Assembly (NCBI GenBank): GCA_002862305.1
Contig: PKCS01000075.1
Location: 1-35,318 of the forward strand
Direction: 5' to 3'
DNA length: 35,318 nucleotides
From: Phycisphaerae bacterium
GTDB taxonomy: Bacteria; Planctomycetota; Phycisphaerae; Phycisphaerales; SM1A02
Below, in pieces: positions 1-35,318 of the stretch. Every line of letters starts with the position of its first letter. Within the stretch, counting starts at the first letter, position 1. The position numbers were made by a program, and so were the translations under genes. The notes below the pieces were generated by a model, which was given only the letters and a program-made list of their open reading frames with translations, was not told the DNA's origin and searched no databases.

Positions 1-1
1 C

Positions 2-697
2 GACCGGATCGTCGCCGGGACCTGGGCGGTCGCCGCGGCCGCGACCAACGGCGAGGTCGTCCTGGAGCGGTTCCCCTGGGACTCCCTGCTCGCGATGATG
101 GACGTCCTCCGGCAGATCGGGGTGCGGATCGAGCGACTCGACGACGGCCCGGACTGCGCCCGGGAGGCGACCGTCCGCGTCACCAGCGAGCGCCACCTGA
201 GACCCGCGGTGATCACCACCCAGCCCCACCCCGGCTTCCCCACGGACCTCCAGGCCCAGTTCATGGCCCTGCTTTGCCTCGCCGAAGGCAACAGCGTGAT
301 CACCGAGAAGATCTACCCGGAACGCTTCATGCACGTCGCGGAACTCTCCAGAATGGGAGGGCTCTTCACCCGGCAGGGACCCACCGTCGTCGTGCAGGGG
401 GTGAAGTCCCTGATCGGCGCCCCGGTCATGGCCAGCGACCTGAGGGCGTCAGCCTGCCTCGTGATCGCCGCACTGGCCGCGAAGGGCCAGACCACCATCA
501 ACCGGGTCTACCACCTCGACCGGGGATACGTGCGGATGGAAGAGCGTCTCAGCCAGCTCGGGGCCAACATCCAGCGGGTCAAGGCGCCCCCCCCGAATGC
601 CGTGCCCGAGGTCCGGGAGTCGACCAAGTCAGCTCCCGAGATCGAGATCATCGGCACGTCGCCTGCGGCGGCCGACCTCGTGAAGACCGATCGCTGA
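2..697 (+). CDS. murA: UDP-N-acetylglucosamine 1-carboxyvinyltransferase, C-terminal part
   Basis: MurA transfers enolpyruvate from PEP to UDP-GlcNAc, the first committed step of peptidoglycan synthesis in the cytoplasm. The gene is cut by the window edge; the reading frame is open from base 2, starting DRIVAGTWAV, which matches the middle of the family. Visible signatures are the block HPGFPTDLQAQFMALL, whose Asp is the catalytic general base in characterised MurA, the segment around ITEKIYPERFMHV, and DLRASACLVIAAL with the substrate-binding Arg. After the conserved C-terminus (GYVRMEERLSQLGA) there is a poorly conserved tail of about 35 residues. The last 69 bp overlap the 3' end of the convergent methyltransferase gene. 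Family assignment is secure; the N-terminal portion, including the fosfomycin-target Cys position, is not in view. Confidence 0.96.
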   Translation, partial: DRIVAGTWAVAAAATNGEVVLERFPWDSLLAMMDVLRQIGVRIERLDDGPDCAREATVRVTSERHLRPAVITTQPHPGFPTDLQAQFMALLCLAEGNSVITEKIYPERFMHVAELSRMGGLFTRQGPTVVVQGVKSLIGAPVMASDLRASACLVIAALAAKGQTTINRVYHLDRGYVRMEERLSQLGANIQRVKAPPPNAVPEVRESTKSAPEIEIIGTSPAAADLVKTDR

Positions 698-1483
698 AGC
701 CACCGCCACGTTCAGCGAGCGTGACTGGTCGTCCCCGATGCCCGGTATCTCGAGGACCTGGTCGCAGAGCTGCAGGGTCGCCTCCCGGAGCCCGCTTCCT
801 TCCGCGCCCACCAGCAGCACGCATCGGTCCGCGTATTCCATCCCCTCGATGTCCGAGGCGCCCGACGTGTTCTCGAGCCCGATCACCCTGAATCCATGAT
901 CCCGGCGCAGGAGGTCGATGGTCCCCGGCCACGGGTCGCAGATGGCCCAAGGGACCTGGAACACCCGTCCGGTCGAGATCCTGATCGACTTCCTCAGCAG
1001 TGGGTCGGAACAGTCCGGTGACAGCAGCACCCCCTCCGCACCGAGGCTCGAGGCGTTCCTGAACAGGGCACCCATGTTGTCCACGTGCACCACCCCCTCG
1101 GCCGCGAGGATCGTCACCCGCCTGCGTGCCAGCAGCGACTCCACCGGTTCGAGCCCCTGGAGGACCTGCCGGCGACTGCCGAGGGCGAGGGCACCTCCGT
1201 GGAAGCCGTAGCCGCTGATCTCCCTCAGCGCCCCGGGCTCCGCCACGTAGACCGGGACGTCCGCTCCAAGCACCTCGAGCCGGGCGTGAAGACGCTCCGC
1301 GACCTCCGCTTCCACGAGGACCGACTCGGGTCGCCACCCGCTGTCCAGGAATCGCGCGAGGACCCGTTCCGATTCCACGGTGAACAACCTTCGCGTCCCC
1401 CGCAGGTCCGCATCACGGAGTTCCCGGTAGTCAGCGAGCCGATCGTCCCCGGGGTCAGCGATCCTGATCATCGGCGTGGTCAT
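629..1483 (-). CDS. SpoU/TrmH-family RNA 2'-O-methyltransferase
   Basis: A predicted SAM-dependent trefoil-knot (SPOUT) methyltransferase acting on rRNA or tRNA ribose. The SpoU motifs are in order: an NMGALFRNASSLG segment (motif 1, with the Asn and Arg typical of the family), LLVGAEGSGL (motif 2) and IPGIGDDQSRSLNVAVASAI (motif 3). The N-terminal part (TRRLFTVESERVLARFL) looks like the substrate-binding domain of these enzymes. The start at 1483 gives MTTPMIRIAD and overlaps the upstream mce gene by 29 bp; Met at 1471 is an alternative. The reading frame stays open further upstream, but that part lies within the mce gene and looks non-coding. The Arg-rich C-terminal tail overlaps murA. The exact RNA substrate cannot be told from sequence. 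Confidence 0.88.
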   Translation of the reverse strand: MTTPMIRIADPGDDRLADYRELRDADLRGTRRLFTVESERVLARFLDSGWRPESVLVEAEVAERLHARLEVLGADVPVYVAEPGALREISGYGFHGGALALGSRRQVLQGLEPVESLLARRRVTILAAEGVVHVDNMGALFRNASSLGAEGVLLSPDCSDPLLRKSIRISTGRVFQVPWAICDPWPGTIDLLRRDHGFRVIGLENTSGASDIEGMEYADRCVLLVGAEGSGLREATLQLCDQVLEIPGIGDDQSRSLNVAVASAIGLHEVGRRRRRADDLDLGS

Positions 1484-2792
1484 CCTGCGGAACCGGTCCG
1501 GGCCGCCCGCGATCACCACGGGTGGTCGCCTCGAATCGACTCTGGGCCGATTCGTAGTCGCGGAGCGACTGCTCGAGCATCTCGACCAGACGGTCCATGG
1601 TCTCCTTCGAGCCGAGCTTTTCCTCGGGCAGGAGGGGGCGGACCTCGCGTATGGAGTCGAGCGTTTCCTTGATCTGGACGGCGCTGCTCGCCCACTCACT
1701 GAACGCCGCGTACCTCGTCATGAGGCCGACCTCTTCCCGGGATGGCCTCTGGAGCAGCGGGATGCCCAGCGAGGAGATGACCTCGTCGAGGGTGATCGAC
1801 AGCTGCTGGGAGGCCAGCGTCGTCTGCGCCAGCGCGTAGTCGATCGAGAAGCTGGCTCGCGAGGCGATCTTCTGCATCTCGCCCACGATGCGCTCGAAGT
1901 CGTCGATCGATCCGCGGGCGGTCTCGAGGATCCGGTCGAGCACCGGCATCGTCTCGGACTCGAAGTCGTCGACGACCTGGGAGTAGGAATCCAGGATCGA
2001 CTGGTAGGCGGACTCGATGAGCGAGATCTGCTGCGGTGAGAGCCGGGATTCGATCCTCCCCACCGCCTCCGATGTCCGGCCGAAGGAGTCCTGGACCCGG
2101 TCCATGCCCGCCGAGATCCGCTCCCCCTCGCGACCGATCCGCTCGATCCTGCCGAGGAGTGATTCGTAGCGACGCTCCCAGCGGGGAAGATCCTCGTCGA
2201 TCGTCGTCCTCAGTTCGATGAAGTCGCGCTGGATGTCCTCCAGCGTCGGATTGTCGCTGAGGTCCTTCGCCATCGTGCGGAACCCGTCCACGGACGTCTC
2301 GATGTTCGTGATGATGTCGTCCACGGACTTCGCGCCCTTCGGGCCGAGCACGCTCGAAACCCCTGACGCACCCCTCGTGATCTCGATGGTCGAACCATCG
2401 GCCAGGTCCTTGGAGTCCTTCCCGTCCCCGGTCTTCATGATCAGCAGGTCGTTGGTCCCGCCCAGCAACGAACTCTGCTTGACGATCTCCACCGACTCCT
2501 TCAGCTGGAGCCTGCGATTCAGGGTGATCCTGACCAGGATGCGGTCGTCGTCGAACTCGACCCGATCAACGTTCCCGACCACCAGCCCCCCGTAGATGAT
2601 CTGGCTGGAGTCGTTGATGCCGTCGACCCCCATCTCCAGGGGGACCGAGATGGTGAAGGACGGACCCTTCTCCGCGGACCGCTTGCCCAGCTCCATGGAG
2701 ACCAGCACCGCGGTCATGAGGACGAACAGCGTCACCGTCAGGCAGAGTCCTGCCTTGTAGTCGCTTCGCGCCCTCTGTGGAGACCTGCTCAA
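1455..2792 (-). CDS. MCE/MlaD-family lipid-transport protein (second of a pair)
   Basis: A 445-residue membrane-anchored MCE protein. MCE domains form hexameric rings that bind and carry phospholipids or other hydrophobic molecules across the periplasm. The N-terminus is short and basic, followed by one membrane helix (about residues 14-32), so the bulk is periplasmic. The MCE domain spans about 45-140, with GGLVVGNVDRVEF and SLLGGTNDLLIM as landmarks. The remaining ~300 residues are mostly predicted helix with many charged heptad-like stretches, consistent with a coiled tube or needle extending from the ring. It lies 48 bp after the other mce gene and overlaps the methyltransferase start. 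The MlaE permease and MlaF ATPase genes that usually accompany such proteins are not nearby. Confidence 0.85.
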   Translation of the reverse strand: MSRSPQRARSDYKAGLCLTVTLFVLMTAVLVSMELGKRSAEKGPSFTISVPLEMGVDGINDSSQIIYGGLVVGNVDRVEFDDDRILVRITLNRRLQLKESVEIVKQSSLLGGTNDLLIMKTGDGKDSKDLADGSTIEITRGASGVSSVLGPKGAKSVDDIITNIETSVDGFRTMAKDLSDNPTLEDIQRDFIELRTTIDEDLPRWERRYESLLGRIERIGREGERISAGMDRVQDSFGRTSEAVGRIESRLSPQQISLIESAYQSILDSYSQVVDDFESETMPVLDRILETARGSIDDFERIVGEMQKIASRASFSIDYALAQTTLASQQLSITLDEVISSLGIPLLQRPSREEVGLMTRYAAFSEWASSAVQIKETLDSIREVRPLLPEEKLGSKETMDRLVEMLEQSLRDYESAQSRFEATTRGDRGRPGPVPQDDHADDQDR

Positions 2793-2840
2793 CTCATCGG
2801 ACCTCGTCGGCGTTGTGAAATGGGTTCCGCGTGCGATGCG

Positions 2841-4151
2841 TCACTGGTCGACGATCTCGGAGAAGAGCCTCTCCTGGGCCTTCCGGTATCGTTCGAGTGC
2901 ATCCATCACGTACTTCTCGACGTCCTCCCGAAGCTGGGGACGCTGTTCCAGCGCCTCCGGACTCATCTCGAAGACAGTCTGGAAGGACTGGGCGGCCGAT
3001 TCCAGCTCACTGGTCGCCATCACGTAGCTGCGAGCGGATTCGTAGAGGTTCTCGTGCTCCAGCACGTCGGTCGACGGGGTGTAGAGGATCTTCCACGGGC
3101 TCCTCCGGATCTCCAGGGCGACCAGCTTCAGCTGGGACGTCGCCTGGCGGAGGTTCGCGAGGGTCATGGTGATGTCGGGCATGCGGAGGATGAGTTCATC
3201 GTCGATGCGGGTCAGTGCCTCGTCGAGGGTCTTGATCCCGTTGAGTCCGCGCTGCATGAGTTCCTCGACCTGGTTCATGGTCTTGACCCGGATCTCGTTC
3301 ATCACCTCCCGGCCGTCGTCGGTCATCGCCACCAGGTTCTCCATGGTGCTCGAGACCCGGGGGGTGTTCTCGTCGAGGAGGTCCCCGATCTGGTCGAGCT
3401 CGCCCTGTGCGGTCGTGAGCAGCGGGGCGACCTGTCCCATGGCGCTGTCGAGCTTCTCCGAGGCATCGTCCACCCGGGTGAGGGCGAGCGTGATCCGCTT
3501 CGCCCAGCCGTCGTAGTCCGAGCGAAGCTGGGCCACCATCCGCCTCACGTCGACCAGCATGGGCTTCACGTCCGCGTCCCATTCGTCCGGGATCTGGGTG
3601 AGGAACTCGGAGAACTCGTTCACGTTTTCCAGCACCCCGGTGGTCCGTTGTGCGTTGGCGGGCCCGAGCAGCGTGGCCATCATCCCGCCTCCGGCTCCCG
3701 CCTGGATGACGGAGCCTGGTTCAAGCGGCTTGGCGTCCGGATTCTCCTTCGTGGGACCGCCGACGCTGGTGAAGTTCAGCCACCCCATGCCTCCCAGGAG
3801 CGGCAGGTAGCGGGCGACGCTCGCGTTCTCGTAGAGCTTGATCTGCGGGTCCAGCTCGAAACTGACTATCAGGGACTTAAGTTCCTGCGTGCCGTCCGCT
3901 TCGGTCTCGAACTTCGGCATGACCTCGGTGACCGTTCCCCGGTCGAGGCCGCCCACCTTGACGTTGCTGCCCTCGGACAGGCCGTTGATCCCGGCACTGA
4001 CGGAGAACTGGGCCTTGTAGGGGACCCGGGACACGAAGGGGTCCCACCCCGAGAGGACCACCAGCACCGCGATCGCGAGGCCGAGGCTGACGAACACGAA
4101 GACCCCCGCCTTGAAGTCGTTCTGCACTTTTTCGCTGTTGCTCTCAGCCAT
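2841..4151 (-). CDS. MCE/MlaD-family lipid-transport protein (first of a pair)
   Basis: A 436-residue paralogue of the next gene with the same plan: a short cytoplasmic N-terminus (NDFKAG), one membrane helix at about residues 15-34, then the MCE domain (about 42-140; FSVSAGINGLSEGSNVKVGG is the classic pattern with the VKVGGL strand), and a long helical C-terminal region. The MCE domain carries a charged insertion around ETEADGTQELKS. A Gly-rich stretch (AGAGGG) links domain and helix. The gene starts 57 bp beyond the end of rho in the same orientation. Met at 4151 is in frame with the conserved anchor; a purine-rich GGAG lies about 12 nt upstream, further than ideal. Function as part of an envelope lipid shuttle is inferred from the family. 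Confidence 0.87.
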   Translation of the reverse strand: MAESNSEKVQNDFKAGVFVFVSLGLAIAVLVVLSGWDPFVSRVPYKAQFSVSAGINGLSEGSNVKVGGLDRGTVTEVMPKFETEADGTQELKSLIVSFELDPQIKLYENASVARYLPLLGGMGWLNFTSVGGPTKENPDAKPLEPGSVIQAGAGGGMMATLLGPANAQRTTGVLENVNEFSEFLTQIPDEWDADVKPMLVDVRRMVAQLRSDYDGWAKRITLALTRVDDASEKLDSAMGQVAPLLTTAQGELDQIGDLLDENTPRVSSTMENLVAMTDDGREVMNEIRVKTMNQVEELMQRGLNGIKTLDEALTRIDDELILRMPDITMTLANLRQATSQLKLVALEIRRSPWKILYTPSTDVLEHENLYESARSYVMATSELESAAQSFQTVFEMSPEALEQRPQLREDVEKYVMDALERYRKAQERLFSEIVDQ

Positions 4152-4208
4152 CGGGCCATTGCTCCAATCCTGTCAACAGTCTCTCTTCAATCGGAGACAG
4201 TGTCCAAC

Positions 4209-5408
4209 TCAGCCGCTGATCATCTGCTCATTCGTCTTGAATCGCTGCATCGCACCAAGGAGCTGTTCCACCTGGACGTGAGGCGGCATGTTCGTAAGCC
4301 GCCTCCTGAGGGCACTTACCGTCTTCAGTTCGTCCTCTTGCATCAGGAGGTCCTCCTTGCGGGTTCCGGACGCCGCGAGGTTGATCGCGGGGTAGATCCG
4401 CTTCTCCGAGATCGCCCGATCGAGGATCAGCTCCATGTTCCCGGTTCCCTTGAACTCCTCGAAGATCACCTGGTCCGCCCGGGACCCGGTATCCACCAGG
4501 CAGGTCGCGATCATGGTGAGGCTCCCGCCTTCCTCGGCCTTCCGGGCGGCCCCGAACATCTGCTTGGGGACCTCCAGTGCCTTGGCATCCAGCCCGCCGG
4601 ACATGGTGCGTCCACTGGAGGCGTACTTCTTGGAATTGTTGAATGCCCGTCCCAGCCTGGTGAGCGAATCGAGCAGGACCACCACGTCCTTGCCCGCCTC
4701 GACCATCCGGCGCGCCCGTTCCACCGCGAGCAGCCCGAGGGCGATGTGCTTCTCGACGCCTTCGTCGTTGCTGGAGGCCAGGACCGTCGCGGGGACGTTG
4801 CGCCTGAAGTCGGTCACCTCCTCCGGCCGTTCGTCGATGAGGAGCGCCACCAGCTCCACGTCCGGGTGGTTGTGCTTGATCCCGAAGGCGATGTTCTGGA
4901 GCAGGATCGTCTTGCCTGCCTTGGGCGGGGCGACGATCAGACCGCGGGTACCGAACCCGATCGGGCAGAACAGGTCGATCAGCCGACAGGCGGGGGGGCA
5001 GCCGTCGTGCTCGAGGTTGAGACGGGGTTGCGGGTCGATCGGGGTGAGTTCGAGGAACTCCTTCCTGGTGGAGTATTCCTCCGGGCTGAGGTCCTCCACG
5101 CTCAGGATCTCCTGCACCACCTGCCGGACGGGTCGGCCGCCTCCGCCCCGTCTCCGCCTGCGCGCCTTGCGCTCGACCACTTCCACGGTCATCCGGGACG
5201 CCGGCCGGAAGGGGCACTCCCCGGCGAGTGATTCCGGCACGAACGGGTCGTCCTTGGCCTCCACCAGACCGTCCCCGAGCTGCCTCAGTCGGGCATCGGC
5301 CCCCTCCTGGAGCTGCAGCAGCCCCGTGACCGTACGAGGCTCGCCGGCATCCGGTCCTGACTTGGACTCCTTCGCGGCGCGATGCGTGTCGGGTTTGGTC
5401 TCTTTCAA
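4209..5408 (-). CDS. rho: Transcription termination factor Rho with a divergent RNA-binding domain
   Basis: Rho is the hexameric RNA-dependent ATPase that ends transcription. The C-terminal motor is canonical: Walker A APPKAGKT at residues 160-167, LLIDERPEEVTD, Walker B region VVVLLDSLTRL, the Q-loop stretch SGGLDAKALEVPK, EEFKGTGNMEL and the R-loop SGTRKED. The N-terminal half is odd. The usual helical Rho_N domain is absent, and where the OB-fold RNP1 motif (GFGFLR in E. coli) is expected the sequence reads GADARLR (36-42), followed by a basic KARRRRRGGGGR tract at 81-92. At 399 residues it is slightly shorter than E. coli Rho. The start is TTG at 5408, preceded by GGAAG at a normal distance. 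Motor assignment is certain; a change in RNA preference is inference. Confidence 0.95.
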   Translation of the reverse strand: MKETKPDTHRAAKESKSGPDAGEPRTVTGLLQLQEGADARLRQLGDGLVEAKDDPFVPESLAGECPFRPASRMTVEVVERKARRRRRGGGGRPVRQVVQEILSVEDLSPEEYSTRKEFLELTPIDPQPRLNLEHDGCPPACRLIDLFCPIGFGTRGLIVAPPKAGKTILLQNIAFGIKHNHPDVELVALLIDERPEEVTDFRRNVPATVLASSNDEGVEKHIALGLLAVERARRMVEAGKDVVVLLDSLTRLGRAFNNSKKYASSGRTMSGGLDAKALEVPKQMFGAARKAEEGGSLTMIATCLVDTGSRADQVIFEEFKGTGNMELILDRAISEKRIYPAINLAASGTRKEDLLMQEDELKTVSALRRRLTNMPPHVQVEQLLGAMQRFKTNEQMISG

Positions 5409-5583
5409 GATCGGCTTCCCATGAGGTGGCCCTTGGTCGGTCTGCCGCCAACCGGTACCCGGGTACCGGCGGTTGGTGAATCGTGCGTTGGCAGGTCCTC
5501 GAGCGCCCCCTCCCCGGTGTCCGGGTGGATGCCGTCCACGGGGGAGGCGTTCGAACCAATTTGAGCAGCGCCCACCATCGATG
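5409..5583 (-). promoter_or_regulatory. rho leader region with strong dyad symmetry
   Basis: These 175 bp between psuG and rho hold no convincing ORF. An 18-bp perfect palindrome, CCGGTACCCGGGTACCGG, lies at 5452-5469. Its flanks can also pair as CCAACCG (5448-5454) with CGGTTGG (5470-5476), giving an alternative hairpin. Further upstream on the rho mRNA a C-rich stretch at about 5500-5540 can fold with GTGGA/TCCAC at its core. Rho genes in other bacteria are autoregulated through their leaders, so an attenuating role is plausible but only inferred. No clear -35/-10 pair was found. Confidence 0.4.
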
Positions 5584-6606
5584 TCAACTTGCCGAGCGAG
5601 CCAGCGATCCTGCCGCTTCGGTCGCGAGCCGCGCGTTGTTCAAGAGCAACGCGATATTCGCCTGCAGGGCACCGCCTCCCGTGGATCGGGCGAGGTGGTC
5701 CAGCAGGAACGGCGTGACCTCGAGGCCGTTCACTCCCGCCGCCGCCGCCTGCTCGAGGCCCTCGCCGAGGCAGGCCTCGACCAGCATCGCTTCCATCGCG
5801 AGTTCCCCGGGCAGTTCGTTCATCAACAGGATCGCCTCCTCCCGGTCCAGGGTGCCCCAGTGATGCCGACACAACTCGCACAGCCGATCAAGGTCGTCGA
5901 CCATCGGGATCTCCAGCGTGCCCGGCACCCCCTGCACGGTGAACCTGGGCAGGTGGCCCACCCGCCAGCCGACGACCGGGATCTGGTTGGTGTCGAGGAA
6001 CTCGCAGGTCGCTGGGAGGTCGAGGATGACCTTCGCCCCCGCTGAGACCACCAGCGCCCGGGTCGAGGCGAGCGCGCGCAGGTCCGCCGAGACATCCCCG
6101 TGCTGGCTCCATCCCCGATGCACGCCACCGATGCCACCGGTCGCGAACACCCGAAGGCGGTTGGTGCCGTCCCGGGAGAGTCGTGCGTTGGCCGCGTCCA
6201 TGATCGCGAGGGTGCCGGCCACGGTGGTCCCTCCCGAACCCCCCGAGGCGACGACCCGGGCGAGATCTCGCGTCGAACACTTCTCGACGGTCTCGCCGGC
6301 CAGTCGTTCAACCTCATCGGGATCGATCCCCACCCGGAGCACGCCATCGAGCACGCAGCAGCTGGCGGGTACGCCGCCCAGGGAACGGACCAGCTGCGAG
6401 ACTCCCCGGGAGGTCGCGAGGTTCGCGGGCGCATCCTCGTCCCAGAGCACTCCCTTCGAGAGCCGGTGGCCGAACACCGCCGGGACTGCATCCATCGGTT
6501 CGCGGGGCAGCCCGTGGGTGAGCACCGCCGTCTCCAGGACCACCACCGGCGATCCATCCGCCAGGGCGTCTCGAACCTCCGGGTGGACCAGGACCCCGTC
6601 GGTCAT
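5584..6606 (-). CDS. psuG: Pseudouridine-5'-phosphate glycosidase
   Basis: PsuG (indigoidine synthase A-like fold) reversibly splits pseudouridine 5'-phosphate into uracil and ribose 5-phosphate, the second step of pseudouridine salvage. The protein is 340 residues and follows the E. coli enzyme throughout: VVVLETAVLTHGLP (catalytic Glu25), VEKCSTRDL (Lys109), FATGGIGGVHRG, DVSADL (Asp171), SAGAKVILDL (Lys192) and VNGLEVTPFLL near the C-terminus. Relative to E. coli there is a short insertion before the FATGG motif. The partner kinase psuK is not adjacent. The start codon lies one base after the helicase stop codon (TGA-g-ATG), so the two are probably translationally coupled. Confidence 0.95.
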   Translation of the reverse strand: MTDGVLVHPEVRDALADGSPVVVLETAVLTHGLPREPMDAVPAVFGHRLSKGVLWDEDAPANLATSRGVSQLVRSLGGVPASCCVLDGVLRVGIDPDEVERLAGETVEKCSTRDLARVVASGGSGGTTVAGTLAIMDAANARLSRDGTNRLRVFATGGIGGVHRGWSQHGDVSADLRALASTRALVVSAGAKVILDLPATCEFLDTNQIPVVGWRVGHLPRFTVQGVPGTLEIPMVDDLDRLCELCRHHWGTLDREEAILLMNELPGELAMEAMLVEACLGEGLEQAAAAGVNGLEVTPFLLDHLARSTGGGALQANIALLLNNARLATEAAGSLARSAS

Positions 6607-6607
6607 C

Positions 6608-8095
6608 TCACCGTCGTCCAGATCGGGAGCGTCCCATCATGCGCTTGGGGGGCAGCTTCTTGGGCACCATTCCCCCCGGGAACTTGCTCTCGTCCTTGGT
6701 GTCGAGGCCTTCCGCGGTCAGGTGGCGGCTCTTGGCCTTGATCTCGCGTTCCTTCTTGCCGGCCTGGTGCTCCCGATCCGCTCGCACGTCGCTGGGAACC
6801 GGGCCCGGCTTGAAGTCCTCGATGGTCATTCGCGGGATCTCGGTGTTGGCCAGCATCTCGATCGCGGTGAGCAGGTCTCCCTGGTCCGGCGAAACGAAAC
6901 TCCAGGCCACCCCGTCGCGTCCCGCTCGGGCGGTTCGACCGATCCGGTGCACGTAGATCTCAGGGTCCTCGGGGAGATCGTAGTTGATCACATGGGTGAT
7001 TCCGTCGACGTCCAGGCCTCTCGAGGCGAGGTCGGAACAGACCAGGACCTTCAATCCGCCGCTCCTCAGCTCGCGGATGACCCGGTTGCGCTTGCCCTGG
7101 ATCATGTCGCCGTGGATCGCGTGGGCGGCGATCTTGTCCCGGTCCAGGGACTTCTGGATCTTGTCGACCGTGCGCTTGGTCCGGCAGAAGACCAGGCTCA
7201 TGGTCGGGTCCTCCTTCGCGATGAGGTAGCTCAGGAGCCTCGGCTTGTCCCACCGTTCGACGCTCACGTAGCTCTGGGCGACCTGCTGAACCGTCAGGCT
7301 CTTCCCGGTGGTGACGATCTTCTTGGGGTTCGACATGTAGGAGCGTGCGAGCTTCTCGATCTCGCCCGAGATCGTCGCGGAGACGAAGATGGTCTGCCGC
7401 TTCTTGCTCATCCTGCCCAGGATCTTCCGGATGTCGTCCCTGAATCCGATGTCGAGCATGCGATCCACCTCGTCGAGGATCGCCATCTTCACGTTGTCGT
7501 ACGGGAGGTGCCTGCGCTCGTTCATGTCCATCACCCGGCCCGGGGTGCCGACGATGATCTCGGGCCGCTTCTCAAGCTTCGGTACCTGCTTGTGGATCGG
7601 CTGGCCACCGTAGACCGGCACGATCTGGTGCCCGCTGTGGCGTGCGAAGTCCTTCAGCTCCTCCGCCACCTGGATGGCGAGCTCCCGGGTGGGGACGAGG
7701 ATCATCCCCGCGAAGGCGTCGCCCTTCTCGATCATCCCGAGCGCGGGCAGTCCGAAGGCCGCGGTCTTCCCGGTCCCGGTCCTCGCCTGCCCCAGCACGT
7801 CCTCGCCATCCAGCGCGAACGGGATCATCTGGGACTGGATCAGGGTCGGGTGGACGAATCCCTTCTCCTCGAGAGCCTTCTGGACGTCCTCGGACAGCCC
7901 GAGATCGGAGAACTTCTGGTCGAGCGCGAAGGTCTCGGGATCATCGACGACCGGAGGCGGGGCCTCGGTCACCGGCTTCCTGGTGTCCGTGGCCGTGGTC
8001 TCGGTCTCGGTTCCGGATTCCTGGTCCTGGTTGCGGCCGGATCGCCTTCGTCGTCGTCGCCTGCGGGGGCGGGGAGCGTCACTTCGTTCGGTCAT
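6608..8095 (-). CDS. DEAD-box RNA helicase (DEVD variant)
   Basis: A 495-residue ATP-dependent RNA helicase of the RhlE/CsdA type, likely acting in ribosome assembly or RNA turnover. In order: a basic, low-complexity N-terminus with a run of eight Arg (residues 11-18), the Q-motif region (FSDLGLSEDVQKALEEKGF...PTLIQSQ), Walker A ARTGTGKT (about 104-111), PTRELA, TPGR, motif II DEVD (208-211) where the family norm is DEAD, SAT (239-241), DLASRGLDVD and HRIGRTARAGRDG. The C-terminus is short and basic. Met 8095 is chosen because the upstream frame enters the divergent alr gene and loses helicase character. No strong Shine-Dalgarno is visible. It heads the helicase-psuG unit; which RNA it acts on is unknown. 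Confidence 0.93.
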   Translation of the reverse strand: MTERSDAPRPRRRRRRRRSGRNQDQESGTETETTATDTRKPVTEAPPPVVDDPETFALDQKFSDLGLSEDVQKALEEKGFVHPTLIQSQMIPFALDGEDVLGQARTGTGKTAAFGLPALGMIEKGDAFAGMILVPTRELAIQVAEELKDFARHSGHQIVPVYGGQPIHKQVPKLEKRPEIIVGTPGRVMDMNERRHLPYDNVKMAILDEVDRMLDIGFRDDIRKILGRMSKKRQTIFVSATISGEIEKLARSYMSNPKKIVTTGKSLTVQQVAQSYVSVERWDKPRLLSYLIAKEDPTMSLVFCRTKRTVDKIQKSLDRDKIAAHAIHGDMIQGKRNRVIRELRSGGLKVLVCSDLASRGLDVDGITHVINYDLPEDPEIYVHRIGRTARAGRDGVAWSFVSPDQGDLLTAIEMLANTEIPRMTIEDFKPGPVPSDVRADREHQAGKKEREIKAKSRHLTAEGLDTKDESKFPGGMVPKKLPPKRMMGRSRSGRR

Positions 8096-8294
8096 GTGGG
8101 GGATCTGCTTTTCGGGGTTCTGTTGGTCTTGGATGGAAACGAGGACCTTCGTGGTCGCCAGTTCGTTCCACCCCGGTCTGTCCGTCCGGGAGGGTGGGTT
8201 GTTCGATGGTTGCCGGTTCGTGCCGCACGCATCGAGACGGTCATGGTATTCTCCCATTCGAACCGATACAAACCATGGGAATGCAACGGACTGC
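8096..8294. promoter_or_regulatory. Divergent intergenic region, helicase / alr
   Basis: 199 bp separate two divergent start codons and must hold both promoters. A TATTCT hexamer at 8247-8252 could be a -10 for alr but has no matching -35. For the helicase strand a weak TTGTAT / 17 bp / TACCAT pair can be read in the same stretch. Neither is convincing. No riboswitch-like structure or ORF was recognised. Confidence 0.3.
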
Positions 8295-9530
8295 ATGATG
8301 CACACCAGCCACATCCGGATCGACCTGGGCGCCATCTCGGGGAATATCCGCGCGATCGGGGAGGCCCTCGCGCCCGGAACCGTGGTCTGCCCGGTCGTAA
8401 AAGCCGATGCATACGGCCTGGGGGCCGATCGGGTGGCGGGCGCGATGGTGGAGGCCGGGGCCCGGCGACTGGCGGTCTTCACCCTCCAGCAGGCCGCCGA
8501 GCTCGAATCCCGGGTCTCAGGGGCGAAAATCCTGGCCCTGATGCCCGTCGAAGAAATTCCAAATGATCCCGGAATTGCCAGACTTATCGCCTCCGGCCGG
8601 CTGGAACTGGTGGTGAGTTCGGTGGCGCAGGCCTCCCGGCTCGGCTCGGTCAGGCTGGGCCGGAGCCTCCCCATCCATGTCGAGGTCGATTGCGGGATGG
8701 GCCGTGGGGGGGTCTCGACCCGCGACGCCCCGGCCTTGCTCGAGGCCATTCGATCCCTGCGTTCCCTCGACCTGGTCGGCGTCTTCACGCACTTCACCGG
8801 TTCGGACCCCGCCGCCGTCGCGGAGCAGGGGGCGCGTTTCGACCGGATGCTGGGCGGGGTGTCCCACCTGCTCGGTCCCCGCGTGCTCAAGCACGCGGCG
8901 AGCAGCGGGCCCTGCTTCACGGATCCCTCGCAGCAACGAGACATGGTCCGCATCGGACTGGGCTGGACGGGCTGGCTTCCCTCGGCCGCGCACCATGAAC
9001 ACGCCCGGGTCGATCCCGGGCTCAGGCCCGCGGTGACCTGGCGCAGCCGGATCGTCCAGGTCCGCGAGCTCGAAGCCGGGTCGACGGTCGGCTATGGATC
9101 CCGCTGGACCGCCCCGGGCCCGACCAGGGTCGGGTTGGTACCGGTCGGGTACGCCCACGGATACCCGACGCTCTCGCCGGATTCACCCGAATCGCACATC
9201 GTGCTCGTCTCGGTGGGCGGCGGGATGCGGGCCGCCCCGGTGGTGGGTGCGATCAGCATGGACCAGCTGGTCGTCGATCTTGGTGGGCTCGAGGGATTCG
9301 ACGCCGGTCGGGATCGCGAGGTGATCCTCCTCTCCGACCAGCTCGATTCGGCCGCGGGCCTCCATGCGATCTCGGCCCGCTGCGGCGTCCCCCCGCACAT
9401 GGTCCTGTCCTCGATGGCGACCGGGATCCCGCGGGTCTACCTGACCGAAGGGATGCCGGCGATCCCTCCGGGGGGCACGATTCACCTGGACGCGACCGGC
9501 GATGCCGGTCGGTCCAAGGCGGTCGGTTGA
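8295..9530 (+). CDS. alr: Alanine racemase
   Basis: A PLP-dependent enzyme interconverting L- and D-alanine, supplying D-Ala for peptidoglycan. The protein is 411 residues. PVVKADAYGLG carries the PLP-binding Lys36; HVEVDCGMGRGG, the HAASSGP stretch, TVGYGSRW (catalytic Tyr from the partner subunit), VPVGYAHGYP and GAISMDQLVVDLG follow in the usual order through the TIM barrel and the C-terminal beta domain. Start ATG 8295 is followed at once by a second ATG; the upstream in-frame extension looks non-coding. Some 50 bases separate it from mqnA, which has its own -10-like box. The C-terminal end (HLDATGDAGRSK) is unconserved. Essential in most walled bacteria unless dadX is present elsewhere. 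Confidence 0.95.
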   Translation: MMHTSHIRIDLGAISGNIRAIGEALAPGTVVCPVVKADAYGLGADRVAGAMVEAGARRLAVFTLQQAAELESRVSGAKILALMPVEEIPNDPGIARLIASGRLELVVSSVAQASRLGSVRLGRSLPIHVEVDCGMGRGGVSTRDAPALLEAIRSLRSLDLVGVFTHFTGSDPAAVAEQGARFDRMLGGVSHLLGPRVLKHAASSGPCFTDPSQQRDMVRIGLGWTGWLPSAAHHEHARVDPGLRPAVTWRSRIVQVRELEAGSTVGYGSRWTAPGPTRVGLVPVGYAHGYPTLSPDSPESHIVLVSVGGGMRAAPVVGAISMDQLVVDLGGLEGFDAGRDREVILLSDQLDSAAGLHAISARCGVPPHMVLSSMATGIPRVYLTEGMPAIPPGGTIHLDATGDAGRSKAVG

Positions 9531-9570
9531 AGCTTCGGGATCCGATGCACACCGGCCGGGGTTGACGGAC

Positions 9571-9576
9571 TAGAAT
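9571..9576 (+). promoter_or_regulatory. -10-like TAGAAT 6 nt before mqnA start
   Basis: TAGAAT ends six bases before the mqnA ATG at 9583, and no Shine-Dalgarno lies between. This spacing would place transcription initiation at or next to the start codon, giving a leaderless mRNA. No good -35 is seen at 16-18 bp. Confidence 0.4.
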
Positions 9577-9582
9577 CGGGGC

Positions 9583-10464
9583 ATGACCACCGTTTCCGCC
9601 CTCACCTGCGATGCCAGGCCCTCCCTGGGTCTTCCCGGGGAACCGCTGCAGCCCGGTGATCCCCTCACCATCGGCTTCGTCAGCTACCTGAATACCCTGC
9701 CGCTGGTGGGTGGACTCGAGCGGGTCGAGGGGCTGCGCCTCGCCCCCACGGTCCCGGCGGACCAGGTCGGTCTTCTTGAATCCGAGAGGGTGGACGTCGC
9801 CCTCTGCTCCGTGGTGGACCTCGTGCGTTCGTCCGCCCCGCTCTGCGTCCTTCCCGTGGGCATGCTGGGCTGCGAGGGCCCCACCCTCACCGTGCGCCTG
9901 TTCTCGCGGTGCCCACTCGACCGGCTCACCGAGGTCCACTGTGACTGCGACAGCCACACCTCGGTGCGGCTGCTGAGCGTGCTGCTCCGGGAGATGAAGG
10001 GCATCGAGCCCCGGATACGGACCTTCGATCCCCGAAGCGAGTTCGACGTCACCCGGGCGGAGGCCTTCCTCCTGATCGGCGACAAGGTCATGAACAACAC
10101 CCTGCCGCTCGAGTTCCAGGAGCACCAGCTCGACCTCGGGGAGGCGTGGTTCACCCTGACGGGGGAGCCGTTCGTGTTCGCCACGTGGATGTGCCGGCAG
10201 GACGGTTCCGAGGAGGCGAAGGACCGGGTGCGTCGGATCGCGACCCTCCTGGACCGGACCCGCCGACGCAACCGCCAACGGATCAACCAGTTCGCCCTCG
10301 AGCATTCCGAACGATTCAAGTGGGATTCGCCGGGGACCGCCCGCGGCTACCTCGAGGACCTGCTGAGGTTCGACTTCACGGACGAGGCCCGTCGGGGCAT
10401 GACCAGGTTCCTGAGGCTCTCCGAGGGCTTCGAAGGCGAGATTCCGGTGTTCGACTGGAACTGA
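9583..10464 (+). CDS. mqnA: Chorismate dehydratase (futalosine menaquinone pathway)
   Basis: MqnA converts chorismate to 3-enolpyruvoyl-benzoate, opening the futalosine route to menaquinone. The hallmark IGFVSYLNTLPLVGGL follows an unconserved ~28-residue N-terminal extension; ERVDVALCSVVDLVRS, LTVRLFSRCPL, DSHTSVRLLSVLL, FLLIGDKVMNN and DLGEAWFTLTGEPFVFATWM are all family features of this periplasmic-binding-protein-like fold, which acts in the cytoplasm. Length (293) is slightly over the norm because of the N-terminal extension. The other mqn genes are not in this window. The stop codon lies three bases before the start of the next gene, implying co-transcription and translational coupling with the sigma-4-like protein. 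Confidence 0.92.
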   Translation: MTTVSALTCDARPSLGLPGEPLQPGDPLTIGFVSYLNTLPLVGGLERVEGLRLAPTVPADQVGLLESERVDVALCSVVDLVRSSAPLCVLPVGMLGCEGPTLTVRLFSRCPLDRLTEVHCDCDSHTSVRLLSVLLREMKGIEPRIRTFDPRSEFDVTRAEAFLLIGDKVMNNTLPLEFQEHQLDLGEAWFTLTGEPFVFATWMCRQDGSEEAKDRVRRIATLLDRTRRRNRQRINQFALEHSERFKWDSPGTARGYLEDLLRFDFTDEARRGMTRFLRLSEGFEGEIPVFDWN

Positions 10465-10467
10465 TCG

Positions 10468-12096
10468 ATGGGGCGCACGGCACTCCTCAAGACCATGGCC
10501 GTCGAGCAGGTGATGGATTCGGTCCAGGCGGAATCCCCCGGTGCGATCCGACCGATCATCCTGTTGGCGATCGAGTTGCTGGAATCGATCGATCCCGGGG
10601 CGGACTATCCCTCGGAATTCGTGGTGTGGAGGCTGACCGGAGCCCGGGAGGCGGTGGCCGAGGAGTCGATCCCCGGCCTGCTCCTGCGTCGGGAGCTCGG
10701 GGTGCTCATCCAGCGCGCGAGCGCACGCGTGCCGCTCCCCGCGGAGACGGTCGAGGGCGGAGCGCGTGAGCTCCATGCCGCCGCCTCCGGCATCGGGGTC
10801 TCGGTCAGGACCCTGCAACGCTGGCGGGACCAGGGCCTCGTGATCGAGCACTTCCGCTTCCCCGACGGTCAGGTCCGTCTCGGGGTCTCCGGGGGGGCGC
10901 TGTCGCGGTTCAGGGAGTCCGATCCGCAACGGTTCGCGAGGGCGGCGGGCTTCACTCGAATGGATGCCAGCGAGGAGCGCCGGCTCACCGAGGCCGCGGA
11001 CGCCCTGGTCGCCGATGGGGCGTCTCCGAACCAGGCTGCCCTCCACGTCGCAGCCTCCAGTCCGCGTGCGCACGAGACGATCCGGCAGCTGATGCGCCGC
11101 CGCAGGGGTCAGACGGGACCGATCACCGGCGCAGGCGGACGGGTCACGGACCACGAACGCCAGCTGGTCCTGAACGCCTGGCAGCGGGGGGTCGCCATCG
11201 AACGCGTCGCCAGCCGACTCGGTCGGAGTCTCGGGGCGGTCCGGCGGATCGGGGCCGAGGTGCGGGCCGATCGGCTGCGGGCGATCAGTCCCCAGTGGAT
11301 CCGGTTCCCGGTCTTCGCGGATCCGGAAGCCGAGCGCATCCTGCTGGAGGCTCCGCGCATCCGGGAGCAGCCCGGTCCCGTGGACGCCTCGTCGATTTCC
11401 GGGCTCCTCGCCGCGGGCGGCGAGGATGCCGACATCCTCGAGTCCATGCTGATCCCCGCGATGCACCTCCAGCGATGCCTTGCCGCCGGGCGAATCGCTT
11501 CACTGGGCCGCTCGCCGGCCGACGCGCGGCTGGACGAGATCGAGACCGAACTCCGGCGCGCGGACCGGCTCCGGATGCGTGCCGGCCGGGCCGTCATCGG
11601 GACCGCGCTGGCGCGCCTCCAGCAGGCGGAGGGGGTCGCCGCCACCGAAGCGGCCGAGCCGGAACTCGCGGCGCGGCTGGCGTTCTGCGTCGAGGTCGTG
11701 GACCAGGTCCTCGACCGATTCGATCCCCGGGCGCGCGGTGACCTCGAACCGCGCCTCGAGCGACGGGTCGCCCTGGAGACCGACAAGCAGATCGCCCTGC
11801 ACGAACGAACGGGTGCCCGGTCCCCGGGTTCCCGGCCGGGACCCGGTCGAACGACCGACCTGCTGGTCCGACTCGAGCCGCTGAGGCGATGGCTGGGGCT
11901 TCCTCCCTTCCTGGCCGCCCGGCTGGATCGACTTCCCCGATCGCAGCGGGGCCTGCTCGAGGACCGGTTCGGTCTGGGCCGCTCCCGGCCGCAGTCACTT
12001 TCGGGGCTCGCCTCGCGGCTCGGGACCACGTCACGCGACGTCCAGCAGCGCCTGCGGGCGTCGATGTCGTCCCTGAGGGCGGCGAAGGTGGATTGA
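10468..12096 (+). CDS. Multi-HTH protein with sigma-70 region 4-like C-terminus
   Basis: I do not recognise this 542-residue protein as a named family. The last 60 residues (about 483-542) closely follow sigma-70 region 4: LPRSQRGLLEDRFGLG, then SLSGLASRLGTTSRDVQQRLRA, then SSLRAA, the layout of the -35-recognition helix-turn-helix. Sigma regions 2.1-2.4 and a core-binding FDP..G pattern are not visible. Instead there are further helix-turn-helix-like segments at about 101-145 (VSVRTLQRWRDQGLV, MerR/excisionase-like), 170-212 and 228-270 (IERVASRLGRSLGAVRRI). The middle (about 285-480) is helical, Arg/Ala/Glu-rich and without a familiar motif. It is coupled to mqnA (3 nt gap) and convergent with rpsI. 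It may be a very diverged sigma factor, a sigma-derived regulator or a nucleoid protein. Base composition matches the neighbours. Confidence 0.6.
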   Translation: MGRTALLKTMAVEQVMDSVQAESPGAIRPIILLAIELLESIDPGADYPSEFVVWRLTGAREAVAEESIPGLLLRRELGVLIQRASARVPLPAETVEGGARELHAAASGIGVSVRTLQRWRDQGLVIEHFRFPDGQVRLGVSGGALSRFRESDPQRFARAAGFTRMDASEERRLTEAADALVADGASPNQAALHVAASSPRAHETIRQLMRRRRGQTGPITGAGGRVTDHERQLVLNAWQRGVAIERVASRLGRSLGAVRRIGAEVRADRLRAISPQWIRFPVFADPEAERILLEAPRIREQPGPVDASSISGLLAAGGEDADILESMLIPAMHLQRCLAAGRIASLGRSPADARLDEIETELRRADRLRMRAGRAVIGTALARLQQAEGVAATEAAEPELAARLAFCVEVVDQVLDRFDPRARGDLEPRLERRVALETDKQIALHERTGARSPGSRPGPGRTTDLLVRLEPLRRWLGLPPFLAARLDRLPRSQRGLLEDRFGLGRSRPQSLSGLASRLGTTSRDVQQRLRASMSSLRAAKVD

Positions 12097-12107
12097 AGTC
12101 GGTCGGT

Positions 12108-12605
12108 TCAGCGCTTGGAGAACTGGAAGCGCCGACGGGCTCCGGCCTGTCCGTACTTCTTGCGCTCGACTTCCCGCGCGTCACGGGTGAGGAATCCGTT
12201 GTCGCGGAGGATGGGCTCGAGCGAAGGGTCGTACTTGAACAGTGCACGGCCGAGTCCGAGGATGATGGCGCCGGCCTGACCCATGAAGCCACCGCCGCGA
12301 GCATTCACGAAGATGTCGACCGCATCAAGGGTCCCGGTCTTCTCCAGGACGTTCCTGATGTTCTTGAGGTCGCGCTCCTCGGAGAAGTAGTTCTCGAGAT
12401 CCCGGTCGTTGACCTTGAACGAGCCCGAGCCGGACTTGATCCGGACCCTGGCCACCGCGGTCTTGCGTCGCCCGGTCCCGCGCCACCAGCCGTGGGCGTC
12501 CGGTCCGGACGGAGCCGGCGCCGGCGCCGCCTCGACGGCGGCCGCCGAGGGCATCTCGGTGGGGGAGGTGGGTTCCAGGGACTCGTTCGCGGGATCTTCG
12601 ATCAT
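12108..12605 (-). CDS. rpsI: 30S ribosomal protein S9
   Basis: S9 sits in the head of the small subunit, its C-terminal tail reaching the P-site tRNA. The conserved body starts at GTGRRKTAVARVRIKSGSG and continues through VNARGGGFMGQAGAIILGLGRAL and LTRDAREVERKKYGQAGARRRFQFSKR, the last Lys-Arg pair being the tRNA-contacting tail. At 165 residues it is longer than the usual ~130 because of an Ala/Pro/Glu-rich N-terminal extension of about 40 residues. Met 12605 has only a weak GAG upstream; an internal start is possible but no Met lies near the core. It follows rplM by 17 bp, the conserved L13-S9 pair. Confidence 0.97.
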   Translation of the reverse strand: MIEDPANESLEPTSPTEMPSAAAVEAAPAPAPSGPDAHGWWRGTGRRKTAVARVRIKSGSGSFKVNDRDLENYFSEERDLKNIRNVLEKTGTLDAVDIFVNARGGGFMGQAGAIILGLGRALFKYDPSLEPILRDNGFLTRDAREVERKKYGQAGARRRFQFSKR

Positions 12606-12622
12606 GGGTTGCTCGATGTTGC

Positions 12623-13060
12623 TCAGTTGATTTCCAGGGCGACGGGCTGCTGGGCCTGGTGGGGATGCTGGTCACCGACGTAGACGTGCAGCTTCTTGGC
12701 CATCTGCCTTCCGAGACGACCCTTGGGGAGCATGCGCGTGATCGCCTTCTCGACGACCCGCTCGGGATGCCGTTCCATCAGGGATTCGTAGGACTCGACC
12801 TTCTGCCCCCCCGGGTAGCCGCTGAAGCGCTGCATCGTCTTCTGCTGCGCCTTGCGACCGGTCAGGACCACCTGCTCCGCGTTCGTGATGATCACGCAGT
12901 CCCCGGTGTCGACGTGGGGGGTGTATTCAGGACGGTGCTTGCCCATGAGGATGGTCGCCACCTCGGTCGCGATCCGTCCAAGCACCTTCCCCCGGGCGTC
13001 GAGGTGGTGCCATGTCTTGTCGAGTTCGCCGGTCTTGGCGAAAGTGGTCTGTCTGGGCAT
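12623..13060 (-). CDS. rplM: 50S ribosomal protein L13
   Basis: L13 is an early-assembly protein of the large subunit. The 145-residue sequence is standard: TWHHLDARGKVLGRIATEVA, LMGKHRPEYTPHVDTGDCVIITNA, KTMQRFSGYPGG, and MLPKGRLGRQMAKKLHVYVGDQHPHQAQQP. The start at 13060 is supported by a GGAAG Shine-Dalgarno six bases upstream and by the family's usual N-terminus; the frame stays open upstream but loses similarity. It is the first gene of rplM-rpsI and has a readable promoter about 70 bp upstream. Confidence 0.97.
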   Translation of the reverse strand: MPRQTTFAKTGELDKTWHHLDARGKVLGRIATEVATILMGKHRPEYTPHVDTGDCVIITNAEQVVLTGRKAQQKTMQRFSGYPGGQKVESYESLMERHPERVVEKAITRMLPKGRLGRQMAKKLHVYVGDQHPHQAQQPVALEIN

Positions 13061-13130
13061 CTGAGGCTTCCTGGAAGGATTCGCCGTCGGAACTTCGTCG
13101 ACCGAACATACGGCTCGGAGCGAATCGGCA

Positions 13131-13158
13131 AGGATAGTCTCCGCCCCTGCCGTGTCAA
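13131..13158 (-). promoter_or_regulatory. Promoter of rplM-rpsI
   Basis: On the minus strand a perfect TTGACA (13153-13158) is followed after 16 bp by TATCCT (13131-13136), giving a leader of about 60-65 nt to the rplM ATG. This is a good housekeeping-type promoter for a ribosomal-protein operon. Confidence 0.6.
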
Positions 13159-13197
13159 GCTGCAGCCCCCGCCGTACCCCGTCCGAGCTGGTCCCGG

Positions 13198-13203
13198 TAG
13201 GCT
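13198..13203 (+). promoter_or_regulatory. -10-like TAGGCT 6 nt before CPBP protease start
   Basis: TAGGCT ends exactly six bases before ATG 13210, the same arrangement as at mqnA and thiE. It favours ATG 13210 over the in-frame GTG at 13204, since the GTG would abut the box. Confidence 0.35.
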
Positions 13204-13209
13204 GTGGGC

Positions 13210-14655
13210 ATGCCTGCCGCGCCCTCGTCACCTCCTGCCCCGCCGCCCCCTCCACCGGGTCCCCTCGGCGAGCCATCGGCCCCTTCATCCGCCCTTCCGG
13301 GCGTGTTCTCGAATCCCCTGACGCACTTTGGCGCCTGGCTCGCGGTCCTGACCATGGTCGCCACCCTCGTGCTCCTCGGCCTGCTGGGCACCCAGGCCCC
13401 GCCTGCGGAAGCCCCGGACGCGACCCCCTCCCTCGACGTCCAGTTCGTCCTCTCGGGAAAGGTGATTATCGGAGCCCATGATCTGGGGGTTCCCGCCGAG
13501 CTGCTCGTCCCCCAGATCGAGGCCCTGCAGCCGAAACGTCTCGAGGAACGTCTCGCGGTGGTCATCATCGAGAGCCGGGTCGTGGGTCCCGAGGCCGCGG
13601 TCCTCGCCCTGGAGCGGCTGCAGGCCGAGGAGGCGGGGGAGTCGCCCGAGCCGACCCTCCTCGACGAGGTCTCGAGGCTGGTCTTCGACCTCGCCTCGAG
13701 TCGACGGGCCTCCCCGCCCTCGGGAGAGCGACGCGCCCGCCTCGAGCGGGCGCTGCCGTTCCTCGGTCCGTACCTGATCGCCTCCGCCACCGACGACCGC
13801 GTCGAGCTGGATCGGCTCGACGGCATGGCCGTCCGTTCCCTGCTGGTGCTGGTCGGATTCGCCGGGTGGTACGCCGGAGCGTTCCTCTGCGGACTCCTGG
13901 CGCTGGTCATCGTGGTGGTGAAGTCGTGCTCCGGACGCCTGCAGCATCTCTTGCGGCCGGAACGTGGCCGGGGAAGCGTCTACCTCGAGACCTTCGGGCT
14001 CTGGATGGTGGTGTTCTTCGGACTGTCGGTGGTGCTGGGGCAGCTCGCGATCGTCGGCTCGCTGCTTTCCTTCTTCGGCAGCCTGCTCGTGCTGGTCTGG
14101 CCGAGGCTCCGGGGGATCGGATTCCACCTGGTCTGGACCGACCTCGGGCTTCATCGCGCGAATCCCCTGAAGGAACTCCTCCTCGGGGTCGTGGTCTACA
14201 CCATGGCCATCCCGCTGCTGGTGGTGGGCCTGGTGCTCTCGCTGGCCATCGGGGGGGCGCTGAAGCTGGTCTTCGACTACGAGTCCGCCCCCTCCCATCC
14301 GGTCACCGAGATGCTCGGTGGGTCGGCGCTGGAGCTCCTGATGGTGTACCTCGTGGCCTGCGTCGCGGCCCCGGTGGTCGAGGAGATCGCCTTTCGGGGC
14401 GTCCTGTACCGGTACCTCCGGGACGTGACCGGGCGGATGGGATTCATCGCCAGCTTTGGTGCCTCGGCCCTCTTCTCGAGCGTGGTCTTCGCCGCGATCC
14501 ACCCCCAGGGGCTGGTATTCATCCCGGTGCTGTCGGCACTGGCCGTCGCGTTCTGCATCGGGCGCGAGTGGCGAGGGTCGCTGATCTCGCCGATGGTCGC
14601 CCATGCCCTGAACAACGCGGTCACCATCACCCTGGGCACGATGCTGCTCGGCTGA
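13210..14655 (+). CDS. CPBP-family intramembrane metalloprotease
   Basis: A predicted polytopic membrane protease of the CAAX/Rce1-like CPBP (Abi) family, 481 residues. After a Pro-rich cytoplasmic N-terminus comes a first membrane helix (WLAVLTMVATLVLLGLLG), then a roughly 130-residue soluble domain rich in Glu and Arg, then at least six membrane helices. The protease core holds EEIAFRGVLYRYL (the paired Glu of motif 1), FAAIHPQGLVF (His, motif 2/3) and SPMVAHALNNA (motif 4), all as expected for an active enzyme. The large extramembrane insertion between the first two helices is the part I cannot assign. Substrate unknown; relatives mature peptides or confer immunity to bacteriocins. It is divergent from rplM and ends 7 bp from the convergent HNH gene. 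Confidence 0.85.
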   Translation: MPAAPSSPPAPPPPPPGPLGEPSAPSSALPGVFSNPLTHFGAWLAVLTMVATLVLLGLLGTQAPPAEAPDATPSLDVQFVLSGKVIIGAHDLGVPAELLVPQIEALQPKRLEERLAVVIIESRVVGPEAAVLALERLQAEEAGESPEPTLLDEVSRLVFDLASSRRASPPSGERRARLERALPFLGPYLIASATDDRVELDRLDGMAVRSLLVLVGFAGWYAGAFLCGLLALVIVVVKSCSGRLQHLLRPERGRGSVYLETFGLWMVVFFGLSVVLGQLAIVGSLLSFFGSLLVLVWPRLRGIGFHLVWTDLGLHRANPLKELLLGVVVYTMAIPLLVVGLVLSLAIGGALKLVFDYESAPSHPVTEMLGGSALELLMVYLVACVAAPVVEEIAFRGVLYRYLRDVTGRMGFIASFGASALFSSVVFAAIHPQGLVFIPVLSALAVAFCIGREWRGSLISPMVAHALNNAVTITLGTMLLG

Positions 14656-14662
14656 ACCGGTC

Positions 14663-15310
14663 CTAGGCGAGTTCGATCGTCCAGTACGCCTCGTCGATGA
14701 AGGCCTTCCACGACTGGTAGCGGCGCGAACCCACCCGGAGCCTGATCGCCGGGTTCAAGCGGGGCTTGACCGGCCGACGGATCAGCTTCATGCGCGCCTG
14801 CTTCGGGGTCCGCCCACCCTTCCGGGCGTTGCAGCGAACGCATGCGCAGACCAGGTTGTCCCATGCATCCTCGCCACCCTGGACCCGGGGGATGACGTGA
14901 TCGAGCGACAGTTCCTTGGTCGAGAACCTGCCCCCGCAGTACTGGCACGAATTCTCGTCCCGGGCGTAGATGTTCCGCCGGTTCAAGCGGATGTCCTGGC
15001 TCGGCCTGCGGTCGTAGGAGAAGAGTCGGATGATCTTCGGCACCGCGAGGGTCATGCTCGGGGTCCTGACCCACTCGTGCTGTTCGGACTCGAATTCCCG
15101 CTGGAGCTCGGCGATGTCCGTCCAGGAGCTGAAGTCGTAGTTCCTGAAGTTCCCCTCCTCGAGGGAGATCACCTCGGCAACGCTCTTGGCGAGCAGGGTG
15201 AACGCCCGCCGGGCGTCGACGATCCTGATCGCGGAATAGACCCGGTTCAGGACCAGGACCCGTGCGTCCAACGGGCTCGCACCTGAAGGGTTGGTCTCGA
15301 TCGAGCTCAT
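14663..15310 (-). CDS. HNH endonuclease domain protein
   Basis: A 215-residue chromosomal HNH protein. The zinc-finger nuclease core is intact: CQYCGGRF, the catalytic DH in SLDHVIPRVQGG, the Asn in WDNLVCACVRCNARKGG with the second Cys pair. The N-terminal 100 residues (VLVLNRVYSAIRIVDARRAFTLL...) are the conserved companion domain found in this widespread bacterial HNH family, whose biological role is not established. Start 15310 has GGAGG six bases upstream and a clear promoter. The gene stands alone, with no intein, intron or restriction neighbour, so a homing or mobile role is not supported here. Confidence 0.88.
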   Translation of the reverse strand: MSSIETNPSGASPLDARVLVLNRVYSAIRIVDARRAFTLLAKSVAEVISLEEGNFRNYDFSSWTDIAELQREFESEQHEWVRTPSMTLAVPKIIRLFSYDRRPSQDIRLNRRNIYARDENSCQYCGGRFSTKELSLDHVIPRVQGGEDAWDNLVCACVRCNARKGGRTPKQARMKLIRRPVKPRLNPAIRLRVGSRRYQSWKAFIDEAYWTIELA

Positions 15311-15353
15311 TCGGATCCTCCGTGAACCACAGTGTCGATCATCATCCGCTCGA

Positions 15354-15382
15354 AGTCTAGGATTCCCCCGAAGCGTTGGCAA
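15354..15382 (-). promoter_or_regulatory. Promoter of the HNH gene
   Basis: On the minus strand TTGCCA (15377-15382), 17 bp spacer, TAGACT (15354-15359). The predicted start site is near 15347, leaving a leader of about 37 nt that includes the GGAGG ribosome-binding site. Confidence 0.55.
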
Positions 15383-15446
15383 TTCAGTGCCATCGGATGA
15401 AGTTCGTGCAAGGTTCCCGGCCCCTGCGGCCTCTCTGGAGGTTCGG

Positions 15447-16148
15447 TCAGGCCCGCAGCCACTCGAGCTGCGCCTCGAGATTGCCGGGTCGGAGCACCAC
15501 CGGCCTGTCCTCCGGCCAGTGCCTGCGGACCGCCTCCCGGAGCATCGCCTTGTCGAGCACTCCCTCCCCGAAGTCGACCGGGACCAGGTTCTCGTGCACC
15601 GGGTCCACCGCCAGGTCCTCGAGGAACAGGAAGCTCGCCGCCTGTGAAAGGGTCGAGAAGCTCCGCTCCAGGTGATCCTCGAGGGTGTCCAGCATCGACG
15701 GCACCAGGAGGCTTGCCGGGGCGAGCGCGACCTCGAGCGCACCTCCCTGGTTCGCGCGGACCAGGTTGATCGTTCCCTGCACGTCGCTCAGCACGTGCCG
15801 GGCGTGCGGGACGAGACACAGGCTGCGGCCGGTCGCCTCGAACTGGGGCAGCACCTCGCGGAGCATCCCCTCCAGGGCCTCGGCCCCCGGGCTCATCCAG
15901 TTGTGCGGGTGCGCCGCGAAGAGGTCCTCGTCCCCGGCCAGGGTCCCGCTCCAGCAGGCCACCCGTTCTCCGGGGAGATCGAGGTCCACCAGCCAGTGCC
16001 CCGACAGTGGATTGCCGCCCACGAAGCTGAAGAGCACCTTCGAGGGATCCTCCGTGGAGAGGGCGATCGACTCGCACGCGGGGGGGTCGACCCCCGCGAT
16101 GCCCGCCACGGTCCGTGCCTCGTGCAGGACGTAGAGGTCCATGGTCAT
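15447..16148 (-). CDS. Hypothetical protein, possibly sugar-isomerase-like TIM barrel
   Basis: A 233-residue cytoplasmic protein without a family I can name firmly. Its layout recalls the xylose-isomerase-like/AP-endonuclease-2 TIM barrel: a HNWMSPGAEALEGMLREVLP block followed by a strand-helix SLCLVPHARHVLSDVQGTINL, a strand with ALAPASLL, LFLEDL, and near the end VPVDFGEGVLDKAMLREAV, which matches the P.G.G.vd pattern in those enzymes. The usual metal-binding Glu/His set is not obviously complete, so it may be a degenerate or short version. It follows rplS by 31 bp in the rpsP-trmD-rplS unit; no strong Shine-Dalgarno is seen. Met 16142 is a close alternative start. Confidence 0.6.
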   Translation of the reverse strand: MTMDLYVLHEARTVAGIAGVDPPACESIALSTEDPSKVLFSFVGGNPLSGHWLVDLDLPGERVACWSGTLAGDEDLFAAHPHNWMSPGAEALEGMLREVLPQFEATGRSLCLVPHARHVLSDVQGTINLVRANQGGALEVALAPASLLVPSMLDTLEDHLERSFSTLSQAASFLFLEDLAVDPVHENLVPVDFGEGVLDKAMLREAVRRHWPEDRPVVLRPGNLEAQLEWLRA

Positions 16149-16179
16149 CGCACCCCGGGCTCGATGCCGGCTTGGTGAC

Positions 16180-16656
16180 TCATTCGTCGCCGGTGGGGGG
16201 GGCGGCCTCCGCGGAATCCTGGCCGGCCTTGCTCGCCGCGACCCGATCCGCGTGCCCGGCCTCCCAGGCCTCGACGTGCTGGAGTCCCCGGCGCTGGTCG
16301 CGAAGTCGCCTGGACTTGCCGATCCGGTCGCGCAGGTAGTACAGCTTGGCCCGTCGGGCGTCGCCTCGGCGGACGACCTCGATCTTCGCCAGGCGCGGGG
16401 AGTGAAGGGGGAAGATGCGCTCCACGCCCTCGTTCGCGACGATGCGCCGGACGGTGATGGTCTCGTTGATGCCGCTGTGGTTCCTGGCGATGTACACGCC
16501 CTGGAACACCTGGATGCGTTCCTTGGTGCCCTCGATGATCCGGTAGTGCACGTCGATGGTGTCACCGACGCTCATCATCGGGAGTTCGTGGTCCTTCTTG
16601 AGCTGGTCGGCGACGACCGAGTTCAGAATTGCCTGGCGATCCTTGAGCTGGCTCAT
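16180..16656 (-). CDS. rplS: 50S ribosomal protein L19
   Basis: L19 lies at the subunit interface near bridge B8. The 158-residue protein shows the family in full: VGDTIDVHYRIIEGTKERIQVFQGVYIAR, TITVRRIVANEGVERIFPLHSPRLAKIEVVRRG and KLYYLRDRIGKSRRL. Beyond that is an extra tail of about 40 residues, rich in Ala, Glu and Gln, with no counterpart in the typical ~115-residue protein. It lies about 100 bp downstream of trmD; a purine-rich but weak ribosome-binding site precedes the ATG. Confidence 0.96.
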   Translation of the reverse strand: MSQLKDRQAILNSVVADQLKKDHELPMMSVGDTIDVHYRIIEGTKERIQVFQGVYIARNHSGINETITVRRIVANEGVERIFPLHSPRLAKIEVVRRGDARRAKLYYLRDRIGKSRRLRDQRRGLQHVEAWEAGHADRVAASKAGQDSAEAAPPTGDE

Positions 16657-16755
16657 TGGTGTTCTCGTCCCGGCCCGGTGGGGCCTGTTGTGCCCGGGAT
16701 CTCGCTGGAGCGAATCGCGGGTCTGGTGACTTGAGTCCTCGACGGAGTGCCGGGC

Positions 16756-17460
16756 TCAGGGGTCACGGTGGGTCAGGTCGGGACGCATCCGGCGCGTCCG
16801 TTCCCTTCGCTGCTGGAGGCGCCACTCGTCGATGGCGGCGTGGTCGCCGCCCAGGAGCACCTCCGGAACCTCCCGTCCCCGCCACGAGCGGGGTCGGGTG
16901 TAGTGCGGGCAGTCCAGGAGCGGGCTGCCCGACTGGTCGGTGACCGAGAACGAATCCTCGGCCGCCGAGAGCTCGTGGCCCAGGACCGACGGCTGCAGCC
17001 GTGCGATCGCGTCCACGAGGAGCATCGCCGGGAGTTCGCCGCCCGAGACGACGAAGTCCCCGATGCTCAGTCGGAGGGGCGAGAGTGCCTCGATGGCACG
17101 CTCGTCGATCCCCTCGTAGTGCCCGGCGATCAGGAGCAGTCGCTCCATCCTCGCCAGGGTCCCGACGCGTTCCTGCTGCAGGGGCTCGCCCTGTGGGGTC
17201 AGCAGGATCCTGGTCGGGATCCGGTCGTCCATCGCCTCGACTGCCTCGACGCAGTCGACGAGCGGCTGGCACATCAGGACCATTCCGGGTCCTCCACCGA
17301 ACGGCCGATCATCGACCTTCCGGTGCTTGTTGTCGGCCCACCGACGGATGTCGTGGACCTGGTAGTCCGTGGCCCCGAATTCCCGGGCCCGGCCGGGGAT
17401 GCTCGTCGACAGGATCGGCTCGAACATCTCCGGAAAGATCGTCAGGATGTCGATCCTCAT
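16756..17460 (-). CDS. trmD: tRNA (guanine-N1-)-methyltransferase
   Basis: TrmD methylates G37 of tRNAs with G at position 36 (Leu, Pro, Arg), preventing +1 frameshifting. Features: MRIDILTIFPEMFEPIL N-terminus, DDRPFGGGPGMV, the trefoil-knot SAM site LLLIAGHYEGIDERAIE and IGDFVVSGGELPAMLLVDAIARL with the catalytic-region Asp. The start at 17460 gives the family's N-terminus and has GGAG six bases upstream; an extension to 17535 is in frame but not conserved. At 234 residues it is a normal length. It follows rpsP after 111 bp; rimM, normally between them, is missing. A tRNA-Pro gene, one of its substrates, is in this window. Confidence 0.97.
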   Translation of the reverse strand: MRIDILTIFPEMFEPILSTSIPGRAREFGATDYQVHDIRRWADNKHRKVDDRPFGGGPGMVLMCQPLVDCVEAVEAMDDRIPTRILLTPQGEPLQQERVGTLARMERLLLIAGHYEGIDERAIEALSPLRLSIGDFVVSGGELPAMLLVDAIARLQPSVLGHELSAAEDSFSVTDQSGSPLLDCPHYTRPRSWRGREVPEVLLGGDHAAIDEWRLQQRRERTRRMRPDLTHRDP

Positions 17461-17571
17461 CGGACGCTCCGGCGGCGTCCTCTGCGTGGATCGGTCCTTG
17501 TCGGAGCCGAGTCTCTGACGGGGCTCGCTCATCACGTGGCCTCGCTTCCCGCGAACCTCGACCCCGGAGAC

Positions 17572-17871
17572 CTACGCTTCGGCGTTCGGCGATGCCGGGG
17601 TGTAGGGAGTCCCCGCCTTGGCATCGATGTTGGCCTTGCGCATGAGATCGCGGACCGTGTCGCTCGGCTGGGCACCGACGCTCAGCCAGTGGCGGATCCG
17701 ATCCTCCTTGAGCTCGAATTCGGGCTTGCCCGGTCCCATGGTCCCGACGGGGTCGTACCAGCCGAGGTTCTCGATGACCCGACCATTCCGTGGGGAACGC
17801 TTGTCCATCGCTCCGATCCGATAGAACGGACGGTGGGCTCGGCCCATTCGCTGCATGCGCAAGACGACCAT
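17572..17871 (-). CDS. rpsP: 30S ribosomal protein S16
   Basis: S16 stabilises the 5' domain of 16S rRNA. The 99-residue protein has the usual core: MVVLRMQRMGRAHRPFYRIGAMD, GRVIENLGWYDPVG, FELKEDRIRHWLSVGAQPSDTVRDLM. A short Ala/Pro tail follows. AAGGAG lies eight bases before the ATG. It heads the rpsP-trmD-rplS unit and is served by a promoter at 18000-18027, leaving a leader of about 120 nt that contains at least one small hairpin. Confidence 0.97.
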   Translation of the reverse strand: MVVLRMQRMGRAHRPFYRIGAMDKRSPRNGRVIENLGWYDPVGTMGPGKPEFELKEDRIRHWLSVGAQPSDTVRDLMRKANIDAKAGTPYTPASPNAEA

Positions 17872-17909
17872 TGTTCAACTCCTTGCAGGCACCTGCCTCG
17901 GGAGGTCCG

Positions 17910-17926
17910 CCCGTGACGACCACGGG
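17910..17926 (-). promoter_or_regulatory. Hairpin in the rpsP leader
   Basis: CCCGTG and CACGGG, six base pairs with a five-base loop, lie about 40 nt upstream of the rpsP start within its predicted ~120-nt leader. Ribosomal-protein leaders often bind their own product, but nothing here identifies a ligand. Confidence 0.25.
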
Positions 17927-17999
17927 AGGCGACCTGCCGTTCGGACGTGGAAGCGTGTCGCTCGTGCGTCCGACTTCGGCGGGTGGGTGCGAATCGGGG

Positions 18000-18027
18000 A
18001 TTCTAGCGAATTCCGGCGAGGGTTCAA
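18000..18027 (-). promoter_or_regulatory. Promoter of rpsP-trmD-rplS
   Basis: Minus strand TTGAAC (18022-18027), 16-bp spacer, TAGAAT (18000-18005). The -35 overlaps the last codons of the upstream M50 protease gene, so the operon has its own start despite co-directional neighbours. Confidence 0.55.
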
Positions 18028-18701
18028 ATGGGGGGGGAACCGGTCGGAAGGGCCCCGAAGAGGGCCAGGAACGCGGTGCACCCCGCCTCGGCGGCCCTGA
18101 ACGCCCAGGAAGCGATGTCCAGGAGGAAGAACAGGGCCAGGAGGGCGAAGAAGGAGTACTGCTGGACGGTGGGGTTCTGGAACCACACGTAGCAGCGGTA
18201 GGAGGCGCCCATCAGCATCTGGGACCCGTCCAGCGGGGGGATCGGCATCAGGTTCAATCCGAGGAGGACGAGGTTCAGCATCCCCCCCATGTACAGGAAG
18301 TTGATCACCCGACCGGAGACCGGCGTGTCCGAGGGTGCCAGGTGCAGGTAGCCCACGAGGATGAGCAGGCTCACCACGGCGATCAACAGGTTCATCAGCG
18401 GGCCGGCTGCCGCCACCGCGATCCGACCCCGCCGGCCCCACCGGTAGCGCGAGGGATCCGTCGGCATGAGGCCCCACGCGATCCCCACCAGTGCGAAGAC
18501 GATCAGGGACGCCCCGCCCATGTGGACCATCGGGTTCATGGTCATGTGACCGGTCTCCCGCGGGGTCCGGTCCCCCTGCCAGATCGCCGCCCAGCCGTGG
18601 GCCAGTTCGTGCAGGCAGATCGAGAAGATCACCCAGAAGACCCACCCGAGCACTGCGGCCAGGCCTCCACTGTCGTAGACCGCATGCATCCACCACTGCA
18701 T
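18024..18701 (-). CDS. Site-2 protease-like M50 metalloprotease
   Basis: A 225-residue polytopic membrane zinc protease of the short M50 type that lacks PDZ or CBS domains. The HELAHGWAA motif (HExxH) sits in the first core helix and NLMPIPPLDGSQML supplies the third zinc-ligand Asp (NPxxDG-like). AAAGPLMNLLIAV is a conserved internal helix. Five to six membrane segments are expected. Physiological substrate unknown; relatives cut membrane-anchored regulators, but no anti-sigma factor gene is adjacent. AAGGAG lies nine bases before ATG 18701. It follows the amidohydrolase by 28 bp, likely in one transcript. Confidence 0.9.
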   Translation of the reverse strand: MQWWMHAVYDSGGLAAVLGWVFWVIFSICLHELAHGWAAIWQGDRTPRETGHMTMNPMVHMGGASLIVFALVGIAWGLMPTDPSRYRWGRRGRIAVAAAGPLMNLLIAVVSLLILVGYLHLAPSDTPVSGRVINFLYMGGMLNLVLLGLNLMPIPPLDGSQMLMGASYRCYVWFQNPTVQQYSFFALLALFFLLDIASWAFRAAEAGCTAFLALFGALPTGSPPI

Positions 18702-18729
18702 CAGTCACTGCTCCTTCCGCGTCGCCGCG

Positions 18730-20250
18730 TCATCCCTGCTCGTGGACCACCCTGCCCCCCACGATGGTCATCAGCACCTCGGGGGTCTCCCCACCGGACC
18801 AGTCCACCCCGGTGGGATCTCGGTCCAGGAGCACCAGATCCGCCGGTGCCCCGGGCTCGAGGGTACCACCATCCAGGCCCAGGCAGTTCCGGGCTCCGGT
18901 GGTGTACGCGGCGAGGGCGTCCCGGACCCCGATCACCTCGCGAGGTCCCACGCCACAGGGGGTCACCGCGGCCCGGATTCCCTCGAACGGGTCGCAGTCC
19001 ACGATCGGCCAGTCCGATCCGAAGGCGAGCCGGGCCCCGGCGCGCCTCAGTGAATCGATCGGGAAGAAGTTCCGAAGGCGATCCGCACCCAGCCGGCTCT
19101 CGGCGATTCCCGCGTCGAGGGTCCGGTGGAGTGGCTGCATGCTCGCGAACCGACCGGCCATCCTCGGGAGTTCGGCCGGGTCGACGGTCTGCACGTGTTC
19201 GAAGCGGACTCGAGCCCTGGCCTCCTCCGGGAGCCGGTCGGCCGCGTCGAGGGCCAGGCGGAGCGCTCGGTCTCCGATGACGTGCATCGACGGGGACAGC
19301 CCGGTCGCCTCGACCAGCTTCAGCCACTCCCCGAGGACACCCTGCTCGGCGAGTTCGACCAGCATTCCCGTGGAACCCCCCGGATCGTCGGGGTACGGGG
19401 CGAGCATCGCGGCTGATCGAGATCCGAGGGTCCCGTCCACGAAGGCCTTGTACCCGATCACCCGGAGTCGCTCGTCTCCAGGAAACGACTCCGCCAGGCC
19501 GAGGTCCAGGGGCCAGTCGCGATCGAGGAGCGTCACCATCACCCGCACCCCGAGTTCGTCCCGGATCGGGGCGAGGGCCTCGGTCAGATCCTTGCCGTAC
19601 TCCATCGAGCCGACCGCGACGATCCCCTTGCTGGCGAAGTGGCGGTCCGCGAGTCGCATCGCCTCCCGGCGCTGCTCGAGGTCCGACTCCGGCACCACCG
19701 GGTTCACGAGGTGCCAGGCGGCGGCCTCCACCATCAAGCCCGTCGGCCGCCCATCCCCCGATCGTTCGATCCTTCCCCCGGGCGGGTCCCCGCCGAGCTC
19801 GAGCCGTTCCAGGACCGCCTCGTTGACCACGCAGGCGTGGAAATCCACCCGGTAGGCCACCACTGGTCGATCCCCGGCCGCCCGCAACCACTCCCGATCC
19901 GGCACCCCGTCGCTGGGAAACCGCTCCTCGTTCCAGCCCAGCGCACGGAGCCAACGGCCCGCCGGGAGTCGCTCGTGTTCTGCGGCGATCGCCGCCTCGA
20001 ACTCGTCGCGGGAGCGGACTTCCGAGAGGTCCAGCTGGGACATGCCCTCCCCGCCGAGGCCCATGTGCAGGTGAGCGTCCACGAATCCTGGAAGCAGCCA
20101 CCCACCGGCTCCATCCACCACCCCCCCTGAATCCAGTGGGCCGTCGTGGAGCCTGCCAAGTCGGATCCCGATCTCCTCGGTACCGGGCCGGTCGACAAGT
20201 CGTACATTCCTGAGCCCATGGACGGTTCGGTGGTTGGGTGATCGGTTCAT
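18730..20250 (-). CDS. Amidohydrolase family 3 protein (YtcJ-like)
   Basis: A 506-residue metal-dependent hydrolase of the amidohydrolase superfamily, cytoplasmic (no signal peptide). Markers: GFVDAHLHMG (metal His pair), GYKAFVDGTLGSRSA (the family's segment around the bridging ligand), MHVIGDRALRLAL, RFEHVQTV, LAFGSDWPIVDCDPFEGI (metal Asp) and GTLEPGAPADLVLLDRDP. These match the YtcJ/NfdA group, whose natural substrates are mostly unknown, so no specific reaction is claimed. The start at 20250 lies eight bases from a TAGGAT hexamer, without a Shine-Dalgarno. Divergent from the lipoprotein gene across 43 bp. Confidence 0.88.
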   Translation of the reverse strand: MNRSPNHRTVHGLRNVRLVDRPGTEEIGIRLGRLHDGPLDSGGVVDGAGGWLLPGFVDAHLHMGLGGEGMSQLDLSEVRSRDEFEAAIAAEHERLPAGRWLRALGWNEERFPSDGVPDREWLRAAGDRPVVAYRVDFHACVVNEAVLERLELGGDPPGGRIERSGDGRPTGLMVEAAAWHLVNPVVPESDLEQRREAMRLADRHFASKGIVAVGSMEYGKDLTEALAPIRDELGVRVMVTLLDRDWPLDLGLAESFPGDERLRVIGYKAFVDGTLGSRSAAMLAPYPDDPGGSTGMLVELAEQGVLGEWLKLVEATGLSPSMHVIGDRALRLALDAADRLPEEARARVRFEHVQTVDPAELPRMAGRFASMQPLHRTLDAGIAESRLGADRLRNFFPIDSLRRAGARLAFGSDWPIVDCDPFEGIRAAVTPCGVGPREVIGVRDALAAYTTGARNCLGLDGGTLEPGAPADLVLLDRDPTGVDWSGGETPEVLMTIVGGRVVHEQG

Positions 20251-20293
20251 CGGACGCTATCCTAGGGTTCATCCCTAACGTGAGGAATCGATC
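20251..20293. promoter_or_regulatory. Compact bidirectional promoter
   Basis: Only 43 bp separate two divergent start codons. TATCCTA at 20258-20264 reads as TATCCT on the plus strand (with TTGGGT 18 bp upstream at 20234-20239) and as TAGGAT on the minus strand, so the two -10 elements share the same bases. The plus-strand gene has a GAGG ribosome-binding site; the minus-strand gene would be nearly leaderless. A small inverted repeat, AGGG-ttcat-CCCT, lies beside it. Confidence 0.45.
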
Positions 20294-20989
20294 ATGCGTC
20301 CAGTTCTCGTCTGCCTGTCCCTGGTGGGTCTCGTCTCGGTCGCCTGCGGCAAGCGGGAGGACCCTGCGGCTGGTCTGAACACCCCGGCAGCCCCCAGTCG
20401 AGCCGCCGCGCCCACCCCGCTTCCCGGTGCCCCGGCCTCGCCCGCGGGAGCAACCGCCGGCCCCGCCGTGGATCCGAGCACGTGGGTCGTCTCGACCAAG
20501 GATGATCCGGCCGGGGTCGCCCGCTGTGGCGGATTGACCTTCCAGAAGCCCGCCCTCTGGCCCTGGGTCGTCCCGTCGATGCGCTTCCGGACCCTGCAGT
20601 ACTCGGTGCCCGGAACCGATGGCTCCTCGCCCGCGGAACTGGTCTTCAGCGTCTTCATCGGCGGTGACGGCGGGGGGATCGAGATGAACATCCAACGATG
20701 GGTCCAGCAGTTCCGTCCCACCGACGGGGTCCCTCCCCGCACCGAGCAGTCCACCAGGATCGTCGACGGGATGAAGGTCAACCTGATCGAGTCCGAGGGC
20801 AGCTACGCCGGGATGGGGGCGGCCGCCCCGAAGCCGGACTACGCCCAGCTCGGCGCGATCATCGAGGCACCCGGCCGGACCGTCTACGTCAAGTTGCTCG
20901 GTCCTGACAAGACGGTTCTCGAGAACGTCGACGCCTTCAACGCCCTGATCGATTCGATTCAAGACGACGCCGCCACCCCGGGATCCTGA
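20294..20989 (+). CDS. Hypothetical lipoprotein
   Basis: A 231-residue exported protein of unknown function. The N-terminus MRPVLVCLSLVGLVSVACGK is a short signal peptide with a probable lipidation Cys18; Ser at -3 is not ideal for a lipobox. A Pro/Ala-rich spacer (about 25-60) is followed by a compact, mixed alpha/beta domain (GLTFQKPALWPWVVPSMRFR, ELVFSVF, GGIEMNIQRWVQQF, VYVKLLGPDKTVLENVDAFNALIDSI). The last part resembles C-terminal halves of small exported proteins that report a fitted value, but I recognise no family. GTGAGG precedes ATG 20294 by about nine bases. Divergent from the amidohydrolase, convergent with sodA. Confidence 0.8.
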   Translation: MRPVLVCLSLVGLVSVACGKREDPAAGLNTPAAPSRAAAPTPLPGAPASPAGATAGPAVDPSTWVVSTKDDPAGVARCGGLTFQKPALWPWVVPSMRFRTLQYSVPGTDGSSPAELVFSVFIGGDGGGIEMNIQRWVQQFRPTDGVPPRTEQSTRIVDGMKVNLIESEGSYAGMGAAAPKPDYAQLGAIIEAPGRTVYVKLLGPDKTVLENVDAFNALIDSIQDDAATPGS

Positions 20990-21010
20990 CTCCCCTGCAC
21001 GGGAACGAGA

Positions 21011-21039
21011 ACGCCTCGCGCCGTGGAGGCGCGAGGCGT
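21011..21039. terminator. Hairpin between convergent genes
   Basis: A perfect 12-bp stem, ACGCCTCGCGCC (21011-21022) with GGCGCGAGGCGT (21028-21039), loop GTGGA. No T-run follows on either strand, so it is a non-canonical or Rho-assisted terminator shared by the lipoprotein and sodA genes. Confidence 0.6.
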
Positions 21040-21067
21040 GGCTCGTCGTGGTCGATCGGATCCCGAA

Positions 21068-21694
21068 TCAGAGGGCGGCCTTGAACCGAGCGCTCACCGC
21101 GTTCCAGTCCACGACGTCCCAGAACGCCTCGATGTAGTCGGGACGGCGGTTCTGGTAGTGCAGGTAGTAGGCATGCTCCCAGACATCGAGCCCGAGGATG
21201 GGCGTACCGGGGCACTCCGCCACCCCGACCATCAGGGGATTATCCTGGTTCGGGGTCGAGCAGACGCTGAGTGATCCGTCGGACTCCACGCACAGCCACG
21301 CCCAGCCGCTCCCGAACCGGGTGGCCGCCGCGGCGGCGAACTGCTTCTTGAATCCGTCCATCGACTCGAAGCTCCCGTCGATGGCCGCGGCGAGTTCGCC
21401 ACTGGGGGCGCCGCCACTGCCCGGCGAGGCCAGGCTCGTCCAGAACATGGAGTGGTTGAAGTGCCCTCCGCCGTTGTTCCTGACCGCGCCCTTGATCTCG
21501 GCCGGCAGGTGGTTGATGCCGGCGCAGAGCTCCTCGATGGACTTGCCCTCGAAGTCGGTGCCGGCCACCGCGTCGTTGAGCTTCGCGACGTAGGCGGCAT
21601 GGTGCTTGGAATGGTGGATGTTCATGGTTCGTGCGTCGAACGCCGGTTCCAGGGCGTCCTCCGCGTACGGCAGATCGGGAAGTGAGAAGGCCAT
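21068..21694 (-). CDS. sodA: Superoxide dismutase, Fe/Mn type
   Basis: Cytoplasmic enzyme dismutating superoxide to oxygen and peroxide. The 208-residue sequence has all metal ligands: His27 ([12 protein letters not shown]), His81 ([11 protein letters not shown]), Asp170 and His174 ([14 protein letters not shown]). Gln150 in TPNQDNP is the outer-sphere Gln position associated with Mn enzymes, so Mn or cambialistic use is likelier than strict Fe. No signal peptide. AAGGAG lies nine bases before ATG 21694, and TAGACT at 21728-21733 (minus strand) may be the -10. Confidence 0.95.
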
Positions 21695-21769
21695 CGTTTC
21701 GTGCTCCTTGTACGAGGGGGGGCGTCCAGTCTAGCGGCCCTCGGCGTGTCGCGGGGGGAGGGCACCGGG

Positions 21770-21775
21770 TAGGAT
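21770..21775 (+). promoter_or_regulatory. -10-like TAGGAT 6 nt before thiE start
   Basis: TAGGAT ends six bases before ATG 21782 with no Shine-Dalgarno between, the same geometry as at mqnA. No clear -35 is present. Confidence 0.4.
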
Positions 21776-21781
21776 TGCCGC

Positions 21782-22849
21782 ATGGACCGTTCCCCCCACC
21801 AGCCGGCGAGGATCCTCGATGCGAATGCCAACCGCGCCCGGGAGGCGTTCCGGGTCATGGAGGATGCCGCCCGCTTCCTCCTCGACGACCGGAGCCTCAC
21901 CGAGCGGTTGAAGGCGCTGCGCCACGAGGTCGCGGGGGTGGTCGGCACGCTTCCGACGGAGATCCTGGACGCCCAGCGTTCCGTGCGCTCCGACGCCGGG
22001 CGTGACCTCAGCACCCCCACGGAACTGGTCCGGGAGGATGCGGAGGCGGTGGTCCGGGCCGCCGCGGCCCGGGGCTCGGAGGCCCTCCGCTCCCTCGAGG
22101 AATGGAGCAAGACCCTCAGGCCGGAGACCGCGCTCCGCTTCGAGCAGCTTCGCTACCGCGCCTACGAGACCGCCTCGGCGCTGGTGTCCCGGTTGCGCCG
22201 CCCCTCCCCCCAGTGGCGGGTCTGCCTCCTGTTGTCCGAGTCCGCCTGCCGGCGACCCTGGCAACAGGTGCTCGACGCGGCGATCGAAGGGGGGGTGGAC
22301 TGCATCCAGGTCCGGGAGAAGGCACTGCCCGACGGGCCACTGCTCGACCGGGTGCGGGTCGTCCTCGATCGGGCACGTCCCCGGGGCGTCTCGGTGGTGG
22401 TCAACGATCGCGTCGATCTCGCGCTGGCCGCCGGGGCGGACGGGGTCCACCTCGGGCAGGGGGACCTTCCCTGCGACGAGGCCAGGGATCTTGCCGGGGA
22501 ACGGCTCCTGATCGGGGTCAGCACCCACGACGAGCAGGAACTGTCCGCCGCGATCGGTGCCGGGTGCGACCTGGTCGGCGTGGGATCGATCTTCCCGAGC
22601 ACCACCAAGCCCGGGCTCGAGTCCGCCGGACTCCGGCTGGTCGAGGGGCTGCTGGCCGACCATCCCGGGTTGCCGCACCTCGCCATCGGCGGGATCGGGG
22701 CCCCCGAGGCACGACGACTCTCGGAGCTCGGCTGCAAGGGGGTCGCGGTGAGTGCGGCGATCTGCGGTGCCGAGGATCCCCTGGCCGCGAGTCGCGAGAT
22801 CGTGGCGGCCATGGACGTCCGCGAGCCCTCCACGGGGCCCGGTTCGTGA
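21782..22849 (+). CDS. thiE: Thiamine-phosphate synthase with N-terminal helical domain
   Basis: ThiE joins HMP pyrophosphate and thiazole phosphate to make thiamine phosphate. The C-terminal TIM barrel (about 145-345) is canonical: DCIQVREKAL, VVVNDRVDLALAAGADGVHLGQGDLP, LIGVSTHDEQEL, DLVGVGSIFPSTTKPG, AIGGI and CKGVAVSAAI. The N-terminal ~135 residues begin RILDANANRAREAFRVMEDAARFLLDD, the domain found fused to ThiE in several phyla and sometimes labelled ThiD2; its role is not firmly known. Total 355 residues, typical of the fused form. The stop codon overlaps the GTG start of the next gene (GTGA). Confidence 0.93.
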   Translation: MDRSPHQPARILDANANRAREAFRVMEDAARFLLDDRSLTERLKALRHEVAGVVGTLPTEILDAQRSVRSDAGRDLSTPTELVREDAEAVVRAAAARGSEALRSLEEWSKTLRPETALRFEQLRYRAYETASALVSRLRRPSPQWRVCLLLSESACRRPWQQVLDAAIEGGVDCIQVREKALPDGPLLDRVRVVLDRARPRGVSVVVNDRVDLALAAGADGVHLGQGDLPCDEARDLAGERLLIGVSTHDEQELSAAIGAGCDLVGVGSIFPSTTKPGLESAGLRLVEGLLADHPGLPHLAIGGIGAPEARRLSELGCKGVAVSAAICGAEDPLAASREIVAAMDVREPSTGPGS

Positions 22850-23694
22850 CCTCCGTCCGCGACTTCAGGCTCGAATTTCTGGGTACCGGGACGTCCGCAG
22901 GCGTGCCCTGCATCGGATGCGACTGCCCGGTCTGCCGCTCGGACGATCCGCGGGATCGGCGACTCCGATGCGGGGCCGCGCTCCGGTTCATCGATTCCAC
23001 CGGCGATCCACGGACGATCCTGATCGACATCCCGCCCGATCACCGCCAGCAGGCCCTGCGCCACGGGCTCGACCGCTGCGACTCCATCCTCGTCACCCAC
23101 GCCCACGTCGACCACATCTTCGGCCTGGACGAGGTCCGGCGGTACAACACCCTCATGCGCCAGCCGATCGGGATCCATGCGGAACCGCAGGTCCTCGAGG
23201 CGCTGCATCGCATCTACCCCCACATCTACGCGAAGCATCGGAACGTGAACGTCTCCTACGTGGCCGATCTCTTCGACGTCGAGCTCCGACCGGGGCACCC
23301 GATCCTGCTCCACGGACTGAGGATCGAGCCGTTCAGGCTCCTCCACGGTCGTCTCCCGATTCTGGGCTTCCGGATCGAGGCGGCCGATCCCGACGGCCTG
23401 CCGCTTCCCGAGCAGCCCGCTCCCCTGCCCGCCGCGTGGTGCACCGACGTGTCCGCGGTCCCCCCGGAGAGCTGGCCCGCCCTCCGGGGGCTCTCGACCC
23501 TGGTGCTCGACCTGCTCCGCGAGCGTTCGCATCCCACCCACCTCGACCTCGATGGTGCCGTCGAGCTGGCCGGGCGGGTGGGCGCGAAGCGCACTCGATT
23601 CGTCCACATGAGCCACGAGCTGGGCCACGCCGAGCTCGCCTCCCGACTGCCCGATTCGATGGCGCCGGCCTGGGATGGGCTGGTCATCTCCTGA
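22846..23694 (+). CDS. MBL-fold metallo-hydrolase, PhnP-like
   Basis: A 282-residue metallo-beta-lactamase-fold hydrolase close to PhnP (phosphoribosyl cyclic phosphodiesterase) and its housekeeping relatives. LGTGTSAGVPCIGCDCPVC shows the Cys cluster that binds a structural zinc in PhnP, followed by DPRDRRLRCGAAL. THAHVDHIFGLDEVRRYN is the catalytic metal motif; FVHMSHELGHAEL near the C-terminus gives further His. GTG at 22846 overlaps the thiE stop in the GTGA arrangement, so the two are coupled. No phosphonate genes are nearby, so the true substrate may be another cyclic phosphodiester. Confidence 0.88.
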   Translation: MTSVRDFRLEFLGTGTSAGVPCIGCDCPVCRSDDPRDRRLRCGAALRFIDSTGDPRTILIDIPPDHRQQALRHGLDRCDSILVTHAHVDHIFGLDEVRRYNTLMRQPIGIHAEPQVLEALHRIYPHIYAKHRNVNVSYVADLFDVELRPGHPILLHGLRIEPFRLLHGRLPILGFRIEAADPDGLPLPEQPAPLPAAWCTDVSAVPPESWPALRGLSTLVLDLLRERSHPTHLDLDGAVELAGRVGAKRTRFVHMSHELGHAELASRLPDSMAPAWDGLVIS

Positions 23695-23729
23695 CCGGTC
23701 CCACCCCGACGCGCTCCTCGTGGAACGGC

Positions 23730-23735
23730 TACACT
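23730..23735 (+). promoter_or_regulatory. -10-like TACACT 7 nt before atpG start
   Basis: TACACT ends seven bases before ATG 23743. No Shine-Dalgarno is present in the gap, supporting an independent, possibly leaderless transcript for atpG. Confidence 0.35.
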
Positions 23736-23742
23736 GGACGAC

Positions 23743-24645
23743 ATGGCACAGATCCGCGAAATCAAGAAGCGCATGGTCGCCGTCTCCACCATCGAACGCA
23801 TCACCAAGACGATGCAGATGATCGCGACCGCGAAGTTCACGTCCGCCTTGCAGAGGGCGCGAGCCACCCGCCCCTACACCGATTCGATCCGGGGACTGGT
23901 TTCGCGGCTCGCCGCGGACTGCGGTGGGGAGCTGGAGGACGTGCTCATCCGGGGCGTCGACGGCGCGGAGAACCGCGAACTCATCCTCGTCATCTCGTCG
24001 GATCGCGGGCTGTGCGGGGCCTACAACAGCCATCTCCTTCGGACCGCCTCCACCTACCTGTCCTCACTGGACGCGGAAGGCAGGAGCTTCGAGCTGCAGA
24101 CCTCCGGCAAGAAGGCGAATTCCTTCTTCAACTTCGCGGGCATCGAGGTCTCGAAGCGCCACCAGTTCGGTGACAAGCCGGTCTTCGAGCAGGTCGCGGA
24201 GGTCGCGAACGAGATGATCCGTCGCTTCTCCGACGGCGAGTTCAGTTCGGTGAAGGTCGTCTACATGCGCTTCGAGTCGAACTCCCGCCAGGTTCCGGAG
24301 GTCATGCAGCTGCTTCCCATGCGCTTCGACGAATCCGACGCGACCAACGACGACCCCGGTTCGGAGTCGGCGGCGTCCTCCGACGAAGTGGTCTACGAAT
24401 TCAGTCCCTCCGTCGAGGAGATCCTCTCCGAACTGCTGCCCCGCGCCGTGAAGACCTCGCTCTTCCAGGCGGTGAACGACGCGGTGGTGAGCGAGCAGGT
24501 GATGCGGATGATCGCGATGAAGGCGGCCTCCGACAACGCGAAGGGACTCGGACGCACCCTCAAGCGCGACTTCAACCGCGCCCGGCAGGGGAAGATCACG
24601 ACCGAGCTCACGGAGATCGTCTCCGGGGCCGCGGCCCTCGAGTAG
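23743..24645 (+). CDS. atpG: F-type ATP synthase gamma subunit
   Basis: The gamma subunit is the rotating central shaft of F1. Both coiled-coil ends are conserved: REIKKRMVAVSTIERITKTMQMIATAKF at the N-terminus and VMRMIAMKAASDNAKGLGRTLKRDFNRARQGKITTELTEIVSGAAAL at the C-terminus, with ISSDRGLCGAYN in the globular part. Length 300 is normal. An acidic, Ser-rich insertion (about 203-220) precedes the C-terminal helix. Unusually, no other atp gene is adjacent: the gene lies between an MBL hydrolase and a convergent lipoprotein gene. It is presumably combined with subunits encoded elsewhere. Confidence 0.95.
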   Translation: MAQIREIKKRMVAVSTIERITKTMQMIATAKFTSALQRARATRPYTDSIRGLVSRLAADCGGELEDVLIRGVDGAENRELILVISSDRGLCGAYNSHLLRTASTYLSSLDAEGRSFELQTSGKKANSFFNFAGIEVSKRHQFGDKPVFEQVAEVANEMIRRFSDGEFSSVKVVYMRFESNSRQVPEVMQLLPMRFDESDATNDDPGSESAASSDEVVYEFSPSVEEILSELLPRAVKTSLFQAVNDAVVSEQVMRMIAMKAASDNAKGLGRTLKRDFNRARQGKITTELTEIVSGAAALE

Positions 24646-24650
24646 TCGCG

Positions 24651-25160
24651 CTAGCGCCTGCCCGCCTGGTTCTCGATGGCTTCGGTGGGGGGGCCGGACG
24701 CCACCCCGTGGCCGTCCGCGACCCAGGCCTCGATCCCCCCCCTCAGGGTGTAGACCTCGGAGTAGCCGAGCTCCATGAGCCGCTTGCTCGCACTCACCCC
24801 GATCACGTCGTCCCAGTCGGTGTCGTAGACGATGATGGTCGCCGCGTTGATCAGCCGGCTCTTGGCGTCCTGCTCGATCCGGGGGAAGGGCATGCTGATC
24901 GCTCCCGGGATGTGTGCCTTCTCGTACTCGGCGAGCGTCCTTGGGTCGAGCCAGACGTTCACCCTCGTACCCCGGGAGCCGAAGGCACCCGTCCTGACCT
25001 CGAGGAGCTCGATCGCCCGGGTGCTGTTGACGAACTTGAGGTCCTTGTCGCTGGTGCTGTTCTTGCAGCCGGTGAGGGCACTTCCCACCAGCAGGAGCGG
25101 CAGCAGCCATCCGGTCCTCGGAACACGTCTTGGGGTGGTGGTGGCTCGGCGATGGATCAT
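24651..25160 (-). CDS. Rhodanese-like lipoprotein lacking the catalytic Cys
   Basis: A 169-residue exported lipoprotein. The basic N-terminus, a hydrophobic stretch (WLLPLLLVGSALTG) and the lipobox LTGC give lipidation at Cys32. The rest is a single rhodanese domain: NVWLDPRTLAEYEKAHIPGAISMPFPRI, then TIIVYDTDWDDVIGVSASKRLMELGYSEVYTLRGGIEAW. In active rhodaneses the loop after VVY begins with the catalytic Cys; here Asp113 occupies it, so sulfurtransferase activity is unlikely and a binding role is probable. GGAG lies five bases before ATG 25160. It is divergent from the DsbD-N gene and convergent with atpG (5 bp apart). Confidence 0.85.
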   Translation of the reverse strand: MIHRRATTTPRRVPRTGWLLPLLLVGSALTGCKNSTSDKDLKFVNSTRAIELLEVRTGAFGSRGTRVNVWLDPRTLAEYEKAHIPGAISMPFPRIEQDAKSRLINAATIIVYDTDWDDVIGVSASKRLMELGYSEVYTLRGGIEAWVADGHGVASGPPTEAIENQAGRR

Positions 25161-25274
25161 GGACGCTCCTGCTGGTTGGTGGCTTTTGCACAGGATACAC
25201 GGATGAAGACCGCCCGCGCCCCCTGGATGGGATATCGTGCCTGCGGTCCGGATCCCCGCAGACAGGAGCACGCC

Positions 25275-26189
25275 ATGCGTTCCCTTCCCAGCATCCTGTT
25301 CCCGATGGTCCTGGCGACCCTCCCCGGCACGGCCGGTCCGGCCCCCGGGGATCCGCCCGGTACCCTCCCGTCCTCGGGCGACGACCTCGTCGAAGTGCGC
25401 GTGCTCTGCGACACCACCAACCTCCTTCCGGGCCAGTCCTTCACCATCGGCATCGAGTACTCGATCGAGCCCGGCTGGCACATCTACTGGCGGAATCCGG
25501 GCGCCAACGGTCTCCCCCCCGAGATCGGAATCACCGCTCCCGAGGGCTTCGAGGTGGGTGACGTCCTCTACCCCCGCCCCCGGGTGTTCGGAGCGGGCGA
25601 GGATGCGAGCTACGGCTACGACGGGGAAGTGGTGCTGCTGGTCCCGATCCGGGCCGCGAACGACCTCGCACCCGGGCCGGTCGACCTGGAGTTCGCCCTG
25701 GAGTGGCTGGTCTGCAAGCGGGTCTGCCTCGTCGGGGCCGCGACGCGCACCCTGCGACTCGATCGAACCCTGCCGGGACGGGAGTCCACCACGAACCCCG
25801 CGGAGGCGCGCCTCATCCGCAGCTGGGCCCAGCGGGTCCCGAGGTTGATCGGATCCCCCCAGCCGCGCGGTTTCTTCGCACGCCTCGACGATCGGCAGCA
25901 CCTCCTGATCCGCGGGATCGCCGGCGCCTCGAAGGACGCGATCTACCTGCCGGGAGGCACTCCCGGGGTCGCCCCGGTCCAGCCGGGCCCCGTACGCGGG
26001 TCGGTCACGAACGGACGATTCACCTTCGACATCCCACTGTCCGTGGAGCCCGAAAACGCACTCGGGCAGCCCCTGCGGGCCAACGGACTGGTCCTGCTCG
26101 GGACCTACGAACGGCCGAGAGCCTACGAGATCGACCTTCCCGTCGTCCCCGGGACCACATCGCAGCCGCCCGCCCCCCCGGAAGGTTGA
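25275..26189 (+). CDS. Exported DsbD N-terminal-domain-like protein
   Basis: A 304-residue protein with a predicted signal peptide (MRSLPSILFPMVLATLPGTAGPAP). The body matches the periplasmic N-terminal domain of DsbD/ScsB thiol-disulfide interchange proteins: EPGWHIYWRNPGANGLPPEI, a GYDGEVVLLVPI segment and EWLVCKRVCLVG with Cys147 and Cys151, the CxxxC pair found in this subfamily. Neither the eight-helix transmembrane domain nor the C-terminal thioredoxin domain of DsbD is present, so it is a free-standing version. Residues past about 165 are a less conserved beta-rich half. AGGAG lies six bases before ATG 25275. The next gene encodes an exported redoxin, suggesting a shared redox role. 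Confidence 0.82.
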   Translation: MRSLPSILFPMVLATLPGTAGPAPGDPPGTLPSSGDDLVEVRVLCDTTNLLPGQSFTIGIEYSIEPGWHIYWRNPGANGLPPEIGITAPEGFEVGDVLYPRPRVFGAGEDASYGYDGEVVLLVPIRAANDLAPGPVDLEFALEWLVCKRVCLVGAATRTLRLDRTLPGRESTTNPAEARLIRSWAQRVPRLIGSPQPRGFFARLDDRQHLLIRGIAGASKDAIYLPGGTPGVAPVQPGPVRGSVTNGRFTFDIPLSVEPENALGQPLRANGLVLLGTYERPRAYEIDLPVVPGTTSQPPAPPEG

Positions 26190-26250
26190 ATACCTCCGGG
26201 CGACCTGCCATCCTACGAATCCTTTCAAACACAGATCTGGAGACCTCACA

Positions 26251-26898
26251 ATGATCATGAAGACCCTCGTTTCCGCCGCGCTCGTCGTGTCCTGCCTCGG
26301 TTGGACCGCCGCGAATTCGGCCCCGATCCAGAAGGCCGACGATGCACCCGCCAAGGCCGAGATCGGCAAGGCCGCACCGCAGTTCACCCTGATGGACACC
26401 AACGGCAAGGCCGTCAGCCTCTCGGACTTCAAGGGGAAGACCGTGGTGCTCGAATGGTTCTGCCCGAGCTGTCCCTTCAGCGGCCGAAGCAGCGGTCGCT
26501 CGATCCACTCCACCGGACGGGTCAAGGCGTTGCTCAAGAACATGAAGGAAGTCGACCCGGATGCGGTCTACCTGCTGATCGATTCCTCCACCAAGAAGAT
26601 GCGGGTCTCCCCCGAGGAGCTCAGCAAGATGGACGCGGAAGCCGCCAAGAAGCTCGGGATCACCACCCCGATCCTGATCGACGGCGACACCTCGGTGGCC
26701 AAGGCCTACGGGGCGAAGACCACCCCGCACATGTTCGTCATCGACGGCAACGGCATCCTTCGCTACCACGGGGCATTCGACGGGCGGTCGGAGGACAGCC
26801 CCAACTACACCCTGGATGCGGTGAAGTCGATCAAGGCCGGCGGCGACGTCTCGCCGACCTACGTCCGGCAGTGGGGATGCGGGGTCAAGACCAGCTGA
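26251..26898 (+). CDS. Exported thioredoxin-fold redoxin (AhpC/TSA-like)
   Basis: A 215-residue protein with a cleavable signal peptide (MIMKTLVSAALVVSCLGWTAANSA). The redoxin domain begins EIGKAAPQFTLMDTNGKAVSLSDFKGKTVVLEWF; the active-site region reads WFCPSCPFSG, giving Cys71 and Cys74 as a CxxC where relatives more often have a single Cys (Asn-x-x-Cys-Pro-Phe/Tyr). KTTPHMFVIDGNGILRYHGAFD is the cis-Pro region and strand, and WGCGVK at the end adds Cys210, a conserved C-terminal Cys of this group. GGAG eight bases upstream favours ATG 26251 over 26257. It follows the DsbD-N gene after 61 bp. Reductant and substrate are unknown. Confidence 0.85.
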   Translation: MIMKTLVSAALVVSCLGWTAANSAPIQKADDAPAKAEIGKAAPQFTLMDTNGKAVSLSDFKGKTVVLEWFCPSCPFSGRSSGRSIHSTGRVKALLKNMKEVDPDAVYLLIDSSTKKMRVSPEELSKMDAEAAKKLGITTPILIDGDTSVAKAYGAKTTPHMFVIDGNGILRYHGAFDGRSEDSPNYTLDAVKSIKAGGDVSPTYVRQWGCGVKTS

Positions 26899-26933
26899 GT
26901 CCACGCGGAACGGACGCCCCATCCACGAACGAC

Positions 26934-26972
26934 GCGGGCCCGGTGAGCATGCTCACCGGGCCCGCCTTTCTT
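26934..26972 (+). terminator. Strong intrinsic terminator after the redoxin gene
   Basis: A perfect 15-bp stem, GCGGGCCCGGTGAGC (26934-26948) and its complement (26951-26965) around AT, followed by CTTTCTT. It ends the redoxin transcript and also stands at the 3' side of the convergent dnaN gene. Confidence 0.85.
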
Positions 26973-26991
26973 CGATGGATCGCGCCGGCCG

Positions 26992-28104
26992 CTAGGTCAG
27001 GCTGACGGGCATGACCACGTAGGTGAACTCGTTGCCGAGCTTCATCACCCCGGGCTTGTTGGGGGCCTTGAGTTCGATCACGATCTCCTTCTCGTCGATC
27101 ACCCGGAGTGCCTCGGTGAGGTAGGCGGGGTTGAACCCGATCTCGATCGGGTCGCCCTCGTAGCTCTTGAGCTCGACCTGGATCTCCGCCTCACCCATCT
27201 CCGGGGCCCGGCTGGACAGCATGAGGCCGTCCGACGAGAAGTCCATCCTGACCCCCTTGCTCTCCTCGTTCGTCAGGAGCGCGGCCCGACGCACGGCGCT
27301 GCTGAGTTCGGTGGACTCGAACCGCACCCGCTTGTCCTGGTCCTTCGGGATGACGTCCTCGAACGGCGGGAACTGCCCCTCCACGAGGTTGGTCGACAGG
27401 ACCGCCGCATCCGCCCCCTCGCCGACCTTGAAGATCGCGTAGGAATCCTCCTGGGCGATCTGGACGGTCACATCGGGGTCGTCGACGAGCTTGTTGAGGA
27501 TCTGCAGGGGCTTGGAGGGGAGGATGAAGGTCTGCTCCTCGACGCCTCCCTTGACCCCTCCCTGCGCCACTGCGAGTCGACGTCCGTCGGTCGCCACGAA
27601 CCGCAGGTTCTTTCCCCGCTTCTCCACCAGGATGCCACTGATCGCGAACCGGCTGTTCTCCACCGCGGTGGCGAAGAGGGTCCTCCCGATCAGCCTTCGG
27701 AGCGTCCCGCCGGTGCATTCGAAGATTTCCCCGCTCTCGGCGAACTCGCGGACCCCGGGGAATTCCTGAGGGTCGAACCCGAAGATCTTGAAGTGGGCGT
27801 CCTCGCTGCGAACGTGGAGCACCGACTTGTCTCGCTCGAGCGCGATCGTGGAATCCTCGCAGGCCCGGGTGATCTGGTTGAGCTTGTCCGCGGGCACCAG
27901 GGCCTTGCCGGCTTCCTTCACCTCCACCTGAGGCACTCCGATCGAGATGCCCACCTCCGCGTTGGTGGAGGCCACGGTCAGGAGCCCGTCCTCGGCAGTC
28001 AGAGCGAGGCACCCCAGCACCGGCGCGGTGGTTCGGCTTGGTACGACGCTCCCCGCGAGGGAGAGTGCTTCGACTAGGGCGGCTCGGTCACAGACGACGT
28101 TCAT
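26992..28104 (-). CDS. dnaN: DNA polymerase III sliding clamp (beta subunit)
   Basis: The beta clamp is a ring-shaped homodimer that tethers DNA polymerase III to the template. The 370-residue protein has three clamp domains: MNVVCDRAALVEALSLAGSVVPSRTTAPVLGC, a middle with RRLIGRTLFATAVENSRFAISGILVE and RFVATDGRRLAVAQ, and the C-terminal NPAYLTEALR plus the conserved end YVVMPVSLT, which forms part of the peptide-binding pocket. ATG 28104 has AAGGAG seven bases upstream. dnaA, recF and gyrB are not next to it. Two copies of AGTCTATCC lie in its upstream region. Confidence 0.96.
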   Translation of the reverse strand: MNVVCDRAALVEALSLAGSVVPSRTTAPVLGCLALTAEDGLLTVASTNAEVGISIGVPQVEVKEAGKALVPADKLNQITRACEDSTIALERDKSVLHVRSEDAHFKIFGFDPQEFPGVREFAESGEIFECTGGTLRRLIGRTLFATAVENSRFAISGILVEKRGKNLRFVATDGRRLAVAQGGVKGGVEEQTFILPSKPLQILNKLVDDPDVTVQIAQEDSYAIFKVGEGADAAVLSTNLVEGQFPPFEDVIPKDQDKRVRFESTELSSAVRRAALLTNEESKGVRMDFSSDGLMLSSRAPEMGEAEIQVELKSYEGDPIEIGFNPAYLTEALRVIDEKEIVIELKAPNKPGVMKLGNEFTYVVMPVSLT

Positions 28105-28132
28105 GCGTTGGCTCCTTCGACTGAATTTACCC

Positions 28133-28168
28133 AGTCTATCCCGTCCGATCCGGAATCTGAGTCTATCC
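28133..28168. repeat. Direct repeat AGTCTATCC upstream of dnaN
   Basis: AGTCTATCC occurs at 28133-28141 and 28160-28168 between dnaN and the divergent small gene. Read on the dnaN strand each contains TAGACT, the -10-like hexamer also used by the HNH gene. The second copy runs into CTATCC-ac-GGATAG, a short dyad. These may be tandem promoters or a regulator site. Confidence 0.35.
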
Positions 28169-28173
28169 ACGGA

Positions 28174-28179
28174 TAGGAT
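28174..28179 (+). promoter_or_regulatory. -10-like TAGGAT 7 nt before the zinc-ribbon gene
   Basis: TAGGAT ends seven bases before ATG 28187, with no Shine-Dalgarno in the gap; another of the leaderless-looking starts. Confidence 0.35.
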
Positions 28180-28186
28180 ACCGCAG

Positions 28187-28579
28187 ATGATCTACAGATT
28201 GCTGGCCAAGTTCAACGACGATTTCGGCCTGCTGGTCTTCGTCGTCTACCTCGGGCTCTTCCTCCTGGCCTTCGTCTCCGTGTTCATCTTCCCCCCGCTG
28301 GCCCTGGTCATCGTGATCACCGGGCTGCTCGGGTTCGTGGGGGTCTGGGGCGTGGTGATGCTGATGCGGGGCCTGGAGCGCTCGATGGCCCGCCGGGCCA
28401 TCCAGCAGGGGGGCTGCCCCTGCTGCCAGGGGGCGCTGCTGGCCACCGACGTCGTCGATCCGGACGGTGGGTTCTACCAGCAGTGCGAAGGGTGCAGCCA
28501 GGCCTTCGAGCAATCCGGCCGGCGGGCCCAGGACGAGGACCTCTACGAGGAGGACGAGACCGGCGTTTCGGCGCTATAG
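28187..28579 (+). CDS. Small membrane protein with zinc-ribbon-like Cys pairs
   Basis: A 130-residue protein of no named family. Two membrane helices (about residues 13-35, LLVFVVYLGLFLLAFVSVFIF, and 38-60) form a hairpin. The C-terminal cytoplasmic domain has CPCC (77-80) and CEGC (about 99-102), spaced like a zinc ribbon, followed by an acidic tail. Upstream in-frame codons belong to the antisense of dnaN, so ATG 28187 is preferred. It lies 10 bp before a small DUF2007-like gene on the same strand. Confidence 0.75.
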   Translation: MIYRLLAKFNDDFGLLVFVVYLGLFLLAFVSVFIFPPLALVIVITGLLGFVGVWGVVMLMRGLERSMARRAIQQGGCPCCQGALLATDVVDPDGGFYQQCEGCSQAFEQSGRRAQDEDLYEEDETGVSAL

Positions 28580-28589
28580 TCCGCTGATC

Positions 28590-28880
28590 ATGACTGACGA
28601 CAAATCGCTCGTAGTACTGGCCACCTTCCCCGACGAAGCACTCGCGCAGATGCTCGTGGACGCACTTGCGGACGAGGACATCGAAGCCGTCGTCGAAGGC
28701 GGGGTGACCTCCGGCTTTCGCGCCGAGGCCCCGGGAATGGTCAACGTCCTCATCGACGAACGCGACTCCGACAACGCCCGCTCGGTCTTCGAGGACTGGG
28801 AGCATCAGGGGGAGGCGATCGACTGGGACTCGGTCGACCTCGGTACGTTCGAGGACGGTGTCATGCCCGACGACGAGTAG
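28590..28880 (+). CDS. DUF2007-like small protein
   Basis: A 96-residue acidic cytoplasmic protein. The pattern VVLATFPDEALAQMLVDALADEDIEAVVEGG...VNVLIDERDSDNARSVFEDWE matches the DUF2007 fold (putative signal-transducing domain with a ferredoxin-like beta-alpha-beta core). A TATAGT hexamer at 28575-28580 lies nine bases before the ATG, overlapping the stop codon of the previous gene. The acidic tail is DWDSVDLGTFEDG. Function unknown. Confidence 0.75.
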   Translation: MTDDKSLVVLATFPDEALAQMLVDALADEDIEAVVEGGVTSGFRAEAPGMVNVLIDERDSDNARSVFEDWEHQGEAIDWDSVDLGTFEDGVMPDDE

Positions 28881-28889
28881 CCGACGGCC

Positions 28890-29468
28890 TCACTCGGTGC
28901 TGGTGAACGGTTCGAGGAGCTCCCTGACCTCGCTGGCGAGGGTCTCCCCGAGAAGCTCGATGCGCAGGTGGTCGGGTGGCTCCGCGACGACCACCAGCGG
29001 CTTGCCAAGCGCCGCGATGGTCACTCCCTGGGCCGGATTCTCCCCCGACTTGAGGACCATCGACAGCACGTCGTGCAGGGTGTGGAGGTCGCCGGGCCCG
29101 CACATCAGCGGGTCGTGGGTGTTGAGCTCGATGGTGGCGGTCGACTCGATCTCCTGCCACTCCTCGTGCTCGACGAGATCGAAGGTGATGGCGTCGAACA
29201 CGTGACGCCACCGCCCGACCGGGAAGAGGAACAACGGGGCGAGGTGGAGCTTGTGGAGGACGGACTCCATGGCATCCGCTGCGCGATCTCTGCTCACGCT
29301 CAGGTTGATCGAGTCCGCCTCCGGGGTCGTGCCGATCAGGTCGAATATCACCAGGTCCTCGGAGTCGGCGAAGCCGGGTCGCAGCTCCTCCTCGGTGGAC
29401 TGCTCCAGCTTCACGATGTTCAGTGGAGTGAGGTTTCTCCAGGCCTCTTCGAATGCGACGAAGTCCAC
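28890..29468 (-). CDS. Hypothetical protein
   Basis: A 192-residue cytoplasmic protein that I do not recognise. It has no signal peptide, membrane helix or metal motif. The pattern is mixed alpha/beta, with a run of strand-like segments (EDLVIFDLIG, INLSVSRDRAADAMESVLHKLHL, APLFLFPVGRWRHVFDAITFDLVE) and a Leu/Glu-rich C-terminal helix. GTG at 29468 is chosen because GGAGAG lies about seven bases upstream and residues before it look non-coding; an ATG at 29582 would add 38 residues. It is convergent with the DUF2007-like gene and divergent from the phosphatase. Confidence 0.65.
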   Translation of the reverse strand: MDFVAFEEAWRNLTPLNIVKLEQSTEEELRPGFADSEDLVIFDLIGTTPEADSINLSVSRDRAADAMESVLHKLHLAPLFLFPVGRWRHVFDAITFDLVEHEEWQEIESTATIELNTHDPLMCGPGDLHTLHDVLSMVLKSGENPAQGVTIAALGKPLVVVAEPPDHLRIELLGETLASEVRELLEPFTSTE

Positions 29469-29609
29469 GCTGTGCTCTCCTAGTCTCGTCTCGGGGACCG
29501 TACCGTTGTTGGACCTCCAATGTACCACTGGAGACTGGATCGTGAAGGGAGATCTTCCCGCTGCGGGGGCCCCCTGAGTCATGCTAGGATGCGGCCAGTC
29601 GAGGTATCG

Positions 29610-30068
29610 ATGCGAACCATCCTATTCGTCTGCACCGGAAACACCTGCCGCAGCCCCCTGGCGGAGGGTATCGCTCGGGATCTCGTCGATTCCGGCCGGG
29701 TCGAGGGGCTCGAGTCGTCGCAGGTGCTGTTCGCCTCGGCCGGGATCTCGGCCGCCGAGGGCATGCCGCCGAGCGCCGAGACCGTGGACGCCCTGCGGGA
29801 GCGAGGGATCGAGATCGGGTCCCGGAGCATCCAGCTCACCGGGGACATGGTTCGGGAGGCGGACCTGGTCCTCGTCATGACCTCCGGCCACCTCGAGTCG
29901 ATCAGGCGACACTTCGACCTCGCGCAGGACGAACTCGACAAGGTCCGGTTGGTCGATCCCGCGGGGGACGTCAACGACCCGATCGGCATGGGATCCGATG
30001 TCTACCGCCAAACCGCCGACGTGCTGGAGCGAGCGATCCCGGGGCGCCTGAGGGAGCTGCTGGCATGA
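29610..30068 (+). CDS. Low-molecular-weight protein phosphatase, YwlE (arginine-phosphatase)-like
   Basis: A 152-residue LMW-PTP fold enzyme. The P-loop reads CTGNTCRS (Cys8 to Ser15) and VDPAGDVNDPIG supplies the general-acid Asp. Thr12 in the P-loop is the residue that in Bacillus YwlE favours phosphoarginine over phosphotyrosine, where ordinary LMW-PTPs have Ile; so protein-arginine phosphatase activity is a real possibility. GAGG lies six bases before ATG 29610; ATG 29589 is also in frame but without a ribosome-binding site. The stop overlaps the rpiB start in an ATGA junction, the same neighbour order as ywlE-ywlF in B. subtilis. Confidence 0.9.
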   Translation: MRTILFVCTGNTCRSPLAEGIARDLVDSGRVEGLESSQVLFASAGISAAEGMPPSAETVDALRERGIEIGSRSIQLTGDMVREADLVLVMTSGHLESIRRHFDLAQDELDKVRLVDPAGDVNDPIGMGSDVYRQTADVLERAIPGRLRELLA

Positions 30069-30523
30069 AGCTCTCCATCGCCAGCGACCATCGGGGGCTC
30101 GAGCTCCTTGAGGTGATCAAGCGACAGCTGCTCGAGGGCGGACATGACGTGCGGCTCCGGGGGCCGCAGCAGGAGGAATCCTGCGACTACCCGGACCTTG
30201 CCGCGATGGTGTGCGCGGACATGCAGTCGGCGGAGGCGGAGCGCGGGATCCTGATCTGCGGGACCGGCATCGGGATGTGCATCACTGCCAACAAGTTCAA
30301 GGGGGTCCGGGCCGCCCTCGCGCTCGACGAGCTCAGCGCCCAGTTGAGCCGCTCCCACAACGACGCCAACGTCCTGTGCCTGTCCGGGGACCTCGTGGGC
30401 CATGCGCTCGCCCGCCGGATCCTCGACACCTGGATGTCCACCGGGTTCGACGGCGGTCGCCATGCGAGGCGGGTGGACAAGATCTCCCAGCTTGAGTCCC
30501 GGCCCGGGGTGACGAAGCCCTAG
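30065..30523 (+). CDS. rpiB: Ribose-5-phosphate isomerase B
   Basis: RpiB interconverts ribose 5-phosphate and ribulose 5-phosphate in the pentose phosphate pathway. The 152-residue protein has SIASDHRGLEL, YPDLA, GILICGTGIGMCITANKFKGVRAAL with catalytic Cys65, and SRSHNDANVLCLSG with the conserved His; FDGGRHARRVDKI closes the domain. Related LacA/LacB and Als isomerases share the fold, but the length and motif set favour RpiB. It overlaps the phosphatase by four bases (ATGA), implying coupled translation. Confidence 0.93.
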   Translation: MKLSIASDHRGLELLEVIKRQLLEGGHDVRLRGPQQEESCDYPDLAAMVCADMQSAEAERGILICGTGIGMCITANKFKGVRAALALDELSAQLSRSHNDANVLCLSGDLVGHALARRILDTWMSTGFDGGRHARRVDKISQLESRPGVTKP

Positions 30524-30535
30524 CCCGCGTGGTCC

Positions 30536-32002
30536 TCAGCCATCCAGGAAACCCTCCGCCAGCTCGAACAGCGTTCGAACCCCCCATCCGGTCGGGCCCG
30601 CCTCCTGCAGCTCGTTCCCGGAATCGACCGTCGAGGTGCCCGCGATGTCCAGGTGGGCCCAGGGAACGCCGTCCTCGACGAAGTGCGAGAGGAACGCCGC
30701 CCCCTGGATGGGGTGGGCGGCTCGCTTGGGGTTGCTGTTGAGCAGGTCGGCGTGGTTCGAACGCATGAAGTCCCGGTGGGCCTGCCAGAGGGGAAGCCTC
30801 CAGATCCGCTCTCCGGAGCGATCGGCTGCCTCCTCGAGCCGCCGGCGGAGCCCACGGTCCTCGCACCAGTACCCCGCGCAGAACGGGCCCAATGCCACCA
30901 CCACCCCGCCGGTCAGGGTCGCGACGTCGACGATCGCGGTCGGCTTGAGCTTGTCGCAGGCGTAGGCCAGGGCGTCCGCCAGAACCAGCCGGCCCTCGGC
31001 ATCGGTATTCGTCACCTCGACGGTGATCCCGTTGTACATCTCGATGATGTCGTCGGGACGGTACGCGGAGGAGGAGACCATGTTCTCCGCGGCCGGCAGC
31101 AGGGCGGTGACCCGCACCGGGAGCCGGGCCTCCGCGATCGACTTCATCGCGCCCAGCACCGCCATTCCCCCGTTCTTGTCGTACTTCATCCCCTTCATGC
31201 CCGAGCCGGACTTCATCGTGTATCCGCCGGTATCGAACGTGATGGTCTTGCCGACCATCACCAGGCGCTCCTTCGACCTGGGCTTCGCCGGCTTCCAGTC
31301 GAGCATGATCATGCACGGCTTGTTCGCCGAACCCTTCCCGACGTTCTCCAGTCCGCCCATGCCCAGCTGTCGTGCCTTCTGGTAGGTGATGACCGAGCAG
31401 TGCAGCTCCTCCCGGTTCCTCGCGAGCGTTCGTGCGGTCGACGCGACGTGGGCGGGCGTGCAGACATTGGGGGGCGTGGCGGCCATCCGCCTGGTGAAGT
31501 TCACCGCGTCGGCCAGCAGCAGTCCCAGCTTGAGTCCCTCGTGGAAATCGCTCGAGTCGCAGCCCAGGACGAGTCGACCGCTCGCGGGTGGCTGCCTGCT
31601 GGCGGCCCCGTCGAACAGGTCCATCCTCCAGTTCGCGATACCGATTCCCTCCCCCAGCGCCCGGCCGATCGCCTCGCCTCCCAGGGGGATGCGTGGCATC
31701 GCCCGCAGGTCGAACTCCACCTTCTTGACGTCCATGCGGTGGAGGGCACGGACCAGGGCCGCTCCGACCTTCCTCAGCACCTCCGGCCCGAGATCCTCCC
31801 TTGGACCGACCCCGACGACCATGCCGCCGTCGCTCCCGGCCGCCACCTCGCCTGGTTCGCCCCGGAATCCCGGCCTGTCGAGCAGCTCGGTGAGGCCCGG
31901 GTGGTCTCGCAGTGAATTCGGCAGGGCGCGTCGCTCGGAGTCGACGAGGACCAGTCGAAGGGCGTTCGTGGTGCGATTGCTCGCAGAGATCGTCTTGTAC
32001 AT
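30536..32002 (-). CDS. pepA: Leucyl aminopeptidase (M17, PepA)
   Basis: A cytosolic hexameric dizinc aminopeptidase that removes N-terminal residues from peptides; PepA in E. coli also binds DNA. The 488-residue protein has the less conserved N-terminal domain (about 1-165) and the catalytic domain with VMVGKTITFDTGGYTMK (metal Lys and Asp), MKGMKYDKNGGMAVLG, and NTDAEGRLVLADAL, the family signature with the metal Asp/Glu and catalytic Arg. VDVATLTGG follows. ATG 32002 has AAGGGG about seven bases upstream; upstream codons overlap the divergent mnmG and are not PepA-like. It is convergent with rpiB (12 bp apart). Confidence 0.95.
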   Translation of the reverse strand: MYKTISASNRTTNALRLVLVDSERRALPNSLRDHPGLTELLDRPGFRGEPGEVAAGSDGGMVVGVGPREDLGPEVLRKVGAALVRALHRMDVKKVEFDLRAMPRIPLGGEAIGRALGEGIGIANWRMDLFDGAASRQPPASGRLVLGCDSSDFHEGLKLGLLLADAVNFTRRMAATPPNVCTPAHVASTARTLARNREELHCSVITYQKARQLGMGGLENVGKGSANKPCMIMLDWKPAKPRSKERLVMVGKTITFDTGGYTMKSGSGMKGMKYDKNGGMAVLGAMKSIAEARLPVRVTALLPAAENMVSSSAYRPDDIIEMYNGITVEVTNTDAEGRLVLADALAYACDKLKPTAIVDVATLTGGVVVALGPFCAGYWCEDRGLRRRLEEAADRSGERIWRLPLWQAHRDFMRSNHADLLNSNPKRAAHPIQGAAFLSHFVEDGVPWAHLDIAGTSTVDSGNELQEAGPTGWGVRTLFELAEGFLDG

Positions 32003-32090
32003 GGCTCGTCCCCTTGCAGCCGGTAAAGCGGCGGAACATCTCCATCGTCGAACCCATCGTCCGGACCGGACTGCTACCCTGAGTCGACCG

Positions 32091-34058
32091 ATGAGCACTC
32101 GATACGACGTCATCGTAGTCGGCGGAGGCCATGCGGGGACCGAAGCCGCCTGGGCGGCCGCCTCGATCCTCGGTCGGGACGGCCGGGTGGCCCTGGTGAC
32201 CATGGATCCCTCGCGGATCGGGACGATGTCCTGCAACCCCGCGATCGGCGGGCTCGGGAAGGGCCAGATCGTCCGGGAGATCGACGCCCTCGGAGGCATG
32301 ATGGGCCTCGCCGCGGACGCCTCGGGGATCCTGTTCAAGGTCCTGAATTCCTCGCGGGGCGCCGCCGTTCGGGGCCCCCGTTGCCAGAGCGACAAGTACG
32401 CCTACCGGGCCGAAGTGCAGCGATTGCTCTCCCGCCAGCATTCCATCTCCGTGGTGGCGGGTCGCATCGACCGATTGCTGGTCGATTCCACCGGGGCGAT
32501 CGAAGGCGTCCTGGTCCCCCCGGGAGGGGGGCTGGTGGAGGCCGACCGATCCGTGCTCGAACTCAACCGGTGCCGAACCGCCCGTGCGCAACCCGTCTTC
32601 CCGCCGGAGCCGCTGGAGGCGGATCGCTTCGTGGAGCCGACCCGACTGCTCGCTCGCTCGGTGGTGCTGACCACCGGGACCTTCATGCGCGCCATCATGC
32701 ACACCGGCCCGACGACGACCGAGGGGGGGCGTGCGGGCGAGGGTTCCGCGGTGGGCATCTCGGGGATGCTGCGCGAGCTCGGGTTCGAGCTCGGGCGCCT
32801 CAAGACCGGCACCCCACCGAGGCTCCTTCGGGGATCCATCGACTGGGAGGACCTCGAGCCGCAGTTCGGCGACCCGCAGCCGATCCCCTTCAGCGACCTC
32901 ACCGATCCCGAATCGTTCCCGGAGCTCCGCCAGGTCGACTGCCGCCTGACCCGGACCGATCCCTCGAGTCATGAGCTCATACGGGCGAACCTGCACCGCG
33001 CCCCCATGCACTCCGGCGCGATCGACGCCGAATCCGGGCCCCGCTACTGTCCATCGATCGAGGACAAGGTGGTCCGGTTCCCGGACCGGGATTCGCACCA
33101 CGTCTTCCTCGAACCCGAGTCGCTCTTCTGCGACGAGGTGTACTGCAACGGAATCTCCACCTCGCTGCCGGCGGACGTGCAGGAGCACGTGGTGCGATCG
33201 ATGCCCGGATGCAGTGCCGCGGAGATCCTCAGGTGGGGTTATGCGGTCGAGTACGACATGGTCAGGCCGCACCAGCTGGACGCCACCGGGATGACGCGCC
33301 TCGTCCGGGGCCTCTTCCTGGCCGGCCAGATCAACGGGACCAGTGGCTACGAGGAAGCGGGGGGGCAGGGCCTCGTGGCCGGGATGAACGCCGCTCGACT
33401 CGCCCTCGACCTTCCGCTGGAGACACTCTCCCGCGACCAGGCCTACATCGGGGTGATGATGGACGATCTGGTGACCCGGACCCCGCGCGAACCCTACCGG
33501 ATGTTCACTTCGCGGGCCGAGCACCGGCTGCTGCTTCGTTCGGACAACGCCGACCAGCGTCTCACCGACTGGGGCCATGAGCGCGGACTCGTGGACGAGG
33601 TCCGTTGGTCGGCGTGGCGCTCCCGCGCGACGGAGCTTGAACGCATCCGCGCGCTCTGCGAGCAGAGGGTGGCTGGTGCCCCCAGCGTCGCCGAACTCAT
33701 GAAACGACAGGACCAGACCCCGGAGGCGATCTCCCGGGTCTGCAGTGCACGCTGGGGCATCGACTTCCCGTCGAGTCTCCTGGACCGTGTCGTCACCGAG
33801 TATCGATACGAGGGATACATCCGACGCCAGGCCTCCGAGGTGAAACGCCAGCGCCGGAACGAGTCGATGCGAATCCCCCGTGAGCTGGATCCGCAGTCGA
33901 TACACGGCCTTCGCAACGAGGCAAGGGACGCCCTTCGTCGCTATCGTCCCGCCACGCTCGGGCAGGCCGGGCGCGTCGAGGGGATCACGCCCGCGGACCT
34001 CACCCTCATCAGTCTCGCGATTCGCGGTGGCGGTGGGGTCGCCCCCCGGACTCGGTGA
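32091..34058 (+). CDS. mnmG: tRNA uridine-5-carboxymethylaminomethyl modification enzyme MnmG
   Basis: MnmG (GidA), with MnmE, adds the cmnm5 group to U34 of certain tRNAs. The FAD-binding GGGHAGTEAA near the N-terminus, SCNPAIGGLGKGQIVREIDALGG, RGAAVRGPRCQSDKYAY, LTTGTFM, GGRAGEGSAVGIS, GRLKTGTPPRL, CNGISTSLPADVQ, EYDMVRPHQLDATG, LFLAGQINGTSGYEEAGGQG and FTSRAEHRLLLRSDNADQRL are diagnostic. Total 655 residues, slightly over E. coli (629), mainly from a Pro/Arg-rich insertion of about 45 residues before the TTGTFM strand (about 140-195). TACCCT lies ten bases before the ATG. Divergent from pepA; followed by tRNA genes. MnmE is not in view. Confidence 0.96.
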   Translation: MSTRYDVIVVGGGHAGTEAAWAAASILGRDGRVALVTMDPSRIGTMSCNPAIGGLGKGQIVREIDALGGMMGLAADASGILFKVLNSSRGAAVRGPRCQSDKYAYRAEVQRLLSRQHSISVVAGRIDRLLVDSTGAIEGVLVPPGGGLVEADRSVLELNRCRTARAQPVFPPEPLEADRFVEPTRLLARSVVLTTGTFMRAIMHTGPTTTEGGRAGEGSAVGISGMLRELGFELGRLKTGTPPRLLRGSIDWEDLEPQFGDPQPIPFSDLTDPESFPELRQVDCRLTRTDPSSHELIRANLHRAPMHSGAIDAESGPRYCPSIEDKVVRFPDRDSHHVFLEPESLFCDEVYCNGISTSLPADVQEHVVRSMPGCSAAEILRWGYAVEYDMVRPHQLDATGMTRLVRGLFLAGQINGTSGYEEAGGQGLVAGMNAARLALDLPLETLSRDQAYIGVMMDDLVTRTPREPYRMFTSRAEHRLLLRSDNADQRLTDWGHERGLVDEVRWSAWRSRATELERIRALCEQRVAGAPSVAELMKRQDQTPEAISRVCSARWGIDFPSSLLDRVVTEYRYEGYIRRQASEVKRQRRNESMRIPRELDPQSIHGLRNEARDALRRYRPATLGQAGRVEGITPADLTLISLAIRGGGGVAPRTR

Positions 34059-34118
34059 TCGGCGACTCCGAGTCGGCCTCGTGTCCCGCACCGGGGTGAA
34101 CTGCCATCGCCCTCCTGC

Positions 34119-34124
34119 TACGCT
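34119..34124 (+). promoter_or_regulatory. Possible -10 of the tRNA cluster
   Basis: TACGCT lies 11 bases before tRNA-Thr; GTGAAC 17 bp upstream is a weak -35. The three tRNAs end at a common terminator, so one transcript is likely. Confidence 0.3.
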
Positions 34125-34135
34125 AGGCCTGATTC

Positions 34136-34208
34136 GCCGCCGTAGCTCAATTGGCAGAGCGCGTGATTTGTAATCTCGAGGTTACCGGTTCGATTCCGGT
34201 CGGCGGCT
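34136..34208 (+). tRNA. tRNA-Thr (anticodon TGT)
   Basis: 73 nt cloverleaf. The acceptor GCCGCCG pairs with CGGCGGC, the D-stem GCTC/GAGC and T-stem ACCGG/CCGGT are intact, and the loop TTTGTAA gives anticodon TGT. The anticodon stem CGTGA/TCTCG has a T-T mismatch at its middle pair. No CCA is encoded. Confidence 0.93.
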
Positions 34209-34319
34209 TTTCAAGACCTCTGGGAGCCTCCCTCGCCGTGTTTCGAGGCCTTCCGATCCGCACTCTTGCTGAGACTCGAGCGCCGAGGTAGACTTCCGGG
34301 TCGTCCTCGGACGATCCCT

Positions 34320-34402
34320 GGCGGGTTACCCAAGTGGCCAAAGGGGGCAGACTGTAAATCTGCTGGCGTTCGCCTTCGAAGGTTCGAATCCTTCACCCGC
34401 CA
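34320..34402 (+). tRNA. tRNA-Tyr (anticodon GTA)
   Basis: 83 nt class II tRNA with a long variable arm. Acceptor GGCGGGT/ACCCGCC, anticodon stem GCAGA/TCTGC around CTGTAAA (anticodon GTA), T-arm AAGG-TTCGAAT-CCTT. Discriminator A; CCA not encoded. Confidence 0.95.
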
Positions 34403-34426
34403 TTCTTCCTCGGAACCGCGACTGTG

Positions 34427-34500
34427 CGGGGTGTAGCTCAGCTTGGTAGAGCGCGTCGTTCGGGACGACGAGGTCGCACGTTCGAATCGTGTCACCCCGA
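34427..34500 (+). tRNA. tRNA-Pro (anticodon CGG)
   Basis: 74 nt. Acceptor CGGGGTG/CACCCCG, D-stem GCTC/GAGC, anticodon stem CGTCG/CGACG around TTCGGGA (anticodon CGG), T-loop TTCGAAT. Discriminator A; CCA not encoded. G37 follows the anticodon, fitting a TrmD substrate. Confidence 0.94.
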
Positions 34501-34503
34501 TTC

Positions 34504-34536
34504 CCGCCTCGATCCCAGGATCGGGGCGGTTTCTTT
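34504..34536 (+). terminator. Intrinsic terminator of the tRNA cluster
   Basis: CCGCCTCGATCC (34504-34515) pairs with GGATCGGGGCGG (34518-34529), one T-G wobble, followed by TTTCTTT. Confidence 0.85.
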
Positions 34537-34627
34537 AGTGCTGACCCACCAAGTGGATCCGATGCGATCCCAGGGCTCCCAGGATGCTTCTGGAGGCTGG
34601 TTTATCGACCATCTTCGGATCGGGGCG

Positions 34628-34656
34628 TTGACAGCCCCCAAACATCAACGTATGTT
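34628..34656 (+). promoter_or_regulatory. Strong promoter TTGACA-N17-TATGTT
   Basis: A perfect -35 (34628-34633), 17-bp spacer and a four-of-six -10 (34651-34656), the best promoter match in the window. The predicted start is near 34663. No gene of known kind follows on this strand before the terminator at 34799-34831. Confidence 0.6.
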
Positions 34657-34665
34657 GATGTTTGG
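34638..34665. promoter_or_regulatory. Operator-like perfect inverted repeat
   Basis: CCAAACATCAAC (34638-34649) and GTTGATGTTTGG (34654-34665) are exact 12-bp inverted arms around GTAT. The site is AT-rich in GC-rich DNA and covers the spacer, the -10 and the start region of the promoter at 34628-34656, where a bound dimer would block RNA polymerase. I cannot name the regulator. Confidence 0.6.
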
Positions 34666-34831
34666 AGATCTTCCCCGGTCGGCCTCAGCCCCCACGTGGC
34701 CGACCCTCGGATCCTTCTTGCATGCCCGGAATGCCCTGAATCTTCGTCAACCCGGCATCGACGAATCGAATCAGGGTGGCCTCTTCCGGGTTCTGCTGAA
34801 AAGCGTGGACACCTCGGTGTCCACGCTTTTT
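34663..34831 (+). ncRNA. Candidate regulated small RNA
   Basis: About 170 nt between a strong promoter/operator and a strong terminator. No ORF here is convincing: the longest plus-strand frame through the region has no recognisable protein character, and internal starts give only a few codons. Pairings that can be read: GGTCGGCC/GGCCGACC (34677-34684 with 34698-34705); CCCTGA/TCAGGG (34734-34739 with 34771-34776) enclosing TTCGTC/GACGAA (34743-34748 with 34760-34765); and loop bases AACCCGG (34749-34755) with CCGGGTT (34786-34792), which would make a pseudoknot. It is not tmRNA, RNase P or SRP RNA by their usual landmarks. Identity as an RNA gene is inference. Confidence 0.45.
34799..34831. 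terminator. Bidirectional intrinsic terminator
   Basis: AAAA-GCGTGGACAC-CTCG-GTGTCCACGC-TTTTT: a ten-bp perfect stem with a four-base loop, T-run on the plus strand and A-run that becomes a T-run on the minus strand. It would end the candidate small RNA and the 70-residue hypothetical gene. Confidence 0.88.
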
Positions 34832-34856
34832 CATGCTCGGTTGCCGCTCGACCTGT

Positions 34857-35069
34857 TCAGTCGATCCCGCCGGTCATTGACTTGAGGGTGTGTTCCAGTC
34901 GCTCGCGTGTCTCAGGGCTGACCGCTCGCTCCGCCATCAGCCCCTCGATGGAGGCCGCCAGCAGTCCGGCATGGCGGCTGCTGCATGCTCCCTGGCTGGC
35001 CATCAGCCTCAGGCGGGCCGCCTTGAGGAATTCGTCGTATTCGGATGTCTGTCGGAGCTCGGATTGCAT
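34857..35069 (-). CDS. Small hypothetical protein
   Basis: A 70-residue predicted helical, soluble protein (FLKAARLRLMASQ, LLAASIEGLMAERAVSPETRERLEHTLKSM) with no recognised family. Support comes from position and signals: GAGG about eight bases before ATG 35069 and a terminator 26 bp beyond the stop. The beta-barrel gene upstream ends 78 bp away on the same strand. Confidence 0.5.
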   Translation of the reverse strand: MQSELRQTSEYDEFLKAARLRLMASQGACSSRHAGLLAASIEGLMAERAVSPETRERLEHTLKSMTGGID

Positions 35070-35147
35070 GCAGGCGTCCTCGTTGAACGCCTTCTTCGGT
35101 CCGGAGCATGGTCGTACTGGAGAAGAATCGCGAGATGCCGGGTCGGC

Positions 35148-35318
35148 TCAGAAGCGGATGAGCAGGCCGCCGGAGAGTCCGTTCTGCTGTCCGTCCCCGA
35201 ACGCCCCGTCGTATCCCACCGAGATCGACGTGTTCCACGACGGCGCCCAGAGCAGCTGGACCCCGGTGTAGAACTGGCTGACGTTCCCGTTCCCGGCATC
35301 CGCGCTCACCTGCGGGAG
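35148..35318 (-). CDS. Outer-membrane beta-barrel C-terminus, partial
   Basis: An open frame entering from the right edge, 56 codons to the stop at 35148. It reads as alternating amphipathic strands: SQFYTGVQLLWAP, WNTSISVGYDGAFGDG, QNGLSGGLLIRF. The terminal strand ending in Phe is the outer-membrane insertion signal typical of autotransporter and related beta-barrels, and the GYDGAFG turn pattern is common in autotransporter domains. The passenger and most of the barrel lie outside the window. Confidence 0.7.
   Translation of the reverse strand, partial: LPQVSADAGNGNVSQFYTGVQLLWAPSWNTSISVGYDGAFGDGQQNGLSGGLLIRF

Follow-up and report, generated by a model that had tools for sequence, protein, structure and literature searches.

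A predicted small RNA with a C-rich hairpin loop and a palindromic promoter site in two planctomycete genera

The locus and its neighbours

The window, that is, the entire 35,318-nucleotide stretch of planctomycete DNA analysed here, carries near its end a tRNA cluster and a convergent small protein gene, and between the two lies an interval for which the initial annotation had proposed a stand-alone regulated RNA. The elements that had been read from the letters, namely, TTGACA and TATGTT separated by 17 bases, a perfect 12+12 palindrome, a predicted transcript of about 170 nt with nested stems and a terminator, were all recovered in place. The features of the region, annotated where appropriate with their conservation in the seven loci described below, are as follows.

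34136-34500, + strand: cluster of tRNA-Thr, tRNA-Tyr and tRNA-Pro, the syntenic anchor just upstream, its order kept in the seven loci
34504-34529: terminator of the tRNA cluster, found by pattern scan
34628-34633, + strand: -35 box TTGACA, part of the sole sigma-70-like match in 34100-35318
34638-34665, strand-neutral: putative palindromic operator, 12+4+12 in the window genome, with a conserved core at 34644-34659 (ATCAACGTATGTTGAT)
34651-34656, + strand: -10 box TATGTT, spacer of 17, identical in 7/7 loci
34663-34831, + strand: predicted small RNA of about 170 nt, its 5' end deduced from the position of the -10 box
34677-34705, + strand: hairpin P1, an 8-bp stem with the loop CCCCCAC at 34689-34695 (putative seed), present in 7/7 minimum-energy folds
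34725-34790, + strand: predicted hairpin P2, with helices 34725-34731/34784-34790, 34734-34739/34771-34776 and 34743-34748/34760-34765 and the apical loop CCCGGCA
34799-34832, + strand: intrinsic terminator, perhaps bidirectional, with an A-run before it, a T-run after it and a strong hairpin in the fold
34857-35069, - strand: convergent small protein gene (70 aa), a syntenic neighbour with a related gene at all seven loci

Between positions 34100 and 35318, the promoter at 34628-34656 is the single sigma-70-like match, compared with an average of 0.2 in 50 shuffled sequences. The palindrome, CCAAACATCAAC-GTAT-GTTGATGTTTGG at 34638-34665, overlaps the promoter spacer, the -10 box and the start region. 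A scan for perfect inverted repeats (arms of at least 12, loop of at most 10) gave four places in the window, against none in 10 mononucleotide shuffles; the palindrome and the terminator of the predicted RNA account for two, and the other two are located at 26934-26965 and 21011-21039. The terminator of the RNA (34799-34831) is not listed by the pattern scan under its loop and tail rules and is visible in the fold.

A search pattern that combined the -35 box, the spacing and the operator core, written from the genomes G000, G001 and G003, was applied to 181 genomes of the family with up to three mismatches allowed. Matches were detected in 15 of these genomes, seven with 0-1 mismatch and the other eight with three, and a reversed control pattern matched two of the 181. 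Four loci beyond the three sources of the pattern, those of G002, G004, G010 and G110, were recovered with one mismatch. The set with 0-1 mismatch comprises all five genomes of the genus to which the window belongs (hereafter g1), three of which are incomplete (54-79%), and both genomes of a second genus, g7. The gene order mnmG, tRNA-Thr-Tyr-Pro, RNA gene and convergent small gene is shared by all seven loci, with mnmG and the tRNAs upstream of the RNA gene and on the same strand; in g7, the tRNAs and the RNA gene are separated by an opposite-strand gene, which in G110 encodes a ThuA domain. In 12 loci of other genera, drawn from 15 matched genomes outside the two genera, the sequence that follows tRNA-Pro (608-1510 bases per locus; 66 in L088) contained no match to the 16-bp core with fewer than four mismatches. 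The tRNA-cluster query also matched a second contig of G003 (L093, G003:C34:21665-21912), which carries another tRNA-Thr(tgt).

Aligned with its relatives, the interval proved to retain the promoter and the first hairpin in the seven syntenic loci of the two genera. A model of these two elements built from the seven loci (R1; sequence only, with no structure term) yielded no additional strong locus in 181 genomes of the family, 400 of the order or 347 of the class, the order and class samples overlapping the family. Because the seven loci themselves went into R1, its strong matches to them are not independent evidence; the independent part of the result is the absence of any further strong locus. 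Weak R1 matches in G007, G085, G091, G102, G103, G104 and G169 (E 0.012-0.046), none of which has a tRNA in the locus, were judged by eye to be chance or coding. Among the 400 genomes of the order, G205 (E 0.009) and G400 (E 0.003) were matched. A separate match in Acidiferrimicrobium (L034), where the tRNA scan gave one tRNA-Ala, was taken as chance.

The convergent small protein is characterised, in six aligned members, by an invariant A-R, a G-x-C and two leucines. A model made from six of the seven members matches 26 of the 181 family genomes (E up to 0.01), with E of 1.7e-14 or lower within the two genera and 2.9e-10 or weaker elsewhere. The protein has no Pfam match above the cut-off; a match of one of six members to a TetR-C-terminal-like domain (E 0.0034, 18 bits vs a cut-off of 27.4) was not taken as evidence. 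Beyond the small gene, G110 encodes on the opposite strand an autotransporter beta-domain protein (L047:7293-10220, - strand), and autotransporter-like C-termini were noticed by eye also in G001, G002 and G004.

The palindrome over the promoter

The conserved part of the palindrome is a 16-bp core, ATCAACRTATGTTGAY. The perfect 12+12 extent is specific to the window genome; G001 has a symmetric form of 22 bp, and the flanks are asymmetric in g7 and G002. Since the outer arms drift around a nearly invariant core, the core is kept as a DNA sequence and not as an RNA stem. The conservation is one of sequence rather than of pairing, which is the pattern expected of a DNA-binding site.

When sites with up to two mismatches to the core were counted throughout the seven genomes, G000, G001, G003 and G004 yielded one each, all at the RNA promoter. 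In G002, the site at the RNA promoter (one mismatch) is accompanied by three weaker ones with two mismatches, and G010 and G110 contain two sites each. The second site in the g7 genomes lies, in both, upstream of a gene for a large, secreted-looking protein; the G010 protein contains Peptidase_M43 and dockerin domains, and its G110 counterpart shares 71% identity with it in the part that matches. Two adjoining, related genes for M43-type secreted proteases are present in g7 (L128:7025-9535, - strand, and L129:353-2764, + strand). The first of these has the core upstream in both genomes, and upstream of the second there is no core match with fewer than six mismatches. The loop motif of the RNA, CCCCCAC, is also found within the first codons of the first gene. 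Upstream of the M43 protease homologues of G000 (two), G002, G003 and G004, no core match with fewer than five mismatches was detected; the homologue in G001 was outside the scan. The core was found at a second promoter in one genus, g7. Five palindrome-like places were observed outside the seven genomes, and three of these loci were scanned for tRNAs. In viral contigs, the promoter together with the core gave no matches, and the bare core with two flanking T gave 34.

The initial annotation had taken the palindrome for an operator, and this interpretation gains from the symmetric, nearly invariant 16-bp core and from its recurrence at a second promoter in another genus: a conserved symmetric site that covers the core promoter and is also present at another promoter is what a repressor operator would look like. 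As for further copies that might reveal a regulon, there is an extra copy in front of the M43 gene in g7 and a single site in four of the five genomes of the window's own genus. The putative operator of this predicted sRNA is unusually exclusive. No regulator gene was recognised next to the RNA gene or next to the second operator in g7, and a Pfam search of seven neighbours produced none that is a known regulator.

Among the alternatives to the proposed repressor site, the strongest, although still rather improbable in our estimate, is that an activator, or an architectural or partition protein, binds the palindrome, or else that the palindrome marks a promoter specific to a particular sigma factor. 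For the operator of a repressor, one or two copies per genome would be a small number, and the failure to recognise a regulator gene adjoining the palindrome loci is likewise compatible with such a role. However, in all seven RNA loci, the site covers the spacer, the -10 box and the start, with TTGAC in six loci (TTGCC in G004) located 17 bases before TATGTT, so that a dimer bound there would block RNA polymerase; moreover, a sigma factor would presumably have no need for the symmetric left half of the site within the spacer.

Predicted structure of the transcript

The segment 34657-34835 folds better than all of 200 dinucleotide shuffles (z -6.4; z -3.3 with the terminator left out). Without the terminator, five of the seven RNAs reach z of -3.2 or lower, and G001 (z -0.6) and G002 (z -1.1) are not distinct from the shuffles. 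The terminator has a weak T-run in G001 and G002 and cannot be read in G110. The full-length alignment of the RNAs was of poor quality and was discarded.

The best conserved part of the RNA is its first hairpin, P1, which was absent from the initial annotation. The sequence CCCCAC is invariant in all seven RNAs, and the loop motif CCCC(C)AC lies in or at the P1 loop; in the folds predicted for g7, part of the final AC is base-paired. The P1 stem sequences have strongly diverged between the lineages, with pairing kept in 52 of 56 cells and changes on both sides at all eight positions, a level of pairing that was reached in 0.01% of 20000 random swaps of 5' and 3' strands between species, although the manual choice of registers from the folds favours pairing to some extent. 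In a run-length shuffle test of P1, which admits no mismatch and a short loop only, five of the seven RNAs gave a fraction of 0.04 or less, and G000 (0.49) and G002 (0.31) failed. The covariation that a functional RNA structure should leave is present as compensatory changes in the P1 stem across the seven species.

At the gathering score, Rfam matched only tRNAs in the window and the six other loci, and a search of 34560-34870 with E up to 10 produced nothing, so the RNA locus matches no catalogued family. Judged by title and abstract, none of the papers listed in literature searches on planctomycete small RNAs or on non-coding RNA in Phycisphaerales describes this RNA. The element has its own promoter and an intrinsic terminator, contains no conserved ORF and shows compensatory structure (in P1 among seven species; in P2 as read from separate folds), and would represent a novel sRNA family of an established type.

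RNAs with C-rich hairpin loops are known from other bacteria. The 6C RNA of mycobacteria (Rfam RF01066) belongs to a family defined by a pair of stem-loops whose loops each contain some six or more C; in the planctomycete RNA, the P1 loop has 4-5 consecutive C followed by AC, and the P2 loop is CCCGGCA. The C-rich anti-Shine-Dalgarno loops of RsaE of staphylococci and of the alphaproteobacterial CCUCC-loop sRNAs provide a second comparison: a C-rich seed in a hairpin loop and a stand-alone promoter and terminator are shared, whereas the planctomycete RNA has no Rfam match to any of them. The 6C RNA and B11 of Mycobacterium abscessus similarly display C-rich loops on hairpins; the planctomycete RNA differs from them in the lack of an Rfam match even at E 10, in the phylum and in the palindrome over the promoter. 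For B11, the eccB4 5' UTR is reported to contain a tract of six G to which one or the other of two C-rich loops could bind, and repression persisted when a single loop was mutated, whichever of the two it was (PMC10470900).

Conceivably, the C-rich loop and the hairpins bind a protein, so that the RNA would act as a sponge rather than on mRNA. The presence of two conserved loops, CCCC(C)AC and, within the window's genus, CCCGGCA, would suit such a function, but a protein partner is not known, and in M. abscessus the repression of a G-tract reporter by B11 is reported to be tied to the C-rich loops (PMC10470900). We consider a sponge unlikely and mRNA pairing the better interpretation of the loop.

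The second hairpin, P2, is less secure. Its apical loop is CCCGGCA in all five g1 species, and a different second hairpin is predicted in g7. RNAalifold, applied to a sequence-only MAFFT alignment of P2, did not return the P2 fold, so P2 rests on the folds of the individual species. Its outer helix (34725-34731/34784-34790), which the initial annotation did not include, uses the 3' partner of a pseudoknot proposed there: above the nested stems 34734-34739/34771-34776 and 34743-34748/34760-34765, the loop AACCCGG (34749-34755) was to pair with CCGGGTT (34786-34792). In the window, this pseudoknot would have seven perfect pairs and a duplex energy of -10.8 kcal/mol, which, added to the opened fold of -20.6, gives -31.4 vs -29.0 for the nested fold, the cost of pseudoknot formation being omitted; G003, inspected by eye, could form five of the pairs. 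That cost is real, however, and would probably cancel the gain. Furthermore, the competing outer helix is predicted in all five g1 species, in two sequence versions, and three of these (G001, G002 and G004) lack CCGGG downstream of the P2 loop. Energy does not decide the matter; conservation does, and, as far as the compared sequences indicate, it speaks against the pseudoknot as the conserved fold, which we regard as improbable.

That the transcript encodes a small protein or leader peptide instead of a functional RNA is the least plausible possibility and a very unlikely one: open frames do run through the region (77 aa in G000, 64 aa in G003 and 61 aa in G004), and a similar frame is common to G002 and G004, but the frames vary in sequence and register between lineages, the G002/G004 frame, with 1, 4 and 3 differences at codon positions 1, 2 and 3, respectively, is by eye not retained in G000, G001 and G003, the ATGs in the palindrome lie at or before the inferred start site, the downstream ATG is lost in G002, and the P1 stem displays covariation in place of a coding pattern. 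The original impression that the interval holds no convincing ORF is in line with the seven loci, among which no reading frame is conserved.

A possible role of the RNA

The conservation of the locus in seven syntenic positions, the retention of its promoter and operator, the compensatory changes in P1 and the lack of a conserved frame bear out the proposal of a stand-alone regulated RNA, as a prediction from comparative data. In our assessment, 34663-34831 probably encodes a small RNA that acts in trans through a C-rich seed loop and is made when an unlinked dimeric repressor leaves its operator. A homodimeric repressor encoded elsewhere in the genome would occupy the palindrome and block RNA polymerase; the signal of this repressor would release it, and the RNA would be made. 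The C-rich loop may then pair with mRNAs at G-rich stretches of the type GUGGGG(G), located in or close to ribosome-binding sites, and so change translation, in a manner comparable to that proposed for B11 (PMC10470900). The secreted M43 metalloprotease of the second genus is probably under the control of this regulator as well.

SgrS offers a precedent for an sRNA serving as the chief target of a single transcription factor, the activator SgrR, which is encoded next to sgrS. The planctomycete RNA would share this trait; it differs in that its putative operator overlaps the -10 box and in that no regulator gene was recognised beside it.

Small-RNA regulation is poorly charted in planctomycetes: in a review table of annotated distinct sRNAs, eight are given for the entire Planctomycetes-Verrucomicrobia-Chlamydiae group vs 345 for Proteobacteria (PMC9029176, Table 1). 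Because promoter, operator, fold and candidate seed are all defined for this locus, and in seven genomes, the expression of the RNA, its repressor and its targets are each directly testable. As a more tentative suggestion, one that we hold to be possible rather than probable, transcription of the sRNA could be the main or only duty of the unlinked repressor in one genus, the repressor being shared with a secreted M43 metalloprotease in the other. If this is true, one signal would couple extracellular proteolysis with post-transcriptional control via a C-rich seed in the second genus.
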